Of a DNA stretch of 64,000 bases, positions 1-64,000 are shown in pieces. The number at the start of each line of letters is the position of its first letter. Positions within the stretch are counted from its first letter, which is position 1. A program made the position numbers and the translations under genes. The stretch covers positions 304,611 through 368,610 of the forward strand of contig CAIJYD010000078.1 in the NCBI GenBank assembly GCA_903824785.1, given 5' to 3'. Below the pieces are notes generated by a model. The model saw only the letters and a list, made by a program, of their open reading frames with translations, was not told the origin of the DNA and did no database searches. The DNA is from an uncultured Bacteroidota bacterium. GTDB taxonomy: Bacteria > Bacteroidota > Bacteroidia > Bacteroidales > VadinHA17.

Positions 1-480
1 ATAATTATTGCAGGCTATTCCAATTCAGCTTCTGGATTTGTTGTTGCCTTCTCTGATATGTACGGATTCTGGTATAATCTGGTAACTGCAATTCTGATTG
101 TTGTATTTACCTATTTCTATACAGCAATTACTATCAATCCTGTACAGATGGCAGAGGATATGAAGAAAAACGGTGGCTTTATTCCGGGTATTAAACCTGG
201 AAGAAAAACAGTGGAATTCTTCGATACTATCATGTCGAGGATAACATTCCCGGGGTCAATTTTTCTTGCAATTGTTGCTATCCTTCCATCAGTGGCAGTG
301 AAAGCAGGTGTTACACAGCAATTTGCACAATTCTATGGAGGCACATCACTTCTCATTCTTGTAGGTGTTATTCTTGATACCCTTCAACAGATTGAAAGTC
401 ATTTGCTTATGCGTCATTACGATGGTCTTATGAAAACAGGCCGTGTTAAAGGCAGAACCGGAGCAGGTACTTCGGTATAA
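1..480 (+). CDS. secY: Protein translocase subunit SecY, C-terminal part (truncated by window start)
   Basis: Frame 1 is open from base 1 (IIIAGYSNSASGFVVAFSDMYGFWYNL...TGRVKGRTGAGTSV); SecY C-terminal TM/cytoplasmic pattern; followed by map-infA-rpmJ. Confidence 0.93.
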   Translation: MIIAGYSNSASGFVVAFSDMYGFWYNLVTAILIVVFTYFYTAITINPVQMAEDMKKNGGFIPGIKPGRKTVEFFDTIMSRITFPGSIFLAIVAILPSVAVKAGVTQQFAQFYGGTSLLILVGVILDTLQQIESHLLMRHYDGLMKTGRVKGRTGAGTSV

Positions 481-498
481 TTAGTTTAGCGTTCTTTG

Positions 499-1281
499 AT
501 GTTGTATTTAAAAACTGATGAAGAGGTCGGATTGTTAAGAGAAAGCAATATGCTGGTGTCAAGAGCACTCGCTGAAATTGCTTCAATTATCAAGCCCGGA
601 ATTACCACTCTTTATCTCGATCAGATTGCCGAGGAGTTTATTCGCGATAATGGCGCTACTCCGGCTTTCAAGGGATATGGTGGTTTTCCGAATACACTCT
701 GCACATCTGTTAACGACGAAGTGGTTCATGGTATCCCATCTGACTATATCCTTAAAGAAGGTGACATAATATCAGTTGATTGCGGAGTGATATTAAACGG
801 ATGGTACGGCGACAGTGCATATACCTTCCCTGTTGGCGAAATAAGCGATGAGGTTAGACGCCTGCTCGAATATACAAGAGCATCACTGGAGGATGGAGTG
901 AAAGAGGCTATTGCCGGAAACAGAGTCGGAGACATCTCTTTTGCAGTTCAGACCAAAGCAGAAAGCGGAGGATATACGGTGGTAAGAGAACTCGTAGGAC
1001 ATGGTCTGGGAAAAAAATTGCATGAACAACCTGAAGTTGCAAACTGGGGCAGGAAAGGAACAGGACCAAAAATGGAAAAAGGACTTGTTATCTGCATTGA
1101 ACCAATGATAAACGCAGGAAAAAAAGAGACAATGCAGATGAAAGACGGATGGACAGTCAAAACAACTGATGGAAAACCTTCTGCACATTTTGAATATGCC
1201 GTTGCAGTTAATAAAGGAAAAGCAGATATATTAACAACTTTTGAATTTATTGAAAAAGTTTTAGAAAAATTGAAATCGTAG
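499..1281 (+). CDS. map: Type I methionine aminopeptidase
   Basis: ORF with [45 protein letters not shown] motifs; ORF track starts at TTG 496, ATG at 499. Confidence 0.95.
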
Positions 1282-1282
1282 T

Positions 1283-1501
1283 ATGGCTAAACAATCATCA
1301 ATTGAGCAGGATGGCACTATCATCGAAGCCCTTTCAAACGCAATGTTCAGGGTGGAACTCGAAAACGGACATGTGATAACTGCACATATCTCGGGAAAGA
1401 TGAGAATGCACTATATAAAAATCCTGCCGGGTGATAGAGTAAAGGTGGAGATGTCCCCATATGATTTAACTAAAGGTAGAATAACATTCAGGTATAAATA
1501 A
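1283..1501 (+). CDS. infA: Translation initiation factor IF-1
   Basis: 72 aa, [56 protein letters not shown]. Confidence 0.97.
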
Positions 1502-1515
1502 GAAATATTAAGGTA

Positions 1516-1632
1516 ATGAAAGTAAGAGCATCTGTAAAAAAGCGCAGTTCTGACTGTAAGATAGTCAAGAGAAAAGGTCGCATTTACGTTATTAATAAGA
1601 AAAATCCCAAGTTCAAACAGAGACAGGGATAA
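1516..1632 (+). CDS. rpmJ: 50S ribosomal protein L36 (bL36); not in the supplied ORF track because it is short
   Basis: Manual translation [38 protein letters not shown] between infA and rpsM. Confidence 0.97.
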
Positions 1633-1671
1633 TTTTAACTAATTTTGCACATCATTTAAGAAAAGTTTTAT

Positions 1672-2049
1672 ATGGCACGTATTGTTGGTGTAGATTTACC
1701 AAGAAATAAAAGAGGCGAGATTGGCCTGACTTACATCTACGGTGTAGGCAGAAGCATTGCTCAAAAAGTACTCGATGAGGCTGGTGTTGACAGGAATGCA
1801 AAGGTCCAGGAATGGACTGATGATCAGATCAATACTATCCGAAGAATTCTGAACGATAATTATAAGCTTGAAGGTGAACTCCGCTCAGAGACACAGATGA
1901 ACATCAAGAGGCTTATGGATATTGGCTGCTACCGCGGTGTGCGCCACAGAATCGGACTGCCTTTAAGAGGACAGAGCACAAAGAATAACGCCAGAACCCG
2001 AAAAGGGAGAAAGAAAACTGTTGCAAACAAGAAAAAAGCTACTAAATAA
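1672..2049 (+). CDS. rpsM: 30S ribosomal protein S13
   Basis: [34 protein letters not shown]...[18 protein letters not shown]. Confidence 0.98.
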
Positions 2050-2056
2050 TTAGATT

Positions 2057-2446
2057 ATGGCAAAGAAGACTGGAGCATTAAAAAAGAGAGTAGTTAAAGT
2101 TGAACCGTTAGGCCACGCCCATGTTCATTCATCATTCAATAATATTATTATTACCCTGACAAATAATTCGGGTCAGGTAATTTCATGGGCATCTGCAGGC
2201 AAAATGGGATTTAAGGGTTCAAAGAAAAATACCCCTTATGCCGCACAGATGGCATCTGAAGAATGTGGAAAAGTAGCTTACGATCTGGGACTGAGAAAAG
2301 TAAAGGTGTTTGTTAAAGGACCGGGCTCAGGACGTGAATCAGCAATCAGGTCTATCAGCAATGTTGGCATAGAAGTTACAGAAATAGTCGACGTAACACC
2401 AATGCCTCATAATGGCTGCCGTGCTCCCGGAAGAAGAAGAGTATAA
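2057..2446 (+). CDS. rpsK: 30S ribosomal protein S11
   Basis: [42 protein letters not shown]...[13 protein letters not shown]. Confidence 0.98.
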
Positions 2447-2491
2447 AAAATTATAAAATTGATTATTTGTAAGTTATAAATTTATAGCACG

Positions 2492-3100
2492 ATGGCAAGA
2501 TATACTGGCCCAAAAACAAGAATAGCAAGAAAATTCGGAGAACCTATCTTCGGCCCCGATAAGCACCTGGAAAGGAAAAATTTTCCACCCGGGCAGCACG
2601 GAATGAACAAGAAAAGGAAGAAAACTTCAGAATACGGTGTTCAGCTGAGAGAAAAGCAGAAAGCAAAGTATACTTATGGTATGCTTGAGCGTCAGTTCCG
2701 CAATACTTTTGAAAAAGCTTCAAGAAGTAAAGGCGTTACAGGTGAAGTACTTCTGCAGCTTCTCGAAGCACGTCTCGATAACGTAGTCTTCCGTCTGGGT
2801 GTTTCTCCAACAAGGGCAGGCGCACGTCAGCTCGTGTCACACAGGCACATAACCGTTAACGGAACTGTTGTAAATATTCCCTCATTTCAGTTGAAACCCG
2901 GTGATATTATCGGCGTTCGTGAGAAATCAAAATCCCTTGAAACGATAGTTGATTCGCTCACAACCAGAAAATACACCAAACTTTCATGGCTTGAATGGGA
3001 TGACACACAAATGGCAGGTAAATTTATGAACGTGCCTGAACGTACTGATATTCCTGAAAATATTAAGGAACAACTTATTGTTGAATTGTATTCTAAATAA
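2492..3100 (+). CDS. rpsD: 30S ribosomal protein S4
   Basis: [24 protein letters not shown]...[31 protein letters not shown]. Confidence 0.98.
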
Positions 3101-3119
3101 TAATATTAAGATAAATTCT

Positions 3120-4112
3120 ATGGCCATTTTATCATTCCAGAAGCCTGATAAAGTAATAATGCTGGAAGCGGACGACAAACACGGAAAATTCGAATTCCGT
3201 CCGCTTGAACCTGGCTATGGTATTACTGTAGGCAATGCACTGAGAAGAATCCTTCTCTCTTCACTTGAGGGTTTTGCAATAACAACTGTTAAGATCGAGG
3301 GCATAGATCACGAGTTCTCAACCATAACCGGTGTAATGGAAGACGTCACAGAGATTATCCTGAATATGAAACAGGTTCGTTTTAAAAGGATAATTGAAGA
3401 TGTCGATCATGAAACAATCACATTTAAAGTAAGCGGACAGGATGTTTTCAAAGCCGGAAACCTTAATAATTCATTAAGCAGCTTTGAGGTATTAAATCCT
3501 GAACTGGTTATCTTCAGAATGGAACCTGATGTTAAAATGCAGATAGAGATAACTGTAAATAAAGGCAGAGGTTATGTTCCGGCAGAAGAAAACGAACCTG
3601 CAGACAGTGAGTTTGGACTTATTGCCATTGATGCAATCTTTACTCCTATCAGGAATGTAAAATATACGGTTGAAAATTACCGCGTTGAGCAAAAAACTGA
3701 CTATGAGAAACTTCTTTTCGAGATCGAAACAGATGGATCTATTCATCCTAAAGATGCCCTGAAAGAAGCTGCTAAAATTCTTATTTATCACTTTATGCTC
3801 TTCTCCGATGAGAAAATCACTCTCGATTCGGACGATAAAATGGCAAACGAAGAATTTGATGAAGAAGTTCTGCATATGAGACAGCTGCTGAAAACAAAAC
3901 TGGTCGACCTCGACCTTTCTGTCAGAGCTCTTAACTGTCTTAAAGCTGCAGAAGTAGAAACACTTGGCGATCTTGTCAAGTTTAATAAAAATGATCTGCT
4001 TAAATTCAGAAATTTTGGCAAGAAATCACTCACTGAGCTCGATGAATTGCTGGAATCCATGAACCTTTCATTTGGAATGGATGTGAGCAAATATAAATTA
4101 GAAAAAGATTAA
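3120..4112 (+). CDS. rpoA: DNA-directed RNA polymerase alpha subunit
   Basis: [51 protein letters not shown]; alpha-CTD at end; ATG 3120 preferred over the track start 3078, which overlaps rpsD. Confidence 0.97.
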
Positions 4113-4140
4113 TTTGAAAACTGGTTAAGGAAATAGAGAA

Positions 4141-4674
4141 ATGCGACATTCAAAAGTTATTAACCATTTAGGAAGAACAAGTTCACACAGGAAGGCGATG
4201 CTTTCAAACATGGCTGCATCACTTATCCTTCATAAAAGGATAACTACAACCACAGCAAAAGCTAAAGCACTCCGTACCTTTGTTGAACCTATTATTACTA
4301 AATCGAAAGAAGATTCAACACACTCAAGAAGAGTGGTATTCAGTTACCTGAAAGATAAAATCGCAGTAGCTGAATTATTCAGAGATGTATCCCCGAAAAT
4401 CGGTGAGCGTCCGGGAGGTTATACACGTATATTAAAAATCGGTAACAGGATTGGCGATAATGCAGATATGTGTATTCTTGAACTTGTTGACTATAATGAA
4501 GCTATGCTCGGAGGAGAAGCTGCTAAAACAAAAACAACAAGAAGAAGAAGAACTACAAAGAAAAAAGAGGATGCTGTTGCTGAAACCAAAGCTCCTAAGG
4601 CGTCAAAAGAAAATGCTGAAAAACCTGTTGCAAAAGCTGAAGAAACCTCAGGAGATTCAGTTCCAGAAGAATAA
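4141..4674 (+). CDS. rplQ: 50S ribosomal protein L17 with Lys/Ala-rich C-terminal tail
   Basis: [45 protein letters not shown]. Confidence 0.97.
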
Positions 4675-4705
4675 AAAAATGCTTAAAGAAATATTTTAGA
4701 TTAAA

Positions 4706-4741
4706 GGGGATAAGTCGATAAAGACTTTATCCCTTTTTTTT
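4706..4741 (+). terminator. Rho-independent terminator of the ribosomal operon
   Basis: GGGATAAGTC-GATAAA-GACTTTATCCC hairpin followed by a T-run. Confidence 0.85.
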
Positions 4742-4772
4742 GTATATTGTTAAATTGTTTAATATTAAATAA

Positions 4773-6056
<1,284 letters not shown>

Positions 6057-6093
6057 AACCAATCAACCACTGATCGGTTTTAATTCTAAACAG

Positions 6094-6130
6094 AACCCCT
6101 CTCTTAATACTAAGGGAGGGGTTTCTATTT
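6094..6130 (+). terminator. Rho-independent terminator downstream of eno
   Basis: AACCCCTCTCTTA-ATA-CTAAGGGAGGGGTT hairpin then TTTCTATTTTAT. Confidence 0.8.
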
Positions 6131-6162
6131 TATTGTATATAAGGACATTAACGATCGTCGTG

Positions 6163-8127
6163 TTACTTATTATTTACAATGGGCCTGCGCATTATTCTTT
6201 TTTCAACCGGCTGATTAAAAACTATCGGCACCTGCTCCACAACTGAGTTACAGGAATCAAGCTGCAAAGCCCTCACATCGGTTATGCTCAATCTCCCAAC
6301 CAGAGTATGAAGCATCAGAATAAAATTCTGAATATTTGATAATTTAAAGTCACGGGACATTATCCGTTCAATAAGGACAAACTTAAAATCTCCAGGGAAA
6401 CCATTTTTCTTAAGAGAATCATATCCACTTTCAAGCTTTATCTCTCCCGACTTAACCATATCCTCTAGTATCTCCCGGAAATAGAGATTAATCTTCGGAT
6501 CAACCTTAAATCCAATATGAAAATCAATCCTGATAAGGACACCGGGGATAAGATGATTTACCTTGTACTCAAAACGATTGGGCTCATCTACCCTGTCAAT
6601 ATGAAGAAGCCAGTAAATATCGGCCCGCTTTGGCCGCTTATTGAATATTGAATAGATTACCTTCGATTCAACCTGCTCCGGCCTGTTGGCCCTGATAATG
6701 TAAACAAGATTGGTAGCTGTTTTGGGAACAGACTCATCATGTTTCAGATCTTTGAACAACTCATAATATTCACCAAGATTGGAGAATGAGATGTACTTGT
6801 TTTTTAATTTTCTGCCAAAATACCAGCCAAACATTATCAGAAAATAAAGAGAAGCCAGAAGAAGTGTAAACCACCCTCCATATTTGAATTTGTGTAGGTT
6901 GGCTACAAGAAAACTGGTTTCTATAGTAAGAAATACTACCAGAAGGAGTATTGCGAAACGATAGTCAACACCCTTCTGATAAAGATAATAAGTTAACAGC
7001 AGAGTGGTCATTATCATTGTGATAGTTATCGCAAGGCCATAAGCGGCCTCCATGCTCGAAGACTCCCTGAAAAATAATACAACAAGGCTGCACATTATCC
7101 ATAATGACCAGTTTACAAAAGGCAGGTATACCTGTCCCCTGATAAAAGTCGGATTGAGTATCTTTATTTTTGGCCAGAAATTCAGAGAAACTGCTTCGCT
7201 CAAAAGGGTGAATGATCCGCTGATAAGAGCCTGACTGGCAATTATCGAAGCACCTGTTGAGATTATTATTCCTGTAAGGAGAAACCATCTCGGCATTATC
7301 GCAAAGAAAGGATTCACATCTGTTCCGGGTACATAATGCATCATAAGCCATGCTCCCTGCCCGAAATAACTTAAGAGAAGTGTTGTTTTTACAAATATCC
7401 ACGATACGCGGATATTCGCACGTCCGCAGTGACCCAGATCGGAATAGAGAGCTTCAGCACCGGTAGTGCACAGAAAGACAGCTCCAAGAAGTATGAATCC
7501 TCCGGGATACTCAGTCAGGAAACGGATTGCAAAGAGTGGACTAAGTGCGCGGAGAACATCCGGATGGCTGATTAATTGTGTAAACCCCAGAATTCCAAGC
7601 ATCAGAAACCATGCTACCATCATAGGACCGAAAGCTACTCCCATAAAATTGGTCCCGAACTGCTGCATAAAAAAGATTAAACCAAATATAATAAGCACTA
7701 TCGGTATTACCGGAATATCAGGATTAAAGAGCTTTAACCCTTCTATTGAGGAGGTTACAGTAATGGCTGGCGTAATAACACCGTCAGCCAGTAATGCGGC
7801 TCCACCGATCATTGTTAATACTGCCGCCCAGACAGATTTTCTCCTTATCAGGGCAAAAAGGGCAAAAATGCCTCCCTCCCCTTTATTATCGGCCCTGAGG
7901 GTAATAAGGATATATTTAATTGTTGTCTGTAATGTCAGAGTCCAGAAAACGCAGGAGAGCGCTCCGTAAACAAGCAATTCATTAAAATTATCAGCACCTC
8001 CCTGAACAATAGCTTTTACAGTATATAAAGGGCTAGTCCCGATATCACCGTAAACAATTCCCATTGTAACCAGCAGACCTGCAAATGAGAGCTTTTTAAT
8101 ATCTATATGATGACCTTTTTCCTTCAT
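6163..8127 (-). CDS. kup: KUP-family potassium transporter (copy 1)
   Basis: 654 aa; LVTMGIVYGDIGTSPLYTVKAI, multi-TM, GEGGIFALFALI. Confidence 0.93.
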   Translation of the reverse strand: MKEKGHHIDIKKLSFAGLLVTMGIVYGDIGTSPLYTVKAIVQGGADNFNELLVYGALSCVFWTLTLQTTIKYILITLRADNKGEGGIFALFALIRRKSVWAAVLTMIGGAALLADGVITPAITVTSSIEGLKLFNPDIPVIPIVLIIFGLIFFMQQFGTNFMGVAFGPMMVAWFLMLGILGFTQLISHPDVLRALSPLFAIRFLTEYPGGFILLGAVFLCTTGAEALYSDLGHCGRANIRVSWIFVKTTLLLSYFGQGAWLMMHYVPGTDVNPFFAIMPRWFLLTGIIISTGASIIASQALISGSFTLLSEAVSLNFWPKIKILNPTFIRGQVYLPFVNWSLWIMCSLVVLFFRESSSMEAAYGLAITITMIMTTLLLTYYLYQKGVDYRFAILLLVVFLTIETSFLVANLHKFKYGGWFTLLLASLYFLIMFGWYFGRKLKNKYISFSNLGEYYELFKDLKHDESVPKTATNLVYIIRANRPEQVESKVIYSIFNKRPKRADIYWLLHIDRVDEPNRFEYKVNHLIPGVLIRIDFHIGFKVDPKINLYFREILEDMVKSGEIKLESGYDSLKKNGFPGDFKFVLIERIMSRDFKLSNIQNFILMLHTLVGRLSITDVRALQLDSCNSVVEQVPIVFNQPVEKRIMRRPIVNNK

Positions 8128-8204
8128 AAATAACCTGTATGATTCACTAAGGTTTATCTGAAGAAGCCACCAGATTTATGGCCTATCCAGATCTGTCAAT
8201 ACTC

Positions 8205-10148
8205 TTAAATTCTACTGATCCTCAAACCAACAGATTGATCTATTGAAATAGGTACCTGCTCTTCAATGGTATTGCAGGAATCAAGTTGAAGAGCTTTTAC
8301 ATCGGAAATACATAATAATCTCGACAGCCCGTGAAGTGACAATGTAAAATTCTCAAGGCTTGAAAGTTTAAAATCGCGTGGCATAATCCTGTCAATCAGT
8401 ACATAAATAAAATCTGCAGGAAGCGAATGTTTTCTGAGCGAATCAAAACTGCTTTCAAGCTTTATCTCTCCTGATTCGATAAGGTCTTCCAGCACCTCCT
8501 TGAAGTAAAGGTTAATTTTGGGCTCTACCTTAAAACCAATATGGAAATCGACCCTTATCAAGACACCCGGGATGATCTGTGTAACCTGATAATCAAACCT
8601 GTCGGGCTCGTCTATATTGTCAATATGGAGTAACCAGTAGGTATCTGCCCTTTTCGGCTGTTTATGAAATATTGAAAAAATAACCTTCGATTCAACCTGA
8701 TCAGGCCTGTTGGCTTTGATGACATAAACAAGATTGGTTGCGGTTTTAGGAACAGAATTATCCTTCGACAACTCCTTAAACAGCTCAATGTATCTGTCGA
8801 GGTTTGTAAATGTTACATACCTGTTTTTCAGTTTTCTTCCAAAATACCAGCCGTACATGATAATAAAAAAGATCGAGGCAAAAAGAATCGTTGCCCATCC
8901 GCCGTCGTTGAATTTATATAGGTTGGCAACAAGAAAACTACCTTCAATTGTGAGAAAACCAAAAAATATCAGCAGCACTAACCTGTGATTCAACCCTTTT
9001 TGAAATAAATAGTAGGTTAACAGAAATGTGGTCATCATCTCTGTTATGGTAATAGCAAGTCCGTAAGCTGCCTCCATGTTCGCCGATCCTTTGAAGAGTA
9101 GAACCACCAGGCTGCAGGAGATCCAGAGGTACCAGTTAACGAACGGAAGATAAACCTGACCCCTGATAAAAGTCGGATTCAAAACCCTGACTTTGGGCCA
9201 GAAATTCAGTGACACAGCCTCTTTGACAATAGTAAAAGATCCGCTGATTATTGCCTGACTTGCTATGATTGAAGCGGCAGTTGCAATAAGTACACCGGGT
9301 AAGATGAACCATTTTGGCATAATTGCATAAAATGGATTCACTCCTTCTCCCGGAACCCCATTTACCATAAGCCACGCCCCCTGCCCAAAATAATTTATCA
9401 ATAAAGTTATCTTTACAAACAACCACGAAACGCGGATGTTATCTCTTCCGCAATGACCCAGATCGGCATATAGTGCGTCAGCTCCTGTTGTACAAAGAAA
9501 TACAGCTCCAAGCAGAATAAAGCCACCGGGATATTTATCAAGGAACTGAAATGCATATACGGGGTTTAAAGCTTTTAGTATTTCCGGATGCAGTACCAAC
9601 TGTGAGAAACCAAGGATCCCCAGCATTAAAAACCAGATAACCATTATCGGTCCAAATGAGCTTCCTACCAGATTGGTTCCAAATTGCTGGATAAAAAAGA
9701 GTACGGCAAAAATAAAAAGCACAATAACTACAACCGGAATTTCAGCATTAAGAAGTCTCAATCCTTCAATAGAGGAGGTAACTGTAATAGCAGGAGTAAT
9801 TACTCCGTCTGCAAGCAAAGCCGCTGCTCCGATCATTGTCAGAAGGGCTGCCCACGAAGACTTTCTTTTTATAAGTGCAAAGAGAGCCAGAATACCACCC
9901 TCACCATTATTATCGGCCCTTAATGCAATTATTATATATTTGGTTGTGGTCTGTAATGTGAGGGTCCAGAAGATGCACGATAACGAGCCATAGATAAGAA
10001 GCTCATTGAATTCAACTCCTCCTCTTACAATTGCTTTCATTACATATAGAGGGCTGGTTCCAAGGTCGCCAAATACAATTCCAAGAGTTACAAGCACCCC
10101 CGCAAATGAGAGTTTCTTTATATCCAGATACTTACCGGGTCCGTTCAT
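8205..10148 (-). CDS. kup: KUP-family potassium transporter (copy 2, tandem paralog)
   Basis: 647 aa; LVTLGIVFGDLGTSPLYVMKAI; extensive similarity with the neighbouring kup. Confidence 0.93.
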   Translation of the reverse strand: MNGPGKYLDIKKLSFAGVLVTLGIVFGDLGTSPLYVMKAIVRGGVEFNELLIYGSLSCIFWTLTLQTTTKYIIIALRADNNGEGGILALFALIKRKSSWAALLTMIGAAALLADGVITPAITVTSSIEGLRLLNAEIPVVVIVLFIFAVLFFIQQFGTNLVGSSFGPIMVIWFLMLGILGFSQLVLHPEILKALNPVYAFQFLDKYPGGFILLGAVFLCTTGADALYADLGHCGRDNIRVSWLFVKITLLINYFGQGAWLMVNGVPGEGVNPFYAIMPKWFILPGVLIATAASIIASQAIISGSFTIVKEAVSLNFWPKVRVLNPTFIRGQVYLPFVNWYLWISCSLVVLLFKGSANMEAAYGLAITITEMMTTFLLTYYLFQKGLNHRLVLLIFFGFLTIEGSFLVANLYKFNDGGWATILFASIFFIIMYGWYFGRKLKNRYVTFTNLDRYIELFKELSKDNSVPKTATNLVYVIKANRPDQVESKVIFSIFHKQPKRADTYWLLHIDNIDEPDRFDYQVTQIIPGVLIRVDFHIGFKVEPKINLYFKEVLEDLIESGEIKLESSFDSLRKHSLPADFIYVLIDRIMPRDFKLSSLENFTLSLHGLSRLLCISDVKALQLDSCNTIEEQVPISIDQSVGLRISRI

Positions 10149-10310
10149 AATTCCCTATAGATATTTTTGCCGAAAAAATTGAAACAAAAACGGCCAAAGT
10201 TACTAATTATAACTATTTTAAAGATCAGCTTTTCAGGAATAAATTTTTTAATATCAGTATCTTTGAAACCTTTAGAGAAAAAACTGACCCTTTAATATAC
10301 AAAAACTGTA

Positions 10311-11468
10311 ATGAAACATCCTTCTTTTTATCCAGCGCCTCTCCTTCCTGTCATCCTTCTTTTCTCTCTGTTCTTACAGGCTAATAGCCAGAGCCTCACT
10401 GCACCCGGAGACAAAATTTCTCTCCTTTTTATTGGCGATGTTATGGGTCATGATGAACAGATCTGGTCGGCAGAGAACAGAGAGTCTCACACATATAACT
10501 ACGATGATGTTTTCCAATTCATCAAACCTGTAATATCAGAAGCCGATATTGCAATTGCTAACTTTGAGGTGACTCTTGGCGGTCAGCCTTTTATGGGATA
10601 TCCACAGTTCAGCTCACCGGCTGAGCTTGCCGTTGCATGCGCCAATGCAGGCATTGACTACCTGGTAACTGCAAACAACCACTCTGCTGACAGAGGCAAA
10701 AACGGAATCATAAATACTGTAAACAGACTCGACAGTATCGGAATTCCGCATACAGGAACTTTTCTTAATAAAGCCACCAAAGACAGCCTCTCCCCTCTTA
10801 TGATTAAAAGAAATGGCATATCAATCGCACTGCTGAACTATACTTACGGTACAAACGGCATAAATGTGCCGGTACCTGTCATCGTTAATATGCTTGATAA
10901 AGATGTGATAACCGGCGATATTCAGAAAGCTAAAAAAAATAAGCCAGATATAATTATCCTTTTCCTCCACTGGGGTACTGAATACGATACTGTCCCGGCA
11001 AAAGTACAAACCGACCTTGCTGAATATTTCTTATCTTCCGGTGTTGACCTGGTTATCGGTTCTCACCCGCATGTCATTCAAAAAATGGTCTGGTATAATA
11101 ACATTCCAGGTAAGAAAGATGGAATAGTGGTCTATTCTCTTGGCAATTTTGTTTCAAACCAGAGAAAACCTAAAACTGATGGAGGGTCAATTGTAAGAAT
11201 AGAACTCACCAGAAAAAACGACTCGTTTATCATATCAGATGCAGGTTACTACCTTACCTGGGTATATGCTCCGATTGAAAAATACAGGAAGAAATTTTTT
11301 ATTCTGCCATGCTCGGAATATGAAAACAGACGGGAGTTTTTTACAAATCCTGCCGATTACCTGCAGATGGGGAGATTTATTACCGCCTCCCGCGCACTTC
11401 TGAATAAACAGAATCTCAACATTCCTGAATATGTTTTCAATGGCAGCTCATGGCTGTTAAGAAAATAA
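10311..11468 (+). CDS. CapA-family (PGA_cap) metallophosphatase-like secreted protein
   Basis: FIGDVMGHDEQ, NFEVTLGG, TANNHSADRG, LHWGTEYDT, GSHPHVIQ, YSLGNFVSNQ; N-terminal signal peptide. Confidence 0.85.
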   Translation: MKHPSFYPAPLLPVILLFSLFLQANSQSLTAPGDKISLLFIGDVMGHDEQIWSAENRESHTYNYDDVFQFIKPVISEADIAIANFEVTLGGQPFMGYPQFSSPAELAVACANAGIDYLVTANNHSADRGKNGIINTVNRLDSIGIPHTGTFLNKATKDSLSPLMIKRNGISIALLNYTYGTNGINVPVPVIVNMLDKDVITGDIQKAKKNKPDIIILFLHWGTEYDTVPAKVQTDLAEYFLSSGVDLVIGSHPHVIQKMVWYNNIPGKKDGIVVYSLGNFVSNQRKPKTDGGSIVRIELTRKNDSFIISDAGYYLTWVYAPIEKYRKKFFILPCSEYENRREFFTNPADYLQMGRFITASRALLNKQNLNIPEYVFNGSSWLLRK

Positions 11469-11611
11469 CAGACTACTTCGCTGATCTGACAGCTGATATT
11501 TTAAAATTATAATCACAACAGACAGATTATCTCAATTATTATAAATATTATTGTATCGGAATTGAATGTGCTTAAAGATTCAACTGAAAATTTGAATCAT
11601 ATTACTGATAA

Positions 11612-11782
11612 AAAGCACCAGAAGTCTTATTAAAAAACAGTCCCCTGATTGCCGGAGCAATGCTTACCATGATAGCTGAAACAATGCTCCCCAAAGCCTT
11701 TATTACCGGCGGTTCAGTTACAGGCTTATCAACACTTGCAGGCTTTCTGGCAACAATTCTGTTTAAAGTAACTGGAGGATAA
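11612..11782 (+). pseudogene. C-terminal remnant of a ZIP-like metal permease
   Basis: Open frame after TAA at 11609: KAPEVLLKNSPLIAGAMLTMIAETMLPKAFITGGSVTGLSTLAGFLATILFKVTGG*; resembles the ZIP C-terminal TM region; no upstream part present. Confidence 0.5.
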
Positions 11783-11869
11783 CCATTTAGTAACCATACT
11801 ATTTTATCCGTTTTTGAACTTTTCTTAAATTTGCATTTAATTATTAGCTTTGCATAAAATAAATAGCCC

Positions 11870-12517
11870 ATGATGAATTACGATTATAATACACAAAGAA
11901 AAAGGATGGCTTTGCCTGAATACGGAAGAAATGTTCAGAAGATGGTCGATCATATTAAAACCATCGAGGACAGGGATGAAAGAAACCGGGCTGCAAAGAC
12001 AATTATTTCAATAATGGGTAACCTTAATCCTCATCTTCGTGATATCGTCGATTTCAAACATAAATTATGGGATCATCTTTCTCTCATTGCCAGCTTTGAA
12101 CTGGATATTGACTCTCCTTATCCCGTTCCTGAACCTTCCAAGTTTGTCGAGAAGCCAAAACAGGTTCCCTACAGACAGGGTGAGATCAGATATCTCCATT
12201 ATGGCCGTATTATTGAACTTATGATAAATGCCGCCGCTGAAATGGCAGATGGGGATGAAAAAGAGTACCTCACTACCCTGATCGTAAACCAGATGAAAAA
12301 ATCGTACATCACCTGGAACAGAGCCCAGGTTGCAGATGAGGTGATCATCGAGAATATGAGATTATTGTCACGGGGAAAACTGAAGATGACAGAGGGGGTG
12401 AAGATCCTTGAAGTAAGAGAGCTACTTCCTCCTGTTAAAAGAAAACCAATGGGAAAACCTCATGGTAAACAGCAAAATAAACAATATGTAAAGAAAAAAG
12501 GCTACAGCCGTCATTAA
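11870..12517 (+). CDS. DUF4290-type Bacteroidota conserved protein
   Basis: MNYDYNTQRKRMALPEYGRNVQKMVDHIKTIEDRDERNRAAKTIISIMGNLNPHLRD pattern. Confidence 0.8.
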   Translation: MMNYDYNTQRKRMALPEYGRNVQKMVDHIKTIEDRDERNRAAKTIISIMGNLNPHLRDIVDFKHKLWDHLSLIASFELDIDSPYPVPEPSKFVEKPKQVPYRQGEIRYLHYGRIIELMINAAAEMADGDEKEYLTTLIVNQMKKSYITWNRAQVADEVIIENMRLLSRGKLKMTEGVKILEVRELLPPVKRKPMGKPHGKQQNKQYVKKKGYSRH

Positions 12518-12696
12518 GCGGAATCGCCATCATCGCTGTTATCTTTTCAAAAACAAACCAATCGAACTGATTGTATATTTGTGTTCTGAATAAACCTGGC
12601 AACCGGGTTTTGAAAATGAATTAAAGTCAATTGAAGTTTTCCCGCAAAAGCTTTTCCTCTGCCCTTCAAACCTGAGATTTTTTCTCCGGCCGAACT

Positions 12697-12728
12697 CTGC
12701 CAAATTGTCAAAATCCGGTTATTGGCAG
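12697..12728 (+). promoter_or_regulatory. Putative stress operator upstream of grpE
   Basis: TGCCAAATTGTC (TGCCA-N3-TGTC, shared with hsp20 upstream region) and a perfect CTGCCAA...TTGGCAG inverted repeat 73 bp upstream of grpE ATG. Confidence 0.45.
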
Positions 12729-12770
12729 GCAATTTGATAACTAAAGAATTAAACTGAAATACAGGGAGTG

Positions 12771-13412
12771 ATGATGAAGAAAAAAAGAAATGAACAGGAA
12801 AAAACAAGTCATAATTACTTTAAGAAATCAACTGATAATAAAGAAAGTACTTCAACAACCGAGGAAAATAACAATAATAAATCAGATAATCCCCCTTCCG
12901 GAAACGAAAATGTTTTTGTGGCAGATAATATAACCCGTGAAGAGACTTCTGACAAAGCAAGCCCTGAAGTGAAGGCTATTACAGAAAAACTGGCAGATAT
13001 GCAGGATAAGTACATCAGGCTTTCTGCTGAGTTTGACAACTACAGAAAAAGAACGCTTCGCGAAAAAATGGATATGTCAAAATATGCCGGAGAAAATCTT
13101 TTTCAGAAGATCATCCCGCTTATGGATGACTTTGAAAGAGCCCTTAAGCATATGGAAACAGCAACAGATTGTATTGCTATGAAAAACGGTATCGATCTCA
13201 TTTACATCAAGTTCAGTGATTTTCTTAAACAAAATGGCATCAAGGAAATAGAATCACTTAATATTAATTTTAATGTTGATCTTCATGAAGCTGTTGCAAA
13301 AGTTCCGGTAGAGGAAACCGATAAAAAAGGAAAAGTTGTAGATGTGGTGGAAAAAGGGTATTACCTCCAGGATAAAGTGTTAAGGTTCTCTAAAGTAGTT
13401 GTCGGAGAATAA
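12771..13412 (+). CDS. grpE: Nucleotide exchange factor GrpE
   Basis: ADMQDKYIRLSAEFDNYRKRTLREKMDMSKYAGENLFQKIIPLMDDFERAL; followed by dnaJ. Confidence 0.95.
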   Translation: MMKKKRNEQEKTSHNYFKKSTDNKESTSTTEENNNNKSDNPPSGNENVFVADNITREETSDKASPEVKAITEKLADMQDKYIRLSAEFDNYRKRTLREKMDMSKYAGENLFQKIIPLMDDFERALKHMETATDCIAMKNGIDLIYIKFSDFLKQNGIKEIESLNINFNVDLHEAVAKVPVEETDKKGKVVDVVEKGYYLQDKVLRFSKVVVGE

Positions 13413-13469
13413 ATTAACCTCATTGAAAAGGAAACTGAACTGTGGCGAAAGTAAATAAAAATTAAAAGG

Positions 13470-14615
13470 ATGGGAAAAAGAGATTATTATGAAGTGCTGG
13501 GAGTACCTAAAGAGGCCACAAAAGAACAGATAAAAAAGGCTTACAGGCAACAGGCATTGAAGTTTCATCCCGACAAAAATCCGGGCGATAAGAAATCAGA
13601 AGAAAATTTCAAAGAGGCAGCTGAAGCTTATGAAGTGTTAAGCAACGCTGAGAAGAAAGCCCGTTACGACCGGTACGGCCATGCCGGAATGGGTAATTCA
13701 GGTAACGGATTCAGTGGTCAGGGAATGTCGATGGATGACATCTTCTCTTCATTCGGTGATATCTTTGGTGATGCTTTTGGTGGATTTGGTTCATTCGGAG
13801 GAGGGAGACGCGGACGAAGAGTTAACAAGGGAAGCAACCTGAGGGTAAAAGTAAAACTCAACCTTCAGGAAATTGCTGCCGGTACAGAGAAAAAAATAAA
13901 GGTAAATAAATATGATACCTGTTCAGCTTGTGACGGAACCGGTGCAGCCGACCCATCATCATTATCCAGCTGTCCTACCTGCCACGGCTCAGGACAGGTT
14001 ACCCGGCTTACTAACACAATGCTCGGGCAGATGCAAACAACATCTGCATGCCCGTCATGCGGAGGAGAAGGAAAAACCATCACAAAAAAATGTACAGCCT
14101 GTTATGGAGAAGGTATCGTACAGAAAGAAGAGGTAATTAAAATAAACATCCCTGCAGGCGTTGGCAAAGGGATGCAGATGACCGTCGGTGGCAAAGGAAA
14201 TTCCCCGCGGAGAGGTGGCGTTAACGGCGACCTGCTTGTTGTAATTGATGAAGAAGAACACCCGGAACTGATAAGAGAAGGAAATGACCTTATTTATAAT
14301 CTTTTTATTAGTATCCCCGATGCAATACTTGGAACACATGTCGAGGTTCCCACTGTAGATAATAATGTGAAAATAAAAATTGAACCTGCCACACAACCGG
14401 GTAAAATACTGCGGCTCAGAGGTAAAGGACTGCCGGAAGTAAATGGTTATGGGAGAGGCGATCTTCTGGTTAATGTCAATGTCTGGATACCAAGAAGTAT
14501 CAACAAGGATGAGCTTAAGATCTTCGAAAAATTAAAAGAATCAGACTCTTTTATACCCGACCCTGATAAAAACGATAAAGGCTTTTTCGACAGGATGAGA
14601 GGGTATTTTGAGTAG
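13470..14615 (+). CDS. dnaJ: Chaperone DnaJ
   Basis: [40 protein letters not shown] region, four CxxCxGxG-like zinc motifs. Confidence 0.97.
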
Positions 14616-14779
14616 AAAATACCGCAATTAAGATTCCCTGAAGGAGAGGGAAGTCTGGAAATGTTGATCACACTCAACAAATTATTCCCGGGAAAAACAA
14701 CCCGTTAATGTTTACTGCTATGTTCAGCGGATTTTTTTATATTTACACATAATATTCAATATTATTAAAATATCATCTT

Positions 14780-15688
14780 ATGGCACTTTTTGAAGCAAAG
14801 AATGTCACAAAACAATACGGTAGCAAGTTAGCGCTCGATAATGTCAGCATCTCTGTACCGGAACAATGCATCTACGGACTGCTCGGTCCTAATGGTGCAG
14901 GCAAAACCACTCTCATCAGGATCATCAACCAGATAACAGGGCCCGATTCCGGTGAGTTATTACTTAATGGAAATAAGCTGATGCCTGATGATGTTCAGTA
15001 TATCGGCTACCTTCCTGAAGAAAGAGGATTATATAAAAAAATGAAAGTCGGCGAACAAGCATTGTATTTTGCCCAACTGAAAGGCCTTTCCAAAGCGGAA
15101 GCAATGAAAAGATTGAAATACTGGTTTAAGAAGCTTGACATACTCGACTGGTGGGGAAAAAAGGTTGAAGAATTATCCAAGGGGATGCAGCAGAAAGTTC
15201 AGTTTATTATTACTGTGCTTCACGAGCCAAAACTTATTATTTTCGATGAGCCTTTCACCGGATTTGATCCTCTGAATACCAACATTATCAAAAAAGAGAT
15301 ACTTTTCCTCAGGGAACGTGGTGCAACAATTATTTTTTCGACACATAACATGGAATCCGTTGAGGAACTTTGCGATAATATCACTCTGATTGATAACGCA
15401 AAAACCCTGCTTGAAGGAAGTGTCCATGAGATAAGAAGTAAATGGGCTGCCAATGAATATGATCTTGTTTTTGATGGTGATGTAAATATTGAGGGAAACG
15501 GTCACTACAATATTCTTAAGCAGCATGTTGAAAATAATAAAAGTATTATCCGTCTGAAAACCACCAGCGATATCAATACCAATGATATCCTTCAGACAGT
15601 AATGCGTTCTGGTAGCATAACCTCATTTAACCCTGCTCTTCCTTCAATGAATGAGATCTTTATAAGGGTAGTTGAAAATCGTAATTAA
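14780..15688 (+). CDS. ABC transporter ATP-binding protein (NatA-like)
   Basis: GPNGAGKTT Walker A, LSKGMQQK signature, LIIFDEPFTGFDP Walker B. Confidence 0.92.
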   Translation: MALFEAKNVTKQYGSKLALDNVSISVPEQCIYGLLGPNGAGKTTLIRIINQITGPDSGELLLNGNKLMPDDVQYIGYLPEERGLYKKMKVGEQALYFAQLKGLSKAEAMKRLKYWFKKLDILDWWGKKVEELSKGMQQKVQFIITVLHEPKLIIFDEPFTGFDPLNTNIIKKEILFLRERGATIIFSTHNMESVEELCDNITLIDNAKTLLEGSVHEIRSKWAANEYDLVFDGDVNIEGNGHYNILKQHVENNKSIIRLKTTSDINTNDILQTVMRSGSITSFNPALPSMNEIFIRVVENRN

Positions 15689-15719
15689 AACCAGACATTA
15701 ACATCGAAAAAATCATATT

Positions 15720-17081
15720 ATGAACAAGATATCCGTTATTATTAAAAGAGAATATATCACCAGAGTAAGGAAAAAATCATTCATTATTATGACAATCCTT
15801 GCTCCTATTCTCATGGCAGCAATTGTAATTCTGCCTACTGTTATTATGATGAATGAGGATGGCGGTGACTTAAAAAAAATTGCAGTTATTGAAGATAACT
15901 CCGATCTCTTTAAAGGAACTATCAAAAACACGAAAGAGGCGGAATTCATTTACCTCGAAAACGTAAAAGTAGAAGAGCTGAAAAAATCATTTGCAACGGC
16001 AGGATATTATGGAATTCTCTATATTTCTCCTGAAATTGTCAACACTCCGAATGCAATACAACTCATTTCAAAGCAGCAACCTCCGATTGGTCTGCTCCAG
16101 CATATTGAAAATTCACTCAAAAAGGAGATTGAGAAACAAAAGTTGCTGACTTTCAAGATTAGCAATCTTGATGAAATAATGAAAACCATTGAGACCAACG
16201 TATCGGTTCAGACAATTAAAATTGATGATTCGGGTGAAGTGAAAGAGACAAGCACCGGAATAGCTATGGCTCTGGCATATATACTTGGCTTCCTGATGTA
16301 TATGCTGGTCTTCATTTTCGGTTCGCAGGTTATGAGAGGGGTTATTGAAGAAAAAACCAGCAGGGTTGTTGAGGTTATAATCTCTTCCGTAAAACCCGTG
16401 CAGCTGATGATGGGGAAAATTGTCGGAATAGCTCTTGTCGGCCTCACCCAGTTCCTCATCTGGATATTCCTTACTATGTCAATTGTAACTGTATTAAAGA
16501 CCACAATACTCCAGAAAACTGGCATTACTGAAATCTCACAATCCATTCCTCAGAATGTTATGGGAGCTGATCAGAAAACAGATGCAGCCGTTCAGACTGC
16601 AACAGTATCGCCTGAACTTGCAGAATTCTCCAAATTATTCGACAGCGCAATGAATCAACCCTGGGGGTTAATCATATTATCATTCATATTCTATTTCATT
16701 ACCGGATATCTTCTTTATGCCTCAGTGTTCGCAGCCATCGGATCGGCTGTTGATAATGAAACTGAAACACAGCAATTTATGCTGCCTGTAACAATTCCAA
16801 TCATAGTGGGGCTCATGGTGGCTATGGGAACTATGCAAAACCCTGAGAGCTCACTCTCATTCTGGTGCTCACTCATCCCGCTTACATCGCCGATCGTTAT
16901 GATGGCACGTATTCCATTTGGAGTTCCATACTGGGAGATTGCCGTTTCAATGGCTCTGATGCTGGTTACATTTATTGGATTTGTATGGATGGCTGCAAAA
17001 ATATACCGTACTGGTATCCTTATGTATGGAAAGAAAACATCATGGAAGGAGATGTGGAAGTGGCTGAGATATAGTGGATAA
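15720..17081 (+). CDS. ABC transporter permease (ABC-2/NatB-like)
   Basis: MNKISVIIKREYITRVRKKSFIIMTILAPILMA; VIEEKTSRVVEVIISSVKPVQLMMGKIVG; C-terminal TM cluster. Confidence 0.9.
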   Translation: MNKISVIIKREYITRVRKKSFIIMTILAPILMAAIVILPTVIMMNEDGGDLKKIAVIEDNSDLFKGTIKNTKEAEFIYLENVKVEELKKSFATAGYYGILYISPEIVNTPNAIQLISKQQPPIGLLQHIENSLKKEIEKQKLLTFKISNLDEIMKTIETNVSVQTIKIDDSGEVKETSTGIAMALAYILGFLMYMLVFIFGSQVMRGVIEEKTSRVVEVIISSVKPVQLMMGKIVGIALVGLTQFLIWIFLTMSIVTVLKTTILQKTGITEISQSIPQNVMGADQKTDAAVQTATVSPELAEFSKLFDSAMNQPWGLIILSFIFYFITGYLLYASVFAAIGSAVDNETETQQFMLPVTIPIIVGLMVAMGTMQNPESSLSFWCSLIPLTSPIVMMARIPFGVPYWEIAVSMALMLVTFIGFVWMAAKIYRTGILMYGKKTSWKEMWKWLRYSG

Positions 17082-17099
17082 GTCCCGAATTAAAAGAAA

Positions 17100-18275
17100 A
17101 TGTCGAAAATACTGGTAATTGACGATGAAAGAGCCATCCGGAACACGTTGAAGGAGGTTCTGGAATATGAGAAACATGAGGTTGATCTGGCTGAAGACGG
17201 GCCGACAGGTATTGAAATGTTTTCAGCAAATTCATACGATATTGTGCTTTGCGATATCAAAATGGCCAAGATGGATGGCATTGAGGTACTTGGAAAAATA
17301 ACTGAATTATCCTCCGAAATTCCTGTCGTAATGATTTCCGGTCATGGAAATATCGACACCGCCGTGGAAGCTATTAAAAAAGGAGCATACGATTTTCTCG
17401 AAAAACCACTTGACCTTAACCGGCTTCTTATTACCATCCGCAATGCAATGGATAAGTCGACGCTTATCACGCAGACCCAGGTTCTGAAAAGCAAAGTCAG
17501 CAAGATGTACGAGATTGTCGGTACGTCGGAACCTATTGAGCAGGTTAAAAGTATGATAGAAAGGGTTGCTCCCACCGAGGCACGGGTTCTCATTACCGGA
17601 TCAAACGGAACAGGCAAGGAGCTCGTTGCTCACCAGATACATGAAAAAAGCAACAGGTCGAAGGGCCCGTTTGTGGAAGTAAATTGTGCAGCTATTCCAT
17701 CTGAATTAATTGAAAGTGAACTATTCGGACATGAAAAAGGCTCCTTTACATCAGCTATTAAACAGCGGATTGGCAAATTTGAACAGGCCAGCGGGGGAAC
17801 TCTTTTTCTGGATGAGATAGGTGATATGAGCCTTTCCGCCCAGGCAAAGGTATTAAGAGCCCTTCAGGAGAATAAGATAACCAGAGTTGGCTCTGACAAG
17901 GATATTCATGTTAATGTAAGGGTAATCACAGCAACCAATAAAAATATCCGAAAGGAGATAGAAAGTAATGGCTTCCGTGAGGATCTTTATCACAGGCTAA
18001 GTGTTATTCTCATTCACGTTCCTTCTCTCAATGAAAGGGAAGAGGATATCCCGCTTCTTGCCGAACATTTTAACACCCTGATCTGCAATGAATACGGAAT
18101 GAGCAAGAAGATAATTAATGAGGATGCAATAACAGAACTCAGGAAAATACAATGGACAGGGAATATCAGAGAGTTCAGAAATGTTCTTGAAAGACTAATA
18201 ATACTTTGTCCGAATGAAATAACCGGAAATGATGTCCTTGCTTATGCCTTGCCGGTTTCCGGAACTAATGTTTAA
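17100..18275 (+). CDS. NtrC-family response regulator (REC + AAA+ sigma54-interaction-like domain), no C-terminal Fis HTH
   Basis: ILVIDDERAIRNTLKEVLEYE REC; LITGSNGTGKELVA Walker A; GTLFLDEIGDMSLSAQAKVLRALQE; ends right after the AAA+ lid; GAFTGA loop is GSFTSA. Confidence 0.9.
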   Translation: MSKILVIDDERAIRNTLKEVLEYEKHEVDLAEDGPTGIEMFSANSYDIVLCDIKMAKMDGIEVLGKITELSSEIPVVMISGHGNIDTAVEAIKKGAYDFLEKPLDLNRLLITIRNAMDKSTLITQTQVLKSKVSKMYEIVGTSEPIEQVKSMIERVAPTEARVLITGSNGTGKELVAHQIHEKSNRSKGPFVEVNCAAIPSELIESELFGHEKGSFTSAIKQRIGKFEQASGGTLFLDEIGDMSLSAQAKVLRALQENKITRVGSDKDIHVNVRVITATNKNIRKEIESNGFREDLYHRLSVILIHVPSLNEREEDIPLLAEHFNTLICNEYGMSKKIINEDAITELRKIQWTGNIREFRNVLERLIILCPNEITGNDVLAYALPVSGTNV

Positions 18276-18367
18276 CCTCCGTGAACACAATGCAGCTCCA
18301 AATTTGAATTATTTCTCAGCATTCTTTGTGCAAACCTTTTGCCCCATCACGGTTAAAAAAATTGATT

Positions 18368-19813
18368 ATGCATCGGATAGAAAAAGATAGCCTTGGGCAG
18401 AAACAGATTCCTGCCGGTTCATTATATGGAATTCATTCTGTCAGGGCAAAAGAAAATTTCCCAGGGAACACTCAGTTTCCTGTTGAATGGTATAAAGCTG
18501 TCGGTTTAACAAAACTTGCCTGCTACAATACTTACCGGAAATTCCGTGACGCAGCCACAACAAAATTCGGAAAGAACCTTCCGGTAAAAGTTATCAGCGA
18601 TGAAATACTGAACCAACTCGCTGCGTCGGCAGCAGAAGTTGCAGAAGGCACCCATTTTGATCAGTTTATAATTCCGGCTGTACAAGGTGGTGCAGGTACC
18701 AGTATTAATATGAATATCAATGAGATCATTACTAATTCTGCCCTTCTGAAAACCGGACATGAGTGCGGGGAATACAGTTCTATTGACCCTCTGGAAGATG
18801 CAAATATTTATCAGTCAACAAACGATGTGATACCTACAGCTCTCACCGTTGCTGTTATGAAGCTTCTTAATTCTCTGGAAGAAAAGATTAACCTTGTACG
18901 CCATAAAGTTGAAGAACTGGAACGAAACAGCAGAGAGAAGCTCCGGCCGGGATACACTCAGATGCAGGAGGCTGTGCCATCTTCATTCGGCATCCTCTTC
19001 AGTACGTATAATGAAGCTCTTTCGCGCGACTGGTGGCGCGTATCAAAATGCTCTGAAAGAATCAAGCAGGTGAATCTTGGCGGGGGTGCCATCGGAACCG
19101 GTTTATCATTGCCCCGCTTTTTCATAATGGAAGTAGTTCCTGAACTAAGGAATATTACAGGTATGCCGCTGGCACACAGTGAAAATCTTTCAGATGCAAC
19201 TTCCAACTGCGATAAATGGGTTGAGATCCATGCAACACTAAAGGCTCATGCCGTTAATCTTGAAAAGATGTCCGGGGATTTACGGCTTCTTTCTTCAGAT
19301 ATCACAGGTGAAAAAACAATTTCAATACCCGAACGTCAGATTGGAAGTTCAATAATGCCGGGTAAGATTAACCCGGTAATTCCTGAATTTGTTATATCAT
19401 CAGCCCATAAAATATATTCCAATGATGTCCTCATCAGCTCGCTCAGCGGACAGGGCACTCTTGAACTGAACCCTTATCTTCCGGTTATTGGTTGTGCAGT
19501 TATTGAGAGCATAAACATTCTGATTTCCTGCAATGAAACCTTGCTTGATAATCTTTTCTCAGGCCTTGTGATCAATGAAGATCACGGGTATAAAGCGCTT
19601 ATTTACAGCCCATCGGTAGCGACATCCCTGTCCCCGTACATCGGTTATCATAAAGCAGCTGAAATTGCTAAGCTTATGAAAGAAAAGAAGATCGATATCT
19701 TCGGTGCCAATAGCTTATTGAAAGTCATTGCTGACACAAAACTCATAACCATTCTTCAACCGGGCAATCTGCTTAAACTTGGGTTTTCCCTGGATGATCT
19801 TATTGATTTTTGA
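18368..19813 (+). CDS. Aspartate ammonia-lyase-like lyase
   Basis: ATG 18368 MHRIEKDSLGQKQIPAGSLYGIHSVRAKENFP; GSSIMPGKINP signature; QSTNDVIPTA; located upstream of hydF. Confidence 0.82.
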   Translation: MHRIEKDSLGQKQIPAGSLYGIHSVRAKENFPGNTQFPVEWYKAVGLTKLACYNTYRKFRDAATTKFGKNLPVKVISDEILNQLAASAAEVAEGTHFDQFIIPAVQGGAGTSINMNINEIITNSALLKTGHECGEYSSIDPLEDANIYQSTNDVIPTALTVAVMKLLNSLEEKINLVRHKVEELERNSREKLRPGYTQMQEAVPSSFGILFSTYNEALSRDWWRVSKCSERIKQVNLGGGAIGTGLSLPRFFIMEVVPELRNITGMPLAHSENLSDATSNCDKWVEIHATLKAHAVNLEKMSGDLRLLSSDITGEKTISIPERQIGSSIMPGKINPVIPEFVISSAHKIYSNDVLISSLSGQGTLELNPYLPVIGCAVIESINILISCNETLLDNLFSGLVINEDHGYKALIYSPSVATSLSPYIGYHKAAEIAKLMKEKKIDIFGANSLLKVIADTKLITILQPGNLLKLGFSLDDLIDF

Positions 19814-19882
19814 TAATAGGCTTGAGAAGCTTATCTTTGCAACAAAAGGTAAGTTTGTGTAATACAACAAATAAATCTGGGT

Positions 19883-20053
19883 ATGAAAACAAAAGCATCA
19901 AAAATTAAAGAAAAGAGCTGGACGCTGCCTGGCGAACCTATAACCATTAATAAATTTAAAGAAGGTATTAAAGAAGCTGAAAAAGGTCCATTTATATCAC
20001 TTAATGAATTGAAAAAAAGTGTTGAGGAATGGAAACAGAGCCAAAACCTGTAA
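19883..20053 (+). CDS. Putative antitoxin of a type II toxin-antitoxin module
   Basis: 56-aa ORF MKTKASKIKEKSWTLPGEPITINKFKEGIKEAEKGPFISLNELKKSVEEWKQSQNL*, overlapping the ParE/RelE-like ORF by 25 nt; missing from the ORF track. Confidence 0.65.
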   Translation: MKTKASKIKEKSWTLPGEPITINKFKEGIKEAEKGPFISLNELKKSVEEWKQSQNL

Positions 20054-20313
20054 TATATTCAACCCAGTTTAAAGAGGATATTATTGATGTTTACAGGTAT
20101 AGCATAGAAACATTTGGTAAAATACATGCTGAAAGTTATCTGGAAAATATCTACAAGTTGGTTGAAAGCCTGAATGCTATTTACAACATCTATCCGGAAT
20201 GTCACCATTTACCTACAAAATCAAGAATGTATCGTTGGATTATTTTAGATTCGCATCTTATCATATACCGCATAACAGCTACACAAATTCAGGTTTTACG
20301 TATTGTACATTAA
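20029..20313 (+). CDS. ParE/RelE superfamily toxin
   Basis: YSTQFKEDIIDVYRYSIETFGKIHAESYLENIYKLVESL...YRWIILDSHLIIYRIT..QIQVLRIVH pattern. Confidence 0.8.
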   Translation: METEPKPVIYSTQFKEDIIDVYRYSIETFGKIHAESYLENIYKLVESLNAIYNIYPECHHLPTKSRMYRWIILDSHLIIYRITATQIQVLRIVH

Positions 20314-20513
20314 CACAGGAGTATTTCTATGATTAAAGCTTCAAGGGGGGTTAATCTTTAATTAATAATACCTGTTTTACAGCATAAAAGGCTGCCTTCA
20401 TCAGATCAATCTGTCTAACGGGATTATTCTGCGGCCTTCTTGGTGAAAAGGAGTTAAAATGAATATCATATATTGAAGAAAAAAACTTATTCTGAACAAA
20501 ATTTCTCCACATA

Positions 20514-21743
20514 ATGTCAAAAGGAAGAGAGTCGAAACCACATATCGGGATTTACGGACGGCGTAATAATGGCAAAAGCAGCCTCATCAACTGTCTTGCC
20601 GGACAGGATGTTGCAATAGTATCAGACCATGCCGGCACCACTACCGACCCGGTAAAAAAATCATTCGAGATAACAGGCTTCGGCCCGGTTATACTTGTCG
20701 ATACTGCAGGTATTGACGACTCAGGAGAACTTGGACAGAAAAGAGTTGACCGGACTTTACGAACACTTGAAATTATCGACCTTGCCCTTCTTATCGTTAC
20801 TAATAATTCATGGGGTGAATATGAAAATGATCTTTATGCAAAGTTCATAACCAATGACCTGCCGTTTATTATAATACACAATAAATCAGACCTTGAAGAG
20901 CCAACTGCAGATTTCAGCAATCAGATATCTTCAGTTACCGGATCTTCACTGCTGGAGTTCTCCTCTTTAGATAAACGCAATTATGAGCAACTTATAACTC
21001 TTATCAGGAATACCATTCCCGAACATTCATATAAAACACCTGCTCTCCTTGGTGATCTTATCAGTTATGGAGATATCGTTCTTCTAATTACTCCCATCGA
21101 CGTTGAAGCTCCTGCCGGTCGGCTCATTCTTCCACAGGTGCAGGCTATAAGGGATATTCTTGACAATGAAGCAGTTGCAATTGTTCTGAAAGAAAGGGAA
21201 GTTGACTCATTTCTGAAAAAGACTAAAATAAAACCGGCACTTGCCATTACCGATTCTCAGGTTTTTGTAAAAGCCGACGCTTCGATTCCACATGATATCC
21301 CGCTTACAAGTTTCAGTATAATGCTTGCCCGTTTCAAAGGTGATTTTGAGAATTATCTAAAGGGGACGCCAACGATATCTGAATTAAAAGATGGAGACAG
21401 GGTACTTCTTCTTGAATCGTGCACTCATCATGTATCGTGCGACGACATAGGCAGAACAAAGATACCACGGTGGATAAACAATTTTACCGGGAAAAAAATT
21501 GATTATGAAGTAGTTGCCGGCCATGATCCTCTGCCAAGGCCTATAGAGGATTATTCGCTTGTGATTCAATGCGGAGGATGTATGATTACAAGAAAACAGA
21601 TCCACAACAGGTTACGGATCGCTGTAAACGCAGGAGTGCCAGTTACCAACTATGGAATGGCTATTTCCTATGTCATGGGTATTTACAACCGGGCAATAGC
21701 CCCCTTTGTCAAAGGAAAAAGCAGCACGAATACTTACTTGTGA
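20514..21743 (+). CDS. hydF: [FeFe]-hydrogenase H-cluster maturation GTPase HydF
   Basis: IGIYGRRNNGKSSLINCLAGQDVAIVSDHAGTTTDPVKKSFEI; DTAGIDD; C-terminal cluster ligands CTHHVSCDD...CGGCM. Confidence 0.93.
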   Translation: MSKGRESKPHIGIYGRRNNGKSSLINCLAGQDVAIVSDHAGTTTDPVKKSFEITGFGPVILVDTAGIDDSGELGQKRVDRTLRTLEIIDLALLIVTNNSWGEYENDLYAKFITNDLPFIIIHNKSDLEEPTADFSNQISSVTGSSLLEFSSLDKRNYEQLITLIRNTIPEHSYKTPALLGDLISYGDIVLLITPIDVEAPAGRLILPQVQAIRDILDNEAVAIVLKEREVDSFLKKTKIKPALAITDSQVFVKADASIPHDIPLTSFSIMLARFKGDFENYLKGTPTISELKDGDRVLLLESCTHHVSCDDIGRTKIPRWINNFTGKKIDYEVVAGHDPLPRPIEDYSLVIQCGGCMITRKQIHNRLRIAVNAGVPVTNYGMAISYVMGIYNRAIAPFVKGKSSTNTYL

Positions 21744-21763
21744 TACCTGCTTAATCTGACAAG

Positions 21764-22297
21764 TTACTTATCTCTTTCAACTATTACAGGATCGAGAAGA
21801 AGGCCGAACGGGATCATGCAATAATCATCACGCCAGATATTAGTCCTATCAGCCCCTTTTAACCTGCGGTCATACCAGGTCATAATCACGCTGGTTTTCC
21901 TGAAGTGTCTGAAGAACCTTCATGTATTTTGACTGCCTACGGGATGAAGTCTTCATATTAATTCCTCCTTCAATATACTCACTTTCAAGGGGATGAACAA
22001 CCAGGAACTCTGAAGCGTATTTACCTATAGTACTCAGATAACAAAGACGGGCAACATAATCTTCAAGCAGCTTATTATATGACCAGTAAGGCTGCTGCGA
22101 GCTCATAGTCGGAGGAAATTCTCTTTTCCTGGTGCCCTTCATACTGTAAAGTTCCAGGTGAGGACAAAGATGGTGAACATCATATTATTGGCTGTACAAT
22201 AATCGCCAATCTGTTTGCTGAAGCTCACCTCCATCTGCCTCGATATAGTCCGGAAATAATCCAGTCTGATTTTTTCGGATTGCAGTAAATTTTGATG
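21764..22297 (-). pseudogene. Degenerate C-terminal fragment of a large glycoside-hydrolase-like protein
   Basis: Minus-strand pieces in broken frames: HQNLLQSEKIRLDYFRTISRQMEVSFSKQIGDYCTANNMMFT... ; PPTMSSQQPYWSYNKLLEDYVARLCYLSTIGKYASEFLVVHPLESEYIE... ; GADRTNIWRDDYCMIPFGLLLDPVIVERDK*. Confidence 0.65.
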
Positions 22298-22336
22298 TCA
22301 GTAATAATCCTCAACCCTGCTTACTGTCTCAATAGA

Positions 22337-25324
22337 TCAAAACCTGAAATAGATAAACGGCATAACTTCATTTGTCCTCATATGAAACAGGAGCATTGCT
22401 ATCACCATTATTATCGCAAGCTGAGCAATAAGATGGCTCCTTAGAAACAGCCCCCTGTATGCCTCTTTAATCTTTTCAGGAAGAAAATGGAAAATATATC
22501 CGACCGCAATCAAAAGGAAGGCACTGTTGTATGCGGGTAAGACGGTCATAAATGACCCGGGTGAAAAATTCTCAGCAATCTGATTAATCATTATTCCGAC
22601 GCTGTTAGTGTCAGGCGCCCTGAAAAAGATCCAGCAGAAGCTCACAAACTGAAAAGTTATGAAAACAGCTATTGCCCTGCCTATACGCCCATTCATGACC
22701 CTGGCACCAAAAAAAGAGTTCCAGGCTCTGCTTATCACCAGTCCCGCTCCATGCAAAAATCCCCAGATAACAAATCCGGGAGCAGCCCCGTGCCACAATC
22801 CACCAAGTAACATCGTTATCATAAGGTTTAGGCCTGTCCGGAATTTTCCTTTCCTGTTTCCCCCTAATGGGATATACAGATAGTCTTTTAACCACCGCGA
22901 TAATGAGATATGCCAACGCTTCCAGAAGTCTCCGATGCTTTCCGCCTTGTAGGGTGAATTAAAATTGACCGGTAACCGGAATCCAAGTATAAGTGCTAAT
23001 CCTATCGCTATATCAGTATAACCCGAGAAATCGCAATAGATCTGCAAGCCATATCCATAAACGGCCATCAGGTTCTCGAACCCCGAATAGAGCGAAGGCG
23101 AATCAAATACCCTGTCGATAAAGTTTGTGGCAATAAAATCTGAAATTATCACCTTCTTTATCAGTCCTTTTGATATCAGGAACAACGCCTGACTAAACTC
23201 AGGCCGAGCGAGCCGGAACTCAGTATACAGTTGTGGAATAAATTCCGAGGCGCGGACAATAGGGCCTGCTACAAGCTGAGGAAAGAAGGAGACATAGAAT
23301 CCAAAATCAATAATATTCCTGACCGGATCCATTCTTTTGCGGTATATGTCAAAAGTATAGCTGAGCGATTGAAAAGTAAAGAATGAGATTCCCACCGGAA
23401 GTACTATACTGCTTATATTAAATGAGGTGCCGAGATGTGAATTTGAGAATGCTGCAAGAAAATCATTAACCCGGTAATCAGTTCCAAAAAGTTCATTTAT
23501 TGTTTCCGTAAAAAATCCGGTATATTTAAAATAGGCCAGAATGCCAAGGTTAGAGACAATGCTTAGAATGATAAAAAACCTTCGCATGAACCTCGACTTT
23601 GAATTATGGATCAGAAGCCCGGCAGTAAAATCAATACAGGTGACAAATATCAGAAGGAGAAGGAAGAGTCCTCCCGATTTATAATAGAAAAACAGACTCA
23701 CAAGAAAAAGATAGAAGTTTCTTAGAACTAACTTCTTATATATCAGACTATACCCAGCCAGTACAATAAGAAAAAAGAACCAGAAAGCAGGTGTGGAAAA
23801 AATCAAAGGTTCATCCGGATTATATCTGAATAATAATGATAAAAGGGTCTCCTCAAAATTTTTCTCCTCTCCAGCCGGCTCTTTTTCAGGAATAATTAAA
23901 GACTGAGCCTGAAAAACAGCATCTGGTTTAAACAGGGCAGACTGCATTATGTCTGAATCCCGGACTTTGCAGGAAAATATTGCATCAGCAAGCTTTGAAG
24001 CGAGAGTATCTGCTCCGCGAAAAGTAAAATGAACAAAGTCTTTCTGTGCAAGAGGAGGCGTCATCTCAGCCCATTTAATAATTGACGATTTCCCTCCCAT
24101 CGCACTGTACGAATCCCAGAAAGCCACACCGGCAATCCTGGCAGCTTGTTTCTGAGAATTTAATATTATTGGAATGTTCGGATAAGATCTTATGCTGTCG
24201 CCCTCATTTAATGCCATATCTGTTAAGCTGACCACCAGTATCGGGGTTGCGGGTGCAATTTCTTTAAGCAGTGAAAGCTGCCGTTCCAGCCCTTTTTGAA
24301 AATATGAATAATCGCCTCTTACGTTCAGAACAATGTTGAGACCGTAATGCAAAATAATGAGGCCCGGAGATAACTTTTCGTACGACTCTTTCAGGTTTTC
24401 CCTGTTTACCATGGTAAATTCAAGACCTGCACTGCCACGCTGAGGAATGTTGTCGAGTATTATACCCTTTTCACTTTCAATGCTGATACCGTATATATCA
24501 GGGCTCACGTTTCCTGAGAATTCAATCAGTACTTCATCTGTGCCATTTAACGGGCATTTGAATTCATTGAAGCCACCACCTCTTTTCAGCGTTTCAGAAA
24601 TAATTTCATCCTTACCTGTCGTTACAGTTATATTTACTTCACCTTCAGTATTTCCGTAAAACACTCTTAAGAAATCATAAACTGAAGAGGCACTGTCTGC
24701 TGTATATGGTGGTTTGATTTTTACGAATGCCCTTTCCGGAACCAATGTTTTTTTTCCTTCAGGTAAATACCGGCAGAGAGCCATAAGCGGACCCATATTC
24801 AGATGCGATAACTCACCCGATTTATAAGAGAGAAAATTATACCTCTCCCAGTTTGAAGATGACCTTACCGATAAAGATTTTGTCGACATCACCGGCATAA
24901 GAGGCAAAAACAGACCCGGCCCGGTACCTCCGAAGGAATTTCTTAACCTCTTTCTTAAATATGATGTTATCCTGTCTCCTTCAATCTGGGAATCACCATA
25001 ATACATAATCCTCAGCAAACCGTTAGGCTGACGGAGAGAATCAAGAACAAGAGTTAATTGATCATTGAACTTATCTTCAGAAATAGAAGGAATAGTATCT
25101 GCAAGTGTATTTGTATCAGCTGAAACTGATAAAACTGAATTGTCAGGGGGGGCATAAGGAACTACACTTGCATCCTTGTTTTCTGATATTAAATAGCTTA
25201 ATAGCTTTTCCGGAATAAATTCACTGATTTCCGGAAACAGATGGCTGGCTGGAAAAATATAGAAGAGACCGGAAAAACAGGCCAGAAAGATCAGCAATAA
25301 TAAGAATGACCTTAAGGGACGCAT
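22337..25324 (-). CDS. Fused SGNH/GDSL-like (N-terminal) and MBOAT O-acyltransferase (C-terminal) protein
   Basis: N-terminal MYYGDSQIEGDRITSYLRKRL...; C-terminal LPVGISFFTFQSLSYTFDIYRK, DFWKRWHISLSRWLKDYLYIPLGGNRKG, GGLWHGAAPGFVIWGFLHG. Confidence 0.88.
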   Translation of the reverse strand: MRPLRSFLLLLIFLACFSGLFYIFPASHLFPEISEFIPEKLLSYLISENKDASVVPYAPPDNSVLSVSADTNTLADTIPSISEDKFNDQLTLVLDSLRQPNGLLRIMYYGDSQIEGDRITSYLRKRLRNSFGGTGPGLFLPLMPVMSTKSLSVRSSSNWERYNFLSYKSGELSHLNMGPLMALCRYLPEGKKTLVPERAFVKIKPPYTADSASSVYDFLRVFYGNTEGEVNITVTTGKDEIISETLKRGGGFNEFKCPLNGTDEVLIEFSGNVSPDIYGISIESEKGIILDNIPQRGSAGLEFTMVNRENLKESYEKLSPGLIILHYGLNIVLNVRGDYSYFQKGLERQLSLLKEIAPATPILVVSLTDMALNEGDSIRSYPNIPIILNSQKQAARIAGVAFWDSYSAMGGKSSIIKWAEMTPPLAQKDFVHFTFRGADTLASKLADAIFSCKVRDSDIMQSALFKPDAVFQAQSLIIPEKEPAGEEKNFEETLLSLLFRYNPDEPLIFSTPAFWFFFLIVLAGYSLIYKKLVLRNFYLFLVSLFFYYKSGGLFLLLLIFVTCIDFTAGLLIHNSKSRFMRRFFIILSIVSNLGILAYFKYTGFFTETINELFGTDYRVNDFLAAFSNSHLGTSFNISSIVLPVGISFFTFQSLSYTFDIYRKRMDPVRNIIDFGFYVSFFPQLVAGPIVRASEFIPQLYTEFRLARPEFSQALFLISKGLIKKVIISDFIATNFIDRVFDSPSLYSGFENLMAVYGYGLQIYCDFSGYTDIAIGLALILGFRLPVNFNSPYKAESIGDFWKRWHISLSRWLKDYLYIPLGGNRKGKFRTGLNLMITMLLGGLWHGAAPGFVIWGFLHGAGLVISRAWNSFFGARVMNGRIGRAIAVFITFQFVSFCWIFFRAPDTNSVGIMINQIAENFSPGSFMTVLPAYNSAFLLIAVGYIFHFLPEKIKEAYRGLFLRSHLIAQLAIIMVIAMLLFHMRTNEVMPFIYFRF

Positions 25325-25338
25325 ATATCAGAAAAGAA

Positions 25339-26886
25339 TCAGCTTTTCTTTTTTATCTTCAGTTTTTGCCCGATCTTTATTTTAGCCGCATCAGAAATAT
25401 TATTCAGGGCAAGCACCTGACTTGTAGTTACGTTATCAAACAATTTCACAATATCCCAGATTGTATCCCCGTTACGAACAGTATAGGTAACAAAATCTCC
25501 CTCCGTTTCAGCTGTTAATCCGGCTGTTACAGGTTGCGCGTTGGCAGGGACAGTTTTTCCTGACATCTTTTGTTTATCTTCAAATGACAAAGAGTTGATC
25601 TTTGAATAATACTCCGACTTCGACGGGTCGACATAAATAACAAGTTTCTGACCTACCCTGATAGTGTTACGGTTAATGTTATTCCAATATCTGAGATCCT
25701 CCAGTCCAACCCTGTACCAGTCTGAGATAAAACCAAGATTGTCGCCATCCTGAACGGTATAGATAATTTTTGTTTTTCCCTTAATGTTTCCCGGCAGGGA
25801 GGAAAAATGCGTAGGATCGGCAATCTGTGTTGCCTTATTCAGGTATATGTCTGATTTATACTGTCTTATTGTGTCATTTAAATCAATAAAATCGCCAAGA
25901 TGATTCATTGGAAGCATGAGAGCCATTGGTTTTGATGAACCAGGAACCAGGCCGGTCTTGTATTGTGGATTTAGTGCACGAAGTTCCCCAAGTGGAATAC
26001 CCATGACCTCAGAAATCTGTGTAAGATGAATATCTTTATTAACCATAATAGTGTCGGTTGCTACAGGAATATTTAGTGGCAATGGTTGCAGGTTATGCTC
26101 AGCATAGTAATTAACTGCGTATGCTGCTGCAATATACATAGGTATATATCCTCTTGTTTCTCTTGGAAGCCTGTAGAAAATATCCCAATAATCTTTCTTG
26201 TTACCCGATCTTTTTATTGCCTTATTAACATTTCCGGGACCGCAGTTGAATGCTGCAATAACAAGTACCCAGTCGTTGTAAATCCCGTAGAGATCCCTCA
26301 TATATTTTGCTGCCGCATGAGTTGATTTTACAGGGTCCCTGCGTTCATCAACAACAGAATTGATTGTGAGACCGTAAAAGCGGCCTGTACTGGACATGAA
26401 TTGCCATAAGCCGGTAGCTCCGGAATGTACGTTATAAGCATTTGGGTTGAGTGCCGATTCAATCACCGACATATATTTCAGTTCTGCCGGAATCCCATAG
26501 GAATCAAAAACATCCTCAAACATTGGGAAGTAGTAATCTTTCAGTCCGAGTACTGCACTGAATTTTCCCCTCTGCCTTATTGTATAGACATGAATATGGT
26601 TTCTTATGATATTGTTAAATGGTAAACTGATTATTGAATTTATTTTACTTAGTCTTGAAATATAGACCGAATCGGGATACTCTATTCCGATTGAGTCACC
26701 ACGCAGTTCACCCTGATTCTCATTTTGGGCTATTTTTACATACCAAGTATTTACCAGACTGTCGAGATTTCTGGAAATTCTTTCTGCACTACCATCCGAC
26801 TTAATAATAATTGTATCGGAAACAGAAGAACCATTTGCATTCAGGACGGTGAAAAAAATTGTTATCAGTAATGCTGTAAATCTCAT
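25339..26886 (-). CDS. MltD-like lytic transglycosylase with LysM repeats
   Basis: SLT: GIPAELKYMSVIESALNPNAYNVHSGATGLWQFMSSTGRFYGL...FNCGPGNVNKAI; C-terminal LysM repeats YTVQDGDNLGFIS / YTVRNGDTIWDIV. Confidence 0.92.
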   Translation of the reverse strand: MRFTALLITIFFTVLNANGSSVSDTIIIKSDGSAERISRNLDSLVNTWYVKIAQNENQGELRGDSIGIEYPDSVYISRLSKINSIISLPFNNIIRNHIHVYTIRQRGKFSAVLGLKDYYFPMFEDVFDSYGIPAELKYMSVIESALNPNAYNVHSGATGLWQFMSSTGRFYGLTINSVVDERRDPVKSTHAAAKYMRDLYGIYNDWVLVIAAFNCGPGNVNKAIKRSGNKKDYWDIFYRLPRETRGYIPMYIAAAYAVNYYAEHNLQPLPLNIPVATDTIMVNKDIHLTQISEVMGIPLGELRALNPQYKTGLVPGSSKPMALMLPMNHLGDFIDLNDTIRQYKSDIYLNKATQIADPTHFSSLPGNIKGKTKIIYTVQDGDNLGFISDWYRVGLEDLRYWNNINRNTIRVGQKLVIYVDPSKSEYYSKINSLSFEDKQKMSGKTVPANAQPVTAGLTAETEGDFVTYTVRNGDTIWDIVKLFDNVTTSQVLALNNISDAAKIKIGQKLKIKKKS

Positions 26887-26901
26887 AATCAGGTATATAT
26901 A

Positions 26902-27549
26902 TTAAAATGTTATTTTCATACTCACATTTAATCCTGCTCCTGTAAAACCTCCTGGGAGAGGCATAGGTACCGGAACAATTGCAACATCAAGGTTTTTACC
27001 GATATCATAGTTAAACAGACTCGCGTCAACATTGGCATCAAGTACCGTTATAAGATACCAAACTCCGAGGCCAATATACGAAAGATCGCGATATTTTCTG
27101 TGATAATCGATAAATCGGAGCATTCTGTCCTTATAAGTTGAAGCAACGGATGCGCTATAAGTACCCGGATGGAGCACAGGGTCATAAGTTGTTGGGTCGG
27201 CCGAAATAAGGGAAACATAGCTGTTTGTCTCAGGAAGTACATCTGTAAAATCCCTGTAGGCTTTCATGAACATATTATAATTTTTGGAATTCTGCCCTGC
27301 ACTGTAGATAAGTCCTCCAAAACCGGCATAAACCAAAGGAACCTTCCAGTATTTTTTGTTGTATATCTGTCCGAAACCGGGAAATGCAACAGATAACATT
27401 GCTGCCCGGATTGGTTCTGCAACGAATTTATGCTTAACAGGTTTAATTACAAGTAATGTATCCTGTGCAAAACTGTTCTGCTGTATGCAGAAAAGTTGCA
27501 GTATAAGTAATATCAGTATTTTTTGAAATATCTTCAAAATAAAAAACAA
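26902..27549 (-). CDS. DUF5683-type outer-membrane/periplasmic protein
   Basis: RAAMLSVAFPGFGQIYNKKYWKVPLVYAGFGGLIY; adjacent to parB as often seen in Bacteroidota. Confidence 0.75.
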   Translation of the reverse strand: MFFILKIFQKILILLILQLFCIQQNSFAQDTLLVIKPVKHKFVAEPIRAAMLSVAFPGFGQIYNKKYWKVPLVYAGFGGLIYSAGQNSKNYNMFMKAYRDFTDVLPETNSYVSLISADPTTYDPVLHPGTYSASVASTYKDRMLRFIDYHRKYRDLSYIGLGVWYLITVLDANVDASLFNYDIGKNLDVAIVPVPMPLPGGFTGAGLNVSMKITF

Positions 27550-27596
27550 AACGGCATTTATCTTATTGCCCTGTTATAACGGCGCGACAAAGATAA

Positions 27597-28490
27597 TTAT
27601 TTTAAGGAGTTCAAACGGTCAAATACTCCTAAAATGCGCTCCATTTCTTCTGTGTTCTCAAATGGGATAACTATTTTTCCCTTTCCTGTTTCGTTTATTC
27701 TGAAGTTTACTCTGGCTGAAAATATTTTATTCAGATGGTCTGATAGCTCCGTAAAATCATTATTCAGTTTTTTCTTCTTTTCAATCTTTCCCGGGTCCTT
27801 GATTTTTTCAGACTGCAGTTGCCTGACAAGCTCTTCTGCCTGTCTTACAGATAGTTCACCATCAATTATCTTATAATAAATGCTGATCTGTTTTTTTGGA
27901 TCCTCAATATTTACGAGAGTACGGGCATGGCCCATCATAAGATTTTTGTTTTTTATGCCGAGCTGAATTTCTGCCGGAAGTTTCAGAAGTCGCAGATAGT
28001 TTGCCACTGTTGAACGTTGCTTTCCAACCCTTTCACTTAACTGTTCCTGAGTAAGGTTACACTCCTCAATAAGCCGTTGAAAGCTTATCGCAACTTCCAC
28101 TGAGTCAAGGTTTTCACGCTGAATATTTTCCACCAGAGCCAACTCCAGCATTGCCTGGTCATCGGCTGTTCTGACATAAGCAGGTACATGAGACAGCCCT
28201 GCAAGGCGTGCAGCCCTGAGCCTTCTCTCACCGGCAATAAGCTGATATCTTCCACCACCTGTTTCACGAACTGTAAGTGGCTGTACGATACCAAGCTTCT
28301 TTATTGAAGTTGCAAGTTCCTCAAGGGATTGTTCATCAAAAGTTGTCCTTGGCTGAAAAGGATTGGCTTCAATGGAATCGACTGAGATATCGAGGTTTGC
28401 TTCAACTTTCTTCTCAAGAACTTCTTTCTCGACACCATCTATCAAGGCACCCAATCCACGACCCAAAGCATTTTTCTTTATCATATTCAT
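27597..28490 (-). CDS. parB: ParB/Spo0J chromosome partitioning protein
   Basis: ALGRGLGALI; IEANPFQPRTTFDEQSLEELATSIKKLGIVQPLTVR; IAGERRLRAARLAG; HTH KQRSTVANYLRLLKLP. Confidence 0.96.
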   Translation of the reverse strand: MNMIKKNALGRGLGALIDGVEKEVLEKKVEANLDISVDSIEANPFQPRTTFDEQSLEELATSIKKLGIVQPLTVRETGGGRYQLIAGERRLRAARLAGLSHVPAYVRTADDQAMLELALVENIQRENLDSVEVAISFQRLIEECNLTQEQLSERVGKQRSTVANYLRLLKLPAEIQLGIKNKNLMMGHARTLVNIEDPKKQISIYYKIIDGELSVRQAEELVRQLQSEKIKDPGKIEKKKKLNNDFTELSDHLNKIFSARVNFRINETGKGKIVIPFENTEEMERILGVFDRLNSLK

Positions 28491-28522
28491 TCCTGTTTCC
28501 GCTAAATGAAAAACTGTGTCAA

Positions 28523-29302
28523 CTATTGTTTTGTCCTTGCTTCCTGTTTCTCAATCAGCTCTTTGGCCAGATTAAGATAATTAATGGTTCCCCTTGAATC
28601 GGCATCATAAAGAATTGCAGGCTGTCCAAAGCTAGGGGCTTCAGATAATTTTACATTCCTCTGAATTATTGTTTTGAAAACCATCTGCTGAAAATGTTTG
28701 TTTACCTCATCAGCAACCTGATTCGATAACCTAAGCCTTGAGTCATACATAGTTAAAAGGAAACCTTCAATCTCAAGTTCAGGATTAAGATTATTCTGAA
28801 TTATTTTTATTGTATTCAGCAGTTTACCAAGCCCTTCCAGAGCAAAATACTCGCATTGCACCGGGATTATCACAGAATCTGAAGCTGTGAGGGCATTCAC
28901 AGTAAGTAAACCAAGAGAGGGGGAACAATCGATAAGAATATAATCGAACTCATCTTTTATCTTTTTCAATACCTCTTTAAGGATTTTTTCTCTTTCAGAC
29001 CTGTCCAGCATTTCAATCTCGGCACCAACAAGGTCAATATTTGATGGTATTATTGAAAGGTTTTCAACTTCACAACTCATCAAAGCTTCTTTGGGCTCTT
29101 TCCCGTCAATAAGACAATCATATATTGTACTTCTTATCTGCCGTGTGTCGATGCCTATACCTGATGTTGCATTTGCCTGAGGGTCCCCATCCACAATCAG
29201 CACTTTCTTTTCAAGAGCAGCCAGACTAGCCGCAAGATTTATTGCTGTTGTTGTTTTCCCAACACCACCCTTCTGATTCGCTATCGCTATAATCCTTCCC
29301 AT
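28523..29302 (-). CDS. parA: ParA/Soj chromosome partitioning ATPase
   Basis: [43 protein letters not shown]. Confidence 0.96.
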
Positions 29303-29631
29303 CTACATTTATTTTTAAATTATCTGACAATATTTTGAGTTCCAAATTTACTATTAATGATCTACTGCTGCAGTAGGTGAAAGATGTAATTGTAAACATT
29401 TATTCCGGGGTTTTCAACATCTTATTAACATTGATTTCCTGGTTAGAAAGTAATATCTATTTGATTTTGTGTGAAATAGCATTGTTATCTCTTCCCCTGT
29501 AAACTTTCGGGAAATTCAGTCTAATTTGAGTGTCAATTTCACAAATAGATCATTAGTATGATATTAAACTGATTTATAAAATTTTAATTTATTTATTTCC
29601 ATCTTTGCTCTTCAAAGAACAAAACCACCTG

Positions 29632-30585
29632 ATGAATAATAATTCCAACTTAAACGAATGGCTTGTTATAGTTAATCCGAATGCCGGTAACGGAAAAGGG
29701 AAAAAAGACTGGGACAAGATAGCCTCACTCCTTAAAAGAGAAAACTTACCATTTACAGTTAAATTTACTGAGAAAAAAGGCCACGCCATTAAGCTAACAT
29801 TAGACGGAATTGGTTCAGGTTTCAGAAGAATAATGACAGTTGGCGGAGACGGGACACTGAATGAAGTTGTTAACGGTGTCTTCTCCAGCGATGCTTGTCC
29901 GACAACAGACATCTCTCTCTCTCTTATACCGGTCGGAACCGGGAACGACTGGGGAAGGATGTTTGGAATACCTCTTGATTATGAAAAAGCAATTAAGATA
30001 ATCGGAGAAAATAAACAGATGTTACACGATATAGGTCAGGTAAGTTTTTTCAATGGCCCTGAGAAAAGCAGCAGATATTTCATAAATATTGCCGGTCTGG
30101 GTTTCGAGTCTGTGGTGGTCAGGAGAACCAATATCCAGAAAGACAATGGACGGAGCGGCAAACTGATCTATCTCTACAATCTTCTTATCAGCCTTATGTC
30201 GTACAGAAACACTAAAGCGCAGATTATTATTGATGGAAAAGAGTCAGGTGCAGATATCTTTTCGCTGAATGTAGGCAATGGAAAATATTGCGGTGGCGGA
30301 ATGCGGCAGACTCCTGAAGCGTTACCTGATGACGGTCTCCTTGATGTAACAATAATAAACGGGATAGGAAAGTTTGAGATAATAAGAAATCTGAACATCC
30401 TGTATAACGGCAAAATTCTCAAACATCCTAAAATTGACGGATATAAATGCAAGAATATAAAAGTGACATCCGATTCGATTATTTATACAGAAGCTGACGG
30501 AGAATCTCTGGGGCATACTCCTTCTGAATTCAACATAATTCCATCAGCCATTAATATTGTTTACGGAACCAGAATCATTCAGTAA
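29632..30585 (+). CDS. Diacylglycerol kinase-family lipid kinase
   Basis: VNPNAGNGKGKKDWDKI; VGGDGTLNEVVNGV; PVGTGNDWGRMFGIP; likely ATG at 29632. Confidence 0.9.
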   Translation: MNNNSNLNEWLVIVNPNAGNGKGKKDWDKIASLLKRENLPFTVKFTEKKGHAIKLTLDGIGSGFRRIMTVGGDGTLNEVVNGVFSSDACPTTDISLSLIPVGTGNDWGRMFGIPLDYEKAIKIIGENKQMLHDIGQVSFFNGPEKSSRYFINIAGLGFESVVVRRTNIQKDNGRSGKLIYLYNLLISLMSYRNTKAQIIIDGKESGADIFSLNVGNGKYCGGGMRQTPEALPDDGLLDVTIINGIGKFEIIRNLNILYNGKILKHPKIDGYKCKNIKVTSDSIIYTEADGESLGHTPSEFNIIPSAINIVYGTRIIQ

Positions 30586-31696
30586 TCCGTATCTCATAGA
30601 GGCGGGGCCATTTTTTCCCTGTTACGAAAATTCTTTTCCCCGACTGGTCGTAAGCGATTCCATTCAGCACGTCTGTATCTATGGTCCGCTCCGATTCCGG
30701 CAGTATTCCTTTCAGGTCAATATAGGCAAGGACTTTACCACTCAAAGGATCAATCCGTGCAATAAGGTCGGTCATCCATATATTGGCCCATATTTCACCA
30801 TTAATATATTCCAGTTCATTGAGCGAATCAACCTTCTTCTCATTATCATAAACTTCAATTTCAGAAAGAGCAGTAAACATCTCAGGTTCGTAAAAATAGA
30901 GAACATTTGTTCCATCGCTCATCACAATTTTATCATTGAGAGTAGTCAGTCCCCAGCCTTGTGTAGGGTAGTAAACCTTATTAATTGTATTAAAAGTAGC
31001 TTTATCGTATACAAATCCGACTTTATTCTCCCATGTTACCTGGTATATCCTGTCCCCGTACAACGCAATACCCTCCCCAAACAACGTCGCATCAAGGTTA
31101 TGCTGTCTTATAACTTTACCCGTTGTCAGCTCTGCTTCCCTCAGGCTCGAACCGCTTTTCTGTCCTGTCCCTTCATATAATACCCCTTTATCATAAACAA
31201 GTCCCTGCGTAAATGCCTCCCTGTCATGAGGATATGTATTTATCACTTTGTAACCGTTCCGTTTGGGAACTATATCGGAATAGATAACCATAAAACGGGT
31301 TATCGGATTCTGTGATTTACCCTCCCTGTACGCGACAACTTTTAATGATTTTCTTCCTGTGGTATTGGTATAAACAGGAGCTATGGAATACTCCCATGGC
31401 TCTGATCTTATTACCTTTACCGCTTTACTGTCAAAATAGATAAATACAGAATCGGGCTGTTTATCTTTATCGGTAAGCGCCAGAACCACCTTAACCGGCT
31501 CTTTAAGTTTAAATCCGGTATTCTCGTCAGGGGAGATGATTTTAATAAGCTTAACAGAGGCCTCTGCAACTACAGCCGGGGTATGGTTTACTATGGGATC
31601 CGTCTTTTTCCCAGTCCGTCCTGAACATGAAATGGTCCAGGTTATAAGTAGTGCTGTAAAAAGAAAAATGAAGAACTTAGGATATTCTGCTTTCAT
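30575..31696 (-). CDS. Glutaminyl-peptide cyclotransferase-like lipoprotein
   Basis: MKAEYPKFFIFLFTALLITWTISC lipobox start (31696); YPHDREAFTQGLVYDKGVLYEGTGQKSGSSLREAEL...LNGIAYD. Confidence 0.88.
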   Translation of the reverse strand: MKAEYPKFFIFLFTALLITWTISCSGRTGKKTDPIVNHTPAVVAEASVKLIKIISPDENTGFKLKEPVKVVLALTDKDKQPDSVFIYFDSKAVKVIRSEPWEYSIAPVYTNTTGRKSLKVVAYREGKSQNPITRFMVIYSDIVPKRNGYKVINTYPHDREAFTQGLVYDKGVLYEGTGQKSGSSLREAELTTGKVIRQHNLDATLFGEGIALYGDRIYQVTWENKVGFVYDKATFNTINKVYYPTQGWGLTTLNDKIVMSDGTNVLYFYEPEMFTALSEIEVYDNEKKVDSLNELEYINGEIWANIWMTDLIARIDPLSGKVLAYIDLKGILPESERTIDTDVLNGIAYDQSGKRIFVTGKKWPRLYEIRITE

Positions 31697-32138
31697 TTGG
31701 TCTGTTTTTCCTTTTGAATAACTTCCTGATAATATTTCTTCCAGTTGATGCGATCCGTTTTTCAGCTTCCTGTTCCTGAATTTCAAATGGGAAAAGCATC
31801 TGCCAGACTCCGCTCCACCCTGGAAAACCGCCGATATTTTTATCATCAATAAATATATCTGCATCTACCTTCCTGCTGACTGTTTCATCAAACACCTCTT
31901 CCGGATAGCTTTTATTTACTGCATAAAATTCAATGCCATTGCGCCTGCAATACTCCACTGCCTCCTCAAGCTCTATGCCTGTTCTGAATGTCCATAAAAT
32001 GAGTCTCGCACCCATTTTATCGAGTTCCTTCAGAGTATAAAAGGCAAAAAGCATCTCTTTGCCTATTTTAGGATAGGCGTGTTCAACTATTGTTCCGTCA
32101 AAATCGACAGCGATCTTTACATTTCTTAAATCTATCAT
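31677..32138 (-). CDS. BT0820-like HAD-superfamily phosphatase
   Basis: VDFDGTIVEHAYPKIG; LWTFRTG; DADIFIDDKNIGG. Confidence 0.82.
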   Translation of the reverse strand: MIDLRNVKIAVDFDGTIVEHAYPKIGKEMLFAFYTLKELDKMGARLILWTFRTGIELEEAVEYCRRNGIEFYAVNKSYPEEVFDETVSRKVDADIFIDDKNIGGFPGWSGVWQMLFPFEIQEQEAEKRIASTGRNIIRKLFKRKNRPNESRIS

Positions 32139-32332
32139 CTGATCCGATATTATTGGGCAAATCTACAAAAAAAGAGCAAATGAGTATCAAAACTGTTTCT
32201 TCTTAAGCGGATCTGCAGAATAAACCTCATTATCTTGTAAAAGGATTTAAAATCCGCCCCTCATCTTCTGCGGTAATTATGAAATTTATCTTAAATTTGC
32301 TTCCCTTCAGAATTAAGTTATCTCATTTCATA

Positions 32333-33052
32333 ATGAAATATATTCCAAACTTTATTACCTCCCTGAATCTTGCATCAGGCTTTTTTGCAATTATTTTTGC
32401 TGCTAACGGTGATCTGTTAAATGCCTCCTGGCTTATTCTTGCGGCAATGATCTTCGATTTTCTCGATGGTTTCTCGGCCCGGTTGCTGAAAGCTTATTCA
32501 GCAGTTGGAAAAGAACTTGACAGCCTTGCAGATGTAGTAAGCTTCGGTGTTGCACCTGGAATAATTATCTTCCAGCTTCTTAAGAATTCTCTCTCATTAT
32601 CTGAACCAGTCAGCTTATTCTCAGGTGGTATCCCAACTATGCTAATTCTTTTGATTCCTGCTGTAATGCCTGTTTGTGCAGCTCTCCGACTTGCAATTTT
32701 CAATTTAGACACAAGTCAGGCAACTATTTTTAAAGGTCTTCCTACTCCTGCCAATGCACTTGCAGTAATCTCTGTGGTTATTGCCGGAAATTATTCGCAG
32801 TCTCCGGTTTTCAGCTCATTTATTGCTTCACCTCTGTTACTGATAATCCTTACTGTTTCCCTATCATTATTGATGGTCAGCAGAATACCTTTGCTTTCTC
32901 TTAAGTTTTCAAATCTGAAAATTAAAGGAAATGAAGGAAGGTATATTCTTGTCGGAATGGTTTTGGTATCGTTACCCATTGCAGGCATCGCAGCTGCCAC
33001 TCTGATAATTCCCATTTATATTATTGCGTCCTTTCTGTCAATGCTCTTCTGA
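32333..33052 (+). CDS. pssA: CDP-diacylglycerol-serine O-phosphatidyltransferase
   Basis: KYIPNFITSLNLASGFFAIIFA; DFLDGFSARLLKAYSAVGKELDSLADVVSFGVAPG CDP-alcohol phosphotransferase motif. Confidence 0.92.
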   Translation: MKYIPNFITSLNLASGFFAIIFAANGDLLNASWLILAAMIFDFLDGFSARLLKAYSAVGKELDSLADVVSFGVAPGIIIFQLLKNSLSLSEPVSLFSGGIPTMLILLIPAVMPVCAALRLAIFNLDTSQATIFKGLPTPANALAVISVVIAGNYSQSPVFSSFIASPLLLIILTVSLSLLMVSRIPLLSLKFSNLKIKGNEGRYILVGMVLVSLPIAGIAAATLIIPIYIIASFLSMLF

Positions 33053-33057
33053 AAAAG

Positions 33058-33174
33058 TTATTCCTTTTCAGGGAATTTCTTTTCATAAGCAGATAACGCA
33101 AACTTAATTACAAACCAGCTTAATATTATAAAGCCTGGCCAGATAAGGTATTCAAGGATTTCACTTATATACAT
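33058..33174 (-). CDS. 38-aa single-TM small protein downstream of cydB
   Basis: Manual translation MYISEILEYLIWPGFIILSWFVIKFALSAYEKKFPEKE*; absent from ORF track. Confidence 0.5.
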   Translation of the reverse strand: MYISEILEYLIWPGFIILSWFVIKFALSAYEKKFPEKE

Positions 33175-33305
33175 TTTCTTTTGTCTTAATATCTGATTGT
33201 ATTATTATCGCTAAACTGTTTTCCGTAATCGTTCATCCGTTCTCATAATGCCACCTGCTGAAAACAAACCAGATGGCTATTCATTTATAGTTGTCCGAAT
33301 ATTAA

Positions 33306-34436
33306 TTAATAGACATGTTCATCTGAACTCATCTCCTCTTCCGTAATTTTATTGCTGTTAATTATTTTCCATGAATACCAGATATATGCCAGCACAAAAG
33401 GAATAAGGAATGAGACATACATCATAGTCTTCAGAGTAAACAGGCTCGATGATGCATTTATTATCGTAAGTGAACTCTGCAGATCGTACGAAGAGGGATA
33501 AAAAGAGGTTCCGTTAAAACCGGCCACCAGAAACAGGGAGAATACTGCAAGTACTGTTCCCGATCCGGAAAACCAGATCCCGTTAATATTTTTTCTGAAT
33601 AATGAGACGCCAATACCATATAATACCCCCACTACTCCGACCAGAAATATTATCAGAACTATTGGCATACCAATAAAATTCTGAAGATATTTATACTTCT
33701 CAGGTGAAACGATTCCAGTTACCTTATCGGCAGCAAAGCCGGTTGAGAAGAGAAGAGATATAACAAATGAAAGGAAAAAGATCAGAAACAGAATAGAATT
33801 TAATAATAATCTCTTTTTAGCTCTTTTAATAAGCTCTTCATTATCAATAGTATTCATAATGTATAACAATCCATTGACTCTTGCAAGAAACAGTACTGCA
33901 AAACCGAGTGCAAGGTTCCGCAGGTTCAGGAGGGCTTCAAGGCCGTACCACGGTGTTTCCCACTTCACCTGATTCATATCGTTGAGACTGAACTGAGAAC
34001 CGGTAAAAAAGGTGGCAACTGCTGCTCCGATAAGAAAAGGGCCGAGCGAACCATTCAGAAACAAAAATATATCAAAGGTCTTTTGTCCGAAAACATTGCC
34101 CTGTTTAGATCTGAATTCATAAGCCACTGCCTGAATGGAAAAGCTGAATAGTATTGCAATCCAAACCCAGTAGGCACCGCCGAAGCTTGTTGCATAAAAG
34201 AGAGGAAATGAAGCAAAGAAGGCTCCTCCGAAAGTGACCAGTGTGGTAAAGGTGAATTCCCATTTCCGGCCAAGAGTATTAACTATCATCGTCTTCTGAG
34301 AATCGTTCCCGGGAAGGGAAAAGATCAGCGACTGACCTCCCTGTACAAACATCAGAAATACAAGCAGGCTCGCCAGAAGTGAGACTATTATCCACCAGTA
34401 GTGCTGCAGGAACAGATGTGAAATCATTGTTGTCAT
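33306..34436 (-). CDS. cydB: Cytochrome bd ubiquinol oxidase subunit II
   Basis: Multi-TM; FVQGGQSLIFSLP; LGRKWEFTFTTLVTFGGAFFASFPLFYATSFGGAYWVW. Confidence 0.93.
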   Translation of the reverse strand: MTTMISHLFLQHYWWIIVSLLASLLVFLMFVQGGQSLIFSLPGNDSQKTMIVNTLGRKWEFTFTTLVTFGGAFFASFPLFYATSFGGAYWVWIAILFSFSIQAVAYEFRSKQGNVFGQKTFDIFLFLNGSLGPFLIGAAVATFFTGSQFSLNDMNQVKWETPWYGLEALLNLRNLALGFAVLFLARVNGLLYIMNTIDNEELIKRAKKRLLLNSILFLIFFLSFVISLLFSTGFAADKVTGIVSPEKYKYLQNFIGMPIVLIIFLVGVVGVLYGIGVSLFRKNINGIWFSGSGTVLAVFSLFLVAGFNGTSFYPSSYDLQSSLTIINASSSLFTLKTMMYVSFLIPFVLAYIWYSWKIINSNKITEEEMSSDEHVY

Positions 34437-34448
34437 ATTTTTGTCCTC

Positions 34449-36005
34449 CTAATGTTTTGGTCCTGTTTTAATTTGTTTTACCATGATGGATATTTCTGAA
34501 ATAAGCAATACCGTGAAAAGAACTGCAAATAGAACAAAGGTGATAATCACCGATCCGGAACTGATTTTTGAAACAGCGCCGGATACCGGCATCAGATCCT
34601 GAATTATCCAGGGCTGGCGTCCCATCTCAGTAAGTATCCAGCCAAGTTCTCCTGCAATATATGGCAGAGGTATTGAAAGAAGCGCTATCCATAAAAACCA
34701 TCTTGTTTCTGTAATTGTCCCTTTGAACAGGAAGTACAGAGCCATTGAGAAGATCAGGATGAATAAAAATCCAAGTATCACCATAAGATGAAATGAATAG
34801 AATGTCGACGGCACATCAGGGACAACATCTTCAGGTCTGGCAAGTGAGGCATATCCGAAATATCTGAAGTAATCTGACTGAAACTCTTTGTCTTTAAACA
34901 AATTGCTTATCGTTCCAAGCTGTGCAGTGTCATTCGCCGACCGTGCAATTTTATAATCTTTCAGAACATTCCTGGCATACTGACCTCTCCTGATTTTTTC
35001 AGCTGAAGACATTATTCCCCTTTCCCCGTTCCCTGCAACATGATCGGTTATTCCGGCAACATAACCATCTTTATCCCCGCTTGTAAGAACTGAAAGCAGT
35101 CCCGGTATTTCAATCTTGAAAGCCAGTTCCTTATTTATTTTTTCTCCTGTTTTCGTATCAGCATCCTTAAGGAACCCTATTGCAATTAATCCGGCATTGC
35201 TTTTCCCCTGGTACAAGGCTTCCATAGCTGCAAATTTCACCGGCTGAACTTTTGATAATGTCCTTGCTGAAGAATCTCCTGTATAAGCAACCATAAGTGA
35301 AGATAGTAGTCCGAATATTCCGGCTATCAGAATGCTTCTGCGGGCAAACAGTTCTTCTCTTTTTCTTATAAGGAACCAGGAGCTTATACCCAGTACAAAC
35401 ATTGAGGCCAGTAGGAATCCCGAGGAAATTGTATGAAGAAACTTCTCAACTGCCACCTGATTAAACAGAACTGCCCAGAAGCTGACCATCTCATTTCTGG
35501 CTGTTTCGGGATTAAAAGCCATCCCAACAGGATTTTGCATCCAGGCATTGGCAACCAGGATCCAGAGTGCTGAAAGATTTGCTCCGATGGCCACCAGCCA
35601 TGTTGATGTCAGGTGAAACTTCCTGCTCACTTTATTCCATCCGAAAAACATAACAGCAACAAAAGTCGACTCCAGGAAGAAAGCAAGAATACCTTCAACA
35701 GCAAGAGGAGCCCCGAAAATATCCCCGACAAACCAGGAATAATTTGACCAGTTGGTGCCAAACTCAAATTCAAGAATTATCCCGGTTGCTACTCCAATGG
35801 CAAAGTTAATCCCGAATAGAGTCATCCAGAACCGGGTAAGGCGTTTCCATTCTTCACTGCCTGTCCTGACATAAATTGTCTCCATTATGGCAATGATGAA
35901 TGATAATCCAAGGGTTAACGGTACAAAAAGCCAATGGTAAATGGCTGTCAGGGCAAATTGAGCCCTCGACCAGTCAACAAGCGTAAAATCGATATTTTCA
36001 ATCAT
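34449..36005 (-). CDS. cydA: Cytochrome bd ubiquinol oxidase subunit I
   Basis: SRAQFALTAIYHWLFVPLTLGLSFIIAIMETIYVRTG; GRQPWIIQDLMPVSGAVS. Confidence 0.96.
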   Translation of the reverse strand: MIENIDFTLVDWSRAQFALTAIYHWLFVPLTLGLSFIIAIMETIYVRTGSEEWKRLTRFWMTLFGINFAIGVATGIILEFEFGTNWSNYSWFVGDIFGAPLAVEGILAFFLESTFVAVMFFGWNKVSRKFHLTSTWLVAIGANLSALWILVANAWMQNPVGMAFNPETARNEMVSFWAVLFNQVAVEKFLHTISSGFLLASMFVLGISSWFLIRKREELFARRSILIAGIFGLLSSLMVAYTGDSSARTLSKVQPVKFAAMEALYQGKSNAGLIAIGFLKDADTKTGEKINKELAFKIEIPGLLSVLTSGDKDGYVAGITDHVAGNGERGIMSSAEKIRRGQYARNVLKDYKIARSANDTAQLGTISNLFKDKEFQSDYFRYFGYASLARPEDVVPDVPSTFYSFHLMVILGFLFILIFSMALYFLFKGTITETRWFLWIALLSIPLPYIAGELGWILTEMGRQPWIIQDLMPVSGAVSKISSGSVIITFVLFAVLFTVLLISEISIMVKQIKTGPKH

Positions 36006-36237
36006 GATTATCTGGTGAATTTATTAATTGATCCCGTACATACTCACTTCTCTGTTTTTCATTATCATATTTTTTCTGAAGAAAATCGGGGAAAAAGAAG
36101 AGCTTCAGAACCGCAAACATAATAAAAAGCTTTATTATGATTATTATCCAAACCTTTTTTCCCCATCCCGACATATTTCTGAAACCCTCATAATAAAAGC
36201 TGAGGAGCGCAGATATCAATGGAATATTATTCTTCAT
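35998..36237 (-). CDS. DUF4492-type small membrane protein associated with cydAB
   Basis: LLSFYYEGFRNMSGWGKKVWIIIIIKLFIMFAVLKLFFFPDFLQ; overlaps cydA start by 8 bp. Confidence 0.82.
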   Translation of the reverse strand: MKNNIPLISALLSFYYEGFRNMSGWGKKVWIIIIIKLFIMFAVLKLFFFPDFLQKKYDNEKQRSEYVRDQLINSPDNHD

Positions 36238-36299
36238 CTGTTTTATTATATAATCTGAATGGTGTGATTTTCAGGTGTTTTTTTTGCCCACTGTAGTAT

Positions 36300-37478
36300 T
36301 CAGGTTTTAGTTATTTTAACTCCGGTGTCATTCCCTTTGGAAGCAGATTGTGATTTCCTGCTGATATTATCAGGTGAAAGGCTTGAGGTTATCTTCTGAA
36401 CCGCCTTGAAATTATAAAAGAACTCCCTTGCAAATACTCTTAAAACTGTATAAGCCGGTATACCGAGTATCATACCGGGAATCCCTGCAGCGAAGCCTGC
36501 TGCCAGAACAACCACGAATATTTCGAGAGGGTGGGCTTTAACACTGCTGGAAAAGATAACCGGCTGAAAGATCACATTATCAATTAAATGTGTAATCGCC
36601 TCAACCAGTATCATATATGTAACCAAAGGTATAACGACTGTGGTAAAGTCCTGATTCATATGTGAGGCAACGCCCATTATGATTGCAATAAATAGGCCGA
36701 TCCATGGGCCAACGTACGGGATTACATTCAAAATGCCGAGTATAAGTCCCATTACAAGAGCCTGTTGAAAATCTATACCTGCAATTGTCATTCCAATGGT
36801 AATAAGAATCATTATGCAGGTGCTCTGAATAACGATTCCAATGAAATATCTTGTAAGAAGTTTTTTAATTGAATTCAAAGCTCTGGTAACATTATCCGTA
36901 TATTTCTCAGGGACCCACATCAAAATAGATTCAAAAAAGAGTTGCTGGTCTTTTAAAAAGAAAAAAGTAATAAATGTAATTGAGAAGACAGCGATTATAA
37001 TGTTCCCCAGAATATCGATTATGGAACCTATAAAATTCTGTATCATATTAATATTGAGAACACCTGAAACTTTTCCGGCAATATATTCCTGAAGAGTGAG
37101 CTCAGAAGTAATTTCCTTGTTGAAAGCCCTGAAAAGATACTCTATACGGGTTATAGGATCCTGAATAAGCTGAACAATTTTTTCGCTGTCTATTGTAGAG
37201 AAATAGTTTATCTGAGTTGTTACGAGCGGGACGAAAATAACAAAGATAAGGACGAAAGCTCCCCATATTATACCCAGGGTGAGAAGGGCGCTGAGTGCAC
37301 GCGGAAAAGACCATCTCTTAAACCTGATCCTGCAAAACAGATCAACAAGGGGCCGCCCCATAATCGACAAAACACCTGATACAAGTATATAGACAACAAT
37401 GCTCCGGAAATACCATGCACAAGCCAGAAGCAGCACAAATCCAAAAAAGATAAGAATGTTTCTTAAAGTGTCTTTCAT
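36300..37478 (-). CDS. AI-2E family transporter
   Basis: 392 aa multi-TM; LILGILNVIPYVGPWIGLFIAIIMG; VILAAGFAAGIPGMILGIP-like C-terminal motif. Confidence 0.88.
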   Translation of the reverse strand: MKDTLRNILIFFGFVLLLACAWYFRSIVVYILVSGVLSIMGRPLVDLFCRIRFKRWSFPRALSALLTLGIIWGAFVLIFVIFVPLVTTQINYFSTIDSEKIVQLIQDPITRIEYLFRAFNKEITSELTLQEYIAGKVSGVLNINMIQNFIGSIIDILGNIIIAVFSITFITFFFLKDQQLFFESILMWVPEKYTDNVTRALNSIKKLLTRYFIGIVIQSTCIMILITIGMTIAGIDFQQALVMGLILGILNVIPYVGPWIGLFIAIIMGVASHMNQDFTTVVIPLVTYMILVEAITHLIDNVIFQPVIFSSSVKAHPLEIFVVVLAAGFAAGIPGMILGIPAYTVLRVFAREFFYNFKAVQKITSSLSPDNISRKSQSASKGNDTGVKITKT

Positions 37479-37667
37479 CCAGAAATAATAACTTTATGCA
37501 AACCTAATCCAAATTTTTTAAATTCACTAAAATATGTTTTCCACATGTTGAAGAGATTATACAGCATCTTATTCAAATAACTCCTTTCTTTTATCTGACG
37601 ATCATAATCATAATTCCCCATTTGAAGGGCTCAAAGTGATCATTTTTTGCATGAATTTATCTTAAAA

Positions 37668-37712
37668 CTGCCATGTTGTCTGCATAAACAATAAACTTTA
37701 TGCCATTATGTC
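37668..37712 (+). promoter_or_regulatory. Two tandem TGCCA-N3-TGTC motifs upstream of hsp20
   Basis: CTGCCATGTTGTC (37668-37680) and TGCCATTATGTC (37701-37712), 32 bp spacing. Confidence 0.5.
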
Positions 37713-37797
37713 GCTTTTAATGATTTGGAACAGAGTTTGAAAATAGTGAATTGTAATTAAAATATATGTTTAACTAAAATAACAGGAGGACAAAATC

Positions 37798-38223
37798 ATG
37801 TTACCAACAATCACTAAAAGGACGTTCAGGCCATTTTACATGCCAATTTTTTTTGATGATGACTTTTTCACAGGATTAACTGCAAAAACGACTTCAATGC
37901 CGGCAGTAAACATCAGGGAAGATGAAAAGAACTATTTTCTTGAACTTGCTGTCCCGGGAATTGACAGGAATAATCTGAAAATTGACATCAATGAGGATGT
38001 GCTGACAATCTCTTCTGAGACAAAAAATGAATCGGATGAGACCAAAGAGGGCTACAAGAGGAAAGAGTTCAGCTATTCATCTTTCTGCAGGAGCTTCTAT
38101 ATTCCTGAAAATGTAACCAGAGAAAAGATAGAGGCTAATTATAAAGAGGGAATCCTTTCTGTAGTACTTCCGAAACAGGAAGAGGAGAAGAACAAGATCT
38201 CCAGACAGATAAAGATCTCGTAA
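37798..38223 (+). CDS. Hsp20/alpha-crystallin small heat-shock protein
   Basis: MPAVNIREDEKNYFLELAVPGIDRNNLKIDINEDVLTISSE...YKEGILSVVLPKQEE. Confidence 0.95.
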   Translation: MLPTITKRTFRPFYMPIFFDDDFFTGLTAKTTSMPAVNIREDEKNYFLELAVPGIDRNNLKIDINEDVLTISSETKNESDETKEGYKRKEFSYSSFCRSFYIPENVTREKIEANYKEGILSVVLPKQEEEKNKISRQIKIS

Positions 38224-38231
38224 GGAGATCA

Positions 38232-38263
38232 AAAAAAATCCCGGCTAATTACCGGGATTTTTT
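38232..38263. terminator. Bidirectional Rho-independent terminator between hsp20 and the flavodiiron gene
   Basis: AAAAAAATCCCGG-CTAATT-ACCGGGATTTTTT; flanked by A-run and T-run; overlaps the 3' end of the minus-strand gene. Confidence 0.85.
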
Positions 38264-39489
38264 ATCTGCTCACAACCTTCAAGAAATGTTTCGGCAAACT
38301 TTCTGCCGAACTCTTTAAGGAATTTATCTTTATAGCCTTCGGGAGAAAATTTAAATGCTGCAGTTTCTTCAAATACCTTGAATTTAAGCACCCGCAGGTT
38401 TTCAATTATTATTTTTGGCGATTCTCCGCTCCATCCGTACGAACCGAAAGCACCGCCCAGCTTACCCCTGTCTCTCAGTGGGTTAATCAGTGCAAATAAT
38501 TTATAAACAGGGAGAAAAGTATTCTGGTTGATGGTAGGTGATCCAATCAGAATGCCATCGGCCCAGACAATTTTAGTTTCAAGCAATTCCGGATCAATAT
38601 TCTCAATATCGACGATATCAACATTTATATGCTGATCATCTGGAAATCCTTCTGCAATAAGATACGCTGCATCTTTTGTATAACCATAAGCCGAGACATA
38701 GGCTATAAGAATATTTCTATGATCCCTGTCAATAGAAATCTGCATATACTGTTTTGCATATTTTTCTGACAATTCAATTGCCTTTCTGCTGTTACTACTG
38801 TGCATCGGGCCGTGTCCGGTGCAGATAAAATCAAAATCAAGCGGTTTTATCTTTTCAATTGCTCTCAGCACAAACCTGCTGAATGGCTTCATTATAACGT
38901 CGAAGTAATACTTAAATGAGCTTGTAAATACCTCATCAAATTCACTATACATTCCGCCGGCACAGTAGTGTGCTCCGAAAGAATCGCAAGTAAACAACAC
39001 TTTGTCCTCTACAAGAAAGGTATAAATTGTATCGGGCCAATGAAGGTTTGGAGCTGAAATAAATTTTAAAGTCTTATTCCCGAGGTCCAGGGTATCTCCA
39101 TCCTTTACCACCAAAGACTTAAAAGGCTCATTAACAATATCTTCAAGATATCTGATGGCACTTCCGCTTCCGACTACCGTAGCAGAAGGTGCCAGACTGA
39201 GAAGCATTCGCAGACTTCCTGAATGGTCGGGCTCAGTATGGTCAATAATAATATACTGAATTTCCGCGGGATCTGTAACAGCCCTTAATTTAGCAAGATA
39301 AATATCACTGAACTTCTCTTTGGCAACCTCTATAATAGCTTTCTTTTCTGCATTTATAAAATATGAGTTATAGGTTGTTCCGAATTCAGTATGCATAACA
39401 ATGTCAAAAGTCCTGATGTCATAATCAAGAACTCCTATCCATTTTACATCTTTTGTTACGTCAATTATTTTGTCATCGGTCCGGCTCAT
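38245..39489 (-). CDS. Flavodiiron protein (A-type flavoprotein)
   Basis: IIDHTEPDHSGSLRMLLSLAP diiron ligands; CDSFGAHYC; ICTGHGPMH; C-terminal flavodoxin ILIAYVSAYGYTKDAA. Confidence 0.93.
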   Translation of the reverse strand: MSRTDDKIIDVTKDVKWIGVLDYDIRTFDIVMHTEFGTTYNSYFINAEKKAIIEVAKEKFSDIYLAKLRAVTDPAEIQYIIIDHTEPDHSGSLRMLLSLAPSATVVGSGSAIRYLEDIVNEPFKSLVVKDGDTLDLGNKTLKFISAPNLHWPDTIYTFLVEDKVLFTCDSFGAHYCAGGMYSEFDEVFTSSFKYYFDVIMKPFSRFVLRAIEKIKPLDFDFICTGHGPMHSSNSRKAIELSEKYAKQYMQISIDRDHRNILIAYVSAYGYTKDAAYLIAEGFPDDQHINVDIVDIENIDPELLETKIVWADGILIGSPTINQNTFLPVYKLFALINPLRDRGKLGGAFGSYGWSGESPKIIIENLRVLKFKVFEETAAFKFSPEGYKDKFLKEFGRKFAETFLEGCEQIKNPGN

Positions 39490-39504
39490 AAGAAGATCCT
39501 ATTT

Positions 39505-40161
39505 TCAGATTTTGGCAATAATGCTTTTATTTGCTTTCACCTGTTGCAGGATAGGTACTTCAATTTCTGTTCCAACCGGTAAAAAAACGTCAACCCGTGA
39601 CCCGAATTTAATAAACCCAAGCTCGTCGCCCTGTAAAACCTCCTGATTTTCTTTGGAATAGGTAACAATCCTGCGAGCAACAGCACCGGCTATCTGTCTT
39701 ATCAGAATCTCAGTTCCCTCTTTTGTTTCAATTACGATACTGCTCCTTTCATTCAATTCTGAGGATTTCGGATGCCAGGCTACCATGTTGTGACCCGGAT
39801 GGTACCTGACATATTTTATACGCCCTGACACAGGATACCTGTTACTGTGAACATTAAAAGGAGACATGAATATTGAAACCTGCAGGCGGGTATCGTTAAA
39901 ATACTCTTTCTCTTCTGTCTCTTCAATAACAACCACCTTACCATCTGCCGGAGCATATACTAATCCATGATCAGGCTCGAGAATCCGCTCAGGCCATCTG
40001 AAGAAGAAAAGCAGGAATACATAAAGCATTAAAGAGCAGATGATAAATGCCCATCGTAAAAGTTCAATATCTGCCCAGATGATATTTACTATTATGTTTA
40101 ATATCACCAATGCTATAAGAGCAAAAGCCAGAATTTTATATCCTTCTTTGTGAATACTCAT
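39505..40161 (-). CDS. psd: Phosphatidylserine decarboxylase
   Basis: VYAPADGKVVVIEE; VSIFMSPFNVHSNRYPVSG; FIKFGSRVDVFLP (GS cleavage site). Confidence 0.92.
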   Translation of the reverse strand: MSIHKEGYKILAFALIALVILNIIVNIIWADIELLRWAFIICSLMLYVFLLFFFRWPERILEPDHGLVYAPADGKVVVIEETEEKEYFNDTRLQVSIFMSPFNVHSNRYPVSGRIKYVRYHPGHNMVAWHPKSSELNERSSIVIETKEGTEILIRQIAGAVARRIVTYSKENQEVLQGDELGFIKFGSRVDVFLPVGTEIEVPILQQVKANKSIIAKI

Positions 40162-40200
40162 TATTATAAAATTTGCACAAAACTAATCAAGTCCGGCCAA

Positions 40201-41043
40201 TCATCCAAAAACTGTAATAAAAAGATATACAAGTGGGAAAGATATTATTGCACTATCGAAGCGGTCGAGAAATCCGCCATGACCCGGCATAATTGTTCCT
40301 GAATCTTTTACCCCGATGCTTCTTTTCAGCATTGATTCAACTAGATCTCCATATGTACCTGCTATAGAAATAATTACAGAAATAATTACCCAATGGGTTT
40401 TATCAACAACACCCAGCCAGCCTGAAAGAAGCCAGGCCACAACGACAGCCAGAACAACACCTCCGAAAAACCCTTCCCATGTTTTTTTTGGTGAGATCCG
40501 CTGAAACAATTTATGACGTCCGAATGATATACCTGAAAGATATGCCCCTGTATCATTTGCCCAGATAAGAAGAAAGAACCCGATAATTATCCCCGGTGAA
40601 AAAGTGATGTTCCCATGAGAGATCAATGATTCAAGCCCTGTGCGTGAAAATGCAGAGAACGGGAACATTGAGAAAGGTATTGCTGTATAAAGCACTGAAA
40701 AAAAAGTGTGTGCCAGTGAGTCAAAAGGTTTTTCCTGTTTCCTGTAGAGCTCCACAACCATTATTATCAGCATCATTGGGATGAGCAGAAGGAAAAATTT
40801 CCCGGGAATTGTTCCTGAAGCAATCAATGTGGAGATCACATAGGCTGTAATACCAGTAGTTATCCCTGATACCATCTGAGGTTTCACTCCTGTATTCCTG
40901 ATCATAAGATAATACTCATACTGTGTTCCGACAAGCATTACAAGGCCTGTAAGAAAAAAGGATACCGGGTGAAGCCAGAATCCTCCCATTACAAATATTA
41001 CTATCCATCCCCCTGTTAATGTACGTCTGAAAAAATTATTCAA
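40201..41043 (-). CDS. cdsA: Phosphatidate cytidylyltransferase
   Basis: SPKKTWEGFFGGV; GDLVESMLKRSIGVKDSGTIMPGHGGFLDRFDS signature. Confidence 0.95.
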   Translation of the reverse strand: MNNFFRRTLTGGWIVIFVMGGFWLHPVSFFLTGLVMLVGTQYEYYLMIRNTGVKPQMVSGITTGITAYVISTLIASGTIPGKFFLLLIPMMLIIMVVELYRKQEKPFDSLAHTFFSVLYTAIPFSMFPFSAFSRTGLESLISHGNITFSPGIIIGFFLLIWANDTGAYLSGISFGRHKLFQRISPKKTWEGFFGGVVLAVVVAWLLSGWLGVVDKTHWVIISVIISIAGTYGDLVESMLKRSIGVKDSGTIMPGHGGFLDRFDSAIISFPLVYLFITVFG

Positions 41044-41055
41044 AACTTCAGTATA

Positions 41056-43212
41056 TTATGCTTTATCTTTTGATTTTGCTTTTGTTTTTTTAACAATTTT
41101 CCCGGGCGAGAGTTTTTCTGTTACTGAATCATTTCCCTTTAACCCCTCTTTTGTTTTTGAAGAAGAGGCCTTTTCAGATTTTTTCCCTTTTTTATCCTCT
41201 TTTATTTTTTCCCCTTTTACGCCAATAGCTTTTGGTTTGGCTTCCGCTTCGCGCTCTTCCTTCAGAACATCAGCTTTTCTTTTCCCGAAGATCCGCTCCA
41301 GGTCTTCACTGAATATTACCTCTTTCTCCAAAAGAAGCTCAGCAAGCAATGTAAGTCCCTTCATATTGTTTTTCAGTACTTCCTTTGCCCTCACATACGA
41401 TTCGGCAATTATCAGGTTCACCTCCTCGTCAATAAGTTCTGCTGTTTTTTCGCTGTATGGTTTTGTAAAACCGAAATCGGATTGACCCGAAGAATCATAG
41501 AAACTGATATTTCCCACCTTCTCGCTCATTCCAAAGAACGAAACCATTGCATAAGCCTGTTTTGTAATTTTCTCAAGGTCGCTCAGTGCTCCTGTAGATA
41601 TCTTACCAAAGATAATTTCTTCAGCAGCTCTTCCGCCGAGGGCATATGCCATTTCGTCAAGAATCTGTTCACGTGTTGTAAGCTGACGCTCTTCAGGCAG
41701 ATACCAGGCAGCGCCAAGGGCTCTTCCACGGGGAATTATTGTTACTTTAAGAAGAGGGCTGGCATGTTCAAGGAGCCAGCTAACCGTTGCGTGTCCTGCT
41801 TCATGATATGCAATCGTTTTCTTCTCGACAGCTGAAATAATTTTCGTTTTTCTTTCCAGTCCTCCAACAATACGGTCAACTGCATCAAGAAAATCCTGCT
41901 TTTCAACAACTGTCTTGTTTTTCCTTGCAGCAATAAGGGCCGCTTCGTTACAAACATTGGCAATATCAGCACCTGAAAAGCCCGGAGTCTGTTTGGCCAT
42001 AAAGGCTATATCAAAATCTTTTTCAAGTTTAATTGGACGAAGATGAACTTTAAAAATAGCTTCACGCTCCACAATGTCAGGAAGTTCAACATGAATCTGC
42101 CTGTCAAAACGACCTGCGCGCATCAGCGCCCTGTCGAGAATATCAGCCCTGTTTGTTGCAGCAAGAATTATCACACCCATATTTGTTCCGAAACCGTCCA
42201 TCTCGGTAAGCAGCTGGTTGAGGGTATTCTCCCTTTCATCGTTTGATCCGTAATTTGCATTGCGTCCTCTTGCCCGTCCTACTGCATCTATCTCATCAAT
42301 AAATACGATACATGGGGCTTTTTCCTTGGCCTGTTTGAAAAGGTCTCTTACTCTTGATGCACCTACACCTACAAACATTTCAACAAAGTCCGATCCGGAT
42401 ATTGAAAAGAAAGGTACGTTTGCTTCTCCTGCCACAGCTTTTGCAAGCATAGTCTTTCCGGTTCCCGGAGGGCCAATCAGCAATGCACCTTTTGGTATTT
42501 TACCTCCAAGATTTGTATATTTTTTTGGATTCTTAAGAAAATCAACTATTTCCATCACCTCTGTTTTAGCCTCTTCCAGTCCGGCCACATCAGTGAAATT
42601 CAACTTAACATTATTATCCTTATCAAATATCTGAGCACGCGATTTCCCAACGCTGAAAATTCCTCCTGCACCGCCTGCACCACCGCCTGACATCCGTTTC
42701 ATCATAAACAGCCACAGACCAATTAGAAGTGCCGGAAATAGAAGCCACGAGAGGGCATCAAGCAGATAGTTTTTACGGGTAATATAATCCGGATAGATAT
42801 ATTCCTTCTCGGCGTAACCGGCGTTTTTCTGAGCCTCCAGTATGAAAGGTTCAAAATTGCTTATATCACCTATGTTATAGGTATAATTTGGTTTTTCTGC
42901 CGTGGCAAAGAAACCGGTGGTTGGTTTTGGCAGTTTCGGATATCTTCCCGATTCAATCGCCTCTTTTTTAAGATAGATCTCAGCCTGATCTTTATTAACT
43001 ACAACCAGCTTATCAATATCGCGGCTGGCAATCATACTCTTTATCTCGCTGGTAGTTGTATTCTGTACAGATTTCCCTGCATAGAATACCTGAAAAAGAA
43101 TAATTGATCCAAAAAGCACTAAAAAAAGCCAGTTTGTATTGAACTTTGGTTTATTATTCTTATCGGGCTTTTTATCCGGTCCCTGATTATTACTGTCTGA
43201 ATTTTCTGTCAT
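41056..43212 (-). CDS. ftsH: ATP-dependent zinc metalloprotease FtsH
   Basis: [44 protein letters not shown] zinc site. Confidence 0.97.
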
Positions 43213-43223
43213 AAATATTTAAC

Positions 43224-43598
43224 TTATTGTAATTTATCTTCCATTGCTTCTATTCTGGCATCTGCCCACAATGATTCCAGGCTATAAAAGCTCCTGTATT
43301 CTTCAAGAAAGACATGAACTATAACGTTGCCATAATCAAGAAGTACCCAAAAGCAATTATCGAGACCTTCAATATGCAATGGCTTTTCCTCTGCTTCCTT
43401 ACGCACTATATCGTCAATTGAATCGCAAATAGCACTTACCTGAGTACCTGATGCAGCATGACAAATAACAAAATAATCTGTAATTCTGTTTTCAAGTTTT
43501 CTTAAATCAATTTTCAGAACATTTTGTCCTTTTTTTTCAAAAATTCCCTTTATTACGCTTTGCAAAAGGAGATCAGCTTCGTCAGATCTTTTCTTCAT
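43224..43598 (-). CDS. rsfS: Ribosome silencing factor RsfS
   Basis: KIDLRKLENRITDYFVICHAASGTQVSAICDSI; EGLDNCFWVLLDYGNVIVHVFLEEYRSFYSLESLWADA. Confidence 0.93.
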   Translation of the reverse strand: MKKRSDEADLLLQSVIKGIFEKKGQNVLKIDLRKLENRITDYFVICHAASGTQVSAICDSIDDIVRKEAEEKPLHIEGLDNCFWVLLDYGNVIVHVFLEEYRSFYSLESLWADARIEAMEDKLQ

Positions 43599-43753
43599 TA
43601 ATGTTTATCAGTTTGATATTAAGTCGCAAAAGTACCACTTTTTATCTATTTTTGTATATAGTAAACCTCTTTTGCAATTACAGTGCCAATCTTTCCTGCA
43701 AATCGGATCCGGAGAAAGAAAAAGAGTTTCAATTATTTAACTATATACTAATC

Positions 43754-44494
43754 ATGATAATAGGTTCAAAAATTCTTTTTTTTAAAAATCTGCCATCGAC
43801 AAATACTTATGCGGCTAACTTTCTTAAAAAAAATAACCTGCGGGAAGGTACAGTTATCCATACAAATTATCAGTCTGCAGGTAAAGGACAGATGGGTAAT
43901 AAGTGGGAAAGCGAAGATGGTAAAAATCTGTTAATGAGCATAGTAGTTTTCCCTTTCATGATTGATCCGACCGATCAGTTCCAAATCTCTATGACAATTT
44001 CTCTGGGGATTTGCGATTTTCTGCAACGACATATTCCTGTTTGTTCAATAAAATGGCCAAATGACATTTATGTAAACAATGACAAAATAGCAGGAATTTT
44101 AATTGAGAACTCCATAATGGACAATCGTATTGAAAATACTATTGCAGGAATTGGGCTTAACATAAATCAGGAGAAATTTATTGAGGGAGCTCCGAATCCG
44201 GTTTCTCTGAAGATGATAACAGGAAAGGACTTTGATCTTGAAATGTCCATCAATGATCTCTCCATTGATATCGATAAAAGGTACCAACAGCTTATTACCG
44301 GGTCGCACCATAAAATAAAGGAAGAGTATATTAACAAACTTTATCGTTTTAACGAATGGTCACAATACAGAGATCAGAATGGACTTTTCTCCGGTCGCAT
44401 TATAGCTGTAGCCGATTCCGGCAGGCTCAGTATTGAAAGTGATTCCGGCCGATTTTGTGAATATGGGTTTAAAGAGGTTGATTTTATTCTTTAA
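43754..44494 (+). CDS. birA: Biotin-[acetyl-CoA-carboxylase] ligase
   Basis: LPSTNTYAANFLK; QSAGKGQMGNKWESEDGKNLLMSIV; IKWPNDIYVNNDKIAGILIE; internal ATG 43754 preferred. Confidence 0.9.
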   Translation: MIIGSKILFFKNLPSTNTYAANFLKKNNLREGTVIHTNYQSAGKGQMGNKWESEDGKNLLMSIVVFPFMIDPTDQFQISMTISLGICDFLQRHIPVCSIKWPNDIYVNNDKIAGILIENSIMDNRIENTIAGIGLNINQEKFIEGAPNPVSLKMITGKDFDLEMSINDLSIDIDKRYQQLITGSHHKIKEEYINKLYRFNEWSQYRDQNGLFSGRIIAVADSGRLSIESDSGRFCEYGFKEVDFIL

Positions 44495-44915
44495 GATCTT
44501 TCCACTCTTCGAATTTTTCCATCTCACTTATAAGAATTTCAAGGAATTGGCCAAGAGGCTTAGCTGCCATCATCTTAAGCATAGGATTAAGATCTGCACT
44601 AAGAGAAACCTTCACTTCTGTCAGCGAATTTCCTTTACCTGTTATATTCAGAACAAGAGTAAAATCATTTTTTTTCAGAGCATCGCCTGTATATACCACT
44701 CTTACATAATTCTCTTTTTCAACAAGGCGGATACTCACCTTCCCGGGTACCGGCACACTGAAGCTACACGATTCACGGTCGGCCTGCCAGTTCCCGAAGG
44801 TTCCCTGCAGGATAAACCTTTCAAAATTCCTGAGATCAGTCACAAAATGAAAAAGCTCCTGGTCACTGCAGTTCAGTTTGCCTGTCCTGCTTTCAAAATT
44901 TGATAAATCAGACAT
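44484..44915 (-). CDS. SRPBCC-superfamily protein
   Basis: 143 aa; SNFESRTGKLNCSDQELFHFVTDLRNFERFI typical N-terminus. Confidence 0.7.
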   Translation of the reverse strand: MSDLSNFESRTGKLNCSDQELFHFVTDLRNFERFILQGTFGNWQADRESCSFSVPVPGKVSIRLVEKENYVRVVYTGDALKKNDFTLVLNITGKGNSLTEVKVSLSADLNPMLKMMAAKPLGQFLEILISEMEKFEEWKDLKE

Positions 44916-44957
44916 AATGAATTACTGCTTAACAGCCTCTTTATGAGAGACATTACA

Positions 44958-45593
44958 CTATTTTGTACCCCAAACTGAAGGGTCAGACTTCCATTTTTTA
45001 AGTGTTTCCACTTCAGACTGACTAATGTAACCTGTTTTTACAGCTTCATCAACAAGAACCGAATAGTTACTTAAAGTATGGAGAGTGCAATTTTCCGCTT
45101 CAAACCCGTCAGATGCTTTCTTAAATCCGTAAGTAAAAATTGCTGTCATTCCCAGGACCTCGCATCCTGCTTCCCTGAGGGCTCTGACTGCACTTAAGCT
45201 GCTGCCTCCCGTTGATATCAGATCCTCAATAACCACCACTTTCTGACCGGGTAAGAAATAGCCTTCAATCTGATTACCAAGACCATGCTCCTTTGCTCCT
45301 GACCTGACATAAATAAATGGCAGTCCAAGCTTATCTGCAACGAGGACCCCATGCGCAATTGCACCTGTGGCAACACCTGCAATCAGTTCTGCCTGCGGAT
45401 AGAGTCTGGTAATAAGTGCTGCAAAAGAATCGCAGATGTAACTTCTCACTTCAGGAAATGAGAGAGTCTTACGATTATCACAATAAATGGGGGACTTCCA
45501 TCCCGAAGCCCAGGTAAATGGATTTGACGGTTGCAATTTTATTGCTTTAATTTGTAAAAGATATTCAGCTGTTTTTTTTTCACTATTCTCCAT
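44958..45593 (-). CDS. pyrE: Orotate phosphoribosyltransferase
   Basis: PFTWASGWKSPIYCDNRKTLSFPEVR; VVVIEDLISTGGSS. Confidence 0.94.
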   Translation of the reverse strand: MENSEKKTAEYLLQIKAIKLQPSNPFTWASGWKSPIYCDNRKTLSFPEVRSYICDSFAALITRLYPQAELIAGVATGAIAHGVLVADKLGLPFIYVRSGAKEHGLGNQIEGYFLPGQKVVVIEDLISTGGSSLSAVRALREAGCEVLGMTAIFTYGFKKASDGFEAENCTLHTLSNYSVLVDEAVKTGYISQSEVETLKKWKSDPSVWGTK

Positions 45594-45599
45594 AAGAAT

Positions 45600-46214
45600 A
45601 TGTATAAAGTTCATTTTGAAAACAGATTCATTTTAATAAGCTCTGAACCTGACCGGATACAAAAATACGGCTTATTCCATAAATTCAATGACACCAGTGA
45701 ACTTTATAAATTAATTTCTGATTTCCAGTCAGATAAAAGTTTGACTGCAATTAATATTTATGGATCTGACATAAAGCATATATGGAAAATCTTCCGGATT
45801 TATTTCACCGAAGTTGGTGCTGCAGGCGGCCTTGTGAAGCACACTTCAGGCAGGTATCTCTTTATTGAGAAGAAAGGAAAACTTGATCTTCCAAAGGGCC
45901 ATATTGAGCCGGGAGAAGATCCGGATGCGTGTGCATTAAGAGAAGTGAGTGAGGAGTGTGGAATTTTTGGCCACACTATCGTAAAAGAGATTAATCCGAG
46001 TTATCATACTTATACCTGGGAAGGCATTTCTTACCTGAAGAAAACCCACTGGTATCTGATGCAATATGATGGGGATACTGTAAATGAACCTCAGACCGAA
46101 GAGGGTATTACAAAGGTTGAATGGCTTTTACCTGATGAATTAAATAGGATTAAGGATAGTGCCTGGTTGTCGCTGATGGAGGTCATAAACAGTTCTGTAC
46201 TCAGGAACTTATAA
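45600..46214 (+). CDS. NUDIX hydrolase
   Basis: GHIEPGEDPDACALREVSEECGI Nudix box. Confidence 0.9.
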   Translation: MYKVHFENRFILISSEPDRIQKYGLFHKFNDTSELYKLISDFQSDKSLTAINIYGSDIKHIWKIFRIYFTEVGAAGGLVKHTSGRYLFIEKKGKLDLPKGHIEPGEDPDACALREVSEECGIFGHTIVKEINPSYHTYTWEGISYLKKTHWYLMQYDGDTVNEPQTEEGITKVEWLLPDELNRIKDSAWLSLMEVINSSVLRNL

Positions 46215-46215
46215 C

Positions 46216-46698
46216 TTAATCTTCTTCCCCCTTATATTCGTTAAGATCAATTGATGTGGGAACAAACAAGGAAGCATCTCCTCCACTTCTGATTATATCG
46301 CGTACAATAGTAGAATTTATAGGTGAATGCTCAGGGCTTGTAAGCAGAAAAACTGTTTCTATTTCGCTGGCCATTGCCTTGTTTACCTGAGCTATAGCCC
46401 TTTCAAACTCAAAGTCGGCAGCTGTTCTGAGTCCCCTCAGAAGGTAGCTGGCACTACTTTTTTTACAATAGTCAACTGTCAGTCCTTCATAGTGGTCTAC
46501 TCTGACTCTGGGTTCATTCTGAAAGACTTTTTTTATCATCTCTTTTCTTACAGCAAGAGGATAGAAACTTTTTTTCAGCGCGTTGGCACCCACGGCAACG
46601 ATTATCTCATCAAAGAGGCTAAGTGCTCTTCTGACAATAGCTTCATGTCCGATAGTAATCGGATCGAAAGATCCTGGGAAAACAGCTATTTTCTTCAT
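46216..46698 (-). CDS. coaD: Pantetheine-phosphate adenylyltransferase
   Basis: AVFPGSFDPITIGHEAIVRRAL; LLRGLRTAADFEFE; SSTIVRDI-like NSTIVRDIIRSGGD. Confidence 0.96.
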   Translation of the reverse strand: MKKIAVFPGSFDPITIGHEAIVRRALSLFDEIIVAVGANALKKSFYPLAVRKEMIKKVFQNEPRVRVDHYEGLTVDYCKKSSASYLLRGLRTAADFEFERAIAQVNKAMASEIETVFLLTSPEHSPINSTIVRDIIRSGGDASLFVPTSIDLNEYKGEED

Positions 46699-49157
46699 TC
46701 AAATGACAGTATTTTCGGATTCTCCACTTTTTCCTTAAGCAATGCCAGTTTAAGTACACCCATTATTGTATCTATATAATGGAATTTCAACCCCTTAATA
46801 TAGATTCCCTTGATATTCTCAACGTCTTTCCTGTTCTCCTCCGAAATTATGATCTCCCTGATCTTTGCCCGTTTTGCTGCGAGGATCTTTTCTTTTATTC
46901 CACCCACAGGCAATACTTTCCCTCTCAGTGTTATTTCGCCGGTCATAGCGAGGTATTTCTTTACTTTTCTCTGGGTGAAGGCCGAGGCGATTGAAGTTGC
47001 CATAGTAACACCGGCTGATGGCCCGTCTTTTGGAATTGCACCTTCGGGAACATGGATGTGAATGTTCCATTTTTCAGCAAAATTATCAGGCAGGTCGAGC
47101 ACACCGGCATTTGATTTCAGGTATTCAAGGGCAATAACTGCCGACTCCTTCATCACCTCTCCCAGATTACCTGTAAGAGTTAGTTTGCCTGTACCTTTGC
47201 TGAGACTTGTTTCCACGAAAAGTATCTCCCCTCCTGCTGCGGTCCAGGCAAGGCCTGTTACAACACCAGCCTGGTCATTTCCCGAATAAAGGTCGCGGCT
47301 GTATTTCGGAGGACCCAGCATTTCAAAAAGAACTTCCTGCGACAAGGCTTTTTCATATGCTATTTCAGAAGCAATGTTTTTAGCTGTTACCCTCACTACT
47401 TTTGCAAGCCGTTTATCGAGTTCCCTTACACCCGATTCCCTGGTATATTTTTCAATAAGCGTCTCCATCACCTTTTTGTCAACAGTGATCTGGCTTTTTT
47501 TAACACCATGGTTTTCAAGCTGTTTTGGGAAGAGATGATGCTTTGCTATCTCAAGCTTCTCTTCAACGAGGTAGCCGGTTATTTCAATCAGTTCCATACG
47601 GTCTCTTAGGGCAGGGCTGATAGTTGCAAGGTTGTTGGCGGTTGCAATAAACAACACTTTCGACAGATCATATTCCATCTCAAGGAAATTATCAAAAAAT
47701 GTCATATTCTGTTCCGGATCAAGAACTTCCAGCAGGGCTGAAGAGGGATCTCCACGGTAATCCTGTCCAACCTTGTCTATCTCATCGAGAATAAACACTG
47801 GGTTAGAAGAATCGGCTCGTCTGATATTCTGAATAATCCGACCGGGCATTGCTCCGATATATGTTTTTCTGTGACCCCGTATTTCCGCCTCATCGTGCAA
47901 TCCGCCAAGTGACATCCTGACATACTTTCTGCCAAGAGCTTTGGCCACGGACCTGCCAAGAGAGGTTTTTCCTACTCCGGGAGGGCCATAAAGGCAGAGA
48001 ATAGGAGATTTCAGATCCCCTTTAAGTTTAAGCACAGCAAGATGTTCAAGAATCCTCTCCTTAACCTCGTCGAGTCCGAAGTGATCCTGGTCGAGAACCC
48101 GTCGTGCATTATTAAGATCGAGGTTATCCTGTGTAAATGAGTTCCATGGGAGATCGAGCAACGTCTGAATATAATTTATCTGGACAGAATACTCAGCAGC
48201 AGCAGGGTTAAGACGATGCAGCTTATCGAGCTCCTTATTGAACACTTTTTGTACATCTTCACTCCATTTCTTTGTTTTCCCTTTTTTTCTATACTCCTCA
48301 ATCTCTTTATCAACCGGATTGCCACCAAGCTCATTCTGAATGGTTTTCATCTGCTGATGAAGCAGGAATTCGCGCTGTTGCTGGTCAAGGTCGCTTTTTA
48401 CCTTCGACTGCAATTCATTTTTCAGTTCCAGGATCTGAATCTCCTGAACAAGAAACTCGAGCAGAAGAAAACCCCTGTCGCGCAGACTGGTAATCTCCAG
48501 AAGTTTTTGCTTATCCTGAACTTTAATATCGGTATTGGAACAGATGAAATTTATGAGGTATGTATTATTCTCAATGTTCTTTATTGCAAAAGAGGCTTCA
48601 GGGCTTATGTTGGGATTAATCTTGATAATCTTAAGCGACAGATCTTTAAGAGATCCGACAATAGCATCAAAATCCTTGCTTAAAATATCGGGTTTTATTT
48701 CAGGTATCGATTTAACTTTGGCAATAAAATAGGGATCATCAGAGACAAGCTCCTCAAGTACCATCCTTTTACGCCCCTGAATAATCGCTGTTGTTGAGCC
48801 GTCGGGCATCTCCAGCAGCTTGACAATCTGACCGATGGTGCCAATAGAATGCAGCTCCTGAAAACCCGGATTCTCAACATCAGGATCTCTCTGAGCCACT
48901 GTTCCAACTATTCTGTCGTTGCGGTATGCGTCTTTAATAAGCTGAATTGATTTGGGTCTGCCAATTGAAATAGGAAGAACCACACCCGGGAAAAGCACTG
49001 TATTCCTGAGAGATAGTATTGGGATTGTCTCAGGAACCTCAACATCCTCAAGTTCTCCATCATCGCCATCTGCAATAATAGGAATTATATCTCCCTCTCC
49101 ATCAAGGATATCGGGGAGAAATATTTCACCGGCAGGTTTCCTGAATTTTCTTTCCAT
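46695..49157 (-). CDS. lon: ATP-dependent Lon protease
   Basis: [69 protein letters not shown] catalytic Ser. Confidence 0.97.
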
Positions 49158-49295
49158 CTGGTATCTTACTCTTTTTAAGGCGTGAAGCGTGAGGCATTCT
49201 GCGGCCTTTAACAGGTTTTGTCAAAATTACATATTTTTTTCTGTATCTGACCTTCATACCGTGTTAGCAATGATTGTGCCGAAGTTAATAAAAAA

Positions 49296-49323
49296 ACAAA
49301 AAGCCCCCGGATTGAGGGCTTTA
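49296..49323 (-). terminator. Rho-independent terminator downstream of rpmE2
   Basis: Minus strand AAAGCCC-TCAATCCGG-GGGCTTT followed by T-run. Confidence 0.75.
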
Positions 49324-49343
49324 ATATAAATTCATTCCTGATG

Positions 49344-49607
49344 TTATTTCTTTTTACCTACATGATCTTTATAGCGATTCATAAACTTATCAACCCTTCC
49401 TGCGGTATCAACAAGTTTCATTTTACCTGTATAAAATGGATGAGACGTGTTGGAAATCTCAAGCTTGATAAGCGGATAATCTTTCCCGTCCTCCCATTTA
49501 ATGCTATCTTTAGAGGGTGCAGTTGATTTACTCATGAAAGATTGTCCGTTTGACATATCCTGAAATACTACAAACCTGTAATTGACCGGATGAATTCCAT
49601 TTTTCAT
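49344..49607 (-). CDS. rpmE2: 50S ribosomal protein L31 type B
   Basis: [30 protein letters not shown]...[29 protein letters not shown]; no Cys zinc motif. Confidence 0.94.
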
Positions 49608-49711
49608 TGCTCGATATTTTATTTTCCTTAATAATTCAAATAAATTGCCCCCGTTTAGGGTTTGCAAAATTAATTAACATTTATTAAAATACAAAAGGAA
49701 TTGTGAAATTA

Positions 49712-50935
49712 TTAATCAGGGATAACATTATCCTGCTTAACCTCTTGTTTTTCAGTCATTTCGTCCTTATATCTTTTGAAAGGAAGCTTTTTATTGATTA
49801 AATACCTGTAAGTAACATGTGTTTTTGCCTTTTCAGCACCCAGCGCTTCGTAAATTGCAATCATTTTGGGATTATAATCTCCCACCCATGACAGTTCCAG
49901 TTCTTTAAACCATGGTTTCTTTTTAAAAACGCTGTAAAGCTGATAAAAGATTGCCGATTCGACTCCGCTGTTTTGAAAATTTGGATGTACACCTCCCACA
50001 ACAGCTCTCATTCTGGTCATTTTATGAGTAACAAGAAAATACATCAACCTTAAAATATTCAGAAGATGTAGTTTCCCATTAAAATGTTTAAGAATCTGGT
50101 TCAGATCGGGAAACAGTATAAAAAAGCCAATTGGTTTATCATTGAAATAGGCAAACCAGATAAGATCTTCATCAACAACCAGCTTTGCCTTTGAAAGTGA
50201 TTCTTCAAGAAATGCAGGCTCCAGCGGGGTAAAATCTTCTTTAAATAGAGACCAGGTGGAGTTGTATATTTCAATAATATCTTTTATGAATTTATCTTTC
50301 TTTCTGAACTCAAAATGGCGGAAGGAATAACCAGGTCTTTTTGAGAGCCAGGCAGAGATCTTCATTATCCTCTCCGGAAATTCCTCAATTTCGTTATTAG
50401 CATCACGGAGAGTCCTGTGATAAGAATACTGCTCGAAGAAGTTTTTAAACCCATATTCTTCAAAATAAGCCCTGTAATACTTTTTATTATATGGCATTCC
50501 ATATCCCTGCCGGACGAATCCGTCTACCAGCAATCCCCAGTTATTATCGTTCTCGCCAAAATTAACCGGTCCGTCAAAAGCTTCCATTCCCTTTGAAGAG
50601 AGCCACTCTGCGGCAGTATCAAAAAGGAGAAAGGCCGCGTCTCTGTTCTCCGAGACCTCAAAGAACCCGATACCTCCGGTTGGCTGGCTGCTGGCTGCTG
50701 ATCGTACATTGTCGATAAAAGCGGCAATCCTTCCGATTATTTTTCCGTTATCATCTTTCAGAATCCACCTGACTGCTTCCCCGTGAAGAAATGTATGGTT
50801 TTTAGTTGAATCAAAAACCGATTCCACTCCTGAATCAAGTGGACATACCCAGAAACTGTCGTTTTTGTATAACCTCTTTGGAAAATTAACAAACTCCCTT
50901 TTCTCTTGTTTTGTTATAACCTCAATTATCTGCAT
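49712..50935 (-). CDS. GNAT-like acetyltransferase family protein
   Basis: 407 aa; GRIAAFID, GPVNFGENDNNWGLLVDGF, IGFFILFPDLNQ; typical large Bacteroidota GNAT-like protein. Confidence 0.65.
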   Translation of the reverse strand: MQIIEVITKQEKREFVNFPKRLYKNDSFWVCPLDSGVESVFDSTKNHTFLHGEAVRWILKDDNGKIIGRIAAFIDNVRSAASSQPTGGIGFFEVSENRDAAFLLFDTAAEWLSSKGMEAFDGPVNFGENDNNWGLLVDGFVRQGYGMPYNKKYYRAYFEEYGFKNFFEQYSYHRTLRDANNEIEEFPERIMKISAWLSKRPGYSFRHFEFRKKDKFIKDIIEIYNSTWSLFKEDFTPLEPAFLEESLSKAKLVVDEDLIWFAYFNDKPIGFFILFPDLNQILKHFNGKLHLLNILRLMYFLVTHKMTRMRAVVGGVHPNFQNSGVESAIFYQLYSVFKKKPWFKELELSWVGDYNPKMIAIYEALGAEKAKTHVTYRYLINKKLPFKRYKDEMTEKQEVKQDNVIPD

Positions 50936-51057
50936 CTTTATATTTATCTGATAAACAGAAATTTAATGTTGTATCTAACCAGTTTATTGAAAATCAGATG
51001 CAAATATATACAGATTTTTATAACTGCAATCCAACATCCTGATGCCGGTCGCAAGTA

Positions 51058-52407
51058 TTAATGTATATCGATTATCCTGTGGTCGATCAGAATAAAGATG
51101 AGAGCAAGAGCCAGACAGTAAAGAGCATAAAGTCTGACAGGAATATATTCCGACGGTTTGATCTTCATTTTAATCCACAGATATCCTGTCAGGAACATTT
51201 TGCCAATAACATAAGCCAGGAATGTTGACAGGGCGACTCCTACAAGCCCATAATTCCATTTTATCATAAAAAGGCTTAAAGGGATGTTTATAGCCAGTTC
51301 CAGAATTGCTGCAATCAGAGTAATGTGCGTTTTTTTTCTGCCGACAATTACTGTCTGAGGAAAAACAAGCCTGGGAATGATCAATAAAGAGTAAATAAGA
51401 AATATGTCGGCACTTTTCTGAAACTCGGGATTAAACATTCTGGGATAGATCCATCTGGTAAATAGCATCATTACCATAGCACTTGGGAAGAGGATATGCA
51501 TAAGTCTTTTTGATTTGACCCTTATTTTTGCCAGCGACTCTTTCATTCTCTCTCTTGTGGAGAATTCAGGAAGCATGGCATTACTCAGTCCATTTGCAAG
51601 CATGAGTACAAGAGGAAATTCCTTTGCCCCGTAACGGAACCATGCAAACATTGCAGGATCGCGGTAAACTGCTGAAATGATAACACCATCTGTATATTGT
51701 GCCGAGCCACTGATAAGAGAGGTCAGGATCAGCGGAGTACCCAGATAGAGATGTTCCTTCATGAACTCAACCGAGATCCGCATCTCTGTATAACGCCTTA
51801 ACAGGATTATCAGCCATACCCATCTGAAAAGAGTTATTGAAAGCAATCCGTAAATTGACCATATTATATCTTTGCCTAAGATAATTGGAACAATAATCAG
51901 GATCAGCTGGGCTGTAAAAGTATAAAGTCCATACTGAAAGATCCGATATGACCTGTTATTAAGAAGATAGATATATTCAATGAGGCACACAGGACTACTG
52001 AGCAGGATATAAAGCAAAAGCAGGTTTATGTATGGAACGTTCCCTGAGAAATGAAAAACCGAAAAATTATTTTTTAATGAATGGCCAAGAATAAAAAAGA
52101 GCAGGCTGAAAAAGCACAACAGGAGAAAGGCGTTAAAGATCTCAGGAGACTTAGTTGTCCCGTTATCACCTATTTTCCTGTAGGTTTTATTCCTGTGGTA
52201 AAGAGGCAGCAGTGACTGAATGATTCCTGTTACCCAGAAGAAGGTCATTAACCCTGCAATGAACATGAACATTTCCCATTGTCCGATCTCTGAACGCGTC
52301 AGGTGGCTCTTTGTAAAAACGATACTGATAATAAGAAATATAACCGGCTTCATAAGCTGGAAGAGCTGAAGTCCCGAGATATTATCTATAAATTTAAGTC
52401 TTTTCAA
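51058..52407 (-). CDS. Polysaccharide biosynthesis/MOP-type flippase-like membrane protein
   Basis: 449 aa, about 12 TM segments, N-terminal MKPVIFLIISIVFTKSHLTRSEIGQWEMFMFIAGLMTFFWVTGI. Confidence 0.75.
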   Translation of the reverse strand: MKRLKFIDNISGLQLFQLMKPVIFLIISIVFTKSHLTRSEIGQWEMFMFIAGLMTFFWVTGIIQSLLPLYHRNKTYRKIGDNGTTKSPEIFNAFLLLCFFSLLFFILGHSLKNNFSVFHFSGNVPYINLLLLYILLSSPVCLIEYIYLLNNRSYRIFQYGLYTFTAQLILIIVPIILGKDIIWSIYGLLSITLFRWVWLIILLRRYTEMRISVEFMKEHLYLGTPLILTSLISGSAQYTDGVIISAVYRDPAMFAWFRYGAKEFPLVLMLANGLSNAMLPEFSTRERMKESLAKIRVKSKRLMHILFPSAMVMMLFTRWIYPRMFNPEFQKSADIFLIYSLLIIPRLVFPQTVIVGRKKTHITLIAAILELAINIPLSLFMIKWNYGLVGVALSTFLAYVIGKMFLTGYLWIKMKIKPSEYIPVRLYALYCLALALIFILIDHRIIDIH

Positions 52408-52578
52408 AACCGGAGTAGCACGTTATTAATTCATCCTTATAACAACCTTTGAAATAAAAAATTGTGCAGGAAGGTTATTTTTTAACCGCCCAAAGATAGT
52501 AATTGAGCCCTTTATAAGAAAATTAAAATTAAAATTTTGTGAAATAGAAATTTTGACCTTATTTTGCAATCCTGAAAC

Positions 52579-52656
52579 GGTGGATGTAGTTCAGTTGGTT
52601 AGAACGTCGGATTGTGGTTCCGAAGGTCGCCGGTTCGAACCCGGTCTTCCACCCCA
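52579..52656 (+). tRNA. tRNA-His (anticodon GTG)
   Basis: G(-1)-GTGGATG TA GTTC AGTTGGTTA GAAC G TCGGA TTGTGGT TCCGA AGGTC GCCGG TTCGAAC CCGGT CTTCCAC C CCA; G-1:C73 histidine identity pair. Confidence 0.95.
52642..52654 (+). repeat. attL core direct repeat (tRNA-His 3' end)
   Basis: CGGTCTTCCACCC. Confidence 0.85.
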
Positions 52657-52671
52657 CTTACAAAAACAAGC

Positions 52672-52716
52672 GAAGGCAATTATCTGAATATATGATAGTT
52701 GCCTTCTGTGTTTTTC
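52672..52716 (+). terminator. Element-borne terminator just downstream of tRNA-His
   Basis: GAAGGCAATTATC-TGAATATAT-GATAGTTGCCTTC (13-bp stem with one G-T wobble) followed by TGTGTTTTT. Confidence 0.75.
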
Positions 52717-52746
52717 TAACCACAACTATTTTCTAACTATATTCTA
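52714..52746 (+). repeat. Candidate integrase arm-type sites, left end
   Basis: TTCTAAC at 52714 and 52731; TTCTAACTATATTCTA (52731-52746) identical to the right-end copy. Confidence 0.5.
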
Positions 52747-52819
52747 TCCCTACGTTGTAAAAATCAATGTTTTTAATTAAAAAGTTCATCAGTCAATTTA
52801 CACAATTTTCCTTTCACCA

Positions 52820-54076
52820 TTACTCTTTGAGAACCAGATTTTTAAGTGTCATATTGTATTGATTTTCAACGTTGCTACAAAACAAGTAATCTATCTTGCG
52901 TGTGACATACTCTTTAAGGTCGTAGTTATTCATATACATCTGAATTACTTCAACTTGCGCAGTCGTTGTACAAGTAGGATTCCTGTGTATATCTTTCAAC
53001 AAAAATGAAATTGTGTTGCGTGCATTGGTTCTATCTCTAACAGATATGAAATCTGAGAATTCGAGCAATTCTGTTTTTACTGGTAGCTCATCCCATTTTA
53101 TATACGATATTTCCTTACCCTTCTTTATCGCAACCTCTTTTTTATGGTTTAAATAATCTTTCTTTCGCACACGGTAGAACTTTAACCACGGCTTAACCTC
53201 ATTGGTAAATAGCGAAGCTAAAAAGACAGCATCTGGAAGTTTTTCCATACTTGCAAAGTCGAAGTTATATTTTTTTAATCTGGTAAAGGTTAGCTGAATC
53301 TCAAAACGTCCAATATTTTCAGTAGTTATGCCATTGTTACTCCAATAATCAGTTATATAAGTCTTTTTTGTTTTTTCAATTTCTTCTGATTTGTTGTACA
53401 CCCGTGCTGAAATACCAGACTTCCCCTTTCCTATTGACCAACCCAAAAAACTAAGGTCTTTCTTTCTAAATGCTATTGGCAGTATTTGAATAGCATCATT
53501 ACTGGTCTGAATCGTGTAGCTTTTAACATACTTGGTAAGCAATGCTAACATTTTCAATACATCATTCCCATCCAAAGCTATATCTATTCTTGCCATCCTA
53601 TGAAACGTTAAATCAAATTTTGCTAACAAATCCCTTATTATAGTGTGATAGCTGTCTGTATATAAGAGAGCATTAGCAACTTTTACCGATACTTCATTAA
53701 AAGCATGAGTGCCGTTATTTGTAGCTGAATAAATCTCACAAACCTCAACCCCGTTAAAATAAACTCTGTGCAGGTTTCTAAAATTCGGATTTCTGTGTAC
53801 GCTAATCTTCTCGACTATAATATCAGGATTGTTATTATTAATAAATGCTAATTCAATAGGTTCATCCCATTGGCAAATAAATTCCAACCAGTCAAGACAA
53901 ATGCAGTAATAATTATTTTTTACATCAACCTGATATTGGTTTAAGGTATCGGTATTGATTGTGGAAGTAGAATGAAAATCGAAACTGGTTGAACCCGAAA
54001 ACACAGGAAATGAACGTCCATTGTTATAGGTTATCTCGTTTTCATATATTGAAGTATTTATGTTCAGATGCTTCAT
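52820..54076 (-). CDS. Replication-initiation-factor-like (Rep_trans/RstA-type) protein
   Basis: FHRMARIDIALDGND; ISARVYNKSEEI...YITDYWSNNGITTENIGRFEIQLT; ORF track start 54115, ATG 54076 (MKHLNINTSIYEN) preferred. Confidence 0.6.
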   Translation of the reverse strand: MKHLNINTSIYENEITYNNGRSFPVFSGSTSFDFHSTSTINTDTLNQYQVDVKNNYYCICLDWLEFICQWDEPIELAFINNNNPDIIVEKISVHRNPNFRNLHRVYFNGVEVCEIYSATNNGTHAFNEVSVKVANALLYTDSYHTIIRDLLAKFDLTFHRMARIDIALDGNDVLKMLALLTKYVKSYTIQTSNDAIQILPIAFRKKDLSFLGWSIGKGKSGISARVYNKSEEIEKTKKTYITDYWSNNGITTENIGRFEIQLTFTRLKKYNFDFASMEKLPDAVFLASLFTNEVKPWLKFYRVRKKDYLNHKKEVAIKKGKEISYIKWDELPVKTELLEFSDFISVRDRTNARNTISFLLKDIHRNPTCTTTAQVEVIQMYMNNYDLKEYVTRKIDYLFCSNVENQYNMTLKNLVLKE

Positions 54077-54107
54077 AAAAAAAGTGTTTAAATAAAGTAA
54101 TTTTTTG

Positions 54108-54351
54108 CCCCTCACTCAAAAAAGTGGGGGGTTCGCATTTCATAAATACGTCACAAGCAGGATTTTTTTTATAATTTTTTATGAAATCAGTTTTCCACAA
54201 ATTCTTACTGATTACGAGAAAATATCGATGTTGCACCCACATTGATAGGTGTACCCTCTTATTGTAAACAAAAGAAAGTCAGGATACGAACAGGAAATAA
54301 GTCAGTGACGGGGTCGCTGGCAGGGGGTGCTTATGGGGAATGGGGGTGGGG
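54108..54351. promoter_or_regulatory. Putative origin/regulatory region of the element (hairpins and G-quadruplex motif)
   Basis: Hairpin CCCCTCAC-N8-GTGGGGGG (54108-54131); hairpin CAGTGAC-GGG-GTCGCTG (54303-54319); GGGGG-N7-GGGG-N3-GGGGG-N1-GGGG (54323-54351). Confidence 0.4.
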
Positions 54352-54544
54352 TTATAGTACCTATAAAAGCCAGTTTCAGTACAAATAAATAGACTGTTAT
54401 TTTTTTGGATAGTTATTCAGGTTTACCGAAATTAGAGGAAAATTAAAAACTGTATATGATTTTGCAATTTCTGAAATCTTTGAAAATGACCAGCATTTGG
54501 CTTAATTTTTGATGTAATAAGGATAGAACCCTAAAAATAATATC

Positions 54545-54901
54545 ATGAAGAAACTTATTTGGTTTTCGCTCATTTCACTCTTTTTCATTTCATGCGAGAA
54601 AGAAGATTATCTGATTCCAGCAAAAGAAATTCCTAATTGGTTGAAAGCTGATATTCAAAAACAGGAACAAACAATCAAAGATTCACCACAACTGATGAAT
54701 TCTTATGGTGCTTGGCTACGTTATAAATGGCAAAATGATTATTATTTCGAATACCATAATGATTTAAGTTCTAATTCTCCCAAAGCAACTTCATCTGATG
54801 GTGTTACACATATTGAGGTTTGGGATGCAAACACTGATTACTATAAGGAGAAATGTTGCAAGGTTTACGTTTGGAAAGCACCTGAAGCCAGAGATTATTA
54901 A
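54545..54901 (+). CDS. Small lipoprotein carried by the element
   Basis: MKKLIWFSLISLFFISCEKEDYL lipobox; 118 aa. Confidence 0.65.
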   Translation: MKKLIWFSLISLFFISCEKEDYLIPAKEIPNWLKADIQKQEQTIKDSPQLMNSYGAWLRYKWQNDYYFEYHNDLSSNSPKATSSDGVTHIEVWDANTDYYKEKCCKVYVWKAPEARDY

Positions 54902-54928
54902 ATTATACAGAATTAGGATTAAGACACG

Positions 54929-55402
54929 TCATTTCTCTGATTTGATATATGCCATTAAATCTAAATGGTTAATGCGAATCTGACCATGTATGCGAATTGC
55001 TTTTAGAGTATGGTCATGCACCATTTTATATACAGTTGGTCTACTGCATGAAAGCATTTCACCAACCTCATTAATGGAGTAGAACTTGTAATTAAGCAAG
55101 TACTTCGAAACACTTTCCTCAACATCGTAAATCTTACGTGCATCAACAATGGTAAATTCTTTCTTTATATATGGATAAGTGTCTGATACATCAAATTCAT
55201 GATAGACTATGCCCCGATTAAGAAGAAATTGGTTCAAGTCATCAATACTATTGAATTTTAAATCTAATGGAATAAATTCATACGATGGATACAACGCAAC
55301 AATTTTAAAATGGGAAAGATATTGGTTCGCTCTCGCAAAGTGTTCGAACCGCATTCTTAATCGGTACTTAGGATGAATTTCATCAGGGAATACTACTGCC
55401 AT
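54929..55402 (-). CDS. HTH_17/excisionase-like DNA-binding protein with a novel N-terminal domain
   Basis: C-terminal FYSINEVGEMLSCSRPTVYKMVHDHTLKAIRIHGQIRINHLDLMAYIKSEK. Confidence 0.7.
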   Translation of the reverse strand: MAVVFPDEIHPKYRLRMRFEHFARANQYLSHFKIVALYPSYEFIPLDLKFNSIDDLNQFLLNRGIVYHEFDVSDTYPYIKKEFTIVDARKIYDVEESVSKYLLNYKFYSINEVGEMLSCSRPTVYKMVHDHTLKAIRIHGQIRINHLDLMAYIKSEK

Positions 55403-55414
55403 ATAATTTAGGTT

Positions 55415-56692
55415 TTACTTTTCAGTCTTACCAAAGGTCTTTGACCATAAATCCATTGCATTAACACGGGTCTGCTCTGTAATTGCAATATACTTCTTAA
55501 ATGAACGGAAATCAACATGACCAGTCATTGACATGATAACTTCGGGTCTTACTCCATTGATGAGGTTCTGTGTAATGAAAAATCTTCTGCCATGATGGCT
55601 TGACATGATTTCATGTTTTTTTAGCGGGTCTTGAATTTCTTTGTTCCCACGATAAGTTATTCTCATTATTGGTTGAGCTATTCCAACATGCTCACATAGT
55701 TCTTTGATATAATCATTATACTTTTGATTGCTGATGCTTATTGTTGAGGCATCGTAATTACACTCAGAAAGAATTTCCTGTGAGTTTTCATTCAATGGAA
55801 TTTGTAGCTTCTGTCTTGTTTTGGTGCTGTTCAAATAGATAGACTTGTTTCGAACATGGTTTTTTCTGATTTTTATAACATCGCTATATCTTAGTCCAGT
55901 AGAGCATTGCAATACGAACAACTTTCTTACACTTTCAAGCCTGTCATTTTCCACCTTTTTTAAGAGTAACCGAAATTCTTCTGGTTCAAGAGTTATCAGA
56001 GCAGGTGCAGGCTTACTTCTAATCTTATACTTTTTATAAGTCATATTAATCGGCAAACCTCTGTCTTGCTGGCTGTTTAAAAAGACTCTTAAGGTCTGAA
56101 GATTTTTTAAAATAGTGCTGTCTGCAAACAGTTTTGTTATCGCCTCATCAGAGTCTTTAGACTTTTCAACTATTTTAAGATGTGACAGGTATATTTCAAA
56201 TTTCTCAAAAAAGGTGTTGTCGATTTCGCTTAGCACAATCTTATCCTTTCTGTTTTTCTCAAACCCTGTCAGATGTGTTTTAAGGGTCTTAAAATCTTTA
56301 ATACCGTTGCGGGACATGGACTGGTCTTTTAACGTTACAAACGCATCGTAAATCTCAAAAAAATCAAGTGTAACGGGAGCGGTCTTTTCGATATAACGCT
56401 GTTTTATTGCAGATAACTGGAATCGACCCTTTTGTGATAGCTCGGCAATTATATCTGTTACTAATTCTTTTTGCGAAATCAACATTTGGTTGATTTTGTA
56501 GTAATCTTTAGACTTGCCACGAATAATCGACTGACTTTTTGCACTCCAACTGTCGGCATTGACTTTGATATTAGTTGGTATCCGAACCGTTTTTTTCTTT
56601 TCTGTTTGGTTTGACACACTTACTTCAACATAGACGGTGCAATCATTTGCTTTATTTGCCTTCGTGGCTTCAATCATTAATCTCGTATTCAT
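55415..56692 (-). CDS. Tyrosine recombinase/phage integrase family protein
   Basis: STGLRYSDVIKI (R), SSHHGRRFFITQNLINGVRPEVIMSMTGHVDFRSFKKYIAIT (HxxR...GH...Y). Confidence 0.93.
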   Translation of the reverse strand: MNTRLMIEATKANKANDCTVYVEVSVSNQTEKKKTVRIPTNIKVNADSWSAKSQSIIRGKSKDYYKINQMLISQKELVTDIIAELSQKGRFQLSAIKQRYIEKTAPVTLDFFEIYDAFVTLKDQSMSRNGIKDFKTLKTHLTGFEKNRKDKIVLSEIDNTFFEKFEIYLSHLKIVEKSKDSDEAITKLFADSTILKNLQTLRVFLNSQQDRGLPINMTYKKYKIRSKPAPALITLEPEEFRLLLKKVENDRLESVRKLFVLQCSTGLRYSDVIKIRKNHVRNKSIYLNSTKTRQKLQIPLNENSQEILSECNYDASTISISNQKYNDYIKELCEHVGIAQPIMRITYRGNKEIQDPLKKHEIMSSHHGRRFFITQNLINGVRPEVIMSMTGHVDFRSFKKYIAITEQTRVNAMDLWSKTFGKTEK

Positions 56693-56701
56693 TTCCGTAT
56701 A

Positions 56702-56719
56702 TTCTAACTATATTCTAAC
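56702..56719 (+). repeat. Candidate integrase arm-type sites, right end
   Basis: TTCTAACTATATTCTAAC: two TTCTAAC copies; inverted GTTAGAA at 56807-56813 beside the core repeat. Confidence 0.5.
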
Positions 56720-56815
56720 TTAATACATGTAAATATACGTAAAAGAATTGAAACAGTTCTTATTTAAAATTAGTATTCTGATAGTTAGCCATGTTCAAAT
56801 AGGTAGGTTAGAATA

Positions 56816-56828
56816 CGGTCTTCCACCC
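56816..56828 (+). repeat. attR core direct repeat
   Basis: CGGTCTTCCACCC, copy of tRNA-His 3' end. Confidence 0.85.
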
Positions 56829-56835
56829 TAAAAAG

Positions 56836-56866
56836 AAAAGGCTGTCACTTAGTGGCGGCCTTTTCC
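56836..56866 (+). terminator. Terminator immediately beyond attR (probably the original tRNA-His terminator)
   Basis: AAAAGGCTGTCAC-TTA-GTGGCGGCCTTTT, 13-bp stem with wobbles. Confidence 0.75.
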
Positions 56867-56975
56867 TTTTAAATTTGTTTATCATGAATGCGACTCTTTT
56901 AATTGAACCCACTATCTTACATATTGCTTCACTATTACAAAATATTGTATCTTTATGGCTCTGGAATTTCAATAA

Positions 56976-57368
56976 ATGTCAACTGAGAATAATATTAAAG
57001 CTTACAAGGAATGGATTTTGCAGTCAGATTATGACTACGAAACTGCCGAAGCTATGTTTTCTGCCACAAGGTACGTATATGCGGTTTTCATGTGTCATTT
57101 GTGTATAGAAAAGATAGTTAAATCGCAATATGTAAAACGATACAATAAAGTAGCTCCCAGGAGTCATAATCTGCTTTGGCTTGCCGAAGAAATTAAACTC
57201 GAATTTCCTGAACATCTCTATCGGTTTGTATTCCAGCTTAACGATGCTTCCTTACCAACAAGATACCCACAAGAACTTATGTCTTCAATTAAATTTTACT
57301 CAAAGGCAATTACACTTGAGATTCTGAACAAAACAAAAGAACTGCAGGAATGGATAAAGAAACAGTAA
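56976..57368 (+). CDS. HEPN domain protein
   Basis: YKEWILQSDYDYETAEAMFSATRYVYAVFMCHLCIEKIVKSQYVKRYNKVAPRSHNLLWLAEEI. Confidence 0.85.
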   Translation: MSTENNIKAYKEWILQSDYDYETAEAMFSATRYVYAVFMCHLCIEKIVKSQYVKRYNKVAPRSHNLLWLAEEIKLEFPEHLYRFVFQLNDASLPTRYPQELMSSIKFYSKAITLEILNKTKELQEWIKKQ

Positions 57369-57664
57369 CAACTATTATCACTTTTATTAAAGAAGAGCTT
57401 CATTTAAAGGGAATTAAATTGTTTGGTGTTGCTCTGTTTGGCTAACAGCTAAGTGGATCATCAAAGACTGATAGTGATATCGATTTAATTATTATTTCCG
57501 AGAATTTTAAAAATAAAAATATCTTTGAACGTTCCGATCTTACGATGGATACGGAGATAAAAGCATTAAAAAAATTCCAGGTACCAATGGATATTCTTAA
57601 AATGACTACAGAAGAATATAACAACAGTTTACTTAATAAAAGATTCTATGCTCAGTTGATATAA
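57350..57664 (+). pseudogene. MNT-type nucleotidyltransferase interrupted by an in-frame TAA
   Basis: MDKETVTTIITFIKEELHLKGIKLFGVALFG*QLSGSSKTDSDIDLIIISENFKNKNIFERSDLTMDTEIKALKKFQVPMDILKMTTEEYNNSLLNKRFYAQLI*; stop at 57443-57445. Confidence 0.82.
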
Positions 57665-57736
57665 TTGAGATAAACCCTAACCCTGAAAACGGAGAGTCGT
57701 CTATTAAACGATGAAAATTCAGAGTAACAAAATCAA

Positions 57737-57964
57737 ATGGAACAACAACTTCACACAATGCTGCCCGGGTTAATCACCACAATAATTATCCTTGCAGCCT
57801 GGGAATATGTCTGGAAACTGATTGCTTTATGGAAAGCAGGGCGAAATAACCATCTGGCATGGTTTATTTGTATAGCGGTTATTAACACTATTGGAATTTT
57901 GCCAATCATTTATATTCTGTTGCAGAGGAAAAACAAAAACACCCCCTCAGAAAAACCGGTTTGA
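57737..57964 (+). CDS. DUF5652-type small membrane protein
   Basis: IIILAAWEYVWKLIALWKAGRNNHLAWFICIAVINTIGILPIIYILLQRK. Confidence 0.7.
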   Translation: MEQQLHTMLPGLITTIIILAAWEYVWKLIALWKAGRNNHLAWFICIAVINTIGILPIIYILLQRKNKNTPSEKPV

Positions 57965-58162
57965 GCTACCAGGAGTTTTTACGACCGCACTCTTCTTCGC
58001 TAAAGCTGTATGAAAGCGCATAGGGGAGGCAAAAAACGAAGCCCGAAAAGCAATTTTTTATTCATGATTAGTGATAGTCATAAAATAAAAAATCATTTCA
58101 AAAAAGTTTAATTATACCTGAATATTCTGGTAATTGACTATTTTTGCATTTCAAACTTTCGT

Positions 58163-58450
58163 ATGAAACAGAAGAAACCAGACATAGAAATTACTGAGCT
58201 GTTCATGGCAAAAGCCGATTGGAACAGAACATTTATTGGTACAATCACACGTTTTACCAATGAAGATGGAAGTAAATTTGTAACAGGTGAGGTATTTGTG
58301 GAAGATGGCGACATCTGGTCAATGGCAGATAACAATATGGAGCTTGCCAGAAACCTTGACGGCATCTGTCAGCTCAAACTGGATTATGGTATTCATACCG
58401 ATACCGGCAGAACTGAAGATATATATGGTGATCTGTTTTTTCTCAATTAA
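58163..58450 (+). CDS. Hypothetical protein
   Basis: 95-aa ORF with plausible composition; no recognised family. Confidence 0.5.
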   Translation: MKQKKPDIEITELFMAKADWNRTFIGTITRFTNEDGSKFVTGEVFVEDGDIWSMADNNMELARNLDGICQLKLDYGIHTDTGRTEDIYGDLFFLN

Positions 58451-58612
58451 AGATTCAAACACCAACAACCGGAAACCGAACCTCCAGAAAGGCTGAACGC
58501 GATTATTTCAATGCCTTCACAGTCATTATAACACCAACATAAAACTACTTTACTATCTGCGATTCTCCCGGATAGTACATTATCAAATATGTAATTTCAA
58601 GCCTGCAGAACT

Positions 58613-61396
58613 CTATCCTTGTTTCGTCATTTTGGTCCCATCACTCTTTTTAAAGCTGTAATATTTTGAATAAGCAAAATACGACAGTGCTGTAAGAACA
58701 ATAACAGCTATATAAACAAATGAAGGTACCGGAACCGGATCTCCTGATGCATATGAATGAAGTCCTGATAAATAATAGTTCACTCCGAAATAGGTCATCA
58801 GAACCGATGAAAAGGCAAAAAGCGAAATCAGATTAAAGGTGAAAATATCTTTCATCCCCGGAATATTACGGCTATGTATTACAATACTGTATAAGATAAC
58901 TGTAATAAGCGACCATGTCTCTTTTGGATCCCATCCCCAGTACCGGCCCCATGATTCATTTGCCCAGACTGCCCCAAGGAAGGTTCCTATTGTAAGGAAA
59001 TAGAGCCCTAACGTCAGCGTTTTATAATTAATCACAGTAAGCTCGTCAATGGTAACTGCTATCCTCTCCCGGTTTTTATCATTCGATAGTGCAAGCAGTA
59101 TCATTGTGATAAGTCCGAGTATGGCTCCAAGTCCGAGAAAACCATAACTGCCGGTAATAACAGATACATGGAGGGTAAGCCAGTATGATTTGAGAACGGG
59201 TACGAGATTGGTTATCTCCGGATCCATAAAGCTGAGATGGGCAACCATCAGTGTCATTGAGGCCAGTACGGCAGTTGCTGAAAGGGCAAAAGCCGATTTG
59301 CGGCTGAAAATAAATCCGGCCAGAATAGTTACCCATGAGATAAATATCATCGATTCGTATCCGTTACTCATTGGCGAACGACCGGCAATATACCATCTCA
59401 GACCCAGGCCGAAGGTATGGAAAAGGAACCCCGCAAAAAGCAGTATTCCAAGAATCCTTACAAAAAGAGTTGTCTCTTTTTTACCTCTGATAACCATGGT
59501 AATCAGCCCGATAAGCATTATCAGACCAATTGTTGCATAAAAAGGGAAGAGCCTTTCAAAAATGCTCATCTTATAATATAGTACTTCAGAATTAATTTTC
59601 GCCTTTGAAGGAAGAGCATATCCTGCAAACCTCGACTGATAATCACTTATCGATACCACAACCTGACGGGCTGTAGCAATGTTATTTGTCTGAAGAGCGT
59701 CAACAAAAACAGGAATTATATTTTTCAGATAGAGTGAATCATCTTTACTTCCAGCCTTTTCCAAAGCTGCCTGAGGAGATACCCAGTCGTGTGTTCCGTC
59801 TCTGAGAGGAAATAATTTCAGAAAATCACCTTTTGAGATCATATAGATGATATTCACCCTTTCATCGATTTTCATTACCTCTTTATCTAGTTTATTCCTT
59901 TCACCCGGGGCTTTTGAATAGGCCCGGTTAACCTCTTCAGATATTTTGTAAGTACCGCTGCCGTCGAGATTTACAAGGTCGGTAAATGAAGCATATTTCC
60001 CTCTTACACCAATCTTATCCTGAATATCCTTATTTGCAACTCTTATCATCGGAACATCCTTCCAGTTGTCAAAATCGAGATAGAGCCCGAGAAAAACCTG
60101 AATGGAACTCATCCCTTCAAACTCATTTTCCCTGGTAACCTTTCGAAGAATATCGTTACTAAGAGTGAAAAGAGGCTTTGTCCTTCCTTTCTGATCCTGA
60201 ACAAGGACTTTCCCAAACTCCTCAGATACACTCTTGTCAGGAATCAGTTTCTGACCATTTACAGCGGCAAGACCAGACAGAAAGAGGAAAAGAATAATTA
60301 TTGGAGCCGATTTTCTTATGTTCGACTGCCAGTAAGCCGGGGTGATATTCCGGAATACAGTGTTTTTGCTCAGAAGCGACAGAATAATAAATAGGAAGAG
60401 CAGACCATAACCGGTATAAGTAACAACCATTCCGGCCATATCGTGATTAACAGACAATACTGTACCTTGTTCATCCTGGTCGTATGAAGACTGGTAAAAA
60501 CGATACCCTTTATATTTTAAGATATTGTTCATGAAGATCATAAAAGGTTTCGTAACATTATCAGCTTTATCGATAAGAACAACATCACTTTTATACCCTG
60601 ACGGGCTAGTTGATCCCGGGTATCTTTCGAGAACAAAATCATTGAGTTTAATTATGAAAGGAAGTATTGTCCCCTCAGAACCATAAGTGATCTCCACTGT
60701 TTTACCATCCATTATACAGGAGCCGGAAGAGACTTTCTCATCCTGCTTATCCCACAGATAAATTGTTGCAGATTCAGTACCTCTGAAGAGATGAAATATA
60801 AATGCACTCAGACCGGTATTCTGTTCTGCAGGATCGACCGCTACTGCTTTAACTTCCCCGGTATTTGTTGATGACATTGCAGCATTCGGGATAATCTTTG
60901 CAAGAACCAGTTCATAATCCTTATTATTGATATTCAGGGTCTTCTTGTAATCGTCGGCCGAAACAGATGTCATTGAATATTTATCCAGATGGCTGTCAGT
61001 AACAGCTCCCTTGTCATCTTTAATGGCATATCCGATATACTTTTCATTCGAAAAACATCTATTCTGTTCTTCTCCTTCACGAATATGAATTGATCCTTCC
61101 CAGCCGAAATAACGTGTTATTCCTGCCCCTGCAATCATAAGAATAAATGAAATATGAAAAAGGAAGACAGGAAGTTTTTCTTTTCTGTAAAGTTTTAAAA
61201 CAATAAGTCTTCCAACGAGATTTACTGCAAGAAGAAGCAAGATCAACTCGAACCACTTTGTGCTATAAACCATACTATAAGCAGCCGGTGAACCAAAATC
61301 ATTCTCAATAAAGGTTGCTGCAGCCATTGCTCCGGCAAACAGAATAAATAAGATCCCCATTAAAACCGGAGAAAAAAGAAATTTCAGATGTTTCAT
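58613..61396 (-). CDS. Cytochrome c biogenesis protein, ResB/CcsB-CcsA fusion type
   Basis: 927 aa; N-terminal ResB-like; C-terminal NGYESMIFISWVTI, WANESWGRYWGWDPKETWSLIT CcsA WWD motif. Confidence 0.92.
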   Translation of the reverse strand: MKHLKFLFSPVLMGILFILFAGAMAAATFIENDFGSPAAYSMVYSTKWFELILLLLAVNLVGRLIVLKLYRKEKLPVFLFHISFILMIAGAGITRYFGWEGSIHIREGEEQNRCFSNEKYIGYAIKDDKGAVTDSHLDKYSMTSVSADDYKKTLNINNKDYELVLAKIIPNAAMSSTNTGEVKAVAVDPAEQNTGLSAFIFHLFRGTESATIYLWDKQDEKVSSGSCIMDGKTVEITYGSEGTILPFIIKLNDFVLERYPGSTSPSGYKSDVVLIDKADNVTKPFMIFMNNILKYKGYRFYQSSYDQDEQGTVLSVNHDMAGMVVTYTGYGLLFLFIILSLLSKNTVFRNITPAYWQSNIRKSAPIIILFLFLSGLAAVNGQKLIPDKSVSEEFGKVLVQDQKGRTKPLFTLSNDILRKVTRENEFEGMSSIQVFLGLYLDFDNWKDVPMIRVANKDIQDKIGVRGKYASFTDLVNLDGSGTYKISEEVNRAYSKAPGERNKLDKEVMKIDERVNIIYMISKGDFLKLFPLRDGTHDWVSPQAALEKAGSKDDSLYLKNIIPVFVDALQTNNIATARQVVVSISDYQSRFAGYALPSKAKINSEVLYYKMSIFERLFPFYATIGLIMLIGLITMVIRGKKETTLFVRILGILLFAGFLFHTFGLGLRWYIAGRSPMSNGYESMIFISWVTILAGFIFSRKSAFALSATAVLASMTLMVAHLSFMDPEITNLVPVLKSYWLTLHVSVITGSYGFLGLGAILGLITMILLALSNDKNRERIAVTIDELTVINYKTLTLGLYFLTIGTFLGAVWANESWGRYWGWDPKETWSLITVILYSIVIHSRNIPGMKDIFTFNLISLFAFSSVLMTYFGVNYYLSGLHSYASGDPVPVPSFVYIAVIVLTALSYFAYSKYYSFKKSDGTKMTKQG

Positions 61397-61453
61397 ATAA
61401 AAACTTATTTTTTAGATTTTAAACACAATCCGGAGTCCGGCTCCGGAACATTT

Positions 61454-62149
61454 TCAGCCCTTATCTGATATCAGATTCAGCTTTTGTCTGTCAAGTATCT
61501 TTATTTTTGAAGAGTCGGAATATATCACTCCTGAATCTTCAAGTTCTTTCAGAATACGTACAACGCATTCCTTGGCCATTGTTGTCATTTCTCCCAGTTC
61601 CTGGCGTGACAGGATCATATCATATTCGTCTTTATGAAAAACTTCATCGGCAAGATATAATAATACTTCAGCCAGACGCCCCGACATTCTCTTTTGTGCA
61701 AGATTTACCATGCGCAAATGTAATTTCAGCGATTTAGAACTGATATCTTCCAAAAGACTTTCAGCGAAATCTCCGTTTTCCTTAACAAGCTGCTTAAAAA
61801 TATCGAAGCTGATAAAACAGGCCTGAACAGCTGTAATTGCAGATACTGAATAGTTATGCCTTGAATTTACATAGGCTCCCGGGCCAAGGATTAATTGTCC
61901 GGGCATCGAAATACCCATAATGAAGTTTTTACCATTCAAACCTTCAATATATGACTTGGCGATACCGCTTGCCATAAACAAAGCATTAGAGGTCGGAGAT
62001 CCCTGTTTTAACATAATTTCTCCCGGCCTGAATGTAGCTTCGTACCTGTTGGCATTTATCAGTTGCAACTCACTTTCTGACAGAAGTTGAAAATTTTTCC
62101 ATCCGTGGGTGCAATTCTCACAATTGTTTATCAAATTGGTGACTGACAT
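61454..62149 (-). CDS. Crp/Fnr-family transcriptional regulator
   Basis: cNMP-like beta-roll FRPGEIMLKQGSPTSNALFMASGIAKSY; HTH LSRQELGEMTTMAKECVVRILKELEDSGVI. Confidence 0.92.
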   Translation of the reverse strand: MSVTNLINNCENCTHGWKNFQLLSESELQLINANRYEATFRPGEIMLKQGSPTSNALFMASGIAKSYIEGLNGKNFIMGISMPGQLILGPGAYVNSRHNYSVSAITAVQACFISFDIFKQLVKENGDFAESLLEDISSKSLKLHLRMVNLAQKRMSGRLAEVLLYLADEVFHKDEYDMILSRQELGEMTTMAKECVVRILKELEDSGVIYSDSSKIKILDRQKLNLISDKG

Positions 62150-62209
62150 TTTTCCTCTTTTAAGGGGTTCAAAAATAGATTATTATAAACACTTTAATCT
62201 GCAAAACTA

Positions 62210-62242
62210 ATAAATATCACTATATTAATTGATATTTATCAC
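62210..62242. promoter_or_regulatory. Inverted repeat and FNR-like box in the divergent Crp/Fnr-cytochrome intergenic region
   Basis: ATAAATATCA-N10-TGATATTTAT perfect 10-bp arms; TTGATATTTATCAC resembles TTGAT-N4-ATCAA. Confidence 0.55.
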
Positions 62243-62356
62243 ACAAAAACCATACATCTATCAATAATAAATATCGCAAATAGCATAGGATCTGTTAATA
62301 AGATAACAGATGGTTTGCCTAAATTGCAGTGCGAAATTTTTACCAAAAAACAGAAT

Positions 62357-63619
62357 ATGAAAAACCTTATTAAATTATTGCTACTGCTAACAGTCGTCAG
62401 TTTTATTCTCATTTCCTGTGAAGGGCCAATGGGACCTGCCGGAAATGACGGACTTAATGGTGCAGATGGAAAAGATGCAAATACTGCCTGCTTAAAATGC
62501 CACACCATGGCAAATTCAGAGACAAAATTGGCCGAATACCATTTGTCTAAACATTTTGTTGGTACAACCAGTGCGCGTAATACCAAGTATTGTGCAAGGT
62601 GCCACACCAACGAAGGATTTCTTGAGATTACCGGAGCAGGAAAATTTGTCGTATCAAACGACATTCCTAATGCAACAAGGATTACCTGTGTAACGTGCCA
62701 CAAGCATACCGGATTTGATTTTTCTGTTGACACCCTTTCACAGATCCTGCGCACAACAACACCTATTTATTTAAACTACAGAAAAAATCTTACAACAACT
62801 GATTTTGGTAAAACAAATAATTTATGTGTAACCTGTCATCAGATTCGCGGTATTACTTCAGATAAATATACCGATGCAACTGTAACCCCGAATGTTGTCC
62901 GGACTTATAATCAACTCCCTTACTTTCCTCTTGACAACACTTTAGAAGCTACTACAGTTAAATTTCAGGTCGGACGTAATTTTTCTGTTCATGATGGAAA
63001 CCAGTCAAATCTATTTTCAGGCATAAACGGTTATGAATATGCTGGAAAAACATATACCAGAACATGGAAACATTCAGCATTCAAATGTACCGATTGCCAC
63101 ATGAATCAGTATAATGCCACCACCAAAACCGGAGGCCACTCGCTGATTGTTAACAAAGACGCCTGTACTACCTGCCATAGTGGTTCTGATAAGCTTACTC
63201 CGATTCAGACTACCATTGAGGCTAAAAGAATTGAATTAGCTGAACTGCTTACCACCAGAAAAGTATTCAAGAAAACTACCAATAGTTCCGGTGTTGTATC
63301 TTATGCAGCATTGCCAAGCCACGATTTTCTTGGAACTCTTTTCCCAACAACAAATACTGCTCCAACAACTTATGCTACAGCTCTTGCCAGTGCAAACACT
63401 GTAGATCCAAAAACAGGTCTGGTTGTTTATGCCAATAATGTTACTATGGCCACCGATGCTGATTGGGCAAATAGAATCGGCCGTGAGTGGAGATACGGAG
63501 AACTGGGCGCAGCATATAATTACGCTTACATTAACAGTGAATTATCAAAAGGTGTACATAATCCTACTTATGCTTTACAGCTTTTACAGAATTCTATTGA
63601 CTGGTTAAAAGCAAATTAA
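62357..63619 (+). CDS. Six-haem cytochrome c lipoprotein with short collagen-like N-terminal stretch
   Basis: Lipobox ILISC, GPMGPAGNDGLNGADGKDA, six CxxCH: CLKCH, CARCH, CVTCH, CVTCH, CTDCH, CTTCH. Confidence 0.9.
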   Translation: MKNLIKLLLLLTVVSFILISCEGPMGPAGNDGLNGADGKDANTACLKCHTMANSETKLAEYHLSKHFVGTTSARNTKYCARCHTNEGFLEITGAGKFVVSNDIPNATRITCVTCHKHTGFDFSVDTLSQILRTTTPIYLNYRKNLTTTDFGKTNNLCVTCHQIRGITSDKYTDATVTPNVVRTYNQLPYFPLDNTLEATTVKFQVGRNFSVHDGNQSNLFSGINGYEYAGKTYTRTWKHSAFKCTDCHMNQYNATTKTGGHSLIVNKDACTTCHSGSDKLTPIQTTIEAKRIELAELLTTRKVFKKTTNSSGVVSYAALPSHDFLGTLFPTTNTAPTTYATALASANTVDPKTGLVVYANNVTMATDADWANRIGREWRYGELGAAYNYAYINSELSKGVHNPTYALQLLQNSIDWLKAN

Positions 63620-63654
63620 CCATCAGAATATAAATAAAACTGATTTTTTCAGGG

Positions 63655-63687
63655 GAGGCTGTCGGAAATGACAGCCTCTTTTTTTTA
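63655..63687 (+). terminator. Rho-independent terminator downstream of the cytochrome gene
   Basis: GAGGCTGTC-GGAAAT-GACAGCCTC then TTTTTTTT. Confidence 0.9.
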
Positions 63688-64000
63688 CCCTCAGCTGAAG
63701 AAGCCCTTAGAAATAAATCATTACGAAATCTGCCGCCTGGCAACAGATAGCTCACTACTATACTTAACCGGAAATAAATCTCAGCCTATATAAAATAAAA
63801 TGAGTGTCGGGAATCAATAATAATCTCGAAACAAGTGATTATAAGACTCCTCGCTAACGCTGCTAATGACAACATTTTCTAACTTACACACTATGAGCTT
63901 TTAATCAATGTCGTCATGAGAGAGGGAGATCCCTCTTTCATTCGCCCATATTGGTATAGAGGTTGACTTAAAATGAGGACGGCGAATGAATTCGGGATGA

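Follow-up and report, generated by a model that had tools for sequence, protein, structure and literature searches.

A minimal tRNA-His-integrated element with a Rep_trans-type initiator in a Bacteroidales genome

Boundaries and integration site

The window (the whole 64-kb stretch of DNA analysed) contains a tRNA-His(gtg) gene at 52580-52656 on the forward strand, identified by ARAGORN and Rfam, that is the integration target of a 4.17-kb unit (52655-56828) and is kept whole. The unit is delimited by a repeat of exactly 13 bp, CGGTCTTCCACCC, which is the 3′ end of the tRNA-His and occurs in exactly two copies in the window, versus 0.01 expected by chance. A repeat search places the attL core at 52642-52654 and the attR core at 56816-56828 (both forward strand), the latter also supported by alignment of island ends. 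An earlier note on this DNA had described a four-gene segment bounded by such a repeat, and the exact repeat bears this out.

The native tRNA-His terminator, a hairpin at 56829-56872 (forward strand), now lies past attR; it was recognized from its fold and from similar hairpins directly 3′ of tRNA-His in empty congeners. The element brings its own replacement, a hairpin followed by a T-run at 52672-52716 (forward strand; fold and left-end alignment) that is also kept in other tRNA-His islands. End alignments show that both the left and the right ends of the element are conserved across these islands. Two pairs of TTCTAAC repeats, one on the left at 52714-52737 and one on the right at 56702-56719 (both forward strand), are proposed to be integrase arm sites.

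The tRNA-His site is empty or nearly so in 17 congeners, where CcsBA lies 6-366 bp downstream of the tRNA gene versus 5.96 kb here. Neither an attP junction of an excised circle nor a second copy of the element was found in the host assembly.

Gene content

The element encodes a tyrosine integrase, an HTH_17 protein, a Rep_trans-type initiator, and a small lipoprotein, and all four genes are intact. These are the genes listed in the earlier note, found at the same coordinates and with Pfam support. The integrase (425 amino acids; 55415-56692, reverse strand) matches PF00589, PF13102, and PF17293 in the Pfam scan, all over the cut-off. The HTH_17 protein (54929-55402, reverse strand) is AlpA/excisionase-like based on Pfam (PF12728, E 1.3e-12) and PHROGs, and we propose it as a recombination directionality factor. 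In comparison with a sister element, L033, the genes for Rep, the HTH protein, and the integrase have position-1 identity well above that of position 3, so they are under purifying selection.

No capsid, Zot-like, or portal genes lie inside the element, as the earlier note had stated, and Pfam and PHROGs scans of the four proteins detected no capsid or Zot-type genes. The Pfam scan gave no match to a DUF3987/DUF5906 primase in any element protein. Also absent from the element are a canonical relaxase gene and a coupling-protein gene. Like an IME, the element has its own site-specific integration module, att repeats, and no mating pore; set against the criteria of PMC12247911, it has only one cargo gene.

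This gene encodes a 118 amino acid lipoprotein (54545-54901, forward strand) of a genus-restricted family, F0, with a mean pLDDT of 52 in its structure model. The sister element carries a different lipoprotein in the corresponding position, and we interpret the gene as cargo in a swappable slot that is probably dispensable for mobility. The lipoprotein genes of homologues have no flank or cassette boundary in common with the window. A repeat downstream of some of these homologues was considered as an integron attC; this was rejected, as the complementary end is missing and the repeat is absent from the window.

Rep protein and candidate origin

Rep (418 amino acids; 52820-54076, reverse strand) appears from its sequence to be a divergent Rep_trans relative, with a match to PF02486 (E 6.7e-6) whose 26.3 bits fall under the curated cut-off of 29.6 bits. 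It also matches phrog_20614 (E 5.4e-10, PHROGs scan), a phage replication-initiator family, and is homologous to the initiators of Bacteroidota ssDNA phages in that family. The Foldseek search of the PDB with the structure model places RepDE (4CWC) at the top, with E 2.1e-6 and as the sole match below 0.001, and a profile search matches 4CIJ (E 0.0012). The predicted fold is of the RepDE/RepSTK1 type, while sequence identity to NicK, RepC, and RstA is about 20%.

Residues of RelSt3 shown to be catalytic or metal-binding (PMC6499999) have counterparts in Rep at D62, D169, Y227-x-K229-x-x-E232, and E259, and D62, D169, Y227, K229, and E259 are invariant across nine Rep homologues. With three acidic metal ligands (D62, D169, E259) and a Y-x-K motif III, Rep retains the active-site residues of Rep_trans/MobT nickases. 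The earlier note saw no relaxase. This holds for canonical relaxases but is too strong as a general statement, given that the Rep_trans proteins of Tn916 and ICEBs1 also act as relaxases (PMC5704250) and that Rep has the required residues. An N-terminal HTH is typical of most MobT relaxases, although NicK-like members without it exist (PMC6499999); Rep has no profile match to such a domain in the Pfam scan, and its residues 1-53 are modeled with pLDDT below 50.

Rep had no tblastn match in 50,697 phage records or in 72,556 plasmid records, and scans with Rep and the integrase found no relatives of the element among 2.9 million viral contigs. A Rep scan of genome contigs found the sister element alone. 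PF02486 gave just three matches in 396 genomes of the class, which makes this family model of little use as a probe here, and an alignment of six Rep sequences was too divergent for scanning viral contigs. At L084/L085, Rep is located beside a virion structural protein.

The non-coding region upstream of rep (54077-54390) is a candidate double-strand origin and a possible oriT. It is 75% identical to the sister element over ~322 bp, versus 62.7% nucleotide identity for the rep gene, and contains two inverted repeats that both carry a compensated change. One is a G/C hairpin at 54108-54131 with one compensated pair change between the sisters (alignment and fold). The other, at 54137-54187, is a perfect inverted repeat of 10 bp, ATTTCATAAA/TTTATGAAAT, whose counterpart in L033 is the compensated pair ATTTTATAAA/TTTATAAAAT. 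Because the region is more conserved than rep and has these compensated repeats, the ~300 bp upstream of rep likely form the origin. Single-strand folding of the region is no better than that of shuffles in the window (z -0.36). Position and conservation are the basis for the origin role, as for the role of the HTH protein in excision.

Related tRNA-His islands

The sister element occurs in another species of the genus (MAG UBA5621) at the same tRNA-His and has the same gene order, size, and ends. Identity is 79% for the integrase, 55% for the HTH protein, and 55% for Rep. The att sites and the arrangement of the arm sites, including the left TTCTAAC pair, are shared. Only two Rep-bearing members were found among 63 congeners, and the tRNA-His islands of the other integrase-bearing congeners yielded no Rep.

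The HTH gene adjoins the integrase gene in all four related islands and Rep is present in only two of the four, so the HTH protein probably serves excision. The same integrase-HTH module and ends also delimit a ~67-kb defence island in G025, and homologous ends delimit a 10-kb island without an integrase. The integrase has been lost in L031 and G458. A conjugation operon on contig C112 of the host genome encodes TraG, TraM, a DUF4138/TraN-like protein, and a coupling protein; there was no match to TIGR03780 in the host of the sister element, G467.

Proposed function of the element

The element has att repeats derived from the 3′ terminus of tRNA-His and leaves that gene intact; relatives have an empty site, and a second species has a sister of the same design. 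We think it probable that this is a minimal element that excises, replicates by rolling circle, and depends on a helper for transfer to other cells, and it is probably still functional. The integrase, with the HTH_17 protein as excision factor, would excise the element as a circle. Rep would then nick the conserved DNA that immediately precedes rep, and rolling-circle replication would continue until the circle re-integrates. A helper would be required for cell-to-cell movement because the element has no transfer apparatus; it would most likely be a conjugative element, with Rep as the relaxase, or else a phage. The core idea of the earlier note, that of a minimal element at a tRNA which can excise and replicate by its own Rep, is upheld by the empty sites in relatives and by the RepDE and 4CIJ matches, which support a rolling-circle-initiator fold.

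Two narrower forms of this explanation differ in the helper. The element could tentatively be a non-canonical IME in which Rep would act as initiator and as relaxase, the 300-bp region would supply origin as well as oriT, and transfer would use a Bacteroidetes-type conjugation system in the same cell, such as that of contig C112. In Tn916 and ICEBs1 a Rep_trans relaxase serves both purposes, and Firmicutes have Rep_trans/MobT IMEs (PMC5704250). However, Rep is without the N-terminal HTH domain usual in MobT relaxases, the element has no coupling-protein gene, the sister host has no TIGR03780 match, and the Bacteroidetes IMEs with an assigned relaxase use MobP in the part of PMC5704250 consulted. 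It is unlikely that the element is instead a phage satellite, packaged in helper-phage particles as PICMI are. The integrase, AlpA-like HTH, and replication gene do correspond to the PICMI core, and the Rep homology to ssDNA-phage initiators and the location of Rep at L084/L085 point the same way, but a Rep_trans protein stands where PICMI have a primase, genes for packaging or capsid remodelling are absent, the viral contigs and phage records hold no relative, and distant Rep homology is no evidence for packaging. As to the inovirus-like satellite suggested in the earlier note, distant Rep homology is the sole link to inoviruses, and we reject an inovirus because the structural genes are missing.

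An integrating rolling-circle plasmid without a dedicated helper, whose movement by transformation or vesicles is only occasional, would explain a gene set that is exactly integration plus plasmid-type replication, and the closest solved structures to Rep are plasmid initiators. We consider this improbable too, given that no Rep relative was found by tblastn in the plasmid records and the nearest relatives found are integrated. It is quite doubtful that the element no longer moves and is what decay and cargo loss have left of a larger tRNA-His island. The ~67-kb island with the same integrase-HTH module and the integrase losses elsewhere would fit decay, but the four genes are intact with three (Rep, HTH, and integrase) under purifying selection, two species share the same minimal set and a conserved origin region, and Rep is not found at the islands of other integrase-bearing congeners.

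The helper-dependent element may also, though this is rather less likely than not to hold, be the self-replicating minimal member of a modular Bacteroidales tRNA-His family. In larger members, defence islands or lipoprotein arrays would take the place of Rep and the single cargo gene, and small members would move same-ended, integrase-less islands in trans. If so, there is a Rep_trans-based class of helper-dependent elements that also assembles defence and surface-protein islands. Since the ~67-kb defence island shares the ends and recombination module of the element, the idea that tiny replicating elements move or build large islands in Bacteroidota can be tested.

Comparison with known systems

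The element appears to work like PICMI satellites and MobT IMEs, yet does not qualify as either by their defining tests. PICMI satellites of Vibrionaceae are 6.1 kb, with variable accessory genes and no capsid genes (PMC10803314). Like the element, they are very small, combine an integrase, an AlpA-type HTH (PF05930 or PF12728, the latter found here), and a replication gene, and have a variable accessory slot and no capsid remodelling. They differ in having a DUF3987/DUF5906 primase rather than a Rep_trans initiator, in integrating next to fis rather than at tRNA-His, and in their Vibrionaceae host; the element is in Bacteroidales, with no known helper phage.

The Rep_trans/MobT IMEs of Firmicutes (IMESag-rpsI and IME_Sga2069_rpmE; PMC5704250) share a tyrosine integrase acting at the 3′ end of a conserved gene and a Rep_trans protein that potentially nicks for both replication and transfer. 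The element differs from them in the missing N-terminal HTH of Rep, the absence of a coupling protein, and the phylum. NBU1/NBU2 and Tn5520 of Bacteroides (PMC5704250) likewise belong to Bacteroidetes and are small and tRNA-integrated, or minimal elements with a tyrosine recombinase, but NBU1/NBU2 have MobP relaxases, and PMC5704250 lists no Rep_trans initiator for them. The phiCjT23-like ssDNA prophages of Flavobacterium (PMC9719478) have a homologous type of rolling-circle initiator and small integrated genomes; they differ in having capsid genes and in using host XerCD at dif, whereas the element uses its own integrase at a tRNA.

The compact element is a candidate case of a Rep_trans protein with relaxase activity beyond Firmicutes, or of a Bacteroidota equivalent to minimal phage satellites. 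The requirements of a Bacteroidota integrative element would narrow to an integrase, a single HTH protein, a rolling-circle initiator plus origin, and a slot for one cargo gene.

Adjoining segment

The segment next to the element (56829-58612) is not in the empty sites and contains a HEPN gene, p75, and p95. Homologues of p75 and p95 are present in islands L031, L029, L046, and L118, and the segment is a probable remnant of an older tRNA-His island.

Integration at tRNA-His

The tRNA-His gene (52580-52656) is whole and undamaged, and its 3′ end, CGGTCTTCCACCC, is found again exactly, once, at 56816-56828; the chance expectation is 0.01 matches with up to one mismatch permitted. These repeats (attL and attR) bound a unit of 4,174 bp with a G+C content of 33.8% (~39% in the flanks) that contains four genes: rep, a lipoprotein gene, an HTH_17 gene and a tyrosine integrase gene (int). 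The coordinates and the four gene calls of the earlier note are correct. In empty genomes, a terminator hairpin often lies directly 3′ of tRNA-His. In the window, such a hairpin is now found past attR (56829-56872), and the left end of the element carries a substitute for it, the pattern left by integration through recombination. The anatomy of the locus thus shows that the element integrated here.

The genus sample of 63 genomes has ccsBA as the gene after tRNA-His. The distance from tRNA-His to the end of ccsBA is 5.96 kb in the window and 6-366 bp in 17 congeners (<100 bp in 10 of them), so relatives with an empty site, which the earlier note had made a test of its proposal, do exist. The unit is a real, minimal integrative element and probably an active one; we infer that it excises, replicates and is transferred.

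A sister element and the integrase-HTH module

The same tRNA-His is occupied in the congener Bacteroidales bacterium UBA5621 (G467) by a sister element, L033, which ends at a repeat ~4.38 kb from the tRNA start. Both elements have the gene order rep, lipoprotein, HTH, int and a common arrangement of TTCTAAC repeats, two left and two right. Protein identity is 79% for Int, 55% for HTH and 55% for Rep. Synonymous sites are saturated, and codon position-1 identity is well above position-3 identity for all three genes (0.675 versus 0.457 for Rep), indicating purifying selection across species. The lipoproteins are unlike (118 aa, plus strand, in the window; 146 aa, minus strand, in L033), which together with the common genes indicates a constant core with a one-gene cargo slot.

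Int orthologues (79-89% identity) occur in the congeners G006, G025 and G467, each with an adjoining HTH gene (51-65% identity). Among the congeners, a Rep orthologue is confined to the window and G467, so the HTH protein travels with Int, and a role as recombination directionality factor or regulator fits better than one in replication. Its excisionase-family matches include TIGR01764 (E 1.9e-11). The G006 island is interrupted by contig ends, and any Rep on the missing part would have to sit on another contig; a genome-wide search of G006, which is just 81% complete, found none.

The Rep initiator and a candidate origin

The Pfam match of Rep is below threshold. A structure model built from nine sequences (pLDDT 72) retrieved Staphylococcus RepDE as the only PDB structure with E < 0.001; TM-scores are modest (0.34/0.48), so the match backs the fold class and not close kinship. 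A profile search found Geobacillus RepSTK1 (4CIJ, E 0.0012), and viral models matching the Rep model include Inoviridae initiators. The predicted fold class agrees with the rolling-circle initiator proposed earlier.

Nicking by RelSt3 of ICESt3 requires D72, D177, Y252, K254 and E280, and E257 is important (PMC6499999). The counterparts in Rep, D62, D169, Y227, K229, E232 and E259, follow the RelSt3 order, and the Y-x-K-x-x-E spacing is identical; D62, D169, Y227, K229 and E259 are invariant across nine distant homologues. Unlike most MobT relaxases, Rep has no HTH at its N terminus.

In other Bacteroidota, Rep relatives adjoin an HTH_17 gene and an integrase-family gene at two loci, L070 (HTH_17 score under the curated cut-off) and L073 (no integrase catalytic domain detected), and an HTH_17-like gene at L072. 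The Rep-HTH-Int grouping is therefore recurrent, yet rare, as 5 genomes out of 396 in the class, counting that of the window, have a Rep match at E ≤ 0.001. Further relatives are in ssDNA-phage-like loci, with a virion structural protein (L084, L085) or an SSB-like protein and a P-loop ATPase (L071). In L084 and L085, Rep belongs to phrog_20614 and the virion structural protein encoded after it to phrog_20547; both loci are likely phiCjT23-like ssDNA prophages. No Rep relative was found in the phage, viral and plasmid collections searched.

Across the ~320 bp 5′ of rep, the window and L033 share 75% identity (rep itself, 62.7% at the nucleotide level), and this conservation ends at the start of the cargo slot. 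Two inverted repeats in the region each have one compensated change from window to L033, CCCCTCAC/GTGGGGGG to CCCCTCAT/ATGGGGGG and ATTTCATAAA/TTTATGAAAT to ATTTTATAAA/TTTATAAAAT, which is suggestive, not proof, in a comparison of two sequences. Single-strand folding energy in the window is not unusual. We read the region as a putative double-strand origin, possibly also serving as oriT.

Transfer route

An integrative element of this kind could move as an integrative and mobilizable element (IME), a phage satellite or an integrating rolling-circle plasmid. The confidence in each concerns the transfer route and overlaps with our preferred explanation, which takes in every helper-dependent route. 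For an IME lifestyle a helper is at hand in the host genome, a Bacteroidetes-type conjugation operon on contig C112 that may act in this role; its genes encode TraG, TraM, a DUF4138/TraN-like protein, a coupling protein and DUF5712. No TIGR03780 match was found in G467, the host of L033. Rep_trans IMEs so far known are from Firmicutes (PMC5704250), and a partial literature search found no description of Rep_trans with an integrase in Bacteroidota. The nearest functional parallel is the Vibrionaceae phage satellites PICMIs, which fit an integrase, a PF12728-type HTH, a replication gene and a variable set of accessory genes into 6.1 kb (PMC10803314); the window element differs from them in the defining primase and fis features. 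Whether transfer is relaxase-driven or phage-driven is directly testable.

Lipoprotein cargo

Within the genus, 11 of 62 genomes have a member of the window lipoprotein's family (F0); among 248 sampled class genomes, only the window's own was positive. One member adjoins an unrelated integrase (G465), and several are grouped with other small lipoprotein genes in tracts. The only other gene found of F4, the L033 cargo family, is in G001 and has an F0 gene directly after it; the two elements thus seem to share a local pool of cargo. Tracts of short lipoprotein genes of diverse sequence (L130, L134, L029, L030) have families F0-F5 common to congeners, partly within tRNA-His islands. The repeat CTAACCATAACACGGACAAT or close variants lie 3′ of several F0 genes (L132, L140, L141, L142), and it is not present in the window. 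Our guess, by analogy with rAID arrays (PMC12247911), is that the cargo might act in orphan immunity or exclusion; it lacks the defining features of those arrays.

Other islands at tRNA-His

A ~67-kb defence island in G025 (C11, 14.8-82.2 kb; L046, L118, L119, L120) begins at tRNA-His and has the Int-HTH module of the window element at its right end, with a second left end immediately after attR, a tandem arrangement. It encodes SIR2-HerA, class II pAgo and partner, type III restriction-modification, LmuB-like and GmrSD-like proteins. A 10.1-kb island in G026 (L031, 109-10208) has both ends homologous to those of the window element and no homologue of its integrase; it is a candidate for mobilization in trans, which is only a possibility for such integrase-less islands. 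In G458, an int-start fragment persists beside ccsBA. Empty sites lack the segment 56829-58612 of the window, which codes for p75 and p95; their homologues occur in other tRNA-His islands. There is thus good support for recurrent insertion and decay at the site. Following a HEPN gene, a frame at 57340-57600 resembles its MNT partner; an in-frame stop interrupts it near 57443, which fits decay of the segment beyond attR. In L011, L018 and L026, a different integrase-like gene lies just after tRNA-His and reads outward from it, so the site seems to serve two or more element families.
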